64,000 nt of DNA, from positions 1 through 64,000 of the forward strand of contig SVAI01000001.1 in the NCBI GenBank assembly GCA_015059495.1. The letters run 5' to 3'. Made by a program: the position numbers and the translations under genes. How positions within the stretch are numbered: the stretch's first letter is position 1; every line of letters starts with the position of its first letter. Positions 1 through 64,000 of this stretch are shown piece after piece. The DNA comes from Bacillota bacterium. GTDB taxonomy: Bacteria; Bacillota_I; Bacilli_A; RF39; UBA660. The notes under the pieces were generated by a model, which did no database searches, was not told the origin of the DNA, and worked only from the letters and a program-made list of their open reading frames with translations.

Positions 1-1359
1 TTAATTGTCCCTAATATTGATGATGAAATAGAAAAGAAAAGATACTTAGATGAAATACCTCAAAGTGCTGAAGGTAAAACAATAATGACTACTGAACCAA
101 AGTTTGTTCCATCTACTGGTGCTAAAATAAAGATTAATGAATTTAGTGCTAATATTAAATTAATTGATTGTGTAGGATATATTATTAAAGATGCTAATGG
201 ATATTTAGATGAAAATAATAATCCTAGAATGGTAACAACACCATGGTTTAGTGAAGCAATACCTTTTACTAAAGCAGCTGAAATAGGTACTAAAAAAGTA
301 ATTAAAGATCATTCTACTATAGGTATTGTAGTAACTTCAGATGGCTCATTTAATTCAATATCTAGAGATAATTATATTGAAGCAGAAGATAAAACTATTA
401 ATGAATTAAAAGAAATAGGTAAACCTTTTATAGTGATATTAAATACATCTAAACCAAAAGATGAACACACCTTAAATCTAGCTAATGAATTAAGAGATAA
501 ACATAATGTACCAGTACTTCCTATATCTATTATTGATATGTCTACTAATGATATATATGAAATATTAAAAACAGCACTATATGAATATAATGTGGTAGAT
601 ATTAATTATTCTATACCAGAGTGGGTACATATCTTAGATAATAATAATGATGTTAAAAAACATTATTTAGAATTAATTAAAAATAGTTCAATAAATATTA
701 AAAAGATTAAAGATGTAGATAATATCTTAGATACCTTTAAAGACTCTAAATACATTAATAAATCTTATATATCTAATGTAGATACATCTACAGGTATAGT
801 TACTATTAATTTAGATAGTAGTGATGATTTATATAATGAAGTAGTAAATGATTTACTTGGTGAATCTATTAACTCTAAGGCTAGTATGATGAGAGTATTT
901 CAAACCTATAAAACATCTAAAGAAGAATTTGATAATATTAAACAAGCTTTAAAACAAGCCAAATCAACTGGATATGGTATTATTTATCCAACTTTAAAAG
1001 ATATGAAACTACAACCACCAGAATTAGTTAAACAAGGAAGTAGGTATGGAGTTAAGCTAAAGGCTGGTGCAAGTTCAATACACTTGGTTAAAGTAGATGT
1101 AGAATCAACCTTTGAACCAATCATCGGTAGTGAGCTTCAAAGCAAAGAATTAATTAATTATTTAACGAAAGATGTTAAAAGTGACCCATCAAGCATCTGG
1201 AAAAGTGAGATCTTTGGACGTAGTTTAAACGAGATGGTCGAAGAGGGAATGAAAGCTAAACTATCAATAATGAACGATAATACCAAGTATAAACTAGGAC
1301 AAACCCTTACTAAAATAGTAAACAAGGGTAGTTCAAACCTAATTGCGATAGTACTGTAA
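1..1359 (+). CDS. spoIVA: Stage IV sporulation protein A, 5' end cut off by the window
   Basis: SpoIVA is the ATPase that polymerises on the forespore surface and forms the basement layer for the spore coat. The reading frame is open from base 1, and the first visible residues already match the family, so the gene starts upstream of the window; the ATG at 85 (inside GKTIMTTEPKFVP) is internal. About 452 residues are visible against roughly 492 in Bacillus, so about 40 residues including the Walker A loop are missing. Recognisable blocks are TTEPKFVPSTGAK, LIDCVGY, AAEIGTKKVI and HSTIGIVVTSDG in the GTPase-like half, KSTGYGI and QGSRYGVKLKAGASSIHL in the C-terminal half, and the typical ending SNLIAIVL. 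A terminator follows at 1416. It indicates a sporulation pathway. Identification is secure. Confidence 0.97.
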   Translation, partial: LIVPNIDDEIEKKRYLDEIPQSAEGKTIMTTEPKFVPSTGAKIKINEFSANIKLIDCVGYIIKDANGYLDENNNPRMVTTPWFSEAIPFTKAAEIGTKKVIKDHSTIGIVVTSDGSFNSISRDNYIEAEDKTINELKEIGKPFIVILNTSKPKDEHTLNLANELRDKHNVPVLPISIIDMSTNDIYEILKTALYEYNVVDINYSIPEWVHILDNNNDVKKHYLELIKNSSINIKKIKDVDNILDTFKDSKYINKSYISNVDTSTGIVTINLDSSDDLYNEVVNDLLGESINSKASMMRVFQTYKTSKEEFDNIKQALKQAKSTGYGIIYPTLKDMKLQPPELVKQGSRYGVKLKAGASSIHLVKVDVESTFEPIIGSELQSKELINYLTKDVKSDPSSIWKSEIFGRSLNEMVEEGMKAKLSIMNDNTKYKLGQTLTKIVNKGSSNLIAIVL

Positions 1360-1415
1360 ACGGTGTAAAAACGTGTAAAATTTGCCTTTTTTTAGTCAAA
1401 TAATTTTACATAAAT

Positions 1416-1445
1416 GCCGATTTTTTAAGAAAAAATGGCTTTTTA
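1416..1445 (+). terminator. Terminator after spoIVA
   Basis: GCCG-ATTTTTT pairs with AAAAAATGGC around a 3-nt loop, with one bulged A and a G-U pair, followed by five T. It lies about 55 bases after the spoIVA stop and ahead of the HU gene. Confidence 0.7.
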
Positions 1446-1537
1446 TATTGATTTTGACTATAATTTTATGCTAATTTAAAAATGTAAGGATAATATGCCT
1501 TATTAATAACATTAAATTTACGTAGGAGGTAAAATTT

Positions 1538-1810
1538 ATGTCAAAACAAAATTTAGTTGAAATTATAGCTGCTAAAGCTGGACTTTCAAAAGCTGATGCT
1601 ACTAGAGCATTAGATGCTGCTTTAGAAGGAATCGAAAGCGGACTTAAAAAGGAAGGAAAAGTAACTCTTGTAGGATTTGGTACTTTCAAAGTAACTAAGA
1701 GAGCTGCTAGAACTGGTAGAAACCCATTAACTGGTGGAACATTAAATATTCCTGCTAGAAATGCTGTTTCATTCAAAGCTGGTTCAAAATTAAAAGATAG
1801 CGTTAACTAA
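1538..1810 (+). CDS. hup: HU-family DNA-binding protein
   Basis: A 90-residue histone-like protein that bends and compacts DNA as a dimer in the nucleoid. It starts with MSKQNLVEIIAAKAGLSK and carries the HU signature GFGTFKVTKRAARTGRNP followed by the DNA-binding arm and the usual AVSFKAGSKLKD ending, so it is full length. AGGAGGT 7-8 bases before the ATG is a strong ribosome binding site. It uses more G/C-ending codons than most neighbours, as expected of a highly expressed gene. It is transcribed alone, between the spoIVA terminator and its own terminator. The spoIVA-hup order also occurs in Bacillus. Confidence 0.97.
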   Translation: MSKQNLVEIIAAKAGLSKADATRALDAALEGIESGLKKEGKVTLVGFGTFKVTKRAARTGRNPLTGGTLNIPARNAVSFKAGSKLKDSVN

Positions 1811-1826
1811 TATCTTTTAAGGTAAG

Positions 1827-1854
1827 AAAAACGAGTGTTTTTACTCGTTTTTTT
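1827..1854 (+). terminator. Terminator after hup
   Basis: AAAAACGAGT pairs with ACTCGTTTTT around a short T-rich loop, followed by a T run. It closes the single-gene hup transcript. Confidence 0.88.
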
Positions 1855-1878
1855 CTTTTGTTATTAACTAAAATAAGT

Positions 1879-1884
1879 TATAAT
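1879..1884 (+). promoter_or_regulatory. Putative -10 box for the 1929 gene and the ruvA operon
   Basis: TATAAT lies about 45 bases before the chosen start at 1929. A TTGTTA at 1858 gives a 15-base spacer, so the -35 is only fair. It falls just after the hup terminator, where a new promoter is expected. Confidence 0.45.
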
Positions 1885-1928
1885 ATTTTATGAGATATAT
1901 AAGAAATTACTGGGTAAGGATGATATTT

Positions 1929-3002
1929 ATGAATATAGTAAGAAAAAGAATTATAACATTACTTTTAGGCATATTATTTTTAACTATTGCATTAGTATTA
2001 AATACCTTTAATTTATTTAGAGCAGTACTAGCACTATTAAGTATTATTTTAATAGTATATTCAATGCAATTAGAAAGAACTAATAAGAAATTATTTATTA
2101 CATTATTTACTATAGTATTAACATTCTTTGTAATAGGTATTGATTATTTAAATGTATGTATATTTAAAAAGACTCCTATTATAACTACAAGTATTGTAAC
2201 TAATAATCATGGATCAGTTTATAATTCAATTGGCTATAGAGTATGGAAATGTAGTGACAATGATGTTAAAGTAGATCCTCTATATAAAATAGGATATTAC
2301 TGTGAAGTAGATTACATGAGTGCTGAAAGTATTAACAATGTACTTCCAACAATTATTTCTAACTTTGATCATTATAAAAATAACTATGTAAAAATAATAG
2401 GTAGAGTTAACAGTGTTGATAGTGATTCAATGTTTTCTATGAGAACATATAAAGAAATAGATAACACAATTAAATATTCAGATGAATACTTACTAGAAGT
2501 TAACTTTAATTATGCTACTAGTAAGATTAGTGAATTACATGAAAATGACATTGTAACAGTTATTGGTAGAGTAGAAAATAAATATGGTAATAAAGTAACT
2601 CTAGTAGATGCTAAATTTAAAGATGAAATAACATCTCAAGGAGATGTATACTTTAATGCTGAAAGTAATATTTATTGTGAATACGATAAAGAATTATGGT
2701 TCCAAACTGAAGATAATTTATTTTATAGATCATGTATTAATGATGTTAATATCACAATTAATAATAGACAATATAACTTATTAAATGCAATATCAACTGG
2801 AGTAATATCATTACCACAAATTCAAAATGAATCCCTAGGTTATGAATCACAAAGTAAAGATAATTCAGTTATGTACAAATATAAAGATTTTAATATATTA
2901 GTATGTGATCCAAGTTATTCACGTGATGTAATTGTAGGTAGAACAACAATGAGTTTTAGCGATGGATATTGTAACAACGTAGAAGAAAACAGAGGTGTAT
3001 AA
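1929..3002 (+). CDS. Membrane protein with an OB-fold-like extracellular domain
   Basis: 357 residues of unknown function. I start it at 1929 because AAGGA lies 8 bases upstream; an upstream in-frame ATG at 1890 overlaps the promoter region. The first about 85 residues hold three or four hydrophobic segments, as in small integral membrane proteins. Two related stretches follow, around YVKIIGRVNSV and DIVTVIGRVENKYGNKV, with the alternating pattern of an OB-fold (tRNA_anti-like). Two Cys pairs in the outer region (WKCSDN, YYCEV, IYCEYD, RSCIND) could form disulphides. It overlaps nothing and leads into the 3004 gene by 1 base, so both probably belong to the ruvA transcript. No family name can be given with confidence. 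Confidence 0.75.
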   Translation: MNIVRKRIITLLLGILFLTIALVLNTFNLFRAVLALLSIILIVYSMQLERTNKKLFITLFTIVLTFFVIGIDYLNVCIFKKTPIITTSIVTNNHGSVYNSIGYRVWKCSDNDVKVDPLYKIGYYCEVDYMSAESINNVLPTIISNFDHYKNNYVKIIGRVNSVDSDSMFSMRTYKEIDNTIKYSDEYLLEVNFNYATSKISELHENDIVTVIGRVENKYGNKVTLVDAKFKDEITSQGDVYFNAESNIYCEYDKELWFQTEDNLFYRSCINDVNITINNRQYNLLNAISTGVISLPQIQNESLGYESQSKDNSVMYKYKDFNILVCDPSYSRDVIVGRTTMSFSDGYCNNVEENRGV

Positions 3003-3003
3003 T

Positions 3004-3579
3004 ATGAAAAATTCTAAATTCTGGGTATGGTTTATTCCATTATTCCTAGTAGTATGTATTGGTTTATACAACATGGTTGTAATAGCTAATAAAAATAAAG
3101 TGGTTGAAGTAAAAGATGCTGAAGTAATTAAAGAATTATATTCTAAACAAAATGATAGTTTAATTAAAGTAGAATTATCTGATAATAATAACTATGTTTT
3201 ATCTGATAAAGAAGTACTAGAAAAACTATTTAATAATAATGGAATCCTTTATCTAGGTGATGCATCATCACTATCTTCAAGAAAGAATGTTGTATTACTT
3301 GATGAAGTAGTATCATCAACAAGTATTGATAAGATTTATTTTGTTAATATTTCTAATATTGATGAACAACTAACAAATTATCTAAAAGATAAACTAGAAG
3401 TAGATAGTTTAGATGCTGGTAATACTTATTTAATTAAACAAGGTATAGTAATTAATGAAATTACAGCTAATGATTTAAATAATGATAAAGAATTAAGTGA
3501 TAAAGAAAAAGAAACATTACAATTAGAATATCAAGAAAAGATTTTAGATCTAATTGAAAAATGTGATGAGAATTGCTAA
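3004..3579 (+). CDS. Single-pass membrane-anchored protein, unknown
   Basis: 191 residues. The ATG at 3004 is preferred over 2995 because GAGGTG lies at the right distance before it. An N-terminal hydrophobic segment (WFIPLFLVVCIGLY) acts as signal anchor; the rest is hydrophilic and acidic with many Asn/Asp/Lys and would lie outside the cell. The C-terminal 30 residues are highly charged and probably helical (ELSDKEKETLQLEY). It starts 1 base after the previous gene and ends 9 bases before ruvA, so it is co-transcribed with a Holliday junction gene, but nothing in it suggests a DNA role. I do not recognise the family. Confidence 0.7.
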   Translation: MKNSKFWVWFIPLFLVVCIGLYNMVVIANKNKVVEVKDAEVIKELYSKQNDSLIKVELSDNNNYVLSDKEVLEKLFNNNGILYLGDASSLSSRKNVVLLDEVVSSTSIDKIYFVNISNIDEQLTNYLKDKLEVDSLDAGNTYLIKQGIVINEITANDLNNDKELSDKEKETLQLEYQEKILDLIEKCDENC

Positions 3580-3588
3580 GGAGGATTT

Positions 3589-4143
3589 ATGTATAACTAT
3601 ATTAAGGGTACAGTTACTGAAGTAACACCAAATTACATCGTATTAGATAATAATGACATTGGATATCAAATATATACAGGTAATCCTTATTCATTCCAAG
3701 AAGGAGAAAACTATAAAGTATATGTATATCAAAAAATAGCAGAAGATGATAACAGTTTATATGGTTTTAAAACTAAAGAAGAAAAAGATTTATTTTTAAA
3801 ACTAATAGATGTTAAAGGATTAGGACCTAAGATGGCAATGCCAATGATTGCTTTAGGTTCTGTATCTGGTATAGCAGATGCTATAGATAGAGAAAATATC
3901 TTATATTTAAAGAAATTCCCTAAAATAGGAGATAAAGTTGCAAGACAAATTATTCTAGACTTAAAAGGTAAATTAACAGTTGATAGTACTGTTGAAGAAT
4001 CTGCTTCATCTAACGAACTAATTGAAGTATTAGAATCTCTAGGATATAAAAAAGCAGATATCAAAAGAGTATTACCACAAGTTGATCCTAGCGAACCTCT
4101 AGAATCACAAGTTAAGAGTGCATTAAAATTAATGCTTAAATAA
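3589..4143 (+). CDS. ruvA: Holliday junction branch migration protein RuvA
   Basis: RuvA binds four-way DNA junctions as a tetramer and loads the RuvB motor. 184 residues, slightly shorter than typical. It has the N-terminal OB domain (MYNYIKGTVTEV..., ENYKVYVYQKIAEDD), the paired helix-hairpin-helix region (KLIDVKGLGPKMAM, LKKFPKIGDKVARQIILDLK), and the C-terminal three-helix domain that contacts RuvB (ELIEVLESLGYKKADIKRVL). AAGGAGG precedes the ATG. ruvB lies one gene downstream in the same direction. Confidence 0.96.
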   Translation: MYNYIKGTVTEVTPNYIVLDNNDIGYQIYTGNPYSFQEGENYKVYVYQKIAEDDNSLYGFKTKEEKDLFLKLIDVKGLGPKMAMPMIALGSVSGIADAIDRENILYLKKFPKIGDKVARQIILDLKGKLTVDSTVEESASSNELIEVLESLGYKKADIKRVLPQVDPSEPLESQVKSALKLMLK

Positions 4144-4156
4144 GGAAGTGCTAAAC

Positions 4157-4735
4157 ATGAAAGTAGAAAAAGAAATATTTTATCATGCAAATTCTAACAT
4201 TAAATATAATGTTGGAGATACAATTATATTTGATGAAAATACAACTAATAAAATGTATGATTTAGTATATAATACTTCTTTCATGTTAAATAATATTGAT
4301 GCTAATGAATTAATGATTAATAAAAAAAGAAATAAAGATATGAATTTTAGCATTGAAGAATTACAATTACTTGCAAATACAGTAAATCATAGTGCTTTTG
4401 TTCTAAGAGAACTAGCACTAGAAGAAATAAGATTAAAATACTGTCCAGATTTACCATCAAGACTTAGATGTTTATATGTCTGTGAAAAAGAAAGTGATGC
4501 AATAAACTGGAGTGAAGTATTAAAAAGAAATGGTAAACAAGCAAAACAAATATTAACTTTAGAATTAACTGGTACTATATTTAAAGGTGATGGTTCTATG
4601 ATGTTTAGAGTTAATAAACCATATATAGAACACTTAAAAACAGCTAAAGAATATTGGTCTAATAGTACTAATAAACAAGATGAAATATTGTTTATGGGAA
4701 CAGCTAAAGTTATAGGAGTTAAAAATATAGATTAA
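4157..4735 (+). CDS. DUF2441-like protein between ruvA and ruvB
   Basis: 192 residues with no signal or membrane segment, so cytoplasmic. AAGGAAG 8 bases upstream favours 4157 over an in-frame start 9 bases earlier. The layout is an N-terminal region (EIFYHANSNIKYNVGDTI), a central helical stretch rich in Asn and Glu, then PSRLRCLYVCEKESDAINW, which resembles the core of the DUF2441 family as I remember it. That family has no established function. It is wedged between ruvA and ruvB with gaps of 13 and 12 bases, so it is made with the branch migration proteins; this may be accidental. Family assignment is from memory and moderate. Confidence 0.65.
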   Translation: MKVEKEIFYHANSNIKYNVGDTIIFDENTTNKMYDLVYNTSFMLNNIDANELMINKKRNKDMNFSIEELQLLANTVNHSAFVLRELALEEIRLKYCPDLPSRLRCLYVCEKESDAINWSEVLKRNGKQAKQILTLELTGTIFKGDGSMMFRVNKPYIEHLKTAKEYWSNSTNKQDEILFMGTAKVIGVKNID

Positions 4736-4747
4736 GGGAGGTTTAAA

Positions 4748-5761
4748 ATGACTAAACAAAGTGAAATATATGATTTAGAAAAGAATGAAGAAATAGATGT
4801 TGATCAAAGTATTAGACCTGCGATGCTTGATGAATATGTTGGACAAGAAGAAATAAAAGAAAACATAAGAGTATTCATTGAAGCAGCTAAAATGCGTGGA
4901 GAAGTTTTAGATCATGTATTATTATATGGTCCTCCAGGATTAGGTAAAACAACACTAGCACATATTATTGCAAATGAATTAGGTGTTAATATTAAAACTG
5001 CATCTGGTCCATCAATTGAAAAGAGTGGTGATTTAGCGGCAATCCTTTCAACACTTGAACCAAATGATGTATTATTTATTGATGAAATACATCGTATGCC
5101 TAGATTCATTGAAGAAATATTATATCCAGCAATGGAAGATTTTGAATTTGATATTGTAATTGGACAAGAAGGTAATTCAAGAAATATAAAAATTGATTTA
5201 CCACCATTCACTTTAGTTGGTGCAACAACAAGAGCAGGTGATATATCTTCACCATTAAGAGATAGATTTGGTATAGTATCAAAACTAAATTATTATACTG
5301 ATGAAGAACTAAAACAAATCATTGAAAGAACATCACGTGTTTTAAATATGCCAATTGAAAGTGAAGCAGCAATGGAACTTGCTAAACGTTCAAGAAAAAC
5401 TCCAAGAATAGCAAATAGATTATTTAAAAGAGTTAGAGATTTTGCTTTAGTTAATGGAGATTCAATTATAACTTTAGAAACAACTAAAAAATCTTTAGAA
5501 AGATTACATGTAGATCAATATGGATTAGATCAAATAGATATTGAATATTTAGAATCATTAATAAATAAATTTAATGGTGGACCAGTAGGAGTAGAAACAA
5601 TTGCTACATCTATTGGTGAAGAAGTATCAACAATCGAAGATGTAATTGAACCATTTTTACTACAAGAAGGTTTTGTTAAACGTACACAAAGAGGTCGTAT
5701 CGCAACAGATAAAGCTTATGACCATTTAAAAATAGCACATTATGAAAATATATTATTTTAG
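4748..5761 (+). CDS. ruvB: Holliday junction DNA helicase RuvB
   Basis: RuvB is the hexameric AAA+ ATPase that drives branch migration with RuvA. 337 residues, full length. The opening [18 protein letters not shown] is typical; Walker A is [11 protein letters not shown] near residue 62, Walker B with sensor residues is LFIDEIHRM near residue 110, followed by [20 protein letters not shown] with the arginine finger, and the C-terminal winged helix ([31 protein letters not shown]). GGGAGG precedes the ATG. It is followed 15 bases later by dnaE. Confidence 0.98.
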
Positions 5762-5776
5762 TTAAGGAGGGTTTAT

Positions 5777-8644
5777 ATGTACAACACATTAGGATTTAAA
5801 TCAGATTATTCTATTTTAAAAAGCTTAATCAAAATAGATGATTTAGTTTCTTTTTGTGTTACATATAAATCCTCTTTTGCTGCTATTATTGATGATAATT
5901 TATTCTCATCAATTGAATTCTATGATAAATGCAAAGCTAATAATATTAAACCAATTATAGGTTTAGATATCTTAATTGAAGATAAGCATTTCTATGTCTT
6001 TGCTAAAGATTATACTGGTTATAAATCATTATTAAAAATAAATACATTACAACAAAAAAAAGAACTAACAATAGATACCTTATCTAAACATAATGATAAT
6101 GTAATAATGGTTGTTCCATTTAATGTAAAAGATTACTTTAATCAATTTAGAACTATATTTAAAGATATTTATATTTCATATGAAAATGAATATGAAAAAA
6201 AGAATTCTAATATAATAACTAAAAATATAGTATGTTTAAATATAGTTAATAGTTTAAAGAAAAGTGATGATATCTTAGCTAAGATATTAGATTCAATAAG
6301 AAATGATAATAAACATATATCTATTAATACTATTACTAAAATAAATGAAGATGATTATCAAAATAATTTAAACTTTGCTAATAGTATTAATATTGATATT
6401 CCTAAAGGTAATAGATATATACCAATATATCCAAATGAAGTAAATGATAGCTATAAATATTTATATGCTTTATGTCATAAAGGATTACAAAAAAGATTTA
6501 ATAATAAAGTAGAACAAGTATATATAGATAGATTAAATCACGAACTTGATGTAATTAAATCTATGGGATTTGTTGATTACTTCTTAATAGTTTATGATTA
6601 TGTAAAGTTTGCTAAACAAAACAACATAATGGTTGGACCAGGAAGAGGTAGTGCAGCTGGTTCACTTGTTTCATATGCCATTGGTATAACTAATGTAGAT
6701 CCAATTAAATATGATTTATTATTTGAACGTTTCTTAAACCCTGAAAGAATAACTATGCCAGATATTGATGTAGACTTTGAGGATGCTAAAAGAGATCAAG
6801 TAATCGAATATGTTAAAGAAAAATATGGTAAAGAATATGTAGCACCAATCATGACTTTTGGTACTCTTGCTTCACGTCAAGTGTTAAAAGATGTAGCAAA
6901 ATATTTTGAACTAGATAACATGGTTGATGTCTTAACAAAAGCTATAGATCCAAAACTAAATCTATTAGATAATTCTAAAGATCCTAAAGTTAAAAAGATA
7001 TTAAATCTATATCCTAAACTACAAGAAGTATATAAACAAGCATTAGTCTTAGAAGGACTAAAAAGACAAATATCTACAACAGCAGCAGGAGTAGCAATCT
7101 CAAGTGTTAAACTTGATGATATTGTACCTGTATGTATTAATGATAATAATATACTATGTGGTTTAACACTTAATTATCTTGAAGAACTAGGTATTATAAA
7201 AATGGATTTCTTAGGTTTAACTAATCTATCAATAATCCATAATATTCTAGATATGACTAATAATGAAATTAAATTATCATCTATTAAGTTAGATGATGAA
7301 GAAGTATATAAACTATTTGGTGAAGCTAAAACTGAAGGTATATTTCAATTTGAAAGTGAAGGAATGAAAAACTTCCTTAAAAAATTAAAACCTAAAAACT
7401 TTAGTGAACTATACGCAGCACTTGCTTTGTTTAGACCAGGACCAATGGAATACATTGATGAGTTTATTCAAAGAAAAGAAGGTAAAGTACAAATAGATTA
7501 TATAGATGATAGTCTAAAAGATATCTTAAAAGAAACTTATGGTATTATTATCTATCAAGAACAAATAATGCAAATACTTGTTAAGATGGCTAAATTTACT
7601 TTTGCAGAAGCTGATCTTTTTAGACGTGCAATGTCAAAGAAAAAAGAAAGCATAATCTTAAGTGAAAAAGAACACTTTATTAAATCTGCTATAAGTAATG
7701 GTTATAGTGAAGCAATAGCAAATAAAACATTTGAAAGAATATTAAAATTTGCTAGTTATGGATTTAATAAATCTCATAGTGTTTCTTATGCATTAATTGG
7801 TTATCAAATGGCATATCTTAAAGTACACTATAAAGAACACTTTATAGCAAACTTACTTAATATGTCTATTGGTAATATAAATAAAACTAATGAATATTTA
7901 ACACTAGCTAAAAAAGAAGATATATTCTTACTTAAACCAAGTATTAATGAAAGTAATTTAAATTATACTATTGAAGATAAAAAACTAAGATTACCTCTAA
8001 GTATAATTAAAAATGTTGGTACTATAGCAGAAGAAGAAATAATATCTAAAAGAACAGAACCATTCAAAGACTTCTTTGAATTTGTAGCTAAGTGTTATTC
8101 AAAGAATGTTAATAAAAAAGTTATTGAAAATTTAATATATGCTTCTTGTTTTGATTCATTTAATTATAATCATAAAACTTTAATAGATAATTTAGATAAT
8201 GCTATTAGATATAGTGAATTATATAATAATTTAGATTCTTCTTTAATTGAAAAACCAATTCTAGAAGAATCAAATGAATTTACTGCACAAGAACTACAAG
8301 AACAAGAATTAGAAGTATATGGTTTTTATTTATCTAATCATCCAGCAAGTAAATATCAAGGAAAAGATATAACAAAATTAGACAAAATAGATAAAAAATT
8401 TAACACATTTGTTAAATCTATTGTTATAATAGATAACATTAGAGCAATAAAGACTAAAAAAGGGGATAACATGGCATTTATTAAAGCTAGTGATGAAACT
8501 TCCAAAGTAGAACTAGTAGTCTTTGCCAGTGTCTATAACACAATTAAAGATATAAAGAAAAATGATTTAGTTGAAGTAATGGGTAGAGTAACAAAGAATA
8601 TTAGTGATTATCAAATTACAGTTAATAAAATAACTAAACTATGA
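5777..8644 (+). CDS. dnaE: DNA polymerase III alpha subunit DnaE, compact with degenerate PHP domain
   Basis: Error-tolerant replicative polymerase that in PolC-containing Firmicutes extends primers on the lagging strand. 955 residues against about 1,115 in Bacillus. The polymerase core is clear: GPGRGSAAGSLVSYAIG near residue 287, catalytic Asp in PDIDVDF near 328, the third Asp in KMDFLGL near 475, RPGPMEYIDEFI, YQEQIM and FNKSHSVSYALIGYQMAYLK. The end is an OB domain (MAFIKASDETSKVELVVFA); the final about 100 residues of the family are absent. The N-terminal PHP domain has lost its metal motifs: the usual HxHSxYS block reads LGFKSDYSIL and the TDDH block reads IDDN. The usual HASTHAAG block reads QISTTAAG. 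AAGGAGGG precedes the ATG. polC follows directly. Confidence 0.95.
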   Translation: MYNTLGFKSDYSILKSLIKIDDLVSFCVTYKSSFAAIIDDNLFSSIEFYDKCKANNIKPIIGLDILIEDKHFYVFAKDYTGYKSLLKINTLQQKKELTIDTLSKHNDNVIMVVPFNVKDYFNQFRTIFKDIYISYENEYEKKNSNIITKNIVCLNIVNSLKKSDDILAKILDSIRNDNKHISINTITKINEDDYQNNLNFANSINIDIPKGNRYIPIYPNEVNDSYKYLYALCHKGLQKRFNNKVEQVYIDRLNHELDVIKSMGFVDYFLIVYDYVKFAKQNNIMVGPGRGSAAGSLVSYAIGITNVDPIKYDLLFERFLNPERITMPDIDVDFEDAKRDQVIEYVKEKYGKEYVAPIMTFGTLASRQVLKDVAKYFELDNMVDVLTKAIDPKLNLLDNSKDPKVKKILNLYPKLQEVYKQALVLEGLKRQISTTAAGVAISSVKLDDIVPVCINDNNILCGLTLNYLEELGIIKMDFLGLTNLSIIHNILDMTNNEIKLSSIKLDDEEVYKLFGEAKTEGIFQFESEGMKNFLKKLKPKNFSELYAALALFRPGPMEYIDEFIQRKEGKVQIDYIDDSLKDILKETYGIIIYQEQIMQILVKMAKFTFAEADLFRRAMSKKKESIILSEKEHFIKSAISNGYSEAIANKTFERILKFASYGFNKSHSVSYALIGYQMAYLKVHYKEHFIANLLNMSIGNINKTNEYLTLAKKEDIFLLKPSINESNLNYTIEDKKLRLPLSIIKNVGTIAEEEIISKRTEPFKDFFEFVAKCYSKNVNKKVIENLIYASCFDSFNYNHKTLIDNLDNAIRYSELYNNLDSSLIEKPILEESNEFTAQELQEQELEVYGFYLSNHPASKYQGKDITKLDKIDKKFNTFVKSIVIIDNIRAIKTKKGDNMAFIKASDETSKVELVVFASVYNTIKDIKKNDLVEVMGRVTKNISDYQITVNKITKL

Positions 8645-8658
8645 AAGAAGGAAATAGT

Positions 8659-11600
8659 ATGAATACAACTAAGTTTTTTAATAGCATCAATTTCGATTTA
8701 GAATTAAATGCTGACATTAAAAGTGTTATTTTAAAAAGATCAACTGAAACTTTTACTGTTACATTAACTCTAAAAGAATATCCCAGTGCAGATGTACTAT
8801 TTAAACTTTTTGAATGTGCAGCAGGTGGTATTAACAAACAAAAGAAGTGTGTTGTAAAAATTGAATGTGACACCATTTCAGAAGATGACATATTAAATAC
8901 TTTTAACTTCATACTACAAAAAATGATAGAGGATTCTCCATCACTATCATCACTAAGTGAAGCAACTGTAACTTTAAATGATAATATTATTAATATTGAA
9001 GTAGCTACTAATGTAGATACTACTTTAGTAAATGATAAAAAGAAATATTTATTAAATAAATTAAGTGCTTATGGTATTAATAATATTGATATAGAAACAA
9101 CAGTTAATGTTGAAAAGAATAATAAAATAAAAGATGAAATACAAAAAGAAAAAGAAAGTGGAGTAGTAATTAAAAAAGAAGATAGTCCAATAATATTAGG
9201 TAAACATATTGATGGTGAAATTACTAATATAGATGATATAGTAGGTGAAGCATCTAATATAATTAATGAATCTTATGTCTTTGGTTTTGAAGGAAGATCA
9301 TTTGAAAAAACTAATATTGTTAACTTAAAAATATCTGATAATACTAACTCTATGTTAGCTAAATTCTTTGTAAGAGATAAAGATGAATTTAATGCTATAT
9401 GTAAAAAGATTAAAGAAGGTAAATGGTATAGATTCCATGGATATGTTAAGTATGATACTTTTGCTAAAGATTTAGTATTTAATGTTAATAACATGGAAGC
9501 CATTGATTCTAAAGAGCAAAAGATAGTAGATGAAGCTCCAGTTAAAAGAGTTGAACTTCATACACATACAATGATGAGTGCAATGGATGGTGTAATTGAA
9601 GCTAAATCATTAGTTAAAGCTGCAACATCAATGGGTATGAAAGCAATAGCAGTTACAGACCATAACTGTGTACAAGCATTCCCAGAACTATTCCATGCTG
9701 TATGTGATTTCAATAAAGGTAAAGAAGAACAAGATAAATTTAAAGTACTATATGGTACTGAACTTAACATCGTAAATGATGATGTATCAATTATCTATCA
9801 AAATAAAGAATATGATTTATTAGATCAAGAATATGTAGTATTCGATACAGAGACTACAGGTTTCTATGCAGGTTCAGATCAAATGATTGAAATCGGTGCT
9901 GTTAAAATTAAAAATGGTACTATTACAGATCGTTTTGATGAACTAATTAATCCAAATAGAAAACTACCACAAAAGATAGTTGAACTAACTGCAATCACAG
10001 ATGATATGTTAAAAGATAAAGACACTGAAGAAAATGTTACTAGACGTTTCTTAGAGTGGACTGGTGATCTACCAATGGTAGCACACAATGCCAAATTCGA
10101 TATCTCATTTATGAAAGCAGCAATGTCTAAATATAACTTAGGTGAATTTAAAAATACAGTACTAGATACCATGGAAATGGCTAGACTTATTTATCCAACA
10201 TGGACAAACCATAAGTTATCAACATTAGTAAAGAATTTAGAAGTACCATGGGAAGAAGATAAACACCATAGAGGTGATTATGATGCTGAAGGTACTGCAA
10301 TTGCATTCTTTAAAATGTGTAAGACACTATCAGACAGAAACATAACAACAACATCTAAAATATTAGATGACATGGATATGGAATCAATGATTAAATTTGC
10401 TAGACCATTCCATGCAACTATACTATGTAAAAATAGAGTAGGTTTAAAAAATCTATTTAAAATAATATCAATTGCTAATACTAAATATTTATATAAAAAT
10501 GAACAACCTAAAATACCTAGACAAGAAGTTGAAAAATTAAGAGAAGGTTTACTTATTGGTTCAGCATGTATTAACAATGAAGTATTCCAAAATGCTGATA
10601 AATTAGAAGATGAAGAATTAGTAAACATGATGAACTTCTATGATTATATTGAAGTTCAACCAGTTTCAGTGTTTTCACATCTAATAGGTCCTAATCAAAA
10701 GTTTAATTCAATTATTGAAGCAGAAAATCACTTAAAGAAAATAATTAGAGTGGCTGAATCTGCAGGTAAACTAGTTGTTGCAACAGGGGATGTACATAAC
10801 TTAAAGAAAGAAGATTTAATCTATAGAGAAATCATAGTTAATCAAAAATTCAATGGTAAATTACACCCATTAAATAGACAAGGTATAAGTGTACCTAACA
10901 TGTATTTAAAAACAACTCAAGAAATGTTAGATGAATTTAACTTTATCGATGAAGAAACAAGAAATAAAATAGTTATTGAAAATACAAATAAAATAGCAGA
11001 ACAAATCGAAGAAATCGAAGTTATTATAGATACTGGTGGTATACCATTTGCCCCTAAGATTGAAAACTCTAAAGAAGACTTAACTAAGATGGTTTATGAT
11101 AAAGCTAGAGAATGGTATGGTGATGTATTACCACATCATATGGAAGAAAGAATAGCACTAGAACTATACGGACAACCATTAATTGATGCTGTTACTACAA
11201 ACTATCCAGATAATGAAGATGAAAGATTTGCTCATCTACATGAAGTAGTATTAAAAGGTCCAGATGAAGTTCAAAATGAAATCTACTTAAGTTTAAAGAA
11301 GAGTAACGAAGAAAACTTGTCTGATGAAGAACTAAAAGAACAAGCTAAAGGTAAGATGACTGCTATCATTGGTGCTAACTTTGACGTTATTTACTTAATC
11401 GCTCAAAAACTAGTTAAACACTCTAATGATGAAGGATTCTTAGTAGGATCCAGAGGTTCGGTAGGTTCATCATTTGTTGCTAACCTAATGGGTATAACAG
11501 AAGTTAACTCACTAGCACCTCACTATAGATGTCCTAAGTGTAAACTATCTTTATTTAATAATGAAGATGGTGAACCTTATGGTAATGAATATAAATGTGG

Positions 11601-13149
11601 ATTTGACCTTCCTGATAAGAAGTGTCCAAAATGTGGAACACCAATGCATAAAGATGGACATGATATTCCATTCCAAACATTCTTAGGATTTAATGCCGAT
11701 AAGGTTCCAGATATCGACCTTAACTTCAGTGATTTAAATCAAGCAAGTGCACACGAATATACAAAAGTATTATTCGGTGTTGATAATGTATATAGAGCAG
11801 GTACAGTTGGTACAGTAGCAGATAAAACTGCATACGGTTATGTACAAGGTTACCTAGAAAATAAAAATATAACAAAACGTAGTGTTGAAATAGAACGTTT
11901 AGCTAAAGGATGTACTGGTGTTAAACGTACAACTGGACAACACCCAGGTGGTATCGTTGTTATTCCAGGATACATGGATGTATTTGATTTTACACCATTC
12001 CAATTTCCAGCTGAAGATCCAACTTCAGTATGGAGAACAACACACTTTGATTACCATGCTATCGACCAAGACGTATTAAAACTAGATATCTTAGGTCATA
12101 CAGATCCAACACAACTTAGAATGATTCAAGAATTAACTGGTGATAACATTACTGAAGTACCTTTAGATGATAAAGATACAATGTCTATTTTTACATCAAC
12201 TAAAGCACTAGGTGTAACTAATGAACAAATAATGTGTGATACCGGAACACTTGGAGTTCCAGAGTTTGGTACACCATTTACTATCCAATTAGTTAAAGAT
12301 ACTAAACCAACAACATTTGCCGAACTTGTTAAAATTTCAGGTTTAGCACATGGTACAGACGTATGGTTAGGTAATGCTCAAGAATTAATTCAAAAGAACG
12401 TAGTTCCATTTGCTAAAGTAATCGGTTGTCGTGACGACATCATGGTTGAACTTATGTACGGTGGTTTACCACCATTCAAAGCATTTAAAATAATGGAGTT
12501 TGTTCGTAAAGGAAGAGCATCAAAAGATCCAGCTGCTTGGGCAGAATTTAAAAAACTAATGGAAGAATATAAAATACCAGAGTGGTTCATTAATTCATGT
12601 TCTAAAATTAAATACATGTTCCCTAAGGCACATGCTGCAGCTTACGTAACATCAGCCTTCAGAATTGCTTGGTATAAAGTTCATAAACCAGCAATATATT
12701 ACACAACATATTTCTCAACAAGATTTGATGATTTTGATTTAGAAACTATGGTTGGTGGATATGATGCAATCAAAAAGAAAATGATAGAAATTATAAATAA
12801 AGGTTATGATGCAACTAAAAAAGAAGGAGACTTACTTGAAACATTAAAACTATCTTTAGAAGCAACAGCTAGAGGTTTCAAATTTGGTCTTATTGATTTA
12901 GAAAAATCAGATGCTAAAAACTTTGTTTTAGATGATGATGGTAAAACTCTAATTTGCCCATTTAGAGTTCTAGATGGACTTGGAGTCGAAGTTTCAAAAC
13001 AAATTATTGAAGCAAGAAAAGAACGTCCATTCATTTCAATGGAAGACTTACAACAAAGAGGTAAAGTATCTCAAACAGTAATAGCTAAACTAAGAGAATT
13101 ACATGTTTTAGATGGATTACCTGAAACATCTCAATTAAGCTTATTTTAG
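8659..13149 (+). CDS. polC: DNA polymerase III PolC-type
   Basis: Main replicative polymerase of low-GC Gram-positives with built-in proofreading. 1,496 residues from 8659; GAAGGA lies 6 bases before, so the upstream ATG at 8641 that overlaps the dnaE stop is less likely. Domains in order: N-terminal region; OB domain (about 225-285, KWYRFHGYVKYD); first PHP part (VELHTHTMMSAMDG near 298); inserted 3'-5' exonuclease (VVFDTETTGFYAG near 395, MVAHNAKFDISFM, HRGDYDAEGTA); second PHP part (ATGDVHNL); polymerase with GSRGSVGSSFVANLMG, a four-Cys zinc site (CPKC ... CPKCG), PDIDLNFSDLNQ near 1016, GQHPGGIVVIP and DVLKLDILGHTDPT; C-terminal helix-hairpin-helix region. Catalytic residues are present in both exonuclease and polymerase. 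It is next to dnaE, which is unusual. Confidence 0.98.
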   Translation: MNTTKFFNSINFDLELNADIKSVILKRSTETFTVTLTLKEYPSADVLFKLFECAAGGINKQKKCVVKIECDTISEDDILNTFNFILQKMIEDSPSLSSLSEATVTLNDNIINIEVATNVDTTLVNDKKKYLLNKLSAYGINNIDIETTVNVEKNNKIKDEIQKEKESGVVIKKEDSPIILGKHIDGEITNIDDIVGEASNIINESYVFGFEGRSFEKTNIVNLKISDNTNSMLAKFFVRDKDEFNAICKKIKEGKWYRFHGYVKYDTFAKDLVFNVNNMEAIDSKEQKIVDEAPVKRVELHTHTMMSAMDGVIEAKSLVKAATSMGMKAIAVTDHNCVQAFPELFHAVCDFNKGKEEQDKFKVLYGTELNIVNDDVSIIYQNKEYDLLDQEYVVFDTETTGFYAGSDQMIEIGAVKIKNGTITDRFDELINPNRKLPQKIVELTAITDDMLKDKDTEENVTRRFLEWTGDLPMVAHNAKFDISFMKAAMSKYNLGEFKNTVLDTMEMARLIYPTWTNHKLSTLVKNLEVPWEEDKHHRGDYDAEGTAIAFFKMCKTLSDRNITTTSKILDDMDMESMIKFARPFHATILCKNRVGLKNLFKIISIANTKYLYKNEQPKIPRQEVEKLREGLLIGSACINNEVFQNADKLEDEELVNMMNFYDYIEVQPVSVFSHLIGPNQKFNSIIEAENHLKKIIRVAESAGKLVVATGDVHNLKKEDLIYREIIVNQKFNGKLHPLNRQGISVPNMYLKTTQEMLDEFNFIDEETRNKIVIENTNKIAEQIEEIEVIIDTGGIPFAPKIENSKEDLTKMVYDKAREWYGDVLPHHMEERIALELYGQPLIDAVTTNYPDNEDERFAHLHEVVLKGPDEVQNEIYLSLKKSNEENLSDEELKEQAKGKMTAIIGANFDVIYLIAQKLVKHSNDEGFLVGSRGSVGSSFVANLMGITEVNSLAPHYRCPKCKLSLFNNEDGEPYGNEYKCGFDLPDKKCPKCGTPMHKDGHDIPFQTFLGFNADKVPDIDLNFSDLNQASAHEYTKVLFGVDNVYRAGTVGTVADKTAYGYVQGYLENKNITKRSVEIERLAKGCTGVKRTTGQHPGGIVVIPGYMDVFDFTPFQFPAEDPTSVWRTTHFDYHAIDQDVLKLDILGHTDPTQLRMIQELTGDNITEVPLDDKDTMSIFTSTKALGVTNEQIMCDTGTLGVPEFGTPFTIQLVKDTKPTTFAELVKISGLAHGTDVWLGNAQELIQKNVVPFAKVIGCRDDIMVELMYGGLPPFKAFKIMEFVRKGRASKDPAAWAEFKKLMEEYKIPEWFINSCSKIKYMFPKAHAAAYVTSAFRIAWYKVHKPAIYYTTYFSTRFDDFDLETMVGGYDAIKKKMIEIINKGYDATKKEGDLLETLKLSLEATARGFKFGLIDLEKSDAKNFVLDDDGKTLICPFRVLDGLGVEVSKQIIEARKERPFISMEDLQQRGKVSQTVIAKLRELHVLDGLPETSQLSLF

Positions 13150-13160
13150 GAGGATTAATA

Positions 13161-13838
13161 ATGGATAAAGAATTATACGAAAAACTACATAAAGCATATA
13201 TCATTTTAAAAGATAATATTAAAACTGACAGAGAGGACTTAGAACAATTTAAACAAGATTTAGAAGACATCAAGTTAGGTAAAAAAACTAGTCCAATGCT
13301 TTCTAATTCAGTTGGTAAAAAATTAGCTGATGAAATATTAAAAGAAAAGGTTGATAATAATCAAATAAAAATAGACCAAACCAATGAACAACAAGTAAGT
13401 GAATTATTAGCAGAATGGTCAGTTAATAATTGTGAATCTGTATTGGAAGATAATGAAAGAAAATTAACTACTTTTGTTTCTGGTGTAGATAAAAGTCTTG
13501 ATGATGAAACTGATAGAACTTATCTATACTATAACATTAGTAAAGATAGGGTATATAAATATAGACATTTATTATCTAGAAAATATGTATTCTTTGATTT
13601 AGATGATCCAGCACATGAAGAATTTATTGATAATAATAATATAGTATTTTTTACACAAAGTATTAAAAATCCAGATATAAGAACACAAGACTTTGAAGAA
13701 ATCAGAGAAAACTATATTTTATATTTACTAAATGCACCTACATATGAAGATACATATTCTTTTGATTCATTAAAGACAACTCTTTATAGTGGTTCCATTA
13801 GGGTAAGAAAAGCCCAAAATAATTCAGACATAAAATAA
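13161..13838 (+). CDS. Unknown cytoplasmic protein between polC and addB
   Basis: 225 residues, charged, no signal peptide or membrane segment. The first about 60 residues are predicted helical and lysine/aspartate rich (KTDREDLEQFKQDLEDIK); the second half has more mixed structure (RKYVFFDLDDPAHEEFI). AGGAGG precedes the ATG, and it starts 11 bases after polC, so it is in the polymerase transcript. Its stop codon lies inside a terminator hairpin, so it ends that operon. No family recognised. Confidence 0.75.
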   Translation: MDKELYEKLHKAYIILKDNIKTDREDLEQFKQDLEDIKLGKKTSPMLSNSVGKKLADEILKEKVDNNQIKIDQTNEQQVSELLAEWSVNNCESVLEDNERKLTTFVSGVDKSLDDETDRTYLYYNISKDRVYKYRHLLSRKYVFFDLDDPAHEEFIDNNNIVFFTQSIKNPDIRTQDFEEIRENYILYLLNAPTYEDTYSFDSLKTTLYSGSIRVRKAQNNSDIK

Positions 13839-13857
13839 CTATTTTATGTCTTTTTTT
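13827..13857 (+). terminator. Terminator overlapping the stop of the 13161 gene
   Basis: GACATAAAATA pairs with TATTTTATGTC around a 2-3 nt loop, followed by seven T. The left arm includes the stop codon. It ends the ruvA-polC block. Confidence 0.85.
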
Positions 13858-13881
13858 GATATAATAAGGAAGGTGATTTAT

Positions 13882-16182
13882 ATGCTTGATTTAATATTAA
13901 ATAATTCAATAGTTATCTGTCCAAGTAGTATTAAAAATAATATCTTACTTGAATCATCTAAATCTAAAACTCTTAAAAATATTAAGTTTATAACTATCAA
14001 AGATTTTATTAATAACTATTATGGAACATATGATATTAATGCTATATATTATGTGATGAAAAAGTATAAATATTCATATGATGTAACTATAAAGTATTTA
14101 GATAACTTATTTTACTCTTATGAAGATTTAAATTATTTATATAAAGATTTATTAGATAATAATTATTTAATATTTAATGAATTATTTAAAAGAGAAGTAT
14201 CTAAAAAACAATTGTATTTAATTGGTTATTCTAATATAGATAAATATGTAATTAATGATCTAGAGGCTTTAAATACTAAGTTTCTAGAAGTTACTTCAAA
14301 TGAATATAAACATCAAGTATATGAATGTATAACACAAAGTGATGAACTTGAATTAGTGTTACAAGATATAATAAAAAATCATATTAATGAACTAGATAAA
14401 GTATTTTTAGTTAATGTAAGTAATGATTATAAAGTTGAACTTAAAAGATTATCTAAACTATATCATATTAATATTAATTTAAATGATAAAGTATCTATTT
14501 ATTCATCTAAATATATACAATTATTTATTAATAATTTAAAACAAACTAAAGATATAAATAAATCACTTGAACTAATCGAAGATATAGATATTAAAAATAA
14601 AGTAATAGATATTTTAAATAAATATACATTTGATATTGATGATATATCTATAGATATTATTGATAATGTACTTAAACATACTTATAAAGATATAGATTTG
14701 TTAGATAATGCTATTAACATTATTAATATTGAGGATATTAATAATCCAAATAACTATTATTACATATTAAACTTTAATCAAGGTATAATACCTGCAACAT
14801 ATCATGATGATGATTTAATAAGTGATGATATGAAAACTAAACTTAATTTAAATACATCATTTGATAAAGTATTAAATAATAAAAATAATATAATTAAAAT
14901 ATTAAATAATTATCCTAATATATTTATTACTTATAAATTAAAAGATAATTATAATGAATATATTAAATCACCACTAATTGATGAATTAAATCTAGAGGTA
15001 ATTAAATATAACAATAATGATTATAGTTTCTCTAATGAATTAAATAAATTAACACTAGCTAAAAAACTAGATGATTATTATAAATTTAATATTGAAGATA
15101 AATCTCTATATGATTTATATACTACATATAAAGATATTAATTATGATTCATATGATAATAAATTTAATCAAGTAGAGTATCCACTAATAAAAGAATATCT
15201 AAAAGATAAATTAACATTATCATATTCATCTATTAATAATTATTTTCATTGTGCATTTAAATATTATATAAGTAATATTTTAAAACTAGATATTTATGAA
15301 GAAACATTTAACACTTTAATAGGTAACTTATATCATCATTGTTTATCTAAAATGTATGAAGATAATTTTGATTTACAAAAAGAATATAATGCATTTTTAA
15401 GTGATAAAGAACTAACTAATAAAGAAAGATTCTTTATAAATAATTTATATTCTAATCTAGAGTACATAATTAAAACTATTAAGTATCAAGAATCTAAAAG
15501 TAAATATAACAAGACTGAATGTGAAAAGAATATTAAACTTAATATAGATAATGACATTGATACAATATTCTTAGGTTTTGTAGATAAGATTAAAATCTAT
15601 GAAGAAAATGATATTAAATATGTATCTATAATAGATTATAAAACTGGTAGTGTTGATACATCACTAGATAATATTAATCATGGATTTAACTTACAATTAC
15701 CTGTTTATATTTACTTAATTAAAAAGAGTGACAGTGTTGCTAAAATAAGTGGATTCTATTTCCAAGAATTATTACACTCACTTGAAACAGAAGCTAAAGA
15801 TGTAGATAAATCTCTTCAAGATAATTTAAAATTAATTGGTTATACAATTGATGACGAAAGTCTAATTCAAAACTTTGATTCAACATATGACCATAGTGAA
15901 GTAATTAAAGGTATGGCTTTAACTCAAAAAGGTTTTGCACATTATACTAAATTATTTAATGAAGATAATATTAATACAATAGTTGAACTAGTTAATAAAC
16001 ATATTAATGAAGTTATAAGTGCTATTAAATTAGGTGAATTTAATATTAATCCAAAAAGAATTAATGATAAATTAATCGGATGCCAATACTGTAAATTTAA
16101 AGATATATGTTATAAAAAAGAAGAGGATGTTGTAACATTACAAGATACTAAAACTTCAGATATCTTAGGAGGTGAAGAATAA
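13882..16182 (+). CDS. addB: AddB-type nuclease subunit, shortened
   Basis: AddB pairs with AddA to resect double-strand breaks and recognise Chi. 766 residues against about 1,160 in Bacillus. GGAAGGTGATTTAT before 13882 sets the start; the longer frame from 13846 runs through the upstream terminator. The C-terminal PD-(D/E)XK nuclease is clear: IGNLYHHC, IIDYKTGS near residue 585 with the catalytic Asp and Lys, and LQLPVYIYL. The four iron-sulphur cysteines are present: C457 in FHCAFKY and C734, C737, C743 in CQYCKFKDIC. The N-terminal helicase-like half is reduced and I find no Walker A loop such as GxxGSGKT. Its stop overlaps the addA start by one base, so the two are translationally coupled. 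Confidence 0.85.
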   Translation: MLDLILNNSIVICPSSIKNNILLESSKSKTLKNIKFITIKDFINNYYGTYDINAIYYVMKKYKYSYDVTIKYLDNLFYSYEDLNYLYKDLLDNNYLIFNELFKREVSKKQLYLIGYSNIDKYVINDLEALNTKFLEVTSNEYKHQVYECITQSDELELVLQDIIKNHINELDKVFLVNVSNDYKVELKRLSKLYHININLNDKVSIYSSKYIQLFINNLKQTKDINKSLELIEDIDIKNKVIDILNKYTFDIDDISIDIIDNVLKHTYKDIDLLDNAINIINIEDINNPNNYYYILNFNQGIIPATYHDDDLISDDMKTKLNLNTSFDKVLNNKNNIIKILNNYPNIFITYKLKDNYNEYIKSPLIDELNLEVIKYNNNDYSFSNELNKLTLAKKLDDYYKFNIEDKSLYDLYTTYKDINYDSYDNKFNQVEYPLIKEYLKDKLTLSYSSINNYFHCAFKYYISNILKLDIYEETFNTLIGNLYHHCLSKMYEDNFDLQKEYNAFLSDKELTNKERFFINNLYSNLEYIIKTIKYQESKSKYNKTECEKNIKLNIDNDIDTIFLGFVDKIKIYEENDIKYVSIIDYKTGSVDTSLDNINHGFNLQLPVYIYLIKKSDSVAKISGFYFQELLHSLETEAKDVDKSLQDNLKLIGYTIDDESLIQNFDSTYDHSEVIKGMALTQKGFAHYTKLFNEDNINTIVELVNKHINEVISAIKLGEFNINPKRINDKLIGCQYCKFKDICYKKEEDVVTLQDTKTSDILGGEE

Positions 16183-19100
16183 TGAAATGGACTATCAATC
16201 AAGAAAAAGCAATTAAAGATTTTGGTCATAACATTATTGTTAGTGCCGGAGCAGGATCAGGTAAAACTGCAGTTCTTTCAGAACGTGTTCTTCACCATGT
16301 CGAAAATAACATAAGTGTTGATGAGCTTTTAATTCTAACATTCACTAATGCCGCAGCTGCAGAAATGAAAGAGAGAATCAGAAAGAAACTAATCAAAAAC
16401 AATCACTTAAACGAAGCCAATAAAGTAGATACTGCATACATCACAACGTTTGATTCACTAGCATTATCTATACTAAAAAAATATTCTTATAAATTAAATC
16501 TATCAAGCAATATTTCAATTATAGATTCATCTTTAATAACACTAAAAAAAGAAGAAATACTAACATCTATTTTTGAAAATTTATATGAAACTAATAATGA
16601 ATTATTTCTAAAACTAATCAAAGACTTTTGTTTAAAAGATGATAAAGAAATCTTTGAAAATATTTTAATGTTAGATTCTAAACTAGATAATTTATATGAT
16701 AAAAAAGAATACTTATCTAATTACATTAATAAATATTATTCTGATGAATATGTAGATGATTTAGTAAACCAATATAATACATTATTATTTAACAAAATAG
16801 AGGAAATAAAAAACTTAACTGAAAGTTTAAAATACTATCTAGAAGATAAAAACTATTCTAAATATTTAGAGTACATTAATCCAACTATTAATTCTAGAAC
16901 TTATAATGATATTAAATTTAATGTTAATAATTTAAAAACTATTAGATTAATGAATACCTCTGATGAATCTAAATTAATTAGAAATAAGATTAAATCTATT
17001 CTAGAAGAATTAAAAGACTTAACTAAATATAATGATTATACTGAAATTAAAAATAATATTGTATCAACTAAAGACTATATAGATATTATTACTAAAATAT
17101 TAATTGAATTTAATGATAAAGTAATGGAATATAAATATAGTATCTTATCTTTTGAATTCTCTGATATAGCTAAATTAGCTATTAAAATATTAAAAGATAA
17201 TGAAGATATAAGATTAACTCTAAGAAATAAATATAAAGAAATATTAATTGATGAATATCAAGATACCAATGATTTACAAGATATATTTATATCTTTAATT
17301 GAAAATCATAATCAATATATGGTAGGGGATATTAAACAATCTATCTATAGATTTAGAAATGCTAATCCAAATCTATTTAAATCTAAATATGAAAGTTATG
17401 CTAATAGTAAAATAGATGAAAAAATAGATTTAGTTGAAAACTTTAGATCTAGAGAAGAAGTATTACAAAACATTAACGATATATTTAATTTAATTATGGA
17501 TGAACAAGTAGGGGGTGCCGCTTACTTTGATTCTCATCAAATGCAATTTGGTCTAAAAGCCTATAACGATGTTAAAGATGAAAACTATCAAATGCAATTT
17601 TTAAACTATTCAGTTGATAAAGATGACAAAAGATTTACTAAAGAAGAAATTGAAATCTTTACTATTGCAAAAGATATTAAAGAAAAAGTAGATAATCACT
17701 TTACAATCATGGATAAAGAAAATAACCAAAGAAGAAATATTGAATATTCCGATTTTGCTATTTTAATCGCATCATCTAAACAATTTAATCTATATAAACA
17801 AGTATTTGAATACTTAAATATTCCAATTACTATAATGAAAGATAATGCTATAACAAGTAATATTAATATAAGTATTATTAAAAATCTTTATAAACTATTA
17901 ATATGTATTAAAAATAAAGATTATTCTACTAACTTTAAATATGCATATATGTCTATAGCTAGATCATATTTATTTCAAATAAATGATAATGATATCTTAT
18001 CAACTCTAGTTAATAAAAATTATTATGATTCTAATATCTATAAATTATTAAAAGATATTTCAGATAATCTAGATAGTTTATCTAATAAAGAAATATATAA
18101 TATGATAATAGATAAATTTGATATCTATAATAAATTAATAACTATAGGTAATATCAAAAATAATTTAATAGTATTAGATTATCTAAATAATATAGTAGAT
18201 AATCTAGATAAACTAGGGTACACTTACTTAGACTTCTATGACTATCTAGAAAGTATTCTATCTAAAGAATTAGATATTAACTTATCACTAAATAAAGATA
18301 CAAGTAACTCAGTTAAAATAATGACTATTCATGCATCAAAAGGTTTAGAATATCCAATAATATATTTACCAAATCTATATGAAAAATTTAACATAAGAGA
18401 TTTAAATTCTAAATTCATATATAATGATAAATATGGATTAATATCGTTATATAAAGATAAACAAGTATTAAAAAATACTATTATTAAACCATTACTTAAA
18501 AATGAATATCTAAAAGAAGAAGTATCAGAAAAACTAAGATTACTTTATGTTGCTTTAACTAGAGCAAGAGAACAGATGATATTTGTTGGTACACTAGAAG
18601 AAAACATTCTAGCATATAAAGATAATAGTATAATAAATAATAGTACTAGATTATCCTATATGTCATTTAAAGATATCTTAGATTCTATTTATTCAACTAT
18701 TAAACCTCATGTAATTAATGTTAATATTGATGATTTAAATATAACTAAAAACTATAAATATAAATCTATAATTAATAACAATATCAAAGAGGGTAGTTTA
18801 ATAACTGTTAATGAAATAAATAATATATCTAATGTAATAGATAAAAAAAGATTATCTAAAAATACTCATGATCTATATACAAATGATATTAAAAATAATA
18901 TTAAATTAGGATTAAGAATGCATGAAGTATTAGAGTTAACTGACTTTAATAATCCTGACCTATCTAATTTAAATACATTAGAAGCAGAATTATTAAATAA
19001 ATTTTTAAGTACTAATATTTATAAAGATGCTAATATCTATAAAGAATATGAATTCATGTATGAAGAAGATAATACTTTAATACATGGTATTATAGACCTT

Positions 19101-19274
19101 CTATTAGTATTTAATGATAAAGCAATCATTATTGATTATAAGTTAAAGAACATAGATGACGATGCTTATCTAAAACAGTTAAATGGTTATAAAAAATATA
19201 TTGAAGGAATATTACATAAAAATACAGATATATATTTATATTCAATATTCGATGGAACATTAATAAAGAAGTAA
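16182..19274 (+). CDS. addA: ATP-dependent helicase/nuclease subunit A
   Basis: AddA is a 3'-5' superfamily 1 helicase with its own nuclease, working with AddB in break repair. 1,030 residues (about 1,230 in Bacillus). Motifs: Walker A SAGAGSGKT near residue 22, LLILTFTNAAAAEMKERI, Walker B LIDEYQDTND near 356, VGDIKQSIYRFRNANP near 381, IMTIHASKGLEYP near 716, LLYVALTRAREQM near 789. The C-terminal nuclease has MHEVLE, IHGIIDLLL near 968 and IIDYKLKN near 983, so the catalytic Asp/Asp/Lys set is complete. AGGAGGTGAAGAA lies just before the start, inside addB. Confidence 0.96.
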   Translation: MKWTINQEKAIKDFGHNIIVSAGAGSGKTAVLSERVLHHVENNISVDELLILTFTNAAAAEMKERIRKKLIKNNHLNEANKVDTAYITTFDSLALSILKKYSYKLNLSSNISIIDSSLITLKKEEILTSIFENLYETNNELFLKLIKDFCLKDDKEIFENILMLDSKLDNLYDKKEYLSNYINKYYSDEYVDDLVNQYNTLLFNKIEEIKNLTESLKYYLEDKNYSKYLEYINPTINSRTYNDIKFNVNNLKTIRLMNTSDESKLIRNKIKSILEELKDLTKYNDYTEIKNNIVSTKDYIDIITKILIEFNDKVMEYKYSILSFEFSDIAKLAIKILKDNEDIRLTLRNKYKEILIDEYQDTNDLQDIFISLIENHNQYMVGDIKQSIYRFRNANPNLFKSKYESYANSKIDEKIDLVENFRSREEVLQNINDIFNLIMDEQVGGAAYFDSHQMQFGLKAYNDVKDENYQMQFLNYSVDKDDKRFTKEEIEIFTIAKDIKEKVDNHFTIMDKENNQRRNIEYSDFAILIASSKQFNLYKQVFEYLNIPITIMKDNAITSNINISIIKNLYKLLICIKNKDYSTNFKYAYMSIARSYLFQINDNDILSTLVNKNYYDSNIYKLLKDISDNLDSLSNKEIYNMIIDKFDIYNKLITIGNIKNNLIVLDYLNNIVDNLDKLGYTYLDFYDYLESILSKELDINLSLNKDTSNSVKIMTIHASKGLEYPIIYLPNLYEKFNIRDLNSKFIYNDKYGLISLYKDKQVLKNTIIKPLLKNEYLKEEVSEKLRLLYVALTRAREQMIFVGTLEENILAYKDNSIINNSTRLSYMSFKDILDSIYSTIKPHVINVNIDDLNITKNYKYKSIINNNIKEGSLITVNEINNISNVIDKKRLSKNTHDLYTNDIKNNIKLGLRMHEVLELTDFNNPDLSNLNTLEAELLNKFLSTNIYKDANIYKEYEFMYEEDNTLIHGIIDLLLVFNDKAIIIDYKLKNIDDDAYLKQLNGYKKYIEGILHKNTDIYLYSIFDGTLIKK

Positions 19275-19293
19275 TTTAATTACTTCTTTTTTT
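19265..19293 (+). terminator. Terminator after addA
   Basis: AAAGAAGTAAT pairs with ATTACTTCTTT around a 3-nt loop and runs into seven T. The left arm contains the addA stop. A second copy of its right part lies at 19777. Confidence 0.88.
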
Positions 19294-19340
19294 ATGAGTG
19301 CAAGAAATACTTTACATTCAAAATATTTACAATTGATAAT
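19271..19340 (+). repeat. 70-bp direct repeat, copy 1 (addA 3' region)
   Basis: It begins within the addA terminator and continues about 50 bases beyond. It matches 19777-19846 at 67 of 70 positions by eye. The two copies bracket the micropeptide pair at 19500-19721. Confidence 0.9.
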
Positions 19341-19464
19341 AAGATTACGCTAATATATGATATACAAAATGAATTGAAATAAGCAACTTAAAAAGAAAAA
19401 TGATGAATATTAATTAGTACTATGACGTCGAAGAAGAAGTGTTAAAAAATATTCAATAATAAGT
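19341..19464. other. Gap with no recognisable gene
   Basis: 124 bases between the first 70-bp repeat and the micropeptide promoter. I see no ORF with a ribosome binding site, no stable hairpin and no RNA motif. It may be remnant sequence. Confidence 0.5.
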
Positions 19465-19493
19465 TTGACAATAATTTATACAGGGAATATAAT
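19465..19493 (+). promoter_or_regulatory. Consensus housekeeping promoter for the micropeptide pair
   Basis: TTGACA at 19465-19470, a 17-base spacer and TATAAT at 19488-19493: a perfect match to the vegetative consensus. The expected transcription start falls at about 19499-19501, on the ATG at 19500, so the first transcript would have almost no leader. Confidence 0.85.
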
Positions 19494-19499
19494 TAAATT

Positions 19500-19613
19500 A
19501 TGAAAAATAAAAAAGAAAAGACAATTGGCCAAATTAATGCTATTATAATTGCATTTTCATTATTACTATTAGAATTGGAAATATTAGCAATATTTTTTCC
19601 ACCATGTTTTTAA
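19500..19613 (+). CDS. 37-residue hydrophobic micropeptide, probably leaderless
   Basis: The peptide MKNKKEKTIGQINAIIIAFS... has a basic start, one long hydrophobic helix and the ending FFPPCF with a single Cys. There is no ribosome binding site; instead a consensus promoter would start transcription at or beside the ATG. It is followed with no gap by a second similar peptide. It could be a small membrane peptide (toxin-like or signalling), or the transcript could be a non-coding RNA whose ORF is incidental. No family recognised. Confidence 0.5.
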   Translation: MKNKKEKTIGQINAIIIAFSLLLLELEILAIFFPPCF

Positions 19614-19721
19614 ATGAAAAAGAGAATTAAATTAAAAACATTTATATTACAAATGTTAGCACTATTAACAATAGTATTTGTAATATATATACTAGTAATA
19701 CCATATTTTAGATGTTGGTAG
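19614..19721 (+). CDS. 35-residue hydrophobic micropeptide
   Basis: The start codon directly follows the stop of the 19500 ORF. It has a basic N-terminus (MKKRIKLKTF), one membrane-spanning helix and the ending PYFRCW, with one Cys near the end like its neighbour. No separate ribosome binding site, so translation would depend on reinitiation from the first peptide. A terminator follows 17 bases later, so the two make a compact transcript of about 270 bases. Function unknown. Confidence 0.5.
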   Translation: MKKRIKLKTFILQMLALLTIVFVIYILVIPYFRCW

Positions 19722-19737
19722 TTATAATTTGGCTAAT

Positions 19738-19772
19738 AAAAAAATAATGGATATTAATCCATTATTTTTTTT
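19738..19772 (+). terminator. Terminator after the micropeptide pair
   Basis: AAAATAATGGA pairs with TCCATTATTTT around a short loop, then a run of T. The same hairpin recurs at 20416. Confidence 0.85.
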
Positions 19773-19776
19773 AATT

Positions 19777-19846
19777 GTAATTTAATTACTTCTTTTTTTA
19801 TGAGTGCAAGAAACACTTTACTTTCAAAATATTTACAATTAATAAT
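19777..19846 (+). repeat. 70-bp direct repeat, copy 2
   Basis: 67 of 70 positions match 19271-19340, including the right arm of the addA terminator. It starts a second unit (repeat, gene, hairpin) that mirrors the first, pointing to an old tandem duplication of about 0.5 kb. Confidence 0.9.
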
Positions 19847-19940
19847 TGATTTGCTAGAATTTAAATAAGAGTAGGTGGTAGGAGAAATAAATTAGAATTA
19901 AAAACACTTAGAAATTTTTTGATAAGAAAGGAAAATTTAT

Positions 19941-20393
19941 ATGAATAAATCAAAAAAAATATTAACTGCAATTCTAATTTGTACATTAATTCTTGTTGCA
20001 TTTTTTGTTATTAAACTTTATTTTGCAGGGAAACCAATAAATGAACCATGTAAATATGATTGTAAAGAAAAAACTGAACAAAAATTTAGCCAAAACTGTG
20101 TCTCAAGTAAACTTGGAGGAGTAATAGCAGATTTAGAAAATGAAATACATTATATAGACGCAAGAGAACTAACAAATGGAAAAGTTGAAAATTGGACAAT
20201 CGTTAAAAATAAAGTTGGTGCATATGCGATTATTAAAAGTAATGATGGAACTGCTATTGAGAATTTAAAAGATTATTTTAAAAGTATGGATATTAATTAT
20301 CAATTTAAGAATATTATTGATGACTGGTATGTTTACATAAGTGGTGCAGAAAATTATAACTTTAATGAATTAGAAGAATGTATAAAATATTAA
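19941..20393 (+). CDS. Small membrane-anchored extracellular protein
   Basis: 150 residues. GAAAGGAAAA precedes the ATG. A basic start and hydrophobic helix (ILTAILICTLILVAFFVI) form a signal anchor; there is no lipobox. The outer part has four Cys (PCKYDCKE, QNC, EEC) suited to two disulphides, and a central region GAYAIIKSNDGTAIENLKDYF. It sits in the second of two duplicated units, in the place where the first has micropeptides. Family unknown. Confidence 0.7.
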   Translation: MNKSKKILTAILICTLILVAFFVIKLYFAGKPINEPCKYDCKEKTEQKFSQNCVSSKLGGVIADLENEIHYIDARELTNGKVENWTIVKNKVGAYAIIKSNDGTAIENLKDYFKSMDINYQFKNIIDDWYVYISGAENYNFNELEECIKY

Positions 20394-20415
20394 AAAATTA
20401 TTTAAATTTGAATAT

Positions 20416-20448
20416 AAAAAATAATGGATATTAATCCATTATTTTTTG
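20416..20448. terminator. Two-way terminator, copy of 19738 hairpin
   Basis: Same AATAATGGA/TCCATTATT hairpin as at 19738, flanked by A and T runs, so it can stop the 19941 gene on the plus strand and the converging 20889 gene on the minus strand. Confidence 0.8.
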
Positions 20449-20889
20449 TTTTGCTTTATCTAATAATTCTTCAATTACTTCAAGTAAACTATCATCATAA
20501 TATTTAAATACAAAATAACCAGCATTTTTAATTTTAATAATATATGAATAATTTTCTTTTTTAATAAAATCTGTATTATCTGTATATATCTCTCTTGAAA
20601 TATATTCTATTTCATTATAATTAATTGTATATTCATTATTTAAAGTTTCATATATAAAACTATGTTTATCTAAAGTGATTTTTCCGTTAACTATACCAAC
20701 TATTTTACCAAGTATAACTAATGCTATATTAGCAAATATAAATGCTAACAATATAAATAATAATTTATTAATCATTGTATCTACATATTTAAATATTACT
20801 ATTAGTACTAATACTAATATAACAAATAATAATGCAGATAATATGTTTAAATAATAATCATTCTTATACTTAAAATTTAATGTCTTCAT
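20431..20889 (-). CDS. Two-helix membrane protein with PH-like C-terminus
   Basis: 152 residues on the minus strand. AGAGGTGG before the ATG at 20889 favours this start over a GTG three codons earlier. Two hydrophobic helices (FVILVLVLIVIFKYV, LLFILLAFIFANIALVIL) are followed by about 85 residues of beta-rich sequence (NGKITLDKHSFIYETL, YTINYNEIEYISREIY, YFVFKYYDDSLLEVI) with the pattern of bacterial PH-like membrane proteins. The function of such proteins is mostly unknown. Its stop lies in the two-way hairpin shared with the converging gene. Confidence 0.65.
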   Translation of the reverse strand: MKTLNFKYKNDYYLNILSALLFVILVLVLIVIFKYVDTMINKLLFILLAFIFANIALVILGKIVGIVNGKITLDKHSFIYETLNNEYTINYNEIEYISREIYTDNTDFIKKENYSYIIKIKNAGYFVFKYYDDSLLEVIEELLDKAKQKIMD

Positions 20890-20942
20890 CAAAACCACCT
20901 CTAATTATCTTCATTATACAATAATAATTTTTATAAGTAAAA

Positions 20943-20970
20943 CAAAAATAGTCTTAAACAAGACTATTTT
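20943..20970 (-). terminator. Terminator of prsA
   Basis: On the minus strand AAAATAGTCTT pairs with AAGACTATTTT around a 4-nt loop, followed by a T run. The left arm includes the prsA stop codon. Confidence 0.85.
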
Positions 20971-22010
20971 GTAGATTTACTATCTGATTTACTATCAGCT
21001 TGTGCTTTAATTTGTGCTAATGAATTTTGAATATAAGTTACATATTGATCATGAATATCACTATCAATAATATCCATTTCATATTCTTTTCTTAATTCTT
21101 GCATAGCTTTAATTGAAGCATCTTTATTATCAGTTGTATATTTTTCTGCTAACTTATCTAAAATAGTATCTTTAACATCTTCTAAAGAAGCTTTTTCTTT
21201 AGTTTCAGTTCTTAATACTACATGATATCCAAGTTCACTCTTAACAGGTTCTTTAGTATATTCACCATCTTTTAATTCATAAGCTTTACTAACAACATCT
21301 TTATAAGAATCACCTAAAGTATCAACATTAATAAATCCTAAATTTCCTTCATTATTTTTAGTAGTTTCATCTTCAGAATATTCTTTAGCTAAATCAATGA
21401 ATGCTTGTTTCTTATCACTTGCTTCATTTAATTTACTAATAACTTCATTAGCTTTATTCTTAGCTTCTTCTTCAGCAGCTTTCTTATCTTCATCACTAGC
21501 ATTTGAATCAGCCTTAACTGTAATTAAGATATGAGATATTTTAATATCACTCTTAATTTCATTCTTATAATATTTTTTAATTTCACTATCAGTTATTTTT
21601 GATTTAGCATAATCATTGATAGCTTTCTTTTGAAAATATGATAGATAGATTGAATTTTCATACTCATCTAATGAATTGTAATTAGTATACATTTGAATAG
21701 CAGATAATAAATCATCTCCATAAGCTTCCTTTAATTGATCCATTTGTGTTTTAGCATAATCTTTAGCTGCATCAATATCTCCAGCATATTTATCTTCTAA
21801 AATCATTTTATCAATCATAGACATTAATGATTGAAGACCATATGTTTTCTTTAACTCATTATATAAATCTTTTACACTTACTTTCTTATCATCTTTAAGT
21901 GTAGTAATAACTTCCTCTCCATTCTCTAATGTAGGTATAGTCTTTTGACCACAACCTGTAACTAATAATAAGCACATTGCTGCAATTATTAATTTTTTTG
22001 TTTGTTTCAT
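20964..22010 (-). CDS. prsA: PrsA-like foldase lipoprotein (peptidyl-prolyl isomerase)
   Basis: Extracellular membrane-anchored chaperone that folds secreted proteins. 348 residues. Signal peptide with lipobox LLVTGC; Cys20 is the lipidated residue. An N-terminal SurA-like helical region is followed by a parvulin domain at about residues 155-275: SHILITVK, AKEYSEDETTKNNEGNLGFI and SELGYHVVLRTE carry the usual conserved positions. The tail is charged and helical. AGGAGG precedes the ATG. A partner is plausible in the many exported proteins of this window. Single-gene transcript with its own promoter and terminator. Confidence 0.95.
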   Translation of the reverse strand: MKQTKKLIIAAMCLLLVTGCGQKTIPTLENGEEVITTLKDDKKVSVKDLYNELKKTYGLQSLMSMIDKMILEDKYAGDIDAAKDYAKTQMDQLKEAYGDDLLSAIQMYTNYNSLDEYENSIYLSYFQKKAINDYAKSKITDSEIKKYYKNEIKSDIKISHILITVKADSNASDEDKKAAEEEAKNKANEVISKLNEASDKKQAFIDLAKEYSEDETTKNNEGNLGFINVDTLGDSYKDVVSKAYELKDGEYTKEPVKSELGYHVVLRTETKEKASLEDVKDTILDKLAEKYTTDNKDASIKAMQELRKEYEMDIIDSDIHDQYVTYIQNSLAQIKAQADSKSDSKSTK

Positions 22011-22035
22011 AACCTTATCCTCCTAAACATATACT

Positions 22036-22041
22036 ATTATA
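22036..22041 (-). promoter_or_regulatory. Extended -10 promoter of prsA
   Basis: On the minus strand TGATATAAT is an extended -10 element, about 26 bases before the ATG. A weak CTTTAA-like -35 lies 17 bases further upstream. Confidence 0.6.
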
Positions 22042-22083
22042 TCACGTCTAGACTAATTTTAAAGCACAAAATATAAAAATAAC

Positions 22084-22092
22084 CATACAATA
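22084..22092 (+). promoter_or_regulatory. Mother-cell sigma type -10 box before the YjcZ-like peptide
   Basis: CATACAATA fits the SigE -10 (CATACAnT) and the SigK -10 (CATAnnnTA). CACA at 22065 could be a SigK -35 with a 15-base gap, slightly short. I found no good SigE -35. The position, 33 bases before a sporulation-type peptide, supports a late mother-cell promoter. Confidence 0.5.
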
Positions 22093-22124
22093 TTAATGAA
22101 AAGACAATTAAAGGAGGGAAACTT

Positions 22125-22211
22125 ATGAACACAAATTGTACTTCATTTGGACCAGCAATCATTTTAGTCTTATTCATTTTATTAATTATAATTGTTGGTG
22201 CATATATTTAA
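22125..22211 (+). CDS. YjcZ/SscA-family sporulation micropeptide
   Basis: 28 residues (MNTNCTSFGPAIILVLFILL then IIIVGAYI), too short for most gene finders. The pattern of a short polar head, then a hydrophobic stretch with LVLFILLIIIVGA near the end matches the YjcZ family, which includes the 28-residue spore coat assembly peptide SscA of Bacillus. AAAGGAGGG precedes the ATG at ideal spacing. The head has Cys and Pro in place of the usual Gly/Tyr repeats. A mother-cell type -10 box lies upstream. Confidence 0.8.
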   Translation: MNTNCTSFGPAIILVLFILLIIIVGAYI

Positions 22212-22224
22212 GTAGGTGATATAT

Positions 22225-22302
22225 ATGAAAAATAATTCTTTTACAATTATAATTTTATATATTCTACTTGCTATAATTTTAAGTAGTGTAATTTTCTATT
22301 AG
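22225..22302 (+). CDS. 25-residue membrane micropeptide
   Basis: MKNNSFTIIILYILLAIILS plus SVIFY: one membrane helix with a tiny polar head. AGTAGGTGATATAT precedes the ATG at normal spacing, and it starts 13 bases after the YjcZ-like gene, before a terminator. It is probably a co-transcribed small spore or membrane peptide. No family recognised. Confidence 0.6.
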   Translation: MKNNSFTIIILYILLAIILSSVIFY

Positions 22303-22328
22303 AGAAGGTCAAACCTTTTCTTTTTTCT
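22300..22328 (+). terminator. Terminator after the micropeptides
   Basis: AGAAGGT pairs with ACCTTTTCT around CAA, followed by a T-rich run. It ends the two-micropeptide transcript. Confidence 0.75.
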
Positions 22329-22396
22329 TTACATTTTATTGATTATATCTTTGCATTAATTTCTAAGATATTATATAATTATAATGGTGAGAGCGT

Positions 22397-24601
22397 ATGG
22401 CTAAGAAGAAAAAATCAAAAAGTGAATCTACTAACAATAAAAAATATTCTTTTGAGTTAATAGGTTTATTATTAATATTAATTGGTATCCTAGGATTTGG
22501 ATTTGGTATCATAGGTTCATTTATTAAAAAATTTGCTATGTTTTTAGTAGGTGAATGGTGGCCAATAATTTTAGTTTATGTAATATTAATTGGAGTATTA
22601 ATGATTGTTAAAAGAAAGAATGTTAAATACTTTTCAGCTAAGTTTATTGGATTCTATTTAGTATTATTAGTAGTATTAATTCTTTCACATTATACTTTTG
22701 CATCAAACAACCCAACATTTATGGGTGTAATAAATGCAACTAAAGATAATTACATGCAAAGAATATCTACTATATCTGGTAATGGTCCAATACTATCAAC
22801 TGGTGAAGCATCAATTTCAATTGGTGGTGGATTTATCGGAGCATTATTTGCTGGATGCTTTGTTCAATTATTCTCTTTAGTAGGTACAATTATAGTTTCA
22901 TCTGTAATTGGTATTGTAGGTTTAATATTAATGTTTGATTTAAATCTATCTGATATTGGATCTAAAGTTAAAGACATTCATGAAAAACTTCATGAAGATG
23001 ATGACGATGAAGACGACGATGAAGAAGATGATGATGAGGATTATAACAATAAAGAAAAAGAAGATGACAATAAAGTCGTTATTACAAGTGTAGAAGATTT
23101 AAAAGCAAAAACACTACCTCAAAATCAAGAAGTTAAAGAAGAAGTTAACGCAATTCCAGTTATGGAAGGAGCTAAACAACCATATAGACTTCCAAGTATG
23201 TCACTTTTAGATGAACCAAAACAAATGGGTGGAAAAGTTAACTCAAATGACTTTATTAGAGCAAATAAAAATACTCTAGAAAGAGTATTAAAAGAATTTG
23301 GATTTAATGCACAAGTAACTGAAATCCATGTTGGACCAGCAGTTACTCAATATGAACTACATGTAAGTGCTGGAACTAAATTATCAAAAATAGTTTCATT
23401 AAATAAAGAAATAGCTTTAGCTTTAGCAGCTAAAGATGTTAGAATTCAAGCACCAATTCCTGGTAAGAGCACAATTGGTATTGAAATTCCAAACCAAAGT
23501 GTTGCACCAGTTAAGATTAAAGAAATCTTAGCAAGTAAAAATATGGAACATGCTAAAGGTGGTATTGTTGTTGCCTTAGGTAAAGATATCATGGGTACAT
23601 CTATGGTATGTGATATTACTAAGATGCCACATATGTTAATCGCTGGTTCTACTGGTTCTGGTAAATCAGTATGTACTAATACAATTATTACATCTATTTT
23701 AATGAGATATAGACCAGATGAAGTAAAACTTATATTAGTAGACCCTAAACAAGTAGAGTTATCTAATTATAATGGAATACCTCATCTAGTATGCCCAGTT
23801 GTAACTAATCCTAAAAAAGCTAGTGTGGTTTTACAAAAAGTAGTTACAGAAATGGATAAGAGATATAACATGTTTGCAGATGCACATGTTAAGAAAATTG
23901 ATGATTATAATGAAAAAATGGTTAAAAACGGTGGAACAAAAATGCCATATTGGGTAGTAATAATCGATGAAATGGCAGACTTGATGATTGCAGCAAGAAA
24001 AGAAGTAGAAGATTCAATTATGAGAATTACTCAACTTGCTCGTGCCGCAGGTATTCATTTAATTACTGCAACACAAAGACCATCAACAGATGTAATCACA
24101 GGTGTTGTTAAAGCAAATATACCATCACGTATAGCATTTGCAGTAGCATCACAAATTGATTCAAGAACTATTCTTGATAGTCCTGGAGCAGAGAAACTAT
24201 TAGGTAAAGGTGATATGTTATACTTACCAATGGGACAAAATACTCCAGTAAGAATTCAAGGATGCTTTGTATCAGATAGTGAAGTTGCTAAAATAATAGA
24301 TTATGTATGCAAAGAACAAGTTGCACAATATGATGATACTTTAACTAAAGAAGAAGCAATTGATGATCATAATCCAGTATCAGGCGATGCTGAAGACTAT
24401 GAAGATCCATTATATGATCAAATCGTAGAATTTGCTATTTCAACAGGTAAGATATCCGCTTCATTAGTTCAAAGAAGATTTAGACTTGGTTACAATAGAG
24501 CAGCTAGAGTTATTGACTTACTAGAAGAAAGAGGAATCATCGGACCACAAAACGGTTCAAAGCCAAGAGAAGTTCTAGTTAAGATGGAAGGACAAGAATA
24601 A
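22397..24601 (+). CDS. ftsK: FtsK/SpoIIIE DNA translocase
   Basis: Septum-anchored hexameric motor that pumps chromosomal DNA into daughter cell or forespore. 734 residues. About four membrane helices (residues 20-190), then an acidic linker (HEDDDDEDDDEEDDDED), an alpha domain, and the motor with Walker A LIAGSTGSGKSVCTN near residue 415, LVDPKQVELSNYNGIPHL, Walker B VIIDEMADLM and ATQRPSTDVITGVVKANIPSRI. The C-terminal gamma winged helix (GKISASLVQRRFRLGYNRAAR) reads KOPS/SRS DNA signals. It cannot be decided from sequence alone whether it acts as FtsK or SpoIIIE; the spo genes here make a spore role possible. Confidence 0.97.
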   Translation: MAKKKKSKSESTNNKKYSFELIGLLLILIGILGFGFGIIGSFIKKFAMFLVGEWWPIILVYVILIGVLMIVKRKNVKYFSAKFIGFYLVLLVVLILSHYTFASNNPTFMGVINATKDNYMQRISTISGNGPILSTGEASISIGGGFIGALFAGCFVQLFSLVGTIIVSSVIGIVGLILMFDLNLSDIGSKVKDIHEKLHEDDDDEDDDEEDDDEDYNNKEKEDDNKVVITSVEDLKAKTLPQNQEVKEEVNAIPVMEGAKQPYRLPSMSLLDEPKQMGGKVNSNDFIRANKNTLERVLKEFGFNAQVTEIHVGPAVTQYELHVSAGTKLSKIVSLNKEIALALAAKDVRIQAPIPGKSTIGIEIPNQSVAPVKIKEILASKNMEHAKGGIVVALGKDIMGTSMVCDITKMPHMLIAGSTGSGKSVCTNTIITSILMRYRPDEVKLILVDPKQVELSNYNGIPHLVCPVVTNPKKASVVLQKVVTEMDKRYNMFADAHVKKIDDYNEKMVKNGGTKMPYWVVIIDEMADLMIAARKEVEDSIMRITQLARAAGIHLITATQRPSTDVITGVVKANIPSRIAFAVASQIDSRTILDSPGAEKLLGKGDMLYLPMGQNTPVRIQGCFVSDSEVAKIIDYVCKEQVAQYDDTLTKEEAIDDHNPVSGDAEDYEDPLYDQIVEFAISTGKISASLVQRRFRLGYNRAARVIDLLEERGIIGPQNGSKPREVLVKMEGQE

Positions 24602-24603
24602 GT

Positions 24604-25335
24604 ATGGATAATAGCAATAAATCAATAAGTTCTGAGGATTTTAAAAAATTAAAAGAGTTCTTTGAAATTGAATCTTCTTTTACACTAGAAGATATTGAAG
24701 AAAAAAGATATGATATGCTAAGTCGTGGTGGAGATATAAATACTATCGAAACAAACTATAAAAGATTTGTAGACTTAACACTATCTTTTTCTAATATTAA
24801 TTACCCAATGTATGAGGGAAATACTTTATCAGAACCATATTTTAAAAATTATAAAACTAGTATTTTAGTAAGATTTAATAAAAAATATAATAAAAAAGCA
24901 GATGAATTACAATCAAAAGGTAATGTAAACGACTTAAAAAATATAGTGCAAGAGTATTATGAAAAACTACAAAATGCAACAGCAGATAATATTTCAATAA
25001 TATTAAATGAATTTTATACTAAATTTAAAAATAAATATAAAGAAATAGCTAATGCAAATGTTACTAATGAAAAACTATATTTAGATATAATGTTTTATAT
25101 TGCAAATAAACAAAGTGAAATAAGAGCAAAATATCCAACTGAATATATGGATTTTGCTCAAATACTAAATGAATTATATACATCAGCTAGGAGTGAAGCA
25201 ACAGTTAAAGAAATTAAAACTGATGAAGAATATGAAAGAATATTTAATGAAATAGCAGATAGAATTGATTCAAAAATAAACGAATTAGAAACAGTTAAAA
25301 ACATGGATTTAAAAATAATTAATCCAAATAGATAA
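24604..25335 (+). CDS. Unknown helical protein, related to its downstream neighbour
   Basis: 243 residues, cytoplasmic, highly charged and helical. The ATG comes 2 bases after the ftsK stop; GGAAGGA inside ftsK is a distant ribosome binding site, so it is coupled to ftsK. The N-terminal block LKEFFEIESSFTLEDIEEKR resembles LKYFGFENHFTIEELEAAKY in the next gene, and both continue with an NYK...LLDY/VDL helix; the two are likely paralogues. The first 50 residues have a J-domain-like rhythm but lack the HPD motif. Function unknown. Confidence 0.7.
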   Translation: MDNSNKSISSEDFKKLKEFFEIESSFTLEDIEEKRYDMLSRGGDINTIETNYKRFVDLTLSFSNINYPMYEGNTLSEPYFKNYKTSILVRFNKKYNKKADELQSKGNVNDLKNIVQEYYEKLQNATADNISIILNEFYTKFKNKYKEIANANVTNEKLYLDIMFYIANKQSEIRAKYPTEYMDFAQILNELYTSARSEATVKEIKTDEEYERIFNEIADRIDSKINELETVKNMDLKIINPNR

Positions 25336-25389
25336 TTGATTTATTAGAAAAGTCATTTGACTCAAAACGGAAGGAAAAGAATAACAACT

Positions 25390-26373
25390 ATGGAAGAAAT
25401 ATTAAGAATTAAAGATGAAAAAACAAAAAAAGCATTAAAATATTTTGGATTTGAAAATCATTTTACAATTGAAGAATTAGAAGCAGCTAAATATAAAATG
25501 AATAAACAACATTTTCCACTTTTTTTCAATACAGAAGCTAATTATAAAATACTATTAGATTATGGAATGTATTCAAATAAAAACTTCTTTGCTTATAGAG
25601 ATGAGTTTATAAGATCATTTCAGGAAAAGTATAATCAATTACCTTCCGCTAATAATAGTCAATTACTAGAAAAAGATTTAGCTAGTATAAGAAAAGAAAT
25701 AAATGAATTCATTAAATTTGCATCAAAAGAATCAAATGGGAAAAATTTTGAAGAAGGAATTAAATTATTCTATGATGATTATATAAAAAAAGGTAAGAGA
25801 TTTATAAGTGATTATTTAGTTCACAATGGTGAAATAAGAAGTATTGATTTAAGGAATGAATTGCAAAAATCAGCCAATAAAATGTTACTTGATATGCCAT
25901 TGAATGAATTAGTACAAAGATTAAACGCAGCAATTAAAATAAACTATAGAAATCAAACAAAATTACAAACTTTATTAAATACAGAATTTTTATCAAAAGT
26001 AGAATCTAAATATAGAAAAAGTAAATATAGTGAAATGTATGATCAATATACAGATATGATTGACAATTTTATTTCAATATTAAAAGATGAAATAAAAGAA
26101 AAGGTTGCTGAAACAACTGTGTTAACATATACAGATGTTCATGAAAATTTTAGACAAATAGTTGAAGATTTAAATGATGAATTAAATGAATTTGACGAAA
26201 ATTTAGGATTCTACGTACATGATGATGTTGAAAGACAAGTAAAAAAATCAAATAATAAAGAAGCTAAACAAGAATTAATAGATTTATTTTATGATGAATT
26301 ATCTTCAGACGATTATGGAAAACTATACGACATGACTAAACCAAAACAACCATCAAATTTGCCAAAAAGATAA
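25390..26373 (+). CDS. Unknown helical protein, paralogue of the 24604 product
   Basis: 327 residues from the ATG at 25390; GGAAGGA lies 13-14 bases upstream. A TTG at 25357 is a possible but less convincing start. It shares the N-terminal block described for the 24604 protein, followed by long charged helices that may be coiled coil (EFDENLGFYVHDDVERQVKK). No signal peptide. It ends 40 bases before engB. The pair sits between ftsK and engB, both essential core genes. Not a family I can name. Confidence 0.68.
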   Translation: MEEILRIKDEKTKKALKYFGFENHFTIEELEAAKYKMNKQHFPLFFNTEANYKILLDYGMYSNKNFFAYRDEFIRSFQEKYNQLPSANNSQLLEKDLASIRKEINEFIKFASKESNGKNFEEGIKLFYDDYIKKGKRFISDYLVHNGEIRSIDLRNELQKSANKMLLDMPLNELVQRLNAAIKINYRNQTKLQTLLNTEFLSKVESKYRKSKYSEMYDQYTDMIDNFISILKDEIKEKVAETTVLTYTDVHENFRQIVEDLNDELNEFDENLGFYVHDDVERQVKKSNNKEAKQELIDLFYDELSSDDYGKLYDMTKPKQPSNLPKR

Positions 26374-26413
26374 TTTATTGTTATAATTGAAATGTTTTTT
26401 GAGGTGAACAAAC

Positions 26414-27004
26414 ATGAAAGTTGAAAGTGTTGAGTTAACAAATTTAGCAGTAAGAATTAGTCAATATCCAACAGATGGTAAGTATGAGTTCTTGCTTGTA
26501 GGAAGATCTAATGTAGGAAAGAGTAGTTTTATTAATGCATTAATTAATAGAAAGAACTTTGCTCATACATCTTCTAATCCAGGTAAAACACAAACTTTAA
26601 ATTTCTATTTAGTAAATAATTTATTTTATTTAGTAGATGTTCCAGGATATGGATACGCTAACGTAGATAAACAAACACAAAAAAAATTTGGACTTATGAT
26701 AGAAGAATATCTAAAAACAAGAAAAGAATTACAAAGAGTATTCTTATTAATTGATTTTAGACATAAACCACTTGAAGATGATATCTTAATGTATAATTTC
26801 TTAAAGTATTATAATATTCCAGTAACTATCGTAGCTACTAAATATGATAAAATAAACATGAGTTCAAAAAGTAAATGTGAAAAAGCAATTGAAGCTGCAT
26901 TTGAATTAAAACAAGATGATAACATTGTATACTTCTCATCTGTAACTAAAAAAGGTAGAGAAGAAATATATTCATTAATTAATAAATATACAAAAGAAGA
27001 TTAA
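26414..27004 (+). CDS. engB: Ribosome assembly GTPase EngB/YsxC
   Basis: GTPase needed for late 50S subunit assembly. 196 residues, full length. G1 GRSNVGKSSFINAL near residue 29, G2/switch region SSNPGKTQTLNFY, G3 DVPGYGYA, G4 ATKYDK and G5 YFSSVTKKG. GAGGTG precedes the ATG. A terminator overlaps its 3' end, separating it from the prepilin gene. Confidence 0.97.
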   Translation: MKVESVELTNLAVRISQYPTDGKYEFLLVGRSNVGKSSFINALINRKNFAHTSSNPGKTQTLNFYLVNNLFYLVDVPGYGYANVDKQTQKKFGLMIEEYLKTRKELQRVFLLIDFRHKPLEDDILMYNFLKYYNIPVTIVATKYDKINMSSKSKCEKAIEAAFELKQDDNIVYFSSVTKKGREEIYSLINKYTKED

Positions 27005-27017
27005 ATCTTCTTTTTTC
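26993..27017 (+). terminator. Terminator of engB
   Basis: AAAGAAGATT pairs with AATCTTCTTT at the stop codon, followed by a T run. Confidence 0.85.
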
Positions 27018-28415
27018 TTTATCTTTTTTTAAAAATCATTTATAATATATTAGGATGATAATTATGAATAAGAATAACAAAGGATTTACTTTAGTAGAAT
27101 TACTATCAGTTATAGTTATTATGGGAATATTACTCTTAGTGGCAATACCAGGTGTTTTTGGTGTGTCTAATAATATAAAAGCAAATGCATATCGTAAAAA
27201 AGTAACTGATATTGAAGCAGCGGCAAAACTATATGGTAAAGACTTTGTAGATGATATTGAAGAAAGAGGATATATTCAAATAACTGTAAAAACTCTAATA
27301 GATAATAATATGTATCGAAAAGAAAGCGATGACTGTGTATTAGGTAGCGAAGATAAACCATGTGTAACAGATCCAAGAGATTATTCGTCAATGGACAATG
27401 ATGTTATTACTATACTAAAAAAAGAAAAAAGATTTTCTGCATATTATATTTTTAAAGAAGAAGACGTAGACTTATTTGAAGGTAAAAAAGTAGATGATCA
27501 ATTTGGTGAATATATAATTCAATTAGAACATAATGGTGCTACTTACGCGCCTCAAGACACTGTTAAAGTTAAATTTGGTCAAATACCAGATCCTATAATC
27601 CCACCAAAGAAAATATTCAGAGTTCATTTAAATTCACAAGATGGAACTTCTTCTTCTAATAGTAATCAAGAAGTTAAATTTACATTTAGAGGTTATTATT
27701 TAACTAATGATAGAAGTACAATGTATTTTGATGCTGATGGAAAAGGGGTAAAATACTATAATCATACAACAGATAGAGTTTTATTTGCTGCCTGGGATAC
27801 AAGTTCGTTTGTCTTACCAACACCAACAAAACAGGGTTATATATTTACTGGATGGTGGGATAAACAATCTGGTGGAAATCTAATTGGTAAATCAGGAATG
27901 AAATATACACCATCAAGAGATAATATCTCAATTTATGGTCAATGGGCACCAATTGTAACTGAAGTTACACTTAAGGGTCAAGGTGCTTATAGTCCTGCAA
28001 CAGATCAAAAGATTAATGCAACTTATGATAAAGCAATGCCTGTGATTTCTATACCTAAAAAACAATATACAATAACATTTAATTATAATGGTAGTACTCA
28101 AGCAAATTCTACGTCTTCACCTGAAGCAACATTTACAGGTTATTTTGGACAAGCAAATGGAAAAGGAACAAAATATTATAATGCTAATGGTACAAGTGCC
28201 CACATTTGGAATGTAGCAAGTCAAACAGCAATGTTATATGCTAACTGGTCAACTGCAACTACAAAACTTCCAACACCAAATGCCAGAGATGGATACGATT
28301 TCCTTGGTTGGTATACAGCTGCATCTGGTGGAACAAAAGTAGGTAATGCTGGAGCAAACTATTCATTTACTGGAAATAAAACTTTATATGCACATTGGAT
28401 TGAACAAAATTATAC
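27011..28415 (+). repeat. Long direct repeat, copy 1 (prepilin gene 1)
   Basis: 27011-27851 is identical, as far as I can align it by eye, to 31030-31870, 4,019 bases downstream. It covers the promoter region and the first about 263 codons. Similarity then stays high with scattered changes to about 28415, after which the two genes diverge. Confidence 0.93.
27041..27046 (+). promoter_or_regulatory. -10 box of prepilin gene 1
   Basis: TATAAT lies 18 bases before the ATG; no good -35 is visible. The same box occurs at 31060 in the duplicated copy. Confidence 0.5.
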
Positions 28416-29160
28416 AATAACATTTGACAGTGATGGAGCAAATTATGCAGGAACAAGAACTACAACTGTGAAGTATTTAGGAGCGCTACCTAGTATAGTA
28501 AAACCATCAAAGTACTATCGTGTAACTTACAATTATGCTGGAGGTTCTGGTTTATCATACGAAGATGCTCAACAAGTATTTAAGGGATATTATACTGAAA
28601 GAAATGGTAAAGGAACAAGATACTACGATGAAAACGGTAGAGGATTACTAACATATACACAAAAAAGCGGAATAACTTTATACGCATATTGGGAAAGAGG
28701 AAGTATAAGATTCCCACGAGCATATAGAGATGGTTATTTATTTCAAGGTTGGTATAATCAATCTGCTGGTGGAACTAAACTTGGATACGACGGTATTTAT
28801 TACTATCCAACATCAAATGTAACGGTATATGCACATTGGACTCAAGCAAGCGTTACTGTTGGAATGGATTTTGAAGGTGTCAGTGTAACCTTAACACATA
28901 ATGGATCAACGCAATACATAGGTAGTGGTATATATACAATTTATCCAAATGACGTAATCACAATTACAAGAAGTCCAGTATACTGGTCAAAAAACAAGAG
29001 TGGAGATTTAGGATATGGAACTACTAGGACAATAACTGCACCATCAATACTATCGGGTGGATCAAGTAAAATAAGTGTATATTACTGGAGAAAAACTTTA
29101 GATAATGGGGATAGATATACAATCGATGTGGATGGATATCCTAATTGGATAATTGACTAG
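27064..29160 (+). CDS. Giant prepilin-like protein with InlB-type repeats, copy 1
   Basis: 698 residues from the ATG at 27064. The N-terminus is a class III-type prepilin signal: MNKNNKGFTLVELLSVIVIM, with cleavage expected after Gly7 and methylation of Phe8. A pseudopilin-like head follows to about residue 170, with a Cys pair (DDCVLG, KPCVTDP). The remainder is Listeria-Bacteroides (InlB B/Flg_new) repeats marked by GYIFTGWWDKQSGG, GYDFLGWYTAASGG and GYLFQGWYNQSAGG, each ending in a YAHW/YGQW-type strand. Pilins are normally 120-200 residues, so this is a surface-exposed fibre subunit or adhesin. No assembly ATPase or prepilin peptidase gene is in the window. No LPXTG motif. A terminator follows. 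Confidence 0.85.
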   Translation: MNKNNKGFTLVELLSVIVIMGILLLVAIPGVFGVSNNIKANAYRKKVTDIEAAAKLYGKDFVDDIEERGYIQITVKTLIDNNMYRKESDDCVLGSEDKPCVTDPRDYSSMDNDVITILKKEKRFSAYYIFKEEDVDLFEGKKVDDQFGEYIIQLEHNGATYAPQDTVKVKFGQIPDPIIPPKKIFRVHLNSQDGTSSSNSNQEVKFTFRGYYLTNDRSTMYFDADGKGVKYYNHTTDRVLFAAWDTSSFVLPTPTKQGYIFTGWWDKQSGGNLIGKSGMKYTPSRDNISIYGQWAPIVTEVTLKGQGAYSPATDQKINATYDKAMPVISIPKKQYTITFNYNGSTQANSTSSPEATFTGYFGQANGKGTKYYNANGTSAHIWNVASQTAMLYANWSTATTKLPTPNARDGYDFLGWYTAASGGTKVGNAGANYSFTGNKTLYAHWIEQNYTITFDSDGANYAGTRTTTVKYLGALPSIVKPSKYYRVTYNYAGGSGLSYEDAQQVFKGYYTERNGKGTRYYDENGRGLLTYTQKSGITLYAYWERGSIRFPRAYRDGYLFQGWYNQSAGGTKLGYDGIYYYPTSNVTVYAHWTQASVTVGMDFEGVSVTLTHNGSTQYIGSGIYTIYPNDVITITRSPVYWSKNKSGDLGYGTTRTITAPSILSGGSSKISVYYWRKTLDNGDRYTIDVDGYPNWIID

Positions 29161-29170
29161 CAATGTAAAT

Positions 29171-29194
29171 AAAGAAGTCTAATGACTTCTTTTT
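29171..29194 (+). terminator. Terminator after prepilin gene 1
   Basis: AAAGAAGTC pairs with GACTTCTTT around TAAT, then Ts. The same element occurs at 33757 after copy 2. Confidence 0.88.
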
Positions 29195-29245
29195 GCTTTA
29201 TATTAAATAAATAATTGTTTATAATTAATAATAGGAGATGATTAT

Positions 29246-29662
29246 ATGAAAAGTAAAGGATTTACTTTAGTAGAAATATTAGCAGTTATAGTTATACTAG
29301 CTGTACTTATTGGAATGGCTGTACCAAATATGGTTGGTATAGGTAATAAAAATAGAAATAATATGTATTGTACAAAAGTACAAAATATAGAAAACTCAGC
29401 CCAACAATTTGCTGAAGATAACTTTGGCACTGTTGAAGCAGCATTTAATGCAAGCGGAAAGTATGAAATGACTGTACAAGATTTAATTAAACAAGGATAT
29501 TATAAAAAAGAAGATGACAGTTGTAATTATACTGAACAAAAACCTTGTGTAACTGATCCAAGAGATAAATCAAGAATAGATAATGTAAAAGTACATATCG
29601 TAATTAAAAACAGAAGACCATTTGCAACTTACCAAGGTGACAAATCTTCTTGTGAAAATTAG
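29246..29662 (+). CDS. Small prepilin/pseudopilin
   Basis: 138 residues, normal pilin size. It begins MKSKGFTLVEILAVIVILAV with the type IV prepilin site (cleavage after Gly5, Phe6 then Glu at +5). The head domain has Cys pairs (MYCTKV, DDSCNY, KPCVTDP, SSCEN) and shares KPCVTDPRD with the giant pilins on both sides, so these proteins are related and may co-assemble. AGGAGATGATTAT precedes the ATG. It lies between prepilin gene 1 and der. Confidence 0.88.
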   Translation: MKSKGFTLVEILAVIVILAVLIGMAVPNMVGIGNKNRNNMYCTKVQNIENSAQQFAEDNFGTVEAAFNASGKYEMTVQDLIKQGYYKKEDDSCNYTEQKPCVTDPRDKSRIDNVKVHIVIKNRRPFATYQGDKSSCEN

Positions 29663-29708
29663 CATTTTATGCTAAACTATTAACTTGTAAAAAAGGAGGT
29701 TGATTCTT

Positions 29709-31022
29709 ATGAAACAAACTATCTGTTTAGTAGGTAAACCAAATGTTGGTAAATCAACATTATTTAACTTACTTATTAAAGAAAAAAGATCTATTATTTT
29801 AGATACTCCAGGTATAACTAGAGATAGAATCTATGGTAATTTAACATACAATAATAAGAATATGTTAGTTATAGATACTGGTGGGGTAGATTTAGAAAAT
29901 AGTGACTTTAATAAAGATATTATTATGCAAGCAGAACTTGCAATCGAAGAAGCTAATGTAATAATATTTGTAGTTGATGGAAAAGAAGAATTAAACCCTA
30001 ACGATTATAAAGTTAGAGATATGCTAATGAAAACTGATAAAAAAGTAATCGTTGCAGTTAATAAATTAGATAATGATAAACAAATCGAAGAAAATATATA
30101 TAGATTCTATGAATTAGGATTTGAACATGTAATAGGTATATCTGCTATTCATAATACTAATATTAATAAATTATTAGATGAAGTAACTAAAGATTTTAAT
30201 GAATCTGAAGAAGAAGTAGTAGATGATTCTATTAAATTCTCATTTATAGGTAGACCTAATGTAGGTAAGAGTAGTTTAATTAATGCATTACTTAATAAAG
30301 AAAGAGCAATTGTATCTAATGTAGCAGGTACTACAAGAGATTCAATTGATACTAAATTTAGATATAATAATCAAGATTTTACTGTTATTGATACTGCAGG
30401 TATGAGAAAAAAAGGTAAAATCTTTGAATCAGTTGAAAGATATTCTTTAATTAGAAGTTTAAAAGCAATTGATAGATCTGATGTATGTTGTTTAGTTATT
30501 AATGCTGAAGAAGGTATTATTGAACATGATAAACATATTTTATCTTATGCTATCGAAGCAGGTAAAGCAGTAGTTTTAGTTGTTAATAAGTGGGATACTA
30601 TAGACAATGTAGATACTGCAATTAGAGAATGGAAAGAAAAGATTAAATATAGTTTCCAATTTACTCCATATATAAAAGTAGTATTCTTAAGTGCTAAAAC
30701 TAAAAAGAGATTAAATACTTTAATGCCTGAAATAATAGCAGCTTATGAAAATACTAATAAAGAAATTAAAACTAATGTATTAAATGATGTTATTAGAGAA
30801 GCAAACATGCTTCATCAAGCACCATCATACAAAGGTAGAAGATTAAAGATTTATTTTGTTGCACAAACTGGAACTAAACCACCAGAATTCACATTCAATG
30901 TTAACGATAAGGGTTTAGTACATTTCTCATACGAAAGATATTTAGAAAATAAAATCAGAGAAGCATTTGATTTAGAAGGTACACCAATAATAATTAAATT
31001 TAAAAATAAAAAGGATGAATAA
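29709..31022 (+). CDS. der: Ribosome assembly GTPase Der/EngA
   Basis: Double GTPase essential for 50S assembly. 437 residues, the usual length; AAGGAGG 10 bases before fixes the ATG at 29709. First G domain: GKPNVGKSTLFNLL, DTPGITRDRIYG, DTGGVD, VNKLDN. Second: GRPNVGKSSLINALLNK, GTTRDSIDTKF, DTAGMRKKG, VNKWDT. C-terminal KH-like domain: HQAPSYKGRRLKIYFVAQ, PPEFTFNVND. It is wedged between two prepilin genes; fragments of a second copy remain at 33791 and 36568. Confidence 0.98.
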   Translation: MKQTICLVGKPNVGKSTLFNLLIKEKRSIILDTPGITRDRIYGNLTYNNKNMLVIDTGGVDLENSDFNKDIIMQAELAIEEANVIIFVVDGKEELNPNDYKVRDMLMKTDKKVIVAVNKLDNDKQIEENIYRFYELGFEHVIGISAIHNTNINKLLDEVTKDFNESEEEVVDDSIKFSFIGRPNVGKSSLINALLNKERAIVSNVAGTTRDSIDTKFRYNNQDFTVIDTAGMRKKGKIFESVERYSLIRSLKAIDRSDVCCLVINAEEGIIEHDKHILSYAIEAGKAVVLVVNKWDTIDNVDTAIREWKEKIKYSFQFTPYIKVVFLSAKTKKRLNTLMPEIIAAYENTNKEIKTNVLNDVIREANMLHQAPSYKGRRLKIYFVAQTGTKPPEFTFNVNDKGLVHFSYERYLENKIREAFDLEGTPIIIKFKNKKDE

Positions 31023-31035
31023 TCATCTTTTTTTT
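31011..31035 (+). terminator. Terminator of der
   Basis: GGATGA pairs with TCATC around ATAA at the stop codon, followed by eight T. Related sequences end both der remnants. Confidence 0.75.
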
Positions 31036-32434
31036 CTTTATCTTTTTTTAAAAATCATTTATAATATATTAGGATGATAATTATGAATAAGAATAACAAA
31101 GGATTTACTTTAGTAGAATTACTATCAGTTATAGTTATTATGGGAATATTACTCTTAGTGGCAATACCAGGTGTTTTTGGTGTGTCTAATAATATAAAAG
31201 CAAATGCATATCGTAAAAAAGTAACTGATATTGAAGCAGCGGCAAAACTATATGGTAAAGACTTTGTAGATGATATTGAAGAAAGAGGATATATTCAAAT
31301 AACTGTAAAAACTCTAATAGATAATAATATGTATCGAAAAGAAAGCGATGACTGTGTATTAGGTAGCGAAGATAAACCATGTGTAACAGATCCAAGAGAT
31401 TATTCGTCAATGGACAATGATGTTATTACTATACTAAAAAAAGAAAAAAGATTTTCTGCATATTATATTTTTAAAGAAGAAGACGTAGACTTATTTGAAG
31501 GTAAAAAAGTAGATGATCAATTTGGTGAATATATAATTCAATTAGAACATAATGGTGCTACTTACGCGCCTCAAGACACTGTTAAAGTTAAATTTGGTCA
31601 AATACCAGATCCTATAATCCCACCAAAGAAAATATTCAGAGTTCATTTAAATTCACAAGATGGAACTTCTTCTTCTAATAGTAATCAAGAAGTTAAATTT
31701 ACATTTAGAGGTTATTATTTAACTAATGATAGAAGTACAATGTATTTTGATGCTGATGGAAAAGGGGTAAAATACTATAATCATACAACAGATAGAGTTT
31801 TATTTGCTGCCTGGGATACAAGTTCGTTTGTCTTACCAACACCAACAAAACAGGGTTATATATTTACTGGCTGGTGGGATAAACAATCCGGTGGAAATCT
31901 AATTGGTAAAGCAGGAATGAAATATACACCATCAAGAGATAATATCTCAATTTATGGCCAATGGGCACCAATTGTAACTGAAGTTACACTTAAGATTCAA
32001 GGTGCTTATAGTCCTGCAACAGATCAAAAGATTAATGCGACTTATGATAAAGCAATGCCTGTGATTTCTATACCTAAAAAACAATATACAATAACATATA
32101 ATTATAATGGTAGTACTCAAGCAAATTCTATTTTTGCACATGAAGCACCATTTGCAGGTTATTTTGGACAAGCAAATGGAAAAGGAACAAAATATTATAA
32201 TGCTAATGGTACAAGTGCCCACGTTTGGAATGTAGCAAGTCAAACAGCAATGATATATGCTAACTGGTCAACTGTAACTACAAAACTTCCAACACCAAAT
32301 GCCAGAAATGGATATGAATTCCTTGGTTGGTATACAGCTGCAACTGGTGGAACAAAAGTAGGTAATGCTGGAGCAACCTATTCATTTACTGGAAATAAAA
32401 CTTTATATGCACACTGGACATTAATTAATTATTC
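31030..32434 (+). repeat. Long direct repeat, copy 2 (prepilin gene 2)
   Basis: Partner of 27011-28415. Identical through 31870 (first difference I see is at 31871), then similar with scattered changes to about 32434. The identity includes synonymous sites and the upstream region, so the duplication is recent or kept uniform by gene conversion. Confidence 0.93.
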
Positions 32435-33749
32435 AGTAACTCTTAATAATCAAAATGCAACTTATGCAGGAACAACATCTATAAATGCAAACTATGGTTT
32501 TTCAATGAAAACAATAACAATTCCAAAAAAAACTTATTCATTAACACTAAATCATAACTATAATGGTATTGTGGCTACATACCAAGTATCACACACTTTT
32601 AATGGATATTTCACTTCAACTGGAGGCAGCGGAACAAAATATATAAATGCAAATGGAACAAGTGCAAGAAATTGGGATAGAATTGCAAATACGACATTGT
32701 ATGCATATTGGACAAATGGAACATACTATCTACCGGTATTATCTCGCAGTGGATATACATTTGCTGGTTGGTGGACTCAACCAGTTGGTGGAACAAGAGT
32801 ATCTTATGGAAATAGCAGTTTTACAGTAAATACATCACAAATATTATATGCACAATGGGTTTCAACAAGTTCATATGATTACGGATATAATGGAGGAATT
32901 CAAAGCTTTACAGCACCTTCTGAAGGATATTACAAATTAGAAGTTTGGGGTGCACAAGGAACTGATGCTATTTACACATATGGTGGTAGAGGTGCATATT
33001 CAGTAGGAACAGTAAAATTATCATCAGGCTCAACTGTTTATATTGTGGTTGGTGGTAATGGAGGTTTAGCTAATAATAACAGTGTTAACGGAGGATATAA
33101 CGGTGGAGGAGGAGCCGGTACATATGCCCCAGCAGACTACGCTGGAGGCGGTGGTGGTGCAACTCACATCGCATATTCATCTGGTGTGTTATCTAATTTA
33201 AATGGAAATAGAGGATCAGTATTGATAGTGGCTGCCGGTGGTGGTGGTGCATATTATTATGGTTACTTCAACTCTAATGGTGGAGATGGAGGAGGATATA
33301 TGGGTGGATATAGTAAATATGGTACATGTAGCAATAGAGCACTATATATAGAGCAAAATAATGGTACATTAGCAACACAATCGACAGGTGGAACAGGAAA
33401 TGTTTGTGAAAACGGATATGATGGATACAAAGCTAATGGAGGCTTTGGTTATGGTGGAACACACTGGCACTGGAGTTCAGGTGGCGGTGGTGGCTGGTTC
33501 GGTGGCGGATCAGGTTACGCTCATGGCGCTGGTGGCGGATCTTCTTATATAGGAAACTCTCAACTAGTAAGTTCACATGGTGTTACAAAAGCAATGTATT
33601 GTTTCCAAGATGCTTATGGCTCTGGATGCAGAACATCAAATGATGAATCAATACGAACTTACCAAACAATTTGCCAATCTGGAAATGCAATGTCAGGATG
33701 TGCAAAAATTGGAACAGGTTTTGCTAAAATAACATTCCTTGGAATATAA
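31083..33749 (+). CDS. Giant prepilin-like protein with InlB repeats and glycine-rich domain, copy 2
   Basis: 888 residues. The first about 263 residues equal those of copy 1, with the same KGFTLVELL prepilin site. InlB-type repeats are marked by GYIFTGWWDKQ, GYEFLGWYTAATGG and GYTFAGWWTQPVGG. The last about 290 residues differ completely: a glycine-rich domain with QSFTAPSEGYYKLEVWGAQG, VYIVVGGNGG, GGGGGATHIAY, GSVLIVAAGGGGAYYYGY and CAKIGTGFAKITFLGI. This is the pattern of the glycine-rich domain of ALK/LTK receptors and many bacterial surface proteins, usually a jelly-roll sandwich with inserted polyglycine helices. It is likely displayed outside the cell as a pilus-linked adhesin. Confidence 0.85.
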   Translation: MNKNNKGFTLVELLSVIVIMGILLLVAIPGVFGVSNNIKANAYRKKVTDIEAAAKLYGKDFVDDIEERGYIQITVKTLIDNNMYRKESDDCVLGSEDKPCVTDPRDYSSMDNDVITILKKEKRFSAYYIFKEEDVDLFEGKKVDDQFGEYIIQLEHNGATYAPQDTVKVKFGQIPDPIIPPKKIFRVHLNSQDGTSSSNSNQEVKFTFRGYYLTNDRSTMYFDADGKGVKYYNHTTDRVLFAAWDTSSFVLPTPTKQGYIFTGWWDKQSGGNLIGKAGMKYTPSRDNISIYGQWAPIVTEVTLKIQGAYSPATDQKINATYDKAMPVISIPKKQYTITYNYNGSTQANSIFAHEAPFAGYFGQANGKGTKYYNANGTSAHVWNVASQTAMIYANWSTVTTKLPTPNARNGYEFLGWYTAATGGTKVGNAGATYSFTGNKTLYAHWTLINYSVTLNNQNATYAGTTSINANYGFSMKTITIPKKTYSLTLNHNYNGIVATYQVSHTFNGYFTSTGGSGTKYINANGTSARNWDRIANTTLYAYWTNGTYYLPVLSRSGYTFAGWWTQPVGGTRVSYGNSSFTVNTSQILYAQWVSTSSYDYGYNGGIQSFTAPSEGYYKLEVWGAQGTDAIYTYGGRGAYSVGTVKLSSGSTVYIVVGGNGGLANNNSVNGGYNGGGGAGTYAPADYAGGGGGATHIAYSSGVLSNLNGNRGSVLIVAAGGGGAYYYGYFNSNGGDGGGYMGGYSKYGTCSNRALYIEQNNGTLATQSTGGTGNVCENGYDGYKANGGFGYGGTHWHWSSGGGGGWFGGGSGYAHGAGGGSSYIGNSQLVSSHGVTKAMYCFQDAYGSGCRTSNDESIRTYQTICQSGNAMSGCAKIGTGFAKITFLGI

Positions 33750-33756
33750 TGTAAAT

Positions 33757-33781
33757 AAAGAAGTCTAATGACTTCTTTTTA
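33757..33781 (+). terminator. Terminator after prepilin gene 2
   Basis: AAAGAAGTC pairs with GACTTCTTT around TAAT, followed by five T. It duplicates the hairpin at 29171. Confidence 0.85.
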
Positions 33782-33790
33782 CTTTATATT

Positions 33791-33916
33791 AGTTTAATAA
33801 CTGCATTACTTAATAAAGAAATTAAAACTAATGTATTAAATGATGTTATTAGAGAAGCATTTGATTTAGAAGGTACACCAATAATAATTAAATTTAAAAA
33901 CAAAAAGGATGAATAA
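33791..33916 (+). pseudogene. Remnant of a duplicated der gene
   Basis: About 126 bases made of three pieces of der fused in order: the P-loop region (der 30273-30303), the start of the KH-like domain (30755-30802) and the 3' end with stop (30957-31022). The first junction lies in TAATAAAGAAA and the second in AGAGAAGCA, and each of those strings occurs twice in intact der at the deletion endpoints. So the second der copy was lost by deletions between short direct repeats after a pilin-der tandem duplication. Confidence 0.88.
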
Positions 33917-33933
33917 ATTTATTCATCTTTTTA
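33907..33933 (+). terminator. Terminator of the der remnant
   Basis: GATGAATAAA pairs with TTTATTCATC, then Ts; derived from the der terminator. It now separates prepilin gene 2 from the GH5 genes. Confidence 0.7.
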
Positions 33934-34003
33934 TTATTACTTAAAATATAGATTTTATACAATTAAATATGTTATACTAATATAGATGATAGGAGAATAT
34001 AAA

Positions 34004-36541
34004 ATGAAAATAGAGTGGACTAAAGAAAAAAAATTAATACTAATAATAACAGTTAGCATAATAGTTACAATATCGTCTGTATCTTTTGCATATTTTACAG
34101 CGAGTGTTTCTAGCAATTCAAACTATACAGTAATTACTTCTGGTTCAATGGAATTGCAACTAGAGGATGGCCAATTAGTAACAGCAAATAATATGCTACC
34201 AGGTCAAAGTATTAACAAAACATTTAAAGTTAAAAATATAGGTGATATTGATACAGTATATGATTTATACTTTTCTGAAATAATTAATACATTTAAAGAT
34301 AAAACAGATCTAGTATATAAACTTATTTCACCAACCGGATGTTCAAAAGAAGAAAGTATAATACCTTCTGTTGCTGGTGAAGAATCTAAAATGGTAAGTT
34401 CATGTTCAATTCAAGTAAATCAAGTACATGAATATACTTTAAATATAACTTTTAAAGATGATTCAACATTACAAGATGATAATAAGAATCAAGAATTTCA
34501 AGCAAAGATTTCAGTTAATGATGTTCAATTACATGAAGATATAGCATATGTAACAGATGTAGTGAATAAAGCAAATACTTATTATACAAATAATCAAACT
34601 AATAAATCATTATTCGGTAAGAATATTATTAATAACTTATCTATAGATTATCAAGATAATGATCAAGTAATAATAACACAAGATGGAAAAGTCGAACTAG
34701 AAATGTTAAAAAATAACAGATGCTATAGAAAAGAAGCAAATAATAATCAAATTAACATTATAGATAATGATTTATGTTCTGCCAACATAAACGGATTTGT
34801 ATCAAATAATGGTAATTTACATGTAAGCGGAACTAAATTATTAAACGAAAGAAATGAAGAGATTAGATTAGTTGGTGCGTCTGGAGGATTATTAGTATAT
34901 GATCCGATTGAAAGATCCCAGGAGTCAATTCATTCTTTAAAGATGTGGGGTGCTAATTTATTTAGATACTTTGAAAATGCTAATATAAGTTGGAGACAAC
35001 AAGATAGTTATATTAATGCACGACAAAAAAATATAGATGATGTTAAGATGGTTATTGATAATGCAATCGCAAATGATATGTATATTATTATTACATGGAG
35101 TGGTGTAAATGAAAAGGGTATGCTTTATAGTGATTATGCTGTTGATTTCTTTACAACTATAGCACAAGAATATAAAGATGTTCCAAACGTAATATATGAA
35201 ATTTGGAATGAACCTACAAATTCAAATACTTGGGCTGATGTACAAGAATATGCAAATAAATTAATACCTGCAATAAGAGAAATTGCCCCAAATTCTGTTA
35301 TATTGGTTGGCAATCCTAGTATGGATCATGATTTAGCAAGCGTTGTAAATGAGCCTCTATCATATAATAATATAATGTATACAAGTCATGTATATATGTC
35401 AGAATTAAATTATGAAAGAATTAATGATGTTAAAAATGCAATCGAAGCAGGAATACCGGTTTTTGTTACTGAATGGGGAACACAAACACACGGAACTACT
35501 AATCATAGAGATATAGTTGAACCCTTAGCGGATATATATTTAAAATTTTTAGATAAATATAATATTAGTTTTATTATGTTCTTCTATGGAACAGAACAAA
35601 ATGAAGGATCAGCACAATACGCTATCGTTAAAAGAGGCAAATGGAAAGAAACAATGCCTTTATCATTGTTAAAAGAAAATGGAATATACATGAGAAATGC
35701 TATAAATGGAAAAAGAAATGATATAAAAATGATTCAAGAAAATGCAACTAATGAAGGAGAAAAATACCGTAGTTCTGAATACAAAGATAAAATAGTTTCA
35801 ATAAAATTTAAAGATACTATTGAAATACCTGATAATGCAGTCAAAGTATGGGATTTATCTTACTTAAATGATGAATCAGTTAAAGGATATTTAACACCTG
35901 CAGAAGATGATAGGTATAATTTAGTTATTGCAGCAAATGGAACAATATATGCACCAGGATTTTCAAAAGGTTTATTCAAAGGATTAACAAATTTAAAGTC
36001 GATAGACTTTACTAATTTTTCAACAGATGGAGCAATTTCAATAGATACTATGTTTCAAAATGATAGTTCATTAACATCATTAGATTTATCATCATTTAAT
36101 ACAGATAATATAATAACAATGTATTATACATTTGCTGGATGTACAAACCTTAAAAATCTAAATCTAGATGGATGGCATCCTATCTTAGGCGGTGTAGGCG
36201 GAGCATTTAATGGATGTAGTAATCTTGAATCACTAGACTTAAATAATTTTGATGTTACAAATGCATCAACATTTGATTATTTATTTAGTTATAATACAAA
36301 ATTAAAAACTGTAAACATATCTTCATGGAATCCAACTAGCATTACAAATGTATCTGGTATGTTCCAAGGTTGTAATAACTTAGAAAAGGTTAATATGATG
36401 AACATGAATATTACGGATTCTACTAATATAACTGGTATGTTTGGAAATGTTAGAACAGCTCCAATAGTAAATGTTAAAAATGAATTTATAGCTAATAAAT
36501 TAAAAAGTAATGGGTATAATAATATCCAATTCAAATACTAA
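34004..36541 (+). CDS. Secreted GH5-type glycosidase with TasA-like N-terminus and LRR tail
   Basis: 845 residues; AGGAGA 8 bases before fixes the ATG at 34004. Signal with the SipW-type ending VSFAYFTASVSS, then a TasA/camelysin-like domain (LPGQSINKTFKVKNIGDID). The middle (about 260-570) is a glycoside hydrolase family 5 (cellulase-like) domain: LKMWGANLFRYF, IITWSGVNEKG, YEIWNEP with acid/base Glu403, MYTSHVYMS, and FVTEWGT with nucleophile Glu490. The C-terminal about 220 residues are DUF285/BspA-type leucine-rich repeats (IDFTNFSTD, LTSLDLSSFNTDNI, LESLDLNNFDVTNAS). Probably a surface enzyme acting on beta-glucan or mannan; substrate unknown. Related along the GH5 and LRR parts to the next gene. 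Confidence 0.85.
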   Translation: MKIEWTKEKKLILIITVSIIVTISSVSFAYFTASVSSNSNYTVITSGSMELQLEDGQLVTANNMLPGQSINKTFKVKNIGDIDTVYDLYFSEIINTFKDKTDLVYKLISPTGCSKEESIIPSVAGEESKMVSSCSIQVNQVHEYTLNITFKDDSTLQDDNKNQEFQAKISVNDVQLHEDIAYVTDVVNKANTYYTNNQTNKSLFGKNIINNLSIDYQDNDQVIITQDGKVELEMLKNNRCYRKEANNNQINIIDNDLCSANINGFVSNNGNLHVSGTKLLNERNEEIRLVGASGGLLVYDPIERSQESIHSLKMWGANLFRYFENANISWRQQDSYINARQKNIDDVKMVIDNAIANDMYIIITWSGVNEKGMLYSDYAVDFFTTIAQEYKDVPNVIYEIWNEPTNSNTWADVQEYANKLIPAIREIAPNSVILVGNPSMDHDLASVVNEPLSYNNIMYTSHVYMSELNYERINDVKNAIEAGIPVFVTEWGTQTHGTTNHRDIVEPLADIYLKFLDKYNISFIMFFYGTEQNEGSAQYAIVKRGKWKETMPLSLLKENGIYMRNAINGKRNDIKMIQENATNEGEKYRSSEYKDKIVSIKFKDTIEIPDNAVKVWDLSYLNDESVKGYLTPAEDDRYNLVIAANGTIYAPGFSKGLFKGLTNLKSIDFTNFSTDGAISIDTMFQNDSSLTSLDLSSFNTDNIITMYYTFAGCTNLKNLNLDGWHPILGGVGGAFNGCSNLESLDLNNFDVTNASTFDYLFSYNTKLKTVNISSWNPTSITNVSGMFQGCNNLEKVNMMNMNITDSTNITGMFGNVRTAPIVNVKNEFIANKLKSNGYNNIQFKY

Positions 36542-36567
36542 TTAAAATAGATACAGCATATTATAAT

Positions 36568-36617
36568 CAATATAATTAAATTTAAAAATTAAAAAGATGA
36601 ATAATCATCTTTTTTTA
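36568..36617 (+). pseudogene. Short second remnant of the der 3' end with terminator
   Basis: About 45 bases closely resembling the last codons of der and its terminator (ATAATTAAATTTAAAAA..., GATGAATAATCATC, T run) with a few changes. It now serves as terminator of the first GH5 gene. It suggests the duplicated unit once extended here too. Confidence 0.65.
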
Positions 36618-36659
36618 TTATCTAAATATGTTATAATTATTTAAAGTAGAGGATAGTAT

Positions 36660-39170
36660 ATGAAGAGAGTAAATAAAAAAATAATAATATTGTTATCATT
36701 GATAGTACTTGCTATACCAGTTATAGTTAAGTTTTCATATGCCTTAAATAACGATTTAAGATCAGAGGAATATGAAATAAAAGATAATAAAATATATGCT
36801 GTACCAACAACATATAACTATAGAGTAGAAGAACTATTAAGTAAAATAGATAGTGATAAGGAATTAAAAATATATAACTCTAATAATGAAGAATTACAAA
36901 GAGGAGATAATGTATATACTGGTTGTAAATTAACTACAGATGATACAACATATGACATTATAGTACTAGGAGATGTAATAGGAGATGGACTTATTCAAAT
37001 AGGTGATGTAGCATCTTTATACAATTATTATAGAGGCAATAAATCATTAAGTGATGAATCAATAGCATCAGGTAAACTATTAGGTAATGAAAATATTTCT
37101 ATAGGTGATATAGCTAAACTATATAATTATTACAAAGGAAACAAAGCATTTAGTTATTATAATCAAGACATGATTTATGTTGATGATGTAGTAAGTAAAA
37201 CTAAGAATTATATAAGTAGTGATAATAAAGTAAATAATACTAATATAATGGATAAATTAAATATTAATGAGTATAGTTACAATAATCAAGTAATTATTAA
37301 TAATAATGATCAAATAGAACTTAAAATAAGCAGAAGCAATAAATGTTATAGAAAAGAAGCTTCTCAAAAAGAAATAGTAGAAATAGATGAAGATTTATGT
37401 GGAGCAGATATTAATGGTTTTGTATCTAATAATGGTGCATTACATGTTAGTGGTACTAAACTAATGAATGAAAGAAATGAAGAAATAAGATTAGTAGGTG
37501 CGTCATCTACAGACTTCGGATTTGAAGAAATACAAAGATCTAGAAAATCATATAATACATTAAAAATGTGGGGAGCTAATACAACAAGATTCTTTGTTAA
37601 TGCAAATGAATCATGGGTAATAAGTTATAGTAGAGAGCCAGAACAAATATTAGAAAAACTAGATAAAGTAATAGAGGATGTAGAAGCAAACGATATGTAC
37701 TTAGTAATATCATGGAGCGGAGTAAAAGCACAAGGTTTAACTTATGCTGACCTAGCAGAAGATTTCTTTACTAAAGTAGCTGAAAAATATCCAAATGATC
37801 CACATTTAATATATGAAATATGGAATGAACCAGAAAGTTCAAATACATGGGATCAAATAACAGAGTATGCTAATCAATTAATACCAGCAATTAGAGCAAA
37901 ATCACCAAATTCAATTATTATAGTAGGTACTCCATCATGGGATGCAAAACTTTCCGTAGTTATTGATAATCAACTACCATATAACAATATAATGTATGCG
38001 CATCACATGTACATGTCATCATTTGAAAAGAATAGACTTACAGATGTAGAAAATGCACTAAAAGCAGGTGTTCCAGTATTTGTATCTGAATGGGGTACAG
38101 AAACAACTGAAAAGAATGGTAAATCACTAGTAAAACCTTTAGCAGAAGCTTATGTAAGTTTCTTAGATAAATATAATTTAAGTCATATAATGTTTATGTA
38201 TGGTAACCATAATAATTCTAACTATACACACTTTAGCATTTATAATGGTTCTTGGAATGAAAAATTACCAAAAGAAAATTTAACTGATAATGGTTTATTT
38301 ATGAGAAATATAATTAGTGGCCAAAGAAATTTTGAAACAGCTATTATGGATGAAAATTCAGAATCAACAGGTATATATTATAGAAGTGAAGAATATAAAG
38401 ATAAGATAGTATCCATTGAATTTAAAAATACTATAAATATTCCAGATGATGCAGTTAAAGTTTGGGATTTATCAATGATTCAAGATGGTAAGATTAAAGG
38501 ATACTTAGAAAATACAGATGTAGATAATGAATATAAATTAACTATAGCAGCAAACGGAGAAGTATTTGCAACAAAGAATGCAGCATATTCATTTGCTAAT
38601 CTTACAAACTTAAAAACAATAGACTTTACTAACTTTAGTACTGATTATATGGTTTCAATGTCTAGTATGTTTAGTGGTGATAGTTCATTACAAACTTTAG
38701 ATTTATCAACATTTAATACTGATAATCTACAACACATGTGGAATACATTCTATGGATGTACTAATCTAGAATCTATAAATTTTGATAATTGGCATCCTAA
38801 CTTAACAGGTATGGGAACAACATTCTATAATTGTAAAAACTTAGAATATCTAGATTTAAGAGGATTTAATGTAGATAAAGTTAAATCATTTAATAATATT
38901 TTCATGGGTGCAGAAAAACTAAAAGAAGTAAATATGTCAACATGGAATCCAACTACAGTAGAATCCATAAAAGGTACATTTGCTTGGTGTCCTGTACTAG
39001 AAAAAATAGATATATCCAACATGAATATTACATCATCAACTGAAATGGAAAATTTATTCTATCATTCTAATAGTGGAATAGAAGTTAAAGTTAAAAATGA
39101 AGATGTAGCAAATGCAATAAATAATGGATATGCTACAAATAATAATTATATATATACATTAAGTAGATAA
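36660..39170 (+). CDS. Secreted GH5-type glycosidase with dockerin-like domain and LRR tail
   Basis: 836 residues. An N-terminal signal or anchor helix (IIILLSLIVLAIPVIVKFSYA) is followed at about residues 100-165 by two dockerin-like repeats: GDVIGDGLIQIGDVASLYNY and LLGNENISIGDIAKLYNY. The first has the calcium-loop pattern DxxGDGxIxIxD; the second is degenerate. Then comes a GH5 domain related to the previous protein: LKMWGANTTRFF, SWSGVKAQG, YEIWNEP (Glu390), MYAHHMYMS, FVSEWGT (Glu477). DUF285 leucine-rich repeats end the protein. The dockerin suggests docking to a cohesin scaffold; no cohesin is in the window. GAGGAT precedes the ATG. Confidence 0.85.
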   Translation: MKRVNKKIIILLSLIVLAIPVIVKFSYALNNDLRSEEYEIKDNKIYAVPTTYNYRVEELLSKIDSDKELKIYNSNNEELQRGDNVYTGCKLTTDDTTYDIIVLGDVIGDGLIQIGDVASLYNYYRGNKSLSDESIASGKLLGNENISIGDIAKLYNYYKGNKAFSYYNQDMIYVDDVVSKTKNYISSDNKVNNTNIMDKLNINEYSYNNQVIINNNDQIELKISRSNKCYRKEASQKEIVEIDEDLCGADINGFVSNNGALHVSGTKLMNERNEEIRLVGASSTDFGFEEIQRSRKSYNTLKMWGANTTRFFVNANESWVISYSREPEQILEKLDKVIEDVEANDMYLVISWSGVKAQGLTYADLAEDFFTKVAEKYPNDPHLIYEIWNEPESSNTWDQITEYANQLIPAIRAKSPNSIIIVGTPSWDAKLSVVIDNQLPYNNIMYAHHMYMSSFEKNRLTDVENALKAGVPVFVSEWGTETTEKNGKSLVKPLAEAYVSFLDKYNLSHIMFMYGNHNNSNYTHFSIYNGSWNEKLPKENLTDNGLFMRNIISGQRNFETAIMDENSESTGIYYRSEEYKDKIVSIEFKNTINIPDDAVKVWDLSMIQDGKIKGYLENTDVDNEYKLTIAANGEVFATKNAAYSFANLTNLKTIDFTNFSTDYMVSMSSMFSGDSSLQTLDLSTFNTDNLQHMWNTFYGCTNLESINFDNWHPNLTGMGTTFYNCKNLEYLDLRGFNVDKVKSFNNIFMGAEKLKEVNMSTWNPTTVESIKGTFAWCPVLEKIDISNMNITSSTEMENLFYHSNSGIEVKVKNEDVANAINNGYATNNNYIYTLSR

Positions 39171-39190
39171 TTAATTATCTACTTTTTTCT
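39161..39190 (+). terminator. Terminator after the second GH5 gene
   Basis: AAGTAGATAATT pairs directly with AATTATCTACTT at the stop codon, then a T run. Confidence 0.85.
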
Positions 39191-39197
39191 TTTTATT

Positions 39198-39206
39198 CAT
39201 ATATTA
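39198..39206 (+). promoter_or_regulatory. Possible SigK-type -10 box before spoVIF
   Basis: CATATATTA fits CATAnnnTA. An AC at 39181 is at about the right distance for a SigK -35 but lies in the upstream terminator. spoVIF is SigK-dependent in Bacillus, which makes this plausible, though AT-rich DNA gives chance hits. Confidence 0.35.
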
Positions 39207-39221
39207 TTTATAGGTGATTAT

Positions 39222-39458
39222 ATGAATGATGATTTATTTAATAAAATAGAAAAGAAAACTAATGTAAAAAAAGAAACTATAATAGATTTAGCTAATGAAC
39301 TTCAAAATGGTAATATGAAAAATGAAAATACTTTAAGAAAAGTAATTCAAACTTTATCAAGCATAACGGGTAAAGAAGTATCTAAAGATAGAGAAGATAA
39401 AATAATAAATACTATTATTAATGATAAAGTACCAAAGAATATAGATAAAATGTTTTAG
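39222..39458 (+). CDS. spoVIF: Stage VI sporulation protein F-like (SpoVIF)
   Basis: 78 residues. The sequence FNKIEKKTNVKKETIIDLAN, then LRKVIQTLSSITGKEVSKDR and KVPKNIDKMF follow the pattern of SpoVIF/YjcC, a late mother-cell protein needed for coat assembly and spore resistance. ATAGGTGATTAT precedes the ATG. It sits between the second GH5 gene and a GNAT gene and has no neighbours of the same pathway, but adds to spoIVA and the YjcZ-like peptide as evidence of a sporulation programme. Confidence 0.82.
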   Translation: MNDDLFNKIEKKTNVKKETIIDLANELQNGNMKNENTLRKVIQTLSSITGKEVSKDREDKIINTIINDKVPKNIDKMF

Positions 39459-39488
39459 ATGTAGTATAATTAATGCAGGTGATAGTAA

Positions 39489-39923
39489 ATGTATAGAACT
39501 GCAAATATACAAGATGCTAGCAAACTTGATAAATTATTAACTAAATTAATTGATGATGAAAGACAATATGATCCAAGTGTAGAACATATTAATGTAAGAG
39601 ATTTCTATATCAATTATATTGAAGATGATACTAAGTATATTTATTTATATGAAGAAGATAATAATATAGTAGGGTATATCTATTTAATTAAAGATGATGA
39701 TCATATTAAAATAGATGCACTATATGTAGAAGAACTATATAGAAATAAAAAAGTAGCAACAACATTACTTAATGAAGCAATAGATTATGCTAAAGTTAAT
39801 AATATTAAATATATTACTGTCAATGTTTTAGAAAATAATATTAAAGCTAAAAGTTTATATAATAAATACTTTAAATTAAATAAAAAAGAAGGTATTAAAG
39901 AAGAGTTAATATTATATATATAA
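39489..39923 (+). CDS. GNAT-family N-acetyltransferase
   Basis: 144 residues. MYRTANIQDASKLDKLLTKL opens the fold; NIVGYIYLIKDDDHIKIDALYV is the central strand pair and ELYRNKKVATTLLNEAIDYA the acetyl-CoA binding loop (R/Q-x-x-G/A form slightly altered to RNKKVA). ITVNVLENNIKAKSLYNKYF is the usual C-terminal part. AGGTGATAGTAA precedes the ATG. The substrate cannot be told; both protein and small-molecule acetyltransferases look like this. Confidence 0.88.
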   Translation: MYRTANIQDASKLDKLLTKLIDDERQYDPSVEHINVRDFYINYIEDDTKYIYLYEEDNNIVGYIYLIKDDDHIKIDALYVEELYRNKKVATTLLNEAIDYAKVNNIKYITVNVLENNIKAKSLYNKYFKLNKKEGIKEELILYI

Positions 39924-39946
39924 ATAGTACTTATGTACTATTTTTT
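39924..39946 (+). terminator. Terminator after the GNAT gene
   Basis: ATAGTAC pairs with GTACTAT around TTAT, then six T. Confidence 0.82.
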
Positions 39947-39952
39947 ATTGAC

Positions 39953-39981
39953 TTTACAAAACAAGTAAAAAACGATAAAAT
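39953..39981 (+). promoter_or_regulatory. Promoter of the glycosyltransferase gene at 40019
   Basis: TTTACA at 39953, a 17-base spacer and TAAAAT at 39976, placed between the GNAT terminator and the AAGGAG site before 40019. Confidence 0.6.
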
Positions 39982-40018
39982 ATATATACAATATTTAATA
40001 AAGAAGGAGTTATCTTTT

Positions 40019-41254
40019 ATGGTACAAGTTATATATTACATATTTTTTTCAATAACTTTATTCTATGGATTATACTATGCATTTACTAGTATTTTTGCTT
40101 TTATAAAACCTAGAAAGTTTAGAATTAAACCAAGTTTACCAAAACATAAATTTGCAGTTATTATTCCTGCTAGAAATGAAGCTGACGTTGTAGGTCACTT
40201 AGTTGAATCATTACTTCAAAGTAATTATCCTAAGAATCTATATGATGTTTATGTAGCAGTTAATAATACAACAGATAACTCTGCTGAAGTAGCAAAAAAA
40301 GCTGGGGCTAAAGTTATTGATGTTAAAGTAAAAGTTAAATCTAAAGGTGAAGTATTAAGATATGTTTTTGATAAATTAAAAAAAGATAAAACTATTGATG
40401 CTTATCTTATCTTTGATGCTGATAATGTTGTACATTCAGACTTCTTAAGTAGAATGAATGATGCCTATGAAGCAGGTTATAGAGTAGCTCAAGGATTTAG
40501 AGATTCTAAAAACATTACTGATAACTGGATATCTGGTTCTACATCATTATTCTATTACATGCAAAACTTTTTCTGGAATAGAGCAAGAATGACTTTAGGT
40601 ACTTCTGCATCTATTAATGGTACAGGTTTTTATGTAGCAAAAGAAATAATTGATGAAGAAGGATTCGATACTAAAACATTAACTGAAGACATTGAATACA
40701 CTGCTCAAAGAGCATTAAAAGATGAACCAATTGCCTTTGTTGAAAGTGCAATTACATATGATGAACAACCAGTAGCATTTAACGCATCATGGAAACAAAG
40801 AAAAAGATGGTCAGTTGGTTGTCTACAATGTCTAAGATTATATTGGAAAGATTTACTAAAGCATTTTATTAAAACTGGTAACTCATCAGCATTTGATATG
40901 TTTATGAATTTTGTTGCACCAGTAATTCAAGTAATTTGTTTAATTGAATTTATCGCATTAATTATATTTAGAATATTTAATATTCAATTATATGATATAT
41001 TTTCAACACTATTCTCTAGTGGAGTACTATTCTTAGTACTAACATATATTACAGGTATTATTACATCAATCTTTGTTGTTAAATATAACAAGAGAAAATC
41101 AAGAAGTGTAATATCTGCTATTGCATTATTTGCAGTATTCATTCTTACATGGGTTCCTATTAATGTTATTTGCTTATTCAAAAAAGATATGAAATGGGAA
41201 GCAATTAAACATAAAAGAGGAGTATCAGCAACTGATATTGGAAGTGCTAAATAA
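40019..41254 (+). CDS. Membrane glycosyltransferase family 2, processive type
   Basis: 411 residues. An N-terminal helix, a cytoplasmic GT-A domain and three C-terminal helices. Catalytic motifs: FAVIIPARNEADVV (nucleotide binding), YLIFDADN (DxD equivalent), TEDIEY (catalytic Asp) and QRKRWSVG (QxxRW, typical of processive enzymes such as hyaluronan, poly-N-acetylglucosamine or cellulose synthases). It probably builds a surface polysaccharide or glycolipid. GAAGGAG precedes the ATG. The stop overlaps the start of the next ORF by one base. Confidence 0.92.
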   Translation: MVQVIYYIFFSITLFYGLYYAFTSIFAFIKPRKFRIKPSLPKHKFAVIIPARNEADVVGHLVESLLQSNYPKNLYDVYVAVNNTTDNSAEVAKKAGAKVIDVKVKVKSKGEVLRYVFDKLKKDKTIDAYLIFDADNVVHSDFLSRMNDAYEAGYRVAQGFRDSKNITDNWISGSTSLFYYMQNFFWNRARMTLGTSASINGTGFYVAKEIIDEEGFDTKTLTEDIEYTAQRALKDEPIAFVESAITYDEQPVAFNASWKQRKRWSVGCLQCLRLYWKDLLKHFIKTGNSSAFDMFMNFVAPVIQVICLIEFIALIIFRIFNIQLYDIFSTLFSSGVLFLVLTYITGIITSIFVVKYNKRKSRSVISAIALFAVFILTWVPINVICLFKKDMKWEAIKHKRGVSATDIGSAK

Positions 41255-41490
41255 TGGAAGAAGAATTCTTAATTAAAACTAAAAATAATTTACTTATAAG
41301 TCAAAAGGATAAAGAAACATTAAAATATTATGGAATAGATGTTGATAACTATAAGACTTTAAATGAATTATTATATGCAATAGATAATATACTAGATAAT
41401 GAAGATTTAGATAGTGATGAAGAAGAAGAACTAGATTATATTGCAAATACACTACAAGAAAGAAACTATTATTTAAACTTCAATAAATAA
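41254..41490 (+). CDS. Small acidic protein coupled to the glycosyltransferase
   Basis: 78 residues, very acidic (DNEDLDSDEEEELDYI), predicted helical, no membrane segment. The start codon overlaps the stop of the glycosyltransferase gene, so translation is coupled, and it may act with it. I do not recognise the family. Confidence 0.72.
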   Translation: MEEEFLIKTKNNLLISQKDKETLKYYGIDVDNYKTLNELLYAIDNILDNEDLDSDEEEELDYIANTLQERNYYLNFNK

Positions 41491-41564
41491 TAGTTTTTAA
41501 CTTGCAAGAAAAAAGATTTTATAATAAAATATAACCTGTTCGATGAAAAGAGGCTAATTTGTAT

Positions 41565-42854
41565 ATGGCAAATACTAAAAAGAAAAAGAGTACATCTAAA
41601 AGAAAGAGTACTACCACAAGAAAGAGTAGTACCACAAAAAAGAAAACTACTACTAAACCTAGTGGTGTTTCATCAACTAAAAAGAGTACTACAACTAAAA
41701 AGAAAACTACTTCAACTAAAAATAAAAAAAGCACTGCAAGTATAGAACAAGCATTAGTTGAAACAGAGGTAACAAGAAAAATAGATGCTGTTAAAGATGA
41801 AGTAGAGTTACCTAAGAAAAAAGCACAAACAAGAGAAATATCTAAAAATAAAAATGTAGCTAATAAAGTAGTTCAAGAAGAAAAATTTACTGGTGTTAAG
41901 ACTGCACAAAAACAAATCAAAGGAAAAAGAAAGAACAAAGAGAATTTAATAACATTAATTAAATCTCATCCATTCTTACAAAAATTAAGTAGACTAAAAA
42001 GAAAGATTAAAATATATGGTATTACAAGTGTTATACCTAAAAAATATTTAATTGTATCTTCATTCTTAATTCTATTTATGATTGTTATTCCAATCGCAGT
42101 ATACTTTTATCAAGAACCAGGAATAAAAATAGATTTAACTTCTGTACAAGAAGATATAGATACTTTAAAAACTTTATCACTTAATTTAGATAATATTGAT
42201 GAAATAGTTAACAATCAAAATTATTTTAACACAATGAAAAATTATGATAGATATGATTTTGATTCAGTATTTAAACTTAATAGTGATTATGTAAGTGATT
42301 TTGTAATTAAATATAGTGAATCTAAAAAACAATTACTATTTATTATAAAACCAACTAATAATAACTATGATAACGTTATAAGTACAATGAATGCTTTCTT
42401 AAAAGAAAATAAAATTAATGTAACACCATTTGATTATGATGGATACATAATTTATATTAAATCTAAATCAAAAGAGAGTGATACTCTAGTTAAGAGTAAA
42501 ATAATGCAATCTACAATTAATGTATTTGATTTATTATTAGATCTTAAAAAAGATGATATATCATCAACTTTAAATATTCCAAGTAATTTATATACTGAAG
42601 CAGTAATTAAAGTAGCTAGATTAAAATCAGATACAACAGGTTATGCTATTATAAAACCATCAAGCTTACATGCTAAAAATAAAATAATGTCATTAATGAA
42701 TGATTACTATAAATCATTAGAAGATAAATGGAAAGATGATAGTGATAATCTAGAACTAATAAAAAATAGATACTTTGAAGAATATGATGGATATCTAATC
42801 TACATAGTATCTAATAACAACAAATTAGTAATGGAATTAATTAAAAGTAAATAA
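41565..42854 (+). CDS. Membrane protein with Lys/Ser/Thr-rich cytoplasmic tail
   Basis: 429 residues. The first about 50 are low-complexity Lys/Ser/Thr (KKKSTSKRKSTTTRKSSTTK, KKTTSTKNKK), strongly basic and probably able to bind nucleic acid or acidic polymers. One membrane helix follows at about residue 175 (YLIVSSFLILFMIVIPIAVYF); the outer 240 residues hold two similar-looking alpha/beta halves ending in YDGYIIYIKS and YDGYLIYIVS, which suggests an internal duplication. AAGAGG lies 11 bases before the ATG; a TTG at 41559 is an alternative. Function unknown. A terminator follows. Confidence 0.75.
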   Translation: MANTKKKKSTSKRKSTTTRKSSTTKKKTTTKPSGVSSTKKSTTTKKKTTSTKNKKSTASIEQALVETEVTRKIDAVKDEVELPKKKAQTREISKNKNVANKVVQEEKFTGVKTAQKQIKGKRKNKENLITLIKSHPFLQKLSRLKRKIKIYGITSVIPKKYLIVSSFLILFMIVIPIAVYFYQEPGIKIDLTSVQEDIDTLKTLSLNLDNIDEIVNNQNYFNTMKNYDRYDFDSVFKLNSDYVSDFVIKYSESKKQLLFIIKPTNNNYDNVISTMNAFLKENKINVTPFDYDGYIIYIKSKSKESDTLVKSKIMQSTINVFDLLLDLKKDDISSTLNIPSNLYTEAVIKVARLKSDTTGYAIIKPSSLHAKNKIMSLMNDYYKSLEDKWKDDSDNLELIKNRYFEEYDGYLIYIVSNNNKLVMELIKSK

Positions 42855-42878
42855 GGCTATTAAATAGCCTTATTTTTA
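42849..42878 (+). terminator. Terminator after the 41565 gene
   Basis: ATAAGGCTAT pairs with ATAGCCTTAT around TAA, then a T-rich run. It overlaps the stop codon. Confidence 0.88.
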
Positions 42879-42883
42879 TTAAC

Positions 42884-42910
42884 GAAAAAAGAGAGATATA
42901 AATCTCTCTT
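42884..42910 (-). terminator. Terminator of tRNA-Asn
   Basis: On the minus strand AAGAGAGAT pairs with ATCTCTCTT around TTAT, followed by a T run, 13 bases after the tRNA CCA end. Confidence 0.85.
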
Positions 42911-42922
42911 AATGTACTAAAA

Positions 42923-42998
42923 TGGCGCCCGATGCAGGACTCGGACCTGCGACCTAACGGTTAACAGCCGTGCGCTCTACCAACTGAGCTAATCGGGC
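42923..42998 (-). tRNA. tRNA-Asn (anticodon GTT)
   Basis: 76 nt on the minus strand with encoded CCA. Acceptor GCCCGAT pairs with ATCGGGC, discriminator G; D arm GCTCAGTTGGTAGAGC; anticodon loop CTGTTAA with GTT (complement at 42963-42965); T arm GCAGG-TCCGAGT-CCTGC. The T-loop begins TCC rather than the usual TTC. It is the only tRNA I found in the window. Confidence 0.97.
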
Positions 42999-43020
42999 AT
43001 TTCTTTTTCAGTACTTCTTA

Positions 43021-43050
43021 ATTATATACTATAAATATTGACAATGTCAA
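43021..43050 (-). promoter_or_regulatory. Promoter of tRNA-Asn
   Basis: On the minus strand TTGACA (43045-43050), an 18-base spacer and TATAAT (43021-43026), 22 bases before the mature 5' end: a near-perfect stable RNA promoter. Confidence 0.85.
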
Positions 43051-43126
43051 CAACTTTTAAACAAAAAATTTAATTGATTAATTAGTGCCATTATGTTAAA
43101 ATTAAATAAGGTAGAGAGGTATAAGT

Positions 43127-43384
43127 ATGAATCAAGATAAACTAATAATGACAATCGATGGCCAAGAAAAAATATACGACGTATATTATTCTTTTACTTG
43201 TCCTCAAACAAATAAAGGATATATAGCATATTCTGAACATAAAAAGGATAATGATGGTAATGAAATAATATTAGTTAGTTCATATGACCCTAATATTTCA
43301 ACAACAAAATTATATCCAGTAACTGATCCTAAAGAAATGGAATTAGTACAAGAAGTATTTGAAAAAATAAAAAGTATAGCTTAA
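43127..43384 (+). CDS. DUF1292-family protein
   Basis: 85 residues. MTIDGQEKIYDVYYSFTCPQ followed by KGYIAYSEHKKDNDGNEIIL and LYPVTDPKEMELVQEVFEKI follows the DUF1292 (YrzB-type) pattern, a small Firmicutes family of unknown function. GAGAGGTATAAGT precedes the ATG. It is 14 bases upstream of the 43399 gene. Confidence 0.82.
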   Translation: MNQDKLIMTIDGQEKIYDVYYSFTCPQTNKGYIAYSEHKKDNDGNEIILVSSYDPNISTTKLYPVTDPKEMELVQEVFEKIKSIA

Positions 43385-43398
43385 GGAGGTTTTTAATT

Positions 43399-44490
43399 AT
43401 GGCACAAGAAGAAAAAAAGCTTAATGAAGATAAATTAAAATCTCCATTGGCTCCTAATAAAAACGATGATCAACTTAAAGAACTAAATAATAAGATTGAC
43501 AATTTAACAAGTTTTTTGTATTTGCGTCAAATCGAAGATCATTTTAATTTAATAACAAATGAATTAATGGAAAGTAATAAACAAAGAGATCAAAGAATTG
43601 AATTGCTAACCGAAAAAATTAATAGTCAAAATGAATTGTTACAAGATATTAAAGAATTATTATCTAATAGTTTAAATCAATCAAAAAATAATACTGAAAA
43701 ACAAACATTAGAAAAAATATCTGGACCAATCTTAGATGAAAGTGATGATGAAATAAAAATTGAACCACTTCCAGAAAAAGAAGAGAATGAAGAACAAATT
43801 CAAACTCCAAAAGATGAAGGTAAAAAAGAAGAAGTTAATGAAACACTTGAAGAATTAGCTCCAGTACAAGAAGAAGTAGTTGAAGAACAACAAGAAATAC
43901 CAGAATCAATGGATATTAATGAAGGAGTTAAAGTCATTGAAAGAGGACAAGTTGATGATTTAGTTTTATCTAAAGCAACTAATTACATTAAAAACAAAGG
44001 TGATAAATTAGTAATTAATGGAATTAATGAAGAAGAAAAAGAAGAAGATAAAAAGTCAGAGCTTGAAGAGGAAGAAGAAAGAATTAAAGCTGCTGAAGAG
44101 CAAGAACATTTAGATCTTTCAAGAGGAGATATTACTGAAGTAATTGAAGAAGAAACTTTAACTGATGAAACTCCAACTGTTGAAGACGCAAAAGATATTA
44201 CTCCAAGCGAAGTTCAACAAGTTGTAGCACAAGAAAGTATTGAACAACCTAAACTTTCAGATGTCGTTGATGAAGAAATTGCCCAAAAAATAGAAAATAC
44301 AACTAAATTTATATATGAAAATGTAAAAGCAGTTAAGAACTTTGTACAAGATAAAGTTAAAACTATATCTAGTGTATTTGCATCAAACCGTGAAGGAGAT
44401 ATGTCTTCAATGCCACAAAACATGAAGCAAAGTTGGGATGATAGTTTAATTAGTATGCCAGAAGTTTTAGGGTTACAAAGATCAAGATAA
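43399..44490 (+). CDS. Acidic coiled-coil protein, unknown
   Basis: 363 residues, no signal or membrane helix. The N-terminal 100 residues are heptad-like helices (IDNLTSFLYLRQIEDHFNLI, RDQRIELLTEKINSQNELLQ), followed by about 170 residues dominated by Glu (EEEKEEDKKSELEEEEERIK) that are probably disordered or a long single helix, and a C-terminal basic segment (VKAVKNFVQDKVKTI). AAGGAGG precedes the ATG. Co-transcribed with DUF1292. Function unknown. Confidence 0.72.
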   Translation: MAQEEKKLNEDKLKSPLAPNKNDDQLKELNNKIDNLTSFLYLRQIEDHFNLITNELMESNKQRDQRIELLTEKINSQNELLQDIKELLSNSLNQSKNNTEKQTLEKISGPILDESDDEIKIEPLPEKEENEEQIQTPKDEGKKEEVNETLEELAPVQEEVVEEQQEIPESMDINEGVKVIERGQVDDLVLSKATNYIKNKGDKLVINGINEEEKEEDKKSELEEEEERIKAAEEQEHLDLSRGDITEVIEEETLTDETPTVEDAKDITPSEVQQVVAQESIEQPKLSDVVDEEIAQKIENTTKFIYENVKAVKNFVQDKVKTISSVFASNREGDMSSMPQNMKQSWDDSLISMPEVLGLQRSR

Positions 44491-44494
44491 ATAT

Positions 44495-44518
44495 AAAACG
44501 TGTATAACACGTTTTTTT
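44495..44518 (+). terminator. Terminator after the 43399 gene
   Basis: AAAACGTGT pairs with ACACGTTTT around ATA, then Ts. Confidence 0.87.
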
Positions 44519-44574
44519 CTTTTAAAAAATAATAATATATGCTAAAATATTAAAGATTTAAAAAGGTGATATAT

Positions 44575-45756
44575 ATGAAGAAATTAATAGTTATTAGATA
44601 TGCAGAATTATCTACTAAAAAAAGTAATATTAAACAATTCTTAAACAAATTAAAAGAAAATATTACTTTTGCTTTAGAGGGAATAGATTTTACTTTATAT
44701 TTTGATAAAGGTAGAATGTTTATTGAAACAACTGAATATGAAACAGTATTAGATAAATTACAATATGTTCCTGGTATTCAAGGAATAATTCTAGCATATG
44801 AAGTAAATACTAATACTGATGAAATTAAAGATAGTATTATAACTTTATTAAAAGAAAAATCATTTAAAACATTTAAGGTATCTACTAAAAGAAGTGATAA
44901 GTCTTTTGAATATGATAGTATGGAATTCTCTAGATTACTAGGGGGTCATATTCTAAAAAATATTGATGGCTTAAGTGTTGATGTTCATAATCCTGAACTA
45001 GAAGTTAAAGTTGAAATAAGAAAGACTTCTACATATATTTATTTAGATGAAATAAAAGGTTTAGGTGGATATCCAGTTGGATCTAATGGTAAAGGTATGT
45101 TAATGTTATCTGGTGGAATAGATTCTCCAGTAGCAGGTTACCTAGCAATCAAAAGGGGTATTAGATTAGACGCACTATACTTTGCTGCACCTCCACACAC
45201 ATCAATGGACGCACAAAAGAAAGTTGAAGACCTAGCAAGAATATTATCTAAATATAATAACAACATTAATCTTCATATTATTAACTTAACTGAAATAGAA
45301 GAAACTATTTATAAAGAAATACCAAGAGATTATTTAATTACTATTTTAAGACGTATGATGTATAGAATAGGTGAAATACTAGCCTATAAAAACAAATGTA
45401 AGTGTTTAGTTAATGGTGAGAGTGTAGGACAAGTAGCTTCTCAAACATTATCATCAATGACTGTTATAAATAATGTAGTTAAAATACCAGTTCTTCGTCC
45501 AGTAGTATGTTTTGATAAAACTGAAATAATTGACTTATCTAAAAAAATAAATACTTATGATATATCTATATTACCATTTATAGATTGTTGTACTATATTT
45601 GTACCTAAACATCCAGTTATTAATCCTGAATTGGATATATGCGAAGAATATGAAAAACTAATAGATGTTGATGGTTTAATTAAACGTGCAATCGAATCAG
45701 AAGAAGTAATAAAAATAAGAAGTGAAAAAGAAAATAAATACTCTGACTTACTTTAA
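44575..45756 (+). CDS. thiI: tRNA 4-thiouridine synthase ThiI
   Basis: Activates U8 of tRNA with ATP and places sulphur from a cysteine desulphurase. 393 residues. AAGGTGATATAT fixes the ATG at 44575. Ferredoxin-like and THUMP region to about residue 165, then the PP-loop ATPase with MLSGGIDSPVAGYLAIKRG and the C-terminal part with LPFIDCCTIFVPKHPVI. There is no rhodanese domain, as usual for Gram-positive ThiI. A partner desulphurase (NifZ/IscS) is not next to it. Single-gene transcript. Confidence 0.96.
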   Translation: MKKLIVIRYAELSTKKSNIKQFLNKLKENITFALEGIDFTLYFDKGRMFIETTEYETVLDKLQYVPGIQGIILAYEVNTNTDEIKDSIITLLKEKSFKTFKVSTKRSDKSFEYDSMEFSRLLGGHILKNIDGLSVDVHNPELEVKVEIRKTSTYIYLDEIKGLGGYPVGSNGKGMLMLSGGIDSPVAGYLAIKRGIRLDALYFAAPPHTSMDAQKKVEDLARILSKYNNNINLHIINLTEIEETIYKEIPRDYLITILRRMMYRIGEILAYKNKCKCLVNGESVGQVASQTLSSMTVINNVVKIPVLRPVVCFDKTEIIDLSKKINTYDISILPFIDCCTIFVPKHPVINPELDICEEYEKLIDVDGLIKRAIESEEVIKIRSEKENKYSDLL

Positions 45757-45779
45757 AAAGACTAGTAATAGTCTTTTTT
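45754..45779 (+). terminator. Terminator of thiI
   Basis: AAAAAGACT pairs with AGTCTTTTT around a 6-nt loop, T run, overlapping the stop. Confidence 0.85.
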
Positions 45780-45814
45780 ATTTTGTATAATTAATTAAGA
45801 GTAGGATTGATAAT

Positions 45815-47035
45815 ATGAATAAGTATTTAACTAAAAATATATCTCTTATAATTAAAATATTTTTATACTTACAACCAGTTATAGATTTAGTAACTAGTAT
45901 AATGATTAATTATTTTAATATTAATATTACTCTAGGTATGATAATAAGAATGATATTCTTATTATTCATAATATTCTTTTATTTATTTGTTAAAAAGAAT
46001 AATTCTAATTATAAAAAAATATATTTATTATCACTTCTATTATTTAGTATTACTTATTTAACTATTATGTTTATAACTAAAGGTAATCTAATTATCTTTA
46101 AAGAATTATCTAATTACTTAAAAATAATATACTTTATAATATTATTAACACTAATAGATAAAAAAGATATAAAAATAAATATCCATGATTTAATTAATAT
46201 AAGTATTATATATTTATTATTGATACTTATACCTAATATCTTAAATATATCATTTAATTCATATACACAAGGTAAAATAGGTAGTGTAGGTTTATTTAAT
46301 TCAGGTAATGAAATAAGTGCTATATTAGCTATATTAACACCATTTATAGTTAATTATATATTTATGAAAAATCAAAACATAATTAAAAAAATAATACTAA
46401 TATTATTAGTATTACTAACATACTTTCAAATGGGTAGTAAAATAGTTATTATTTCTCTAATATTAAGTATTATATTTAACTTAATAATAACTATTAAAAA
46501 TGATAAAAACTTTAATACTAAAAAATTAATATACTTATTATTATCTTTAATAATTATAGTTACTTTATTAATAATATTTATTCCTAAAACTAACTTCTAT
46601 TATAATATAGTATTACATTTAAATTACTTAGGTATAAATAATATAAGTGATTTATTTACATATAATACTTTAAATAGATTTATCTTTAGTGATAGATTAT
46701 CATTTTTAAGTATAACTAATAATTACTTTATTAATGGATCTATTATTCAAAAATTATTTGGATTAGGTACTATAATTAATCCATACACTGATTATATATA
46801 TATTAAATCAATTGAAATGGATTTATTTGATATATTTTATAATATTGGTATAATAGGATTTATTATATATATTATTCCATTAATTAAAGGATTTAAAGAA
46901 TTAAATAAGAATTCACTAATTATATTTAGTGCTATACTTTCAATTGTTATTGCAATGCTTGTAGGTCATACATTACTAGCTCCTGCAGTAGCAATATATA
47001 TAATAATAATATTTAAAATGGAGAAGCCAATATGA
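45815..47035 (+). CDS. O-antigen ligase-like polysaccharide membrane protein
   Basis: 406 residues with about ten to twelve membrane helices. The layout, including LFNSGNEISAILAILTPFIV in the middle, a larger outer loop after LIIFIPKTN, and the end FSAILSIVIAMLVGHTLLAP, resembles Wzy/WaaL O-antigen ligase family proteins, which polymerise or transfer surface glycans. AGGAT precedes the ATG. Its end overlaps the next glycosyltransferase gene by 4 bases, so they form an operon. Family membership is likely but divergent. Confidence 0.78.
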   Translation: MNKYLTKNISLIIKIFLYLQPVIDLVTSIMINYFNINITLGMIIRMIFLLFIIFFYLFVKKNNSNYKKIYLLSLLLFSITYLTIMFITKGNLIIFKELSNYLKIIYFIILLTLIDKKDIKINIHDLINISIIYLLLILIPNILNISFNSYTQGKIGSVGLFNSGNEISAILAILTPFIVNYIFMKNQNIIKKIILILLVLLTYFQMGSKIVIISLILSIIFNLIITIKNDKNFNTKKLIYLLLSLIIIVTLLIIFIPKTNFYYNIVLHLNYLGINNISDLFTYNTLNRFIFSDRLSFLSITNNYFINGSIIQKLFGLGTIINPYTDYIYIKSIEMDLFDIFYNIGIIGFIIYIIPLIKGFKELNKNSLIIFSAILSIVIAMLVGHTLLAPAVAIYIIIIFKMEKPI

Positions 47036-47880
47036 AAAACGTATTTGTAATAGTTAACTATAAAGATAGTGATACTACTATTAGATTACTAAATAATATT
47101 AAAGATTATAAAGTAATAGATAAAATAATAGTAGTAGATAATGCATCAAATGATGGTTCTGTATTTAAAATGGAATCGCTTAAAATTAGAAAATTAGAAG
47201 TAATTGAATCTAAAGAAAACAATGGTTATTCTTCAGCTCTAAATATTGGCTGTAAACATGCAATTAAATTATATAAAGAATGTAATTTAATAATATCTAA
47301 TAGTGATATTATCATTGATAGTGAACATGATTTAAAAGATTTAATAGATACCTTATCTAACACTAATGTAATTGTTGCACCAAACATAATCGAAGACAAT
47401 AAACTTTCACGTGGATGGCATATACCAACACCAATGGATGACTTTAAACAAAATTTAATCATTGGAGGTTCATCATACCTTGATAAGCATTTAAGATATA
47501 GAGATGAATATTATTCTAAACACTTATCTAAAGTTGAAACAGTATCTGGTTGTTTCTTCTTAATTACATCTAAGCATTTACAAGATATTAACTTCTTTGA
47601 TGAAAATGTATTCTTATACTATGAAGAAAATATCTTTGGTATTAAAACAAGAAATCTAAAAAAGAATATAGTTATTAATAATGATGTAGATGTAGTACAT
47701 GATCATGCTAAAACTATTAATAAGAATTTAAAAAGAATTAATAAATATAAAATATTAAAAAAATCACAATATTATTTTAATAAAACATATAATAAAGCTA
47801 ATATATTTGAATTATTCTTAATAAGAATAAGTGCATTTATAACTAAGTTATTATTATATATTAAATATCTAATAGACTAG
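47032..47880 (+). CDS. Glycosyltransferase family 2
   Basis: 282 residues. MKNVFVIVNYKDSDTTIRLL opens the GT-A fold; IIVVDNASNDGS is the nucleotide-sugar site, ENNGYSSALNIGCKHA follows, NLIISNSDIIID carries the DxD-equivalent, and SGCFFLITSKHL plus FDENVFLYYEE the acceptor side, in the style of rhamnosyltransferase-like enzymes. It overlaps the upstream membrane gene by 4 bases. Likely role: capsule or wall polysaccharide side-chain synthesis. Confidence 0.9.
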   Translation: MKNVFVIVNYKDSDTTIRLLNNIKDYKVIDKIIVVDNASNDGSVFKMESLKIRKLEVIESKENNGYSSALNIGCKHAIKLYKECNLIISNSDIIIDSEHDLKDLIDTLSNTNVIVAPNIIEDNKLSRGWHIPTPMDDFKQNLIIGGSSYLDKHLRYRDEYYSKHLSKVETVSGCFFLITSKHLQDINFFDENVFLYYEENIFGIKTRNLKKNIVINNDVDVVHDHAKTINKNLKRINKYKILKKSQYYFNKTYNKANIFELFLIRISAFITKLLLYIKYLID

Positions 47881-47890
47881 GAGTGTTAAT

Positions 47891-48046
47891 ATGTTTAAAA
47901 TGAATGAAAAATATGTAGTATCATTAAATAATAAAGATAAAGGTGTATTAACTATATTAGCTATCTTAAATAAAAGAAATTATAATGTAAGAAGAAGATT
48001 ACATCAAACTAAAAGAGTATATTTAGTTATGAACCATAATATCTAA
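47891..48046 (+). CDS. 51-residue ACT-like mini protein
   Basis: Preceded by AGGAG at normal spacing, 10 bases after the glycosyltransferase gene. KYVVSLNNKDKGVLTILAIL, then NKRNYNVRRRLHQTKRVYLV follow the first half of an ACT domain (strand, Gly-Val-Leu helix start, N-R-R/K-x-Y-N-V turn, second strand), as in the small subunit of acetolactate synthase. ACT domains are usually 65-75 residues, so the second beta-alpha-beta part is missing. It could be a stand-alone half-domain, a remnant, or a chance likeness. A terminator follows at once. Confidence 0.6.
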   Translation: MFKMNEKYVVSLNNKDKGVLTILAILNKRNYNVRRRLHQTKRVYLVMNHNI

Positions 48047-48075
48047 GAAGTATGTATATTTACATACTTTTTTTT
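48047..48075 (+). terminator. Terminator after the ACT-like gene
   Basis: AAGTATGTA pairs with TACATACTT around TATT, then eight T. Confidence 0.87.
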
Positions 48076-48131
48076 ATATTTGTTTTATGTTAAAATAGTA
48101 ATAGTTAAAATAAAGAGTGGGTGTATAAAAT

Positions 48132-50615
48132 ATGGCTACATTAAATAGAGAATTTAAAGTTGATAAATATGGTGCTATAAGTAATGAAAAGGCTATCTTT
48201 AAAGGACAATTCTATAGAATTACAGTTCTTTCAGATTGTCTAGTAAGATTAGAATATGATGAAGGTGGAATGTTTGAAGATAGACCAACTGAACTAGCTA
48301 AGTTTAGAAACTTTCCAGTACCAGAATTTAAAACAAAAGAAAATGAAACAACTTTAGAAATAACAACTAAATATTTTGTATTACAATATCAAAAAGATAA
48401 ACCATTTGCTGGTTCAATGTTTGCACCTGATGCTTATCTTAAAGTAGCATTAGTTAAAAGTGATAAAGCATGGTATTATTCACATGATGAAGCAAGAAAC
48501 TTCAAAGGATTTGTTAATACTATTGATTTAAGAGAACCATACATGACACCAGCTGAAAAAGCAATCGAAAACAAAGATGTTAAAAAGAAAGCTAAGAAAG
48601 TATTAAATATAAAAGACTCACTTAAAGGATTATATTCTACAGATGGTTTTGTAGCACTAGATGACTCTGATTCACTAATTATTGATGAACAAGGATTTTT
48701 AGTAAAAGATGAAAGAAAAAGAATAGATATTTATCTATTCATGTATAAAAGAGACTTTGGTGTATGTTTAAAAGATTACTTTACTTTAACAGGTTATCCT
48801 CCATTAATACCAAGATATGCTTTAGGTATTTGGTGGAATAAAACTAAAGAATATAAAATGCAAGATATCGTAGAATTAACTAAAGATTTCAATAAATATG
48901 AAATACCTTTAAGTTTATTACTACTAGGAGAACATTGGCATATTAAAGATATTAATAACAAATCTATATATAAATCAGGATTTACATTTAATCCAGAATG
49001 CTTTACTAAAGCAGAAGAATTAACTACATACCTACATGATAGAGGTATAAGATTAGGTGTAAATATAGATCCAGCTGAGGGTATTCATACTCATGAAAAG
49101 AACTATGATGAATTAGCAGCTAATCTAGGCTATAAAGAAAAACAAATAATACCATATAACATATATGATAAAAACTTTATAGCTAATTATTTAACTACAT
49201 TAATTACACCACTATATAATACTGGTGTAGATATGTTCTGGATAGATTATTATCCAAAAGATAGAAAGAAATTAAATGCTACTAATTACTATCAATTTAA
49301 TGACTTTAAGAAAATGAAATCTAAAAGACCATTTATTATGTCTAGAATAAGTGATAAAGCACCACATAATTATGGAATACTATATTCAGGTGAATCATTT
49401 GTATCATGGGAAACATTAGCTAAAATACCACAATATAATATCTTAGGTTCTAACTTAGGATTATCATGGTGGAGCCATGATATAGGTGGTTATAAAAATG
49501 GTGTAGAAGATAAAGAATTATATTTAAGATATATTCAACTTGGAGTATTCTCTCCAATATTAAGATTATCTTCTGAAACAGGTCATTATTATAAGAGAAA
49601 ACCATGGAAATGGGATTTAAATACTTATTCTGTAGCAAGAGATTATTTAAGATTTAGACATAGATTAATACCATATCTATATGGTGAAGCATATAAATAT
49701 CATAAGAGTGGTTTACCACTAATACAACCACTATATTATGCTATACCAGAAATATATGATGAAAAAGAATTTCAAAATGAATACTTCTTTGGAACAGAAT
49801 TACTTGTTGCTCCAATAACTAAACCTGCTGATGAAGTCATGCAAAGATCAGTTGAAAGAGTATACTTACCAGCTGGAACTTGGTATGATTTTAAAACAGG
49901 TAAGAAATTTATTGGTGATAAAAGATATTATATGTTCTATAAACAAGAAGATTATCCGGTATTTGCTAAGAGTGGTTCAATTATTATTCTAGCAGATTTA
50001 GAACAAAACATTAATGTTACTAATCCTCCTAAGAGTATGGAAATACATGTATTCCCAGGTAAGAATAATATTTATAACCTATATGAAGATGATGGTACAA
50101 CAACTATGTATAAAGATGGTTATTACATTGTTACTAAATTTGATTATAACTACTTACAAAATGCTTATAACTTAATTATAAGACCATTCGAAGGTAAATC
50201 TAAGATTATACCTGATACAAGAAATTATAAGATAAGATTTAGAAACACAAGAGAACCAAGAAACATAGATGTAATGCAAGAAAATAAACCAATGCCATTT
50301 ACATCTAGAATCGAAGACAATGATTTAATAATTGATGTTAAAGATGTTGATACAACAAGACAATTAACAGTTATGTGTAAGGGTCAAAACATTGAAATAG
50401 ACTCAAAACGTATAATCAATGAAGATATTGATTCAATCATTAATGACCTTCAAATAACAACATCACTAAAAGCAAGAATCGCAGATATCATGTTTAGCAA
50501 GATAGACATTTCAAGAAAACGTATCTATCTAAAGAAACTTAAGAAGAATGGTTTAGATAATAAATTTATTAAAATGTTCTTAAAATTATTAGACTACATG
50601 AAAGAAATAGATTAA
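48132..50615 (+). CDS. Glycoside hydrolase family 31 enzyme
   Basis: 827 residues, cytoplasmic (no signal). N-terminal beta-sandwich, then the barrel: LGIWWNKTKEYKMQDIV, LLLLGEHWHIKD, LGVNIDPAEGI, VDMFWIDYYPKD with the likely nucleophile Asp372, MSRISD, LYSGESFVSWETL, and LSWWSHDIGGY, SSETGHYYKRKPW, followed by C-terminal beta domains (TELLVAPITKP, LPAGTWYDFKTGK). Family 31 includes alpha-glucosidases and alpha-xylosidases. The block normally reading W-S/T-G-D-N, which carries the acid/base Asp, reads YSGES here, with Glu421 at that place. Substrate unknown. Single-gene transcript. Confidence 0.92.
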   Translation: MATLNREFKVDKYGAISNEKAIFKGQFYRITVLSDCLVRLEYDEGGMFEDRPTELAKFRNFPVPEFKTKENETTLEITTKYFVLQYQKDKPFAGSMFAPDAYLKVALVKSDKAWYYSHDEARNFKGFVNTIDLREPYMTPAEKAIENKDVKKKAKKVLNIKDSLKGLYSTDGFVALDDSDSLIIDEQGFLVKDERKRIDIYLFMYKRDFGVCLKDYFTLTGYPPLIPRYALGIWWNKTKEYKMQDIVELTKDFNKYEIPLSLLLLGEHWHIKDINNKSIYKSGFTFNPECFTKAEELTTYLHDRGIRLGVNIDPAEGIHTHEKNYDELAANLGYKEKQIIPYNIYDKNFIANYLTTLITPLYNTGVDMFWIDYYPKDRKKLNATNYYQFNDFKKMKSKRPFIMSRISDKAPHNYGILYSGESFVSWETLAKIPQYNILGSNLGLSWWSHDIGGYKNGVEDKELYLRYIQLGVFSPILRLSSETGHYYKRKPWKWDLNTYSVARDYLRFRHRLIPYLYGEAYKYHKSGLPLIQPLYYAIPEIYDEKEFQNEYFFGTELLVAPITKPADEVMQRSVERVYLPAGTWYDFKTGKKFIGDKRYYMFYKQEDYPVFAKSGSIIILADLEQNINVTNPPKSMEIHVFPGKNNIYNLYEDDGTTTMYKDGYYIVTKFDYNYLQNAYNLIIRPFEGKSKIIPDTRNYKIRFRNTREPRNIDVMQENKPMPFTSRIEDNDLIIDVKDVDTTRQLTVMCKGQNIEIDSKRIINEDIDSIINDLQITTSLKARIADIMFSKIDISRKRIYLKKLKKNGLDNKFIKMFLKLLDYMKEID

Positions 50616-50638
50616 GTGTTCATAAGAACACTTTTTTT
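50614..50638 (+). terminator. Terminator of the GH31 gene
   Basis: AAGTGTTC pairs with GAACACTT around ATAA, then a T run. Confidence 0.87.
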
Positions 50639-50690
50639 AATGATTACAAATATTTATGATATAATACTTATATAATGGCGAGGTGAGAAG

Positions 50691-51920
50691 ATGCATAGAT
50701 TTAATAAAAATAAAGCTATTAAAAAATTATCTAATAGAAACAATGATAAAACTAAAATAATCTCAGTCTCAGTATCTATAGTAATTTTAATAGTTGCAAT
50801 TATATATTTTTCATTTGCTAGATTTGAATCAATAAATAAATATTCCCTAATTAGTGGAAAAGTAATTAGTTCTAAACCCGTTTTAATCAGCAAAAAAATG
50901 ATAAAATTGGAAACATCTGGTTCAGCAGATTTGGAATATGATGGAGTAGAAACACTAGGAGAAAATGGTACAGAAGATAATAATTTAAGATATGTTGGAG
51001 CTAATCCAAATAATTATGTATATTTTAACTGTAGTACAACTAATACATCAGAAATGAATGATAGTACATGTGAAAAATGGAGAATAATAGGATTATTTAA
51101 TAATATAGAAGATAATAGTGGAAATGTAGCATCAAGAGTAAAAATAATAAGAGATCAATCATTAGGTGATTATTCATGGGATTCTTCAGACTCAACGGTT
51201 AATAGTGGATTCGGAATCAACCAATGGGGTCCATCAGAAAATTATGAAGGTGCAGATCTTATGCGAGAATTAAATACCGATTATTTAGGAAATATAACAG
51301 TAGGTACTGATGGTAAATGGTATAATGAATCTAGTAATTCAAAAACAGCTAATATGCCAACATCAACATTAAATTCAAATGCTAAGGAAATGATACAAGA
51401 AGTAAAATGGAATACAGGTTCAAATGGAAGTAATGAATTTTCCACATTGACAACTAAAAATATGTATACATATGAGAGAAGTGAAAACACAGGAAAGATA
51501 TGTAGTAGTGGAACATATTGTAATGATGGTGAGAATAGAAAAACTACTTGGGTTGGAAAAGTAGCATTAATATATCCAAGTGATTATGGATATGCTACTT
51601 CAGGGGGAAATACATTAAATAAAAATGCGTGTTTAAATACAGTAATATTTGATTGGTATGATGATTCTGAAATAGAGGGAATAAGTGATTGTTATAGCAA
51701 TTCATGGATATATAATGAAAATTATTGGCAATGGACTCTTTCGCCTGGTGCGTATAGTGATGATGCCCGCCGTGTGATCCATGTCGTTAGTGGAGGCTAT
51801 GTTGGCAACAGTTATGCGAGCCATGCCGATGCGGTGCGCCCAGTAGTCTTCCTTCAATCATCAATCACCATTGTTGAAGGAATTGGTTCATCAGAGATGC
51901 CATATAAGTTAACGATGTGA
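50691..51920 (+). CDS. Membrane-anchored surface protein with C-terminal variable-region-like tract
   Basis: 409 residues. GAGGTGAGAAG precedes the ATG. An N-terminal helix (VSVSIVILIVAIIYFSFA) anchors it; the rest is outside, with Cys in FNCSTTNTSEM, STCEKWRIIGLFN and ICSSGTYCNDGE. The second half has the FGE/C-type-lectin-like layout: KVIIRD-type strand, LMRELN, WTLSPGA and VRPVVFL. From 51741 to 51840 the GC content is 58 of 100 bases by hand count in an otherwise very AT-rich gene. From Gly353 to Arg383, 25 of 31 codons end in C or T. This fits the variable region of a diversity-generating retroelement target protein. No reverse transcriptase or template repeat is in the window. Confidence 0.75.
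   Translation: MHRFNKNKAIKKLSNRNNDKTKIISVSVSIVILIVAIIYFSFARFESINKYSLISGKVISSKPVLISKKMIKLETSGSADLEYDGVETLGENGTEDNNLRYVGANPNNYVYFNCSTTNTSEMNDSTCEKWRIIGLFNNIEDNSGNVASRVKIIRDQSLGDYSWDSSDSTVNSGFGINQWGPSENYEGADLMRELNTDYLGNITVGTDGKWYNESSNSKTANMPTSTLNSNAKEMIQEVKWNTGSNGSNEFSTLTTKNMYTYERSENTGKICSSGTYCNDGENRKTTWVGKVALIYPSDYGYATSGGNTLNKNACLNTVIFDWYDDSEIEGISDCYSNSWIYNENYWQWTLSPGAYSDDARRVIHVVSGGYVGNSYASHADAVRPVVFLQSSITIVEGIGSSEMPYKLTM
51732..51850 (+). other. Candidate retroelement-diversified region (VR)
   Basis: Abrupt GC-rich tract encoding WTLSP ... RPVVFL at the end of the 50691 protein. NNC/NNT codons dominate, as expected when AAC/AAT codons of a template are mutated at adenines. The flanks (tggactctttcg and gtgcgcccagtagtc) look like conserved framework. 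Confidence 0.6.
51851..51880 (+). repeat. Inverted repeat just after the candidate VR
   Basis: CCTTCAA (51851-51857) pairs with TTGAAGG (51874-51880) across a 16-base loop. Retroelement targets often carry a hairpin or cruciform after the VR, but those have shorter loops, so the meaning is uncertain. Confidence 0.4.
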
Positions 51921-51985
51921 ATGATATAACAGAAGAGAAGAGTAAATAATAAAAAATGAATAAAGAAACAATTATGATAAAATAA

Positions 51986-52016
51986 AAAATAAGTATTCAA
52001 ATTGAATACTTATTTT
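51986..52016. terminator. Two-way terminator between the 50691 gene and the sirtuin gene
   Basis: AAAATAAGTATTCAA and TTGAATACTTATTTT form an almost perfect palindrome with A and T runs on both ends, serving the two converging genes. Confidence 0.87.
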
Positions 52017-52726
52017 AATTTACTAAATACTTTACCTAAATCTTCATTAATAACAAGAGTTGCCATCTTATCAAATTTAGTTATTTCTTTATTTATTATT
52101 ACTAAGTTTTTACCTTTAAAATATCTAATTAATCCTGAAGCAGGGTATACACTTAAAGATGTACCAGCAATAATTAATGTATCACATTTACTAATTGCTT
52201 TAATAGATTTATCTAATACATCATAGTTTAATTCTTCTTCATATAAAACTACATCTGGTTTAATAAATCCACCACATTTACAAGTAGGTATACCATCACT
52301 TTTAAATACTGAATCATAACCATACTTTTTATGACATTTAGTACAATAATTTCTAGTAACATTACCATGTAGTTCATATACTTTTTTAGAACCAGCTAGA
52401 GTATGCAAATTATCTATATTTTGAGTAATAATAGCTTTTAACTTTCTTTTCTTTTCTAATTCTACTAAATACTCATGTACTATATTAGGTTTAATATTAT
52501 CTATACTAAAGTAATTTCTATAAAAGTCATAAAACTCTTTTTTATTATATACATAAAAACTATGCGATAGCATGGTTTCAGCTTTATATTTAAACTTCAT
52601 TTTATATAAACCTTTTTCACCTCTAAAGTCCTTTAATCCACTTAAAGTAGATATACCAGCACCACTAAAAAATACTATAGACTTAGAACTATCGATAATT
52701 TTTTGTAAAGTTTCAATTTCTTTCAT
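52010..52726 (-). CDS. cobB: Sir2-family NAD-dependent protein deacylase
   Basis: Removes acyl groups from protein lysines using NAD. 238 residues; AAGGTGATTTAT before 52726 sets the start. FFSGAGISTLSGLKDFRG is the NAD site, TQNIDNLHTLAG and ELHGN carry the catalytic region with His, and four Cys (YCTKCHK ... TCKCGG) form the zinc site. PDVVLYEEEL, IAGTSLSVYPA and LVIINKE complete the Rossmann fold. The class between CobB-like and Sir2Tm-like cannot be set by eye. Confidence 0.94.
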   Translation of the reverse strand: MKEIETLQKIIDSSKSIVFFSGAGISTLSGLKDFRGEKGLYKMKFKYKAETMLSHSFYVYNKKEFYDFYRNYFSIDNIKPNIVHEYLVELEKKRKLKAIITQNIDNLHTLAGSKKVYELHGNVTRNYCTKCHKKYGYDSVFKSDGIPTCKCGGFIKPDVVLYEEELNYDVLDKSIKAISKCDTLIIAGTSLSVYPASGLIRYFKGKNLVIINKEITKFDKMATLVINEDLGKVFSKLK

Positions 52727-52790
52727 ATAAATCACCTTTAATATTATACTACAAATATGGTATAATTTAAAACAGCAGGGGATGTATAAT

Positions 52791-53822
52791 ATGTACGATG
52801 AAATAAAAGAAAAGAAATTAAAAATAGATAAAATACTTAAGAAGAAAAAACATATGTGTTTATTTGATTTAACATTTAATGATCAAGATCAATTTAAATT
52901 ATATGTTAGATTAGATTATGTTAAGACTAGTAATGTCTTTAAAGTAGTATGGGTTAATCTAGGTCAAATGACCTCTAAAAAAACAGAAGACTGGATTAAT
53001 TATAATTTAATTTATCCAAATGAAGTAGAACGCTTTAAAGAAATAATAGCAAAAAATGGTATATCAGAAGACTATGTTGATAGAGATAAAGTAAATGCTA
53101 AATGTGTTATTAATTCATATATTACTGATTATGAATACAATAAGAAAACATTTGAATTTAAAAGATATATACCTAAGTGTTGGGAATTCTTAGCAGATGC
53201 TTTATATATATTATTTGAGGCAATGCCTAAATACTTACATGTAGAATTTCAAATATTAATAGAAAAATTAATTAAACCACAAGAAAATACAATATTTGTA
53301 TTTGATGAAGAAACACAAAATATAGATGATTTATTTGACGAAAAGACTATTGCTACTGGTTTAGCATTACATAAAGTAGGAGCTATATCATTTATAGAAA
53401 AACAAGATAATGTTACTTATGCTACTATTAAAGTTATTGAAAATCATTTAGTTAGTATTTATGATTTAAAAGATACTAAAGAAAAACAATTTTCTTGTAC
53501 ATGTGGAAAACATATTTTTTGTGAACACATATATGCAGTATTAACTGCTATTAAAAATAATGAAGAAAAGAAATTCTTTAAGATAGCTAAAGTAGATAGT
53601 GATAAGCCATTACTAGATAATATTAGTAATTTTGAATATTTCTTATGTCCTGGTATCTTCCAAGGAAACTTTGTAGTAATACTAGGAGACAACTTCCAAT
53701 TATTACCAATATTAGTAGATAACAAATTACAATATAAAATAGTGGAAGATGATAAAGATAAGAATTTAGAACATGCTCTAACTACTTATCTAGAATCTGT
53801 TAATTATAAAGAAGATAAATAA
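52791..53822 (+). CDS. SWIM-type zinc finger protein, unknown role
   Basis: 343 residues, cytoplasmic. GGGGATGTATAAT precedes the ATG at 52791; the listing of three residues upstream depends on a weaker start. Residues 236-246 read CTCGKHIFCEH, the CxCx(n)CxH pattern of SWIM zinc fingers, usually involved in DNA or protein binding. Around it are DLKDTKEKQFSC and IYAVLTAIKNNEEK. The N-terminal 200 residues have no match I recognise. It is transcribed away from the sirtuin gene, with which it shares a short divergent promoter region, and has its own terminator. Confidence 0.72.
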   Translation: MYDEIKEKKLKIDKILKKKKHMCLFDLTFNDQDQFKLYVRLDYVKTSNVFKVVWVNLGQMTSKKTEDWINYNLIYPNEVERFKEIIAKNGISEDYVDRDKVNAKCVINSYITDYEYNKKTFEFKRYIPKCWEFLADALYILFEAMPKYLHVEFQILIEKLIKPQENTIFVFDEETQNIDDLFDEKTIATGLALHKVGAISFIEKQDNVTYATIKVIENHLVSIYDLKDTKEKQFSCTCGKHIFCEHIYAVLTAIKNNEEKKFFKIAKVDSDKPLLDNISNFEYFLCPGIFQGNFVVILGDNFQLLPILVDNKLQYKIVEDDKDKNLEHALTTYLESVNYKEDK

Positions 53823-53850
53823 AGTATTATTATTCAAATAATACTTTTTT
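53821..53850 (+). terminator. Terminator after the SWIM protein gene
   Basis: AAAGTATTAT pairs with ATAATACTTT around a 6-7 nt loop, then Ts. Confidence 0.85.
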
Positions 53851-53879
53851 AATGATATAATACATGAAAGGTGATTCCT

Positions 53880-55961
53880 ATGAAAAAAATTGAATTATTA
53901 GCACCAGCTGGAAACATGGAAAGTTTATATGCAGCAATAGAAGCAGGAGCAGATGCTATCTATTTAGGTGGCAAAAACTTTGGTGCCAGAGCATTTTCAA
54001 AAAACTTCAATGATGAAGAAATTATTAAAGCTATTAACTGTGCCCATATCTATGGTGTTAAAGTATATGTAACATGTAATACTCTAATATATGATAGAGA
54101 AGTAAAAGACTTTTTAAACTATGTAGAATTCTTACATAAGAATAATGTTGATGCTATACTTGTTCAAGATTTAGGTATGTTAGATTTAATAAGAAAAACA
54201 TATCCTAAACTTGAAGTACATTCTTCAACTCAAATGCATATTCATAATTTAGATGGAACTAGATTAATGCAAGATCTAGGTGTTAAAAGAGTAGTACTAG
54301 CAAGAGAAACATCAATTAATGATATTAAAATAATTAAAGCAAACACTGATGTTGAACTTGAGGTATTTGTTCATGGAGCATTATGTGTATCATATTCTGG
54401 ACAATGTTTAATGTCATTCTTTAACTCTGGACGTAGTGCTAACCAAGGAGCTTGTGAAGGCTCATGTAGACTAAAATATAATGTTTTAAAAGATAATAAA
54501 ATAATAGATAAAGATGTATTTGCACTATCACTTAAAGATTTAAACTCACTAGAAAACATCGGTAGACTAATAGATCTTGGTGTATCTTCACTAAAAATAG
54601 AAGGAAGAATGAAAAGTCCAGCATATGTTTATCTAGTAACATCATTATATAGAAAAGCAATAGATTCATATTATAAATTAGGTAAAGTAGAAATTGATAA
54701 GAAAACTCTACATGACTTAAAAGTAGTATTTAATAGAGAATACACTAGAGGTTTCTTATTTAATGAAAAGAATGAAAACATTGTTAATATGAAAAGTTCT
54801 AATCACCAAGGAGTAGAAGTTGGAACAGTAATAAAAGCTAAAAACGATACAGTTGAAGTAAAACTAAGTGATGATGTATTTATTGGCGATGCTCTAAGAA
54901 TATTATCATCATCTGAAGATGCAATCATATTAAATAATTTCTATATTAAAAATAAATTAGTTAAAGAAGCTAAAAAGGGTGATGTAATATCATTTAAAGT
55001 ACATAAAAAAATAGACTTTAATAGTATTGTATTAAAAACATCATCAGCTAAAATAACTAATGATATTAATAATATTATTTTAGAACACAAAAGAAGAGTA
55101 CCACTAACTGTTAGTGTTAATGCAAGAGTTGGTGAGCCACTAAGAATAGTAGCAACAGATGGTAAGAATTCTATTAGAAAAGAATCAATTGTTTTAGAAT
55201 CATCTATTAATAGACCAACTACTATTAGTGATCTAGAAGATAAAATAAATAGACTTAATGATACTGCATATACTATTAACTCTTTAAAAATAAATATAGA
55301 TGATAATGTATTTGTACCACTTAAAACATTTAATGATTTAAGAAGAGAAGTAATCGAAGAACTAAATCAAAAAAGACAATACAAAACAGAATTTGAAAAG
55401 AGTGAATACCAAATCGAAGTACCAAACTTTAAAACTGAACAAAATGAAAATGAATTACATGCAAATCTATTTAATAATGAAATATTAAGATTACCAAAAA
55501 TTATTAATAATTATGAAGATTATGATAAGAATAAAAAGTATTTAGTTAGTGAAGTAGGAGCATTATATTCTCTAAATAATGTAGATACTGATTATTCACT
55601 TAATGTAACTAATTCTTATACAGTAGCTTTTCTACATTCACTTGGAGTAAATAAAATAACTTTATCACAAGAACTAGGTTATTATGATATTAAAGATATA
55701 ATTAATTATTATGAAAATAGATATCATAAACATCCTAATCTAGAAGTAATAACTTCATCTAATATTGAAGTAATGTCTACTAAATTTGATTTAAATAAAT
55801 ACTATAATATGACAAATTTAACTTTAGAAGGTAATAAACATAAATATTATTTAATAAGTAATGATAATTATATGAGTATATATTTAACTGATAGAAAAGA
55901 AGATGATCATAATTATTTTGAAATAGGTATTAATAACATTAGAAAGGATTATATAGACTAA
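53880..55961 (+). CDS. Peptidase U32 family protein (RlhA-like RNA hydroxylase)
   Basis: 693 residues; AAAGGTGATTCCT sets the ATG at 53880. The barrel begins KIELLAPAGNMESLYAAIEA, GADAIYLGGKNFGARAFS; the U32 signature is ELEVFVHGALCVSYSGQC, followed by FNSGRSANQGACEGSCRLKY, with the Cys set believed to bind an iron-sulphur cluster, and LKIEGRMKSPAYVYLVT. The long C-terminal part matches the size of E. coli RlhA (23S rRNA C2501 hydroxylation) rather than the short Bacillus YrrN/YrrO pair that modifies tRNA wobble uridine. It acts in RNA modification, but which RNA is unclear. Its stop overlaps the next start by one base. Confidence 0.9.
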   Translation: MKKIELLAPAGNMESLYAAIEAGADAIYLGGKNFGARAFSKNFNDEEIIKAINCAHIYGVKVYVTCNTLIYDREVKDFLNYVEFLHKNNVDAILVQDLGMLDLIRKTYPKLEVHSSTQMHIHNLDGTRLMQDLGVKRVVLARETSINDIKIIKANTDVELEVFVHGALCVSYSGQCLMSFFNSGRSANQGACEGSCRLKYNVLKDNKIIDKDVFALSLKDLNSLENIGRLIDLGVSSLKIEGRMKSPAYVYLVTSLYRKAIDSYYKLGKVEIDKKTLHDLKVVFNREYTRGFLFNEKNENIVNMKSSNHQGVEVGTVIKAKNDTVEVKLSDDVFIGDALRILSSSEDAIILNNFYIKNKLVKEAKKGDVISFKVHKKIDFNSIVLKTSSAKITNDINNIILEHKRRVPLTVSVNARVGEPLRIVATDGKNSIRKESIVLESSINRPTTISDLEDKINRLNDTAYTINSLKINIDDNVFVPLKTFNDLRREVIEELNQKRQYKTEFEKSEYQIEVPNFKTEQNENELHANLFNNEILRLPKIINNYEDYDKNKKYLVSEVGALYSLNNVDTDYSLNVTNSYTVAFLHSLGVNKITLSQELGYYDIKDIINYYENRYHKHPNLEVITSSNIEVMSTKFDLNKYYNMTNLTLEGNKHKYYLISNDNYMSIYLTDRKEDDHNYFEIGINNIRKDYID

Positions 55962-56275
55962 TGAATACTTTAGAAGAAAAGTATAGAACTTTATTTGGAG
56001 CATACTTAGGTATGATGTTATTAGATGAATATCCATATAAAGCATATAAACTAAAAGAAATAAAAGACTATATTAATGACTTTACTAATACTTATCAATT
56101 ATATAATTATGATTTCAATGAATATTTAAATAAAGTAGATAAACAAGAATCAGATATAGTTAAACTACAAGATTTACAAAGAGTAGGATTAATACTAGAA
56201 TTTGATACTGAATTAAAATATATTATTAAACAAAAAATAAGAGATATTAAAAAGGGTGGACAAGATGAAAGATGA
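55961..56275 (+). CDS. Small unknown protein downstream of U32 gene
   Basis: 104 residues, charged, Tyr and Asp rich, mostly helical, no signal. Its start overlaps the U32 stop and its end overlaps the next start by 11 bases, so a tight operon. I recognise no family. Confidence 0.7.
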   Translation: MNTLEEKYRTLFGAYLGMMLLDEYPYKAYKLKEIKDYINDFTNTYQLYNYDFNEYLNKVDKQESDIVKLQDLQRVGLILEFDTELKYIIKQKIRDIKKGGQDER

Positions 56276-56654
56276 CAAAATAGATAAAATTTTTAAAATA
56301 TATGAAGTAATTGCTTATTCTATAGGAATTATTGTATCAGCTATTGTTTGTTTCTATGTTTTAAATCTTCAATTTAAAAATGCAGATTTAACAACAAAAA
56401 TAATACTAACTCCATTTACATTATGTATACTTTATACTATGGGATTATATGTTGCTAGATTATTTCATAAAGATAAATTAGAAAAGATATTTTTAAAAAG
56501 TTATGTAGTAACTTTTCTACTACTATGGTTTGGTTTAGTTGGATTTGCTACATATTCCGCAATAAAAGATAATCAATTATCAATGTTATTATTTTTAATA
56601 CCTTTTTATGTAGTAGGTATATATGCTTTCTATAAATTCATAATAAAAGGTTAA
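56265..56654 (+). CDS. Four-helix membrane protein, unknown
   Basis: 129 residues. AAGGGTGG sits 5 bases before the ATG at 56265, better than a GTG three codons upstream. Four hydrophobic helices (IAYSIGIIVSAIVCFYVL, IILTPFTLCILYTMGLYV, SYVVTFLLLWFGLVGFATY, MLLFLIPFYVVGIYAFYKF). Lies in the U32 operon. No family recognised. Confidence 0.72.
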   Translation: MKDDKIDKIFKIYEVIAYSIGIIVSAIVCFYVLNLQFKNADLTTKIILTPFTLCILYTMGLYVARLFHKDKLEKIFLKSYVVTFLLLWFGLVGFATYSAIKDNQLSMLLFLIPFYVVGIYAFYKFIIKG

Positions 56655-56655
56655 C

Positions 56656-57003
56656 ATGAATGATATATTAGATAAATTATCTAAATCTAAATTTAGATCA
56701 TCATTTCATTTAAGAAAATATATGATTGAGTATATTGATGATAAAGGATTAGAGGTAATTAAAAGTCATGCCTATGATTTTATTAAAAAAAGATTGGCAC
56801 CAAAAATAATACCAAATGATGGCAAACAAACACCAACCAAAGGTCATCCGGTCTTTATTGCTCAACATGCAACAGCAACCTGTTGTAGGTCATGCCTAGA
56901 AAAATGGTATCATGTACCTAAAAATACAGAACTAAATGAAAAACAAATAAATGCTTTAGTAGAAGTAATAATGGAATGGATAAAAAGAGAATATAAAAAG
57001 TAG
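56656..57003 (+). CDS. DUF4186-family protein
   Basis: 115 residues. LSKSKFRSSFHLRKYMIEYI, then KGHPVFIAQHATATCCRSCL and KWYHVPKNTELNEKQINALV follow the DUF4186 pattern: His and Cys clusters (FHLR, QHATATCCRSC, EKWYH) that look like a metal site. Function unknown. Starts 1 base after the membrane protein gene. It ends at a two-way terminator. Confidence 0.85.
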   Translation: MNDILDKLSKSKFRSSFHLRKYMIEYIDDKGLEVIKSHAYDFIKKRLAPKIIPNDGKQTPTKGHPVFIAQHATATCCRSCLEKWYHVPKNTELNEKQINALVEVIMEWIKREYKK

Positions 57004-57022
57004 TTCAATTGAACTACTTTTT
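56997..57022. terminator. Two-way terminator
   Basis: AAAAGTAGTTCAA and TTGAACTACTTTT form a palindrome at the stop of the DUF4186 gene; it also serves the converging 57286 gene. Confidence 0.85.
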
Positions 57023-57286
57023 CTTATTACTTGTGTAATAAATATTTAATATTATTAAATATAACAATTCTACTATAGCGTATAATATTACGGCACATAA
57101 TAATATAGATGTAATAATCATATCAAATGAATCATTTACTATAGTTAATAATTGTTGAACTAATACTAGTAAGAAAAATATACCTATAATTATTCTAATA
57201 CCATAAGCACTTTGACCTAAAGCAGTTTTCTTAAATTCATTATTTATTTTTCTAACTTCATCTCTTTTTAAACTAAATATACTCAT
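57014..57286 (-). CDS. Small membrane protein, unknown
   Basis: 90 residues. GGAAGAGG before the ATG on the minus strand. A charged start (MSIFSLKRDEVRKINNEF) and two helices (IRIIIGIFFLLVLVQQLL, ITSILLCAVILYAIVELLYL). No family recognised. The region upstream, toward pyrG, holds divergent promoters. Confidence 0.72.
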   Translation of the reverse strand: MSIFSLKRDEVRKINNEFKKTALGQSAYGIRIIIGIFFLLVLVQQLLTIVNDSFDMIITSILLCAVILYAIVELLYLIILNIYYTSNKKK

Positions 57287-57406
57287 ATATAAAACCTCTT
57301 CCTATAATAATTTTAACATAATAAATAATAATAAAAATATTAATTAAATTTTAATTGTAAACAATTGTAAAATTTTTGTTGTTTTAATTTTATATAAATA
57401 TTTAAG

Positions 57407-57415
57407 TGATATAAT
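57407..57415 (+). promoter_or_regulatory. Extended -10 promoter of pyrG
   Basis: TGATATAAT (TGn plus TATAAT); no good -35. Transcription would begin near 57421-57423, just before the leader hairpin. Confidence 0.65.
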
Positions 57416-57428
57416 TAAAGAGAGCCTA

Positions 57429-57460
57429 GGGTGGTTCTCAAAAGAGAATCATCCTTTTTT
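57429..57460 (+). promoter_or_regulatory. Leader terminator (attenuator) of pyrG
   Basis: GGGTGGTTCTC pairs with GAGAATCATCC (11 pairs, two G-U) around AAAA and is followed by six T, between the promoter and the pyrG ribosome binding site (AAGGAGG at 57469). This is the place and form of the CTP-sensed attenuator known for Bacillus pyrG. The GGGC start needed for that reiterative-transcription mechanism is not evident at the predicted start, so the sensing mode may differ. Confidence 0.75.
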
Positions 57461-57482
57461 GTTATTTTAAGGAGGTAAGTTT

Positions 57483-59087
57483 ATGACAAAATATGTTTTC
57501 GTTACAGGTGGAGTAGTATCAGGTTTAGGTAAAGGTATTACTGCATCATCCCTAGCATTACTACTTAAAGCCAGAGGTTATAAAGTATTTATGCAAAAAT
57601 TCGATCCATACTTTAATGTGGATCCAGGAACAATGAATCCAATTCAACATGGTGAAGTTTTCGTAACTTATGATGGTTGTGAAACAGACCTAGACTTAGG
57701 ACACTATGAAAGATTTATTGATGAAGAATTAAATTATACATCAAATATTACAAGTGGTAAGATTTATAAAAACGTAATTGAAAAAGAAAGAAAAGGAGAT
57801 TACCTGGGAGCAACAGTTCAATTAGTTCCTCATATTACAAATGAAATTAAAAACAAAGTGTATGAAGCAGGTGTAACATCTAATGCTGATATTGTAATCA
57901 CTGAAGTAGGTGGTACAGTAGGAGATATCGAATCCCTTGCTTTCTTAGAAGCCTTAAGACAAATACAAATGGAAAAGGGAAGAGAAAATACTTTCTTTAT
58001 TCATACAACTTTAATTCCATATATTTATGGATCTAATGAACTTAAAACTAAACCAACACAAAACAGTGTTAAAGATTTAAGAAACTTAGGTATCCAACCA
58101 GATGCTTTAGCTTGTCGTACACCATTTCCAACATCAGATCACCTAAAAGAAAAACTAGCACTATTTTGTAATGTTAATAAAGAAAACATTGTTGATGAAA
58201 TAGATGAAAAGAATATCTATAGAATTCCACTTCATTTATATGATCAACATATTGATGAAATAGTGTTAAAACAATTTAACTTAAAAGTTAATAAAGCTAA
58301 TATTAAATATTGGGAAGATATTGTTAACGTAATGGAAAACCTAAAAGGTGAAATTGAAATATCACTAGTAGGTAAATATACTGAATTACATGATGCTTAT
58401 CTTTCAGTTATGGAAGCACTACATCATGCAGGTTATAAATATAATGTTAAAGTAAATATTAATTGGGTAGATTCTGAAGAACTAGAAGATCCAAAAGTAG
58501 ATCTTAAAAAAGTATTTAAAAATACTAAAGGTATTATTGTACCAGGAGGATTTGGCCGTCGTGGTATTGAAGGTATGATTAAAGCTATTACCTATGCTAG
58601 AGAAAATAAAGTTCCATATCTTGGTATTTGTTTAGGTATGCAACTAGCAGTAATTGAATTTGCAAGAAATGTATGTAAATTAGAAGATGCAACTTCAACT
58701 GAATTTGATTCAATGTGCAAGAACCCGGTAATTGACCTAATGGATGATCAAAAAGGAATTCTAAACATGGGTGGAACTTTACGTTTAGGTAATTATGAAT
58801 GTACTATCAAAAAAGGTACTTTAGCATATAAAGCATATAAAGAAGAACATATTCAAGAACGTCATAGACATAGATATGAATTTAATAACAAATATAAAGA
58901 AGTAATCGAAGAAAATGGTATGACTATTTCTGGTATTAATGATTTAGCTAACTTAGTTGAAATTGTTGAAATAAAAGATCATCCACATTTCATTGGTGTT
59001 CAATTCCATCCAGAATTTAAGTCTCGTCCAAATAGACCAGAAGGTGTATTTGCAACATTTATAGAAAGTGCGGCTAAGAAAAAATAA
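57483..59087 (+). CDS. pyrG: CTP synthase
   Basis: Makes CTP from UTP with glutamine and ATP. 534 residues, full length. Synthetase part: FVTGGVVSGLGKGITASSLA, KFDPYFNVDPGTMNP, DLDLGHYERF, ITEVGGTVGDIESL, TKPTQNSVK. Class I amidotransferase part: GIIVPGGFGRRG, LGICLGMQLAV with the nucleophile Cys, RHRHRYEFNN, and VQFHPEFKSRP with His and Glu. AAGGAGG precedes the ATG. A micropeptide start overlaps its stop. Confidence 0.98.
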   Translation: MTKYVFVTGGVVSGLGKGITASSLALLLKARGYKVFMQKFDPYFNVDPGTMNPIQHGEVFVTYDGCETDLDLGHYERFIDEELNYTSNITSGKIYKNVIEKERKGDYLGATVQLVPHITNEIKNKVYEAGVTSNADIVITEVGGTVGDIESLAFLEALRQIQMEKGRENTFFIHTTLIPYIYGSNELKTKPTQNSVKDLRNLGIQPDALACRTPFPTSDHLKEKLALFCNVNKENIVDEIDEKNIYRIPLHLYDQHIDEIVLKQFNLKVNKANIKYWEDIVNVMENLKGEIEISLVGKYTELHDAYLSVMEALHHAGYKYNVKVNINWVDSEELEDPKVDLKKVFKNTKGIIVPGGFGRRGIEGMIKAITYARENKVPYLGICLGMQLAVIEFARNVCKLEDATSTEFDSMCKNPVIDLMDDQKGILNMGGTLRLGNYECTIKKGTLAYKAYKEEHIQERHRHRYEFNNKYKEVIEENGMTISGINDLANLVEIVEIKDHPHFIGVQFHPEFKSRPNRPEGVFATFIESAAKKK

Positions 59088-59257
59088 TGAATAGACTATT
59101 ATATAACTACATAATTGAAAAAATAAAACTAATTCAAATATCACAAAGTCCTTATCAAATTGCTAGAGATAATACTAAACATAATTCTAGTGATTATAAA
59201 CAAGAAAGAAATTTAATTAGAACTAGAAAAAGCAACATAAGAACAACAAATAAGTAG
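59087..59257 (+). CDS. 56-residue basic protein coupled to pyrG
   Basis: The ATG overlaps the pyrG stop (TAATG) and a terminator follows the stop, so it fits a translated unit. MNRLLYNYIIEKIKLIQISQ followed by a basic, Asn/Arg-rich end (RNLIRTRKSNIRTTNK). No ribosome binding site of its own apart from coupling. No family recognised; may be a chance ORF in AT-rich DNA, though coupling and exact fit to the terminator argue for reality. Confidence 0.5.
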   Translation: MNRLLYNYIIEKIKLIQISQSPYQIARDNTKHNSSDYKQERNLIRTRKSNIRTTNK

Positions 59258-59274
59258 ATTAAATCTACTTTTTT
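59252..59274 (+). terminator. Terminator after pyrG operon
   Basis: AAGTAGATT pairs with AATCTACTT, then six T, overlapping the micro-ORF stop. Confidence 0.85.
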
Positions 59275-59304
59275 GAACTATATTATTAATAGAAAGGTAC
59301 ATTT

Positions 59305-59796
59305 ATGAAAAGAAATATTATTATAATAATTACGTTAATGGTAGTTATAATTGCATCATTTATTATTAATAAAACAAATGAAAGTAAAAAGATAGAAAAG
59401 CACTCTGGCGAAGAAGTAATAACTACAAAACTAGATAACTATACATTTAAAATTAAAGATGGTGTAATTGCTAATTGCGTGACATGTGATATTTCAACTT
59501 ATGATAATAAAAAAGTTTTATATTATAAACAAACTTACGAATTATATTTATGTCAAAAAGATGATTGCTATACTATAAAACAAGTACTTGATAATAATAT
59601 GACTACATTAGATGATATTTTATCCAAAGCAAAAGACAAAGATGGTGCTTATGACGGTGGAAGTGCTATCTACTATTTTGATAAATTTAACGTAGTTAAA
59701 TGTCATCGCAATATGAATGATGGAACAGTTAATACTAATGTTTATTTTGGTGACAAATCATTAACTGAAGTAGATGTTTGTGAAATCATAAAGTAG
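59305..59796 (+). CDS. Small Cys-rich membrane-anchored protein
   Basis: 163 residues. GAAAGGTAC precedes the ATG. One N-terminal helix (IIIIITLMVVIIASFII) and an outer domain of about 130 residues with six Cys (NCVTCD, LYLCQKDDCY, VKCHRN, DVCEI), suited to three disulphides. It resembles a small secreted beta domain with no lipobox. Single-gene transcript. Family unknown. Confidence 0.72.
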   Translation: MKRNIIIIITLMVVIIASFIINKTNESKKIEKHSGEEVITTKLDNYTFKIKDGVIANCVTCDISTYDNKKVLYYKQTYELYLCQKDDCYTIKQVLDNNMTTLDDILSKAKDKDGAYDGGSAIYYFDKFNVVKCHRNMNDGTVNTNVYFGDKSLTEVDVCEIIK

Positions 59797-59817
59797 ATGA
59801 ATAATCTACTTTTTTTT
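59791..59817 (+). terminator. Terminator after the 59305 gene
   Basis: AAGTAGAT pairs with ATCTACTT around GAATA, then T run. Confidence 0.85.
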
Positions 59818-59848
59818 GTTATAATTATAAAGAAACAAGGTGATATAC

Positions 59849-60484
59849 ATGCAAATTGAATTAGGTGGTTATTTAATAGATGTTGAAATAGAATATAAAT
59901 CTAATAAGAATTTATATATAAGAGTTAATGATGATTTAAAAATGCATGTAACATGCAATAGGTTATATACTAAAAATCATATATTAGATGTTATTACTAA
60001 AAACCAAAAGAAATTATTAAAAATGTATGAATCTAAATTAAAAGAAGTAGATAATAATAACTTTTATTATTATTTAGGTGATAAATATACAATTATTTAT
60101 GATGAAAGTATTAAGCAACCAATAATTGATGGTGATTTAATATTTGTTAAAAATGAAAAGATGTTAGATAAATTTACTAAAGATAAAATCATTAGTGTAT
60201 TTCAAGAAAGATTAGATAAGTGTGCACTAACTTTTGATAGTCTACCTAAATACACATTAAGAGTAAGAAAAATGTCTACAAGATGGGGTGTAAATAACAG
60301 GGGTAATAATACTATTACATTAAATACTGAATTAATTAAAAAAGATGTAACTCTAATAGATTATGTTTGTATTCATGAACTATGTCATTTCTTACAAGCT
60401 AATCACTCACCTAAATTTTGGGCAGAAGTAGAGAAACGTTACCCATACTATAAACAAGCAAGAAAGATGTTAAGGGAGGTATAA
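59849..60484 (+). CDS. YgjP-type zinc metalloprotease (DUF45)
   Basis: 211 residues; AAGGTGATATAC sets the ATG at 59849. N-terminal beta region (LGGYLIDVEIEYKSNKNLYI), then VRKMSTRWGVNNRGN and the zinc site HELCH (residues 176-180) in IHELCHFLQANHSPKFW, with the downstream His/Trp typical of the WLM/YgjP clan. Substrate unknown. It is the first of a chain running into trmD, starting 2 bases before the TrmH gene. Confidence 0.9.
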   Translation: MQIELGGYLIDVEIEYKSNKNLYIRVNDDLKMHVTCNRLYTKNHILDVITKNQKKLLKMYESKLKEVDNNNFYYYLGDKYTIIYDESIKQPIIDGDLIFVKNEKMLDKFTKDKIISVFQERLDKCALTFDSLPKYTLRVRKMSTRWGVNNRGNNTITLNTELIKKDVTLIDYVCIHELCHFLQANHSPKFWAEVEKRYPYYKQARKMLREV

Positions 60485-60486
60485 TT

Positions 60487-61224
60487 ATGGAAATTATAAC
60501 TAGTTTACAAAATAAAAAGATTAAGGAATTAAATAAATTAAAAGATAAAAAAGTAAGAGATAAAGAAGATTTATTTTTAGTTGAAGGTGATCACTTAGTT
60601 AATGAAGCTTATAAAATGAATCAATTAAAAGAAGTACTTTGTTTAGAATCTTTTTCATGTGATTTTGATGTACCCATTACCTATATTTCTGATGAGGTAA
60701 TGAAAAAACTATCAAACATGAAATCTATATCTAATGTTATAGGGGTATGTAAGAAATTTAAAACTAAAGGTTATGGTAATAGATTAGTACTTTTAGATGG
60801 TATACAAGATCCAGGTAACTTAGGTACTATTATTAGAAGTTCAGCATGCTTTAACTTTGATACTATAGTACTAGGACTTAACACTGTAGATCTTTATAAT
60901 GATAAAGTTATTAGATCTACTGAAGGTATGATATTCCATGAAAATATCATTCAATGTGACTTAGAAGAATTCCTAAAAGAAATAAAGAAAAATAATTATA
61001 CTATTTATACTACTAATGTTAATACAGGTAAAATATTAAATGATATTGATTTTGAAGAAAAAATTGCTATAATAATTGGCAATGAAGGACAAGGCGTAAG
61101 TGATATTTCTTCATATGCAGATGAAACTTTATATATACCAATGAATAAAAAATGTGAAAGTTTAAATGCAAGTGTAGCTACTTCTATTATTATGTATGAA
61201 GTATCTAAAAAAGATTATGAATAG
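60487..61224 (+). CDS. TrmH/SpoU-family RNA 2'-O-methyltransferase
   Basis: Methylates ribose in tRNA or rRNA using SAM. 245 residues. N-terminal substrate-binding part (FLVEGDHLVNEAYKMNQLKE), then the knotted SPOUT domain with LVLLDGIQDPGNLGTIIRSS, VIRSTEGMIF, IIGNEGQGVS and IPMNKKCESLNASVATSIIM. Closest in layout to RlmB/YsgA-type 23S rRNA enzymes; the target base is unknown. GGGAGGTATAATT precedes the ATG. Confidence 0.92.
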   Translation: MEIITSLQNKKIKELNKLKDKKVRDKEDLFLVEGDHLVNEAYKMNQLKEVLCLESFSCDFDVPITYISDEVMKKLSNMKSISNVIGVCKKFKTKGYGNRLVLLDGIQDPGNLGTIIRSSACFNFDTIVLGLNTVDLYNDKVIRSTEGMIFHENIIQCDLEEFLKEIKKNNYTIYTTNVNTGKILNDIDFEEKIAIIIGNEGQGVSDISSYADETLYIPMNKKCESLNASVATSIIMYEVSKKDYE

Positions 61225-61234
61225 GGGTTATATT

Positions 61235-61723
61235 ATGGATTATATTTTAATAGGTAAAATAGTTAATACTCATGGTATTAAAGGTGAACTTAGATTACTA
61301 AGTGACTTTGATAAAAAAAATATAGTATTTAAACCTAACTTTAATATTTATATAGGTAATTCATATATTAAAGAAACTATTAATACTTATAGACATCATA
61401 AGATGTTTGATATGATTACTTTAAAAGGTTATAACAATATCAATGAAGTATTAAAATATAAATATGAAAATGTATATGTTAAAAGAAGTGATTTAAATCT
61501 AAATGAAAATGATTATTTACTTGATGATTTAATAGGTATGAATGTTATAGATGATAATGACATAATTGGTAAAGTAATAGATTATAATCAAGGATCTAAT
61601 GTATTACTTAAAGTAAGTGGAGTTAAAGAATTCTATATACCTCTAGTAGATGAATATGTAATTAATGTAGATTTAAAAACACGCGAAATACATACTAAAA
61701 ATGGAAAGGATCTAATATTATGA
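61235..61723 (+). CDS. rimM: 16S rRNA processing protein RimM
   Basis: Binds S19 and helps 30S head assembly. 162 residues from 61235; the upstream frame into the TrmH gene is ignored because RimM always begins near the LIGKIVNTHGIKGELRL block. The second PRC-barrel domain has YLLDDLIGMNVIDDND, GKVIDYNQGSNVLLKV and FYIPLVDEYV. Overlaps trmD by 4 bases. Neither rpsP upstream nor rplS downstream is present, unlike the common order. Confidence 0.93.
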   Translation: MDYILIGKIVNTHGIKGELRLLSDFDKKNIVFKPNFNIYIGNSYIKETINTYRHHKMFDMITLKGYNNINEVLKYKYENVYVKRSDLNLNENDYLLDDLIGMNVIDDNDIIGKVIDYNQGSNVLLKVSGVKEFYIPLVDEYVINVDLKTREIHTKNGKDLIL

Positions 61724-62382
61724 AAATAGATATATTAACTTTATTTCCTAATATGTTTGATTCTTTCTTTAAAGAATCAATTATTAAAAGAGCTATAGAA
61801 AATAATAAAGTAGAAATTAATGTAATTGATTTTAGAGAATACTCTAAAGATCCACATAAAAAAGTTGATGATACACCATATGGTGGTGGAGCAGGAATGG
61901 TGTTAACATGCCAACCAATCTTTGATTGTGTTAATTCTATTAGAACACCAGAATCAAAAGTTATAATACTAACTCCATCTGGTAAATTATATAAACAAGA
62001 AACAGCATATGATTTATCTAAAGAAAGTCATTTAATAATTATATGTGGACACTATGAAGGTTTTGATGAAAGAATACTTTCACTTGCAGACCTACAATTA
62101 TCTATTGGTGATTATGTCTTAACTGGTGGTGAAATACCAGCCTTAGTATTAGTAGATTCAATAACAAGATTAATTGATGGAGTTATAACTAAAGAATCAC
62201 ATGAAAATGATTCATTTAATAATAACTTATTAGATTATCCAACCTATACTAAACCAGCAGATTATAATGGAATGAAAGTACCTGAAGTATTAATATCAGG
62301 TGATCATAAAAAAATAGATGAGTATAGAAAACAAGAACAAATAAGAAAAACTAAAGAAAATAGACCAGACTTACTAAAGTAA
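61720..62382 (+). CDS. trmD: tRNA (guanine37-N1)-methyltransferase
   Basis: Methylates G37 to prevent +1 frameshifts. 220 residues, typical. MKIDILTLFPNMFDSFFKES opens it; DFREYSKDPHKKVDDTPYGG, ILTPSGKLYKQ, ICGHYEGFDERIL and LSIGDYVLTGGE form the trefoil knot and SAM site, and YTKPADYNGMKVPEVLISGD the C-terminal domain. ATGA overlap couples it to rimM. Confidence 0.97.
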   Translation: MKIDILTLFPNMFDSFFKESIIKRAIENNKVEINVIDFREYSKDPHKKVDDTPYGGGAGMVLTCQPIFDCVNSIRTPESKVIILTPSGKLYKQETAYDLSKESHLIIICGHYEGFDERILSLADLQLSIGDYVLTGGEIPALVLVDSITRLIDGVITKESHENDSFNNNLLDYPTYTKPADYNGMKVPEVLISGDHKKIDEYRKQEQIRKTKENRPDLLK

Positions 62383-62398
62383 GTTAAGGGGGATACTT

Positions 62399-62809
62399 AT
62401 GAGATATGTAGTTAAAAAGAAAAATAAAGTATTTGATGTTATTAATTTAGAATATCCAATTAAAGGATATAAGTTTAACTCTAAAAGTGAAGAAGTTAAA
62501 TCTATAACTTTAGTTAATACTAAATTAATAAATAAAGTGGTAGATATTAAAGTTAATACTATGTTAAATAGACTATTAATGATAGTTAATGATGCATTTA
62601 ACTCTGATGATAATCCAACAGGTGTTACAATAGCATTAGATGAAATAAGAATGGTTAAAACTGCCATATACAATAAATATAATAAATTATTAGATGATAG
62701 AAAAAAAGAATTATATTTAAGAAAAATATCTCTACTAGAACAAGAAATGCAAGATAAATTATATTTTTACCAAGTAAGTAAATATCAAAGTTCTAATCGA
62801 GGAAGATAA
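62399..62809 (+). CDS. Unknown small helical protein
   Basis: 136 residues. AAGTTAAGGGGGATACTT gives a good binding site. N-terminal short beta part (KNKVFDVINLEYPIKGYKFN), then helices (RLLMIVNDAFNSDDNPTGVT, IALDEIRMVKTAIYNKYNKL) and a charged C-terminus. Overlaps the next start by one base. No family recognised. Confidence 0.68.
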   Translation: MRYVVKKKNKVFDVINLEYPIKGYKFNSKSEEVKSITLVNTKLINKVVDIKVNTMLNRLLMIVNDAFNSDDNPTGVTIALDEIRMVKTAIYNKYNKLLDDRKKELYLRKISLLEQEMQDKLYFYQVSKYQSSNRGR

Positions 62810-63039
62810 TGGATTGTCCATATAAAGATTTATGTAATTCTTATATTATTAAAGAACAACATAAATTAAATGTTCAAAGAAAACAATTACTTGGTGAAAA
62901 GAAAAATCTTTTATATTATATAAAATCTATTAAGTATCCAAAACAAATAGTTACTAAACCTGATTGTGATTCAATGTGTTGGGTTAAATTAGAAATAGCA
63001 AGAGATTTAAAAAAGAATAATAAATATAGAGGCAAATGA
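62809..63039 (+). CDS. Small four-Cys protein, possible zinc binder
   Basis: 76 residues, start overlaps the previous stop. Cys pairs at each end: MDCPYKDLCNSY and KPDCDSMCWVK, with a basic helical middle (KLNVQRKQLLGEKKNLLYYI). Four Cys suggest a zinc or iron site. Its stop overlaps the next gene by one base. No family recognised. Confidence 0.66.
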   Translation: MDCPYKDLCNSYIIKEQHKLNVQRKQLLGEKKNLLYYIKSIKYPKQIVTKPDCDSMCWVKLEIARDLKKNNKYRGK

Positions 63040-63956
63040 TGGAATTAGAGGCAAGAGAAATACTTGAAGATACTAAAGCTTTAAATGAAAAACAACTTAA
63101 AGCATATGTCGAATTTATAATAAAAAAAAGAACAGCAGAATCTAAAGATTTAAATGAAGATAATTTTATAGGTTATGAGTTACCAATTAATCTTGGTTAT
63201 CCTGATTTAGATTTAACTGATCCTGAAGGTAAAATAGGTGTGTTATATAACACATATTATACAAGCTTTATTCACGATAAAGTTAAATTATACTACGGAA
63301 GATTAAGAGAAAATAATAATAAAATGGGATCCGCAGGTTTCTATTATTATGTTAATAATCATGAATTTATATATGAATTTTTAAACTTTGTTAAAAATAA
63401 AAATATAAAAAATGATATAGAATTGATATGTCATGCATATTACTTTACTAGAAATTATTTTAAAGTATTTGGCAATTTAACAAGATTAAATATTTCAGCA
63501 TTAGTTTTAGATAGTCACGGTAGGTATATTAAACCTACAAAGGAACACTCTTTACAAGATTTTAAAAATAAGGGTTGTGGTATGTGTTCTGAATATAGTG
63601 CACTAATGGAAAATATTTTAAGTTTTTTAGGATATAAAGTTTCTTATATAATGGGAACTTGTGATGATGAAATGCACGCTTATAATATAATACTATTAGA
63701 TAATGAGTATTATTTACTTGATAGTTCTTATTGTATACCATGTTATGATATTAATTATAATATTATTAATACAATACCATATATGGTTAAATTAGATAAT
63801 TATGATGAAGAAAAATTAGAATCATTTATAATGGATGGTACACAAATAGCTGTAGATAATATGTATGCTTTGGCAATAGATAAAGAATACTATGAAGTTC
63901 ATAAAGAATCACAAAGAGTATATAAAACTCTAACAAGAAATAGTGAAGAGATATAA
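63039..63956 (+). CDS. Transglutaminase-like protein
   Basis: 305 residues from the ATG at 63039, with AGAGG at 6 bases; an ATG three bases earlier is too close to that site. No signal peptide. Transglutaminase-like core with a complete triad: Cys183 in GCGMCSEYSALMENILSFLG, His213 in EMHAYNIILL and Asp228 in YLLDSSYC. The N-terminal 120 residues are helical (LREILED-type, YVEFIIKKRTAES). Such proteins can be cysteine peptidases or amide-forming enzymes; role unknown. Last gene of the rimM-trmD chain, with a terminator after. Confidence 0.82.
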   Translation: MELEAREILEDTKALNEKQLKAYVEFIIKKRTAESKDLNEDNFIGYELPINLGYPDLDLTDPEGKIGVLYNTYYTSFIHDKVKLYYGRLRENNNKMGSAGFYYYVNNHEFIYEFLNFVKNKNIKNDIELICHAYYFTRNYFKVFGNLTRLNISALVLDSHGRYIKPTKEHSLQDFKNKGCGMCSEYSALMENILSFLGYKVSYIMGTCDDEMHAYNIILLDNEYYLLDSSYCIPCYDINYNIINTIPYMVKLDNYDEEKLESFIMDGTQIAVDNMYALAIDKEYYEVHKESQRVYKTLTRNSEEI

Positions 63957-63975
63957 TTTTTATATCTTTTTTTCT
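63945..63975 (+). terminator. Terminator after the transglutaminase-like gene
   Basis: AGAGATATAA pairs with TTATATCTTT around TTT, then T run. It overlaps the stop. Confidence 0.8.
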
Positions 63976-64000
63976 TTATAATTGAAAAAATAATTTATAT

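Follow-up and report, generated by a model that had tools for sequence, protein, structure and literature searches.

An orphan variable region, probably frozen after the loss of its diversity-generating retroelement, ends a predicted membrane-anchored lectin-like protein of an uncultured Bacilli lineage

The DNA analysed here is a window of 64,000 nucleotides (25.6 % G+C) from a bacterial genome of 1,256,952 bases, which is assembled as a single contig with an estimated completeness of 92 % and has as its relatives MAGs of uncultured Bacilli / Erysipelotrichaceae. Positions 50691..51920 of the window hold an ORF on the forward strand (as are all features of the locus given below) for a predicted membrane-anchored protein of 409 aa, which its translation and paralog matches place in a family of diversity-generating retroelement (DGR) targets. 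An N-terminal membrane-spanning helix, IISVSVSIVILIVAIIYFSFA, was read directly from the sequence at aa 24–44 (50760..50822; helix 19–46 in the structural model), followed by an extracellular C-type-lectin-like / DUF6273-like domain at aa 63–409 (50877..51917), as defined by an AlphaFold2 model and structural alignment. The first ∼58 aa (50691–50870, MHRFNKNK...) recur alone elsewhere in congeners, G001 among them (E-values from 1e-5 to 1e-9), and apparently constitute a modular membrane anchor.

Close to the end of the gene is a G+C-rich tract with a 5′ edge at TCGCCT (51741..51746), the Ser-Pro of WTLSP, as placed from the sequence and from template/variable region (VR) pairs of relatives, in some of which the TCGCC motif also starts the pair. 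There follows a DGR-type VR at 51747..51842 (codons 353–384, comprising 14 NNY and 18 other codons), delimited by composition and by relatives' templates, which carry AAY at the 14 positions and not at the 18. The 3′ anchor, GCGGTGCGCCCAGTAGTC (51831..51848), matches in position the G+C-rich invariant end of template and VR in relatives, and may play a role like that of an initiation-of-mutagenic-homing element. Beyond it lies an inverted repeat at 51850..51882, with arms of 9 bp (TTCCTTCAA at 51850–51858 and TTGAAGGAA at 51874–51882) around a loop of 15 bases. The initial annotation had listed this repeat alongside the tract, and it is indeed present; nevertheless, eight-bp stems with loops of 3–20 bases occur 212 times in the window (∼1 per 300 bp) and the other two VR-type paralogs of the genome lack the repeat, so it provides no evidence for a retroelement. 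At this chance-level frequency it was not credited as a DGR hairpin, and it is probably not part of the system. An Rfam search of the window returned one tRNA alone.

The composition of the tract was as initially claimed. A recount gave exactly 58 G or C among the 100 bases at 51741–51840, in a window where just four places reach ≥ 52 of 100 (a tRNA overlaps one of these), and the flanking WTLSP and VRPVVFL sequences were likewise found as described. The count of C- or T-ended codons between Gly353 and Arg383 also agreed (25 of 31, compared with 46 % in the remainder of the gene; binomial p = 8e-5), and third-position G+C over these codons was 15/31 against 14 % (p = 4e-6). At fourfold sites, 12/17 within the tract are G or C (C7 G5 T4 A1), as opposed to 10/128 in the remainder of the gene (A80 T38 C6 G4; Fisher p = 2.5e-8).

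Reference templates were taken from two MAGs holding close relatives of the gene, Lapin-022 bin59 (G410) and Lapin-015 bin91 (G411), both of which align to 51747–51842 without gaps over 32 codons (353–384). Opposite the 14 AAY codons of the templates the tract has NNY throughout, with Asn retained at one of them, whereas the amino acid is unchanged at 12–13 of the 18 non-AAY codons (Fisher p = 0.0003–0.0008 for the contrast). None of 20,000 codon permutations did as well as the real tract, which scored 26–27 over the 32 codons compared with 13 for the best of 320 other stretches in the gene; when each template was compared without gaps along both window strands, it likewise matched best at the tract (54 and 53 of 96), all other places giving ≤ 43. 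When 11 family templates were compared at non-adenine sites, agreement with the tract exceeded that of synonymous recodings by 10.5 SD and that of codon permutations by 4.6 SD. In this 11-template test the AT-rich paralog tails L008, L009 and L066 scored near −0.5, and tails L003 and L002 had intermediate template scores, as decayed VRs would be expected to have. At the nucleotide level, identity of the tract to the relatives' templates at non-A sites is only 42/66, so that a cognate template has to be supposed and was not found; the contrast between A and non-A nucleotides in this comparison is modest (p = 0.01–0.03). The AAY-to-NNY relationship seen here holds against templates of relatives, rather than against a cognate one.

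An abrupt jump in G+C inside one gene might alternatively result from horizontal transfer or codon bias with no link to a DGR, and would sit well with the absence of an orthologue adjoining the alpha-glucosidase gene in all three congeners that have alpha-glucosidase. We consider this origin very improbable, as the jump ends near the template boundaries of relatives, the codons line up with templates and differ at AAY-derived positions, and the templates find no match in AT-rich tails of paralogs. Moreover, the body of the gene is as AT-rich as its paralogs in the same genome, which are its nearest relatives (61–63 %).

The AlphaFold2 model (50 homologues) had a pLDDT of 90.9 and a pTM of 0.84. 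Its best structural neighbour by VIA-align was 9qa6 (residues 32–304, Z 16.9), a match that falls within the N-terminal DUF6273 domain of the Thomasclavelia IgA peptidase, which comprises residues 31–322 (PMC12402451). The next matches, individually weak (Z 4–6), were C-type lectins, FGE-like enzymes and the Treponema DGR variable protein TvpA (2y3c). With sequence profiles, the protein did not reach the gathering cut-off of Pfam DUF6273 (PF19789; 15.8 of 23.5 bits, E = 0.013), seven of 50 aligned family members matched DUF6273 at E ≤ 0.01, and the family profile had no match among PDB sequences. In the model, the VR (aa 353–384 of 409) falls on the last strands of the domain (347–355, 358–365, 371–375 and 379–381), near the 3′ end of the gene in a C-type-lectin-like fold; from its fold, the domain may bind a ligand. 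The agreement of codons with relatives' templates, along with the predicted fold, thus supports 51747–51842 being a DGR-type VR at the end of a membrane-anchored, lectin-like target protein. Of the initial description as a diversified surface protein with a lectin/FGE-like variable end, the VR-type end, the membrane anchor and the lectin-like fold were upheld, and present diversification was not.

DGRs are common in the family to which this genome belongs. RVT_1 matched reverse transcriptases (RTs) in many family genomes, many of these RTs carrying the DGR hallmark GLPIGNxTSQ together with a YMDD box. With a profile of 13 of them, DGR RTs were found in 182 of 386 family genomes (47 %) and in 129 of 251 good genomes. 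At ≥ 15 loci, template and VR differ almost solely at template adenines (for example 13/13 differences at L080, 20/20 at L190, 21/21 at L192 and 12/12 at L184). Among the accessory genes of these elements are one for a bAvd-like protein, which scored under the Pfam cut-off, and one for a MutS-domain-I-like protein. The latter is a conserved protein of 120–133 aa located between template and RT (L257:2870–3235, −; L258:7859–8251, +; L080:8500–8901, +), with a weak likeness to MutS domain I (E 0.0035–0.022, below cut-off), and from its sequence is a possible mismatch-recognition accessory.

In G411, the RT is intact, and the single template adjoining it has matching tails on contigs other than its own. 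One of these, L096, differs from the template at 16 sites, all 16 being template adenines, whilst the L170, L103 and L098 tails look older, as 67–75 % of their differences are at adenines. In G410 (L258:7348–9617), a template and VR are still present next to an RT containing two TAG and four TAA codons, which from its sequence appears to be a DGR caught in decay. Stop-bearing RT copies were additionally seen in G414, G416, G418 and G422, and in several more cases in the family list. On one contig of a related CASRZP MAG (L125:1–2700), an AT-rich target tail occurs together with an interrupted DGR RT and with an A-rich stretch that resembles a truncated template; this is a candidate for another decayed DGR.

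None of this machinery was detected in the genome that holds the tract. Searches with RVT_1 and with the 13-sequence DGR-RT profile that matches in the 182 family genomes revealed no RT in the 1.257-Mb genome or in four congeners (0/5 for the genus). BLAST of 51700–51920 against its own genome, with seeds down to 14 bases, returned just the VR, the tails of paralogs and brief matches of the kind due to chance. When the entire VR was searched for as a degenerate base-or-A pattern (≤ 3 mismatches), it matched itself alone; these searches could miss templates with indels or without a ∼14-base seed. No Avd was found in the five genus genomes using a profile of two relatives' bAvd-like proteins, a search that had no positive control. 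That a remnant of the MutS-domain-I-like accessory might betray a lost cassette was considered and rejected, the matches (E = 0.03 and 0.24) not being credible. Accordingly, of the three components of a complete DGR (an RT with GxxxSQ and YxDD, a template and an Avd-like gene), none was found in the genome. This does not bear out the initial proposal that an RT and template lie elsewhere: RT, Avd and template all went undetected in a single-contig genome, as did RT and Avd in five of five genus genomes. That the genome yielded neither template nor RT speaks against current activity, and leaves present hypervariability unproven, whilst an origin in a DGR still stands.

The tract belongs to a paralogous family, with 11 full or near-full stretches and one partial match elsewhere in the genome. 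In three of those tails that were examined, a Y3-rich codon form goes together with a clearly high GC content, namely that at 51747–51842 (GC 0.57), L006 (401.7 kb, 0.46) and L007 (103.9 kb, 0.45), the remainder being AT-rich or intermediate. GC-rich tails also exist in the congener G001 (L219, 0.61; L224, 0.48; L218, 0.47; L225, 0.44). The tails L214 and L220 have a GC content of 0.24–0.26, below that of their own genes, and yet C or T is the last base of 77–84 % of their codons, a pattern to be expected from an old NNY tail drifting towards AT. Given that just three tails in a family of ∼12 members are clearly VR-like, the VR could have been imported as DNA, by recombination among paralogs or with RT-bearing neighbours, and not written in this lineage. 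We regard such an import as quite unlikely: the GC-rich stretch corresponds to the template unit rather than to any longer piece of donor DNA, its 3′ flank is like that of the genome's own paralogs, and no near-identical donor tail was present among the genomes searched.

The three VR-like tails of the genome differ from one another at 17–30 of 65 non-adenine sites; the templates of two separate MAGs differ at 11/96. The derivation of these three tails from one template was therefore rejected, and since one active template cannot explain such differences, we infer that they are orphan, frozen VRs. The same divergence makes the hypervariable binding site that had been proposed for the present-day protein unlikely.

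The main rival to the orphan reading is that the VR is active, its RT and template acting in trans from an element that the assembly lacks, such as a plasmid, prophage or unassembled island. Trans service has precedent in the G411 template, which writes VRs on other contigs, and in published remote variable proteins (PMC7517822); the tract also looks fresh, at 57 % G+C, and at an estimated completeness of 92 % a small element could be absent from the assembly. Opposed to this are the lack of an RT in all five genus genomes when 47 % of family genomes have one, and the disagreement of the three tails at non-adenine sites, too great for a single working template. In addition, the target gene had no match in viral contigs or in phage and plasmid records. 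On balance, we judge service in trans to be improbable, if less so than the other alternatives.

We therefore favour, at a probability of roughly 0.7, the interpretation that the tract is the orphan, frozen VR of a DGR target, the RT, Avd and template of which have been lost from the lineage. An ancestral DGR RT, with an Avd-like partner, would have copied a template RNA rich in AAY codons, misreading the template adenines. The resulting cDNA would have replaced the 3′ stretch of the gene by retrohoming, converting AAY to NNY with other codons fixed, and this rewriting would have altered the surface of a lectin-like domain displayed outside the membrane. The lineage would then have lost the RT, Avd and template, the tail being inherited as ordinary sequence. 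What the analysis shows is the composition, the match of codons to relatives' templates, the predicted fold and the failure to detect RT, Avd or template in the assembly; past writing by a DGR, loss as opposed to an unassembled element, and the lack of current activity are all matters that we infer. A counterpoint to very ancient freezing is that, although the genome is AT-biased, G and C still predominate at fourfold sites in the tract.

DGRs are usually discovered via their RT, and as a result orphan targets escape surveys. One metagenome survey required an RT adjoining the VR and, by its own statement, would not detect remote targets (PMC8144416). The protein described here shares an N-terminal membrane anchor and a VR with the cellular DGR targets of Firmicutes in that study; adenine-specific writing is a feature of those targets, and at this tract would lie in the past. 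DUF6273 domains resembling C-type lectins are known as DGR targets in gut phages, where they occur in tentaclins and second targets (PMC10743442). As in these, the fold is predicted to be DUF6273-like and of C-type-lectin form, with a VR on a surface hairpin and codons that would have been written by an RT; unlike them, the present protein is bacterial rather than phage-borne, membrane-anchored and below the Pfam DUF6273 cut-off, with a C-terminal VR and no nearby RT. Cyanobacterial remote variable proteins, including all3226, have remnant TR-VR homology with no proximal RT gene or pseudogene (PMC7517822), and DiGReF recorded a strongly mutated RT near distal targets (PMC3521204). The tract resembles the cyanobacterial cases in its dispersed paralogs, its C-terminal lectin VR and an orphan tail with no adjoining RT, but differs in that no RT was detected in the whole genome and genus, and in its phylum. 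Thus, orphan and remote targets are already known; what appears to be new is a member in a lineage from which the RT has apparently gone from the whole genus.

Composition and codon form were enough to recognize the VR, which the templates of relatives then confirmed, an approach that offers a route to DGR-shaped receptors in genomes lacking an RT, and that allows one to ask what becomes of a hypermutated repertoire after its mutator is lost. More tentatively, this genus of gut Bacilli may have dropped its DGR machinery and kept a repertoire of frozen, once hypermutated lectin tails, with repeated parallel decay of RTs in the family, or else a shared mobile RT, absent from every assembly of the genus, may still write the tails in trans; we hold this wider proposal as possible but doubtful. 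For such questions the family provides natural replicates: in some cases a working DGR serves targets in trans, in others a template remains next to an RT pseudogene, and in some genomes tails alone are found.
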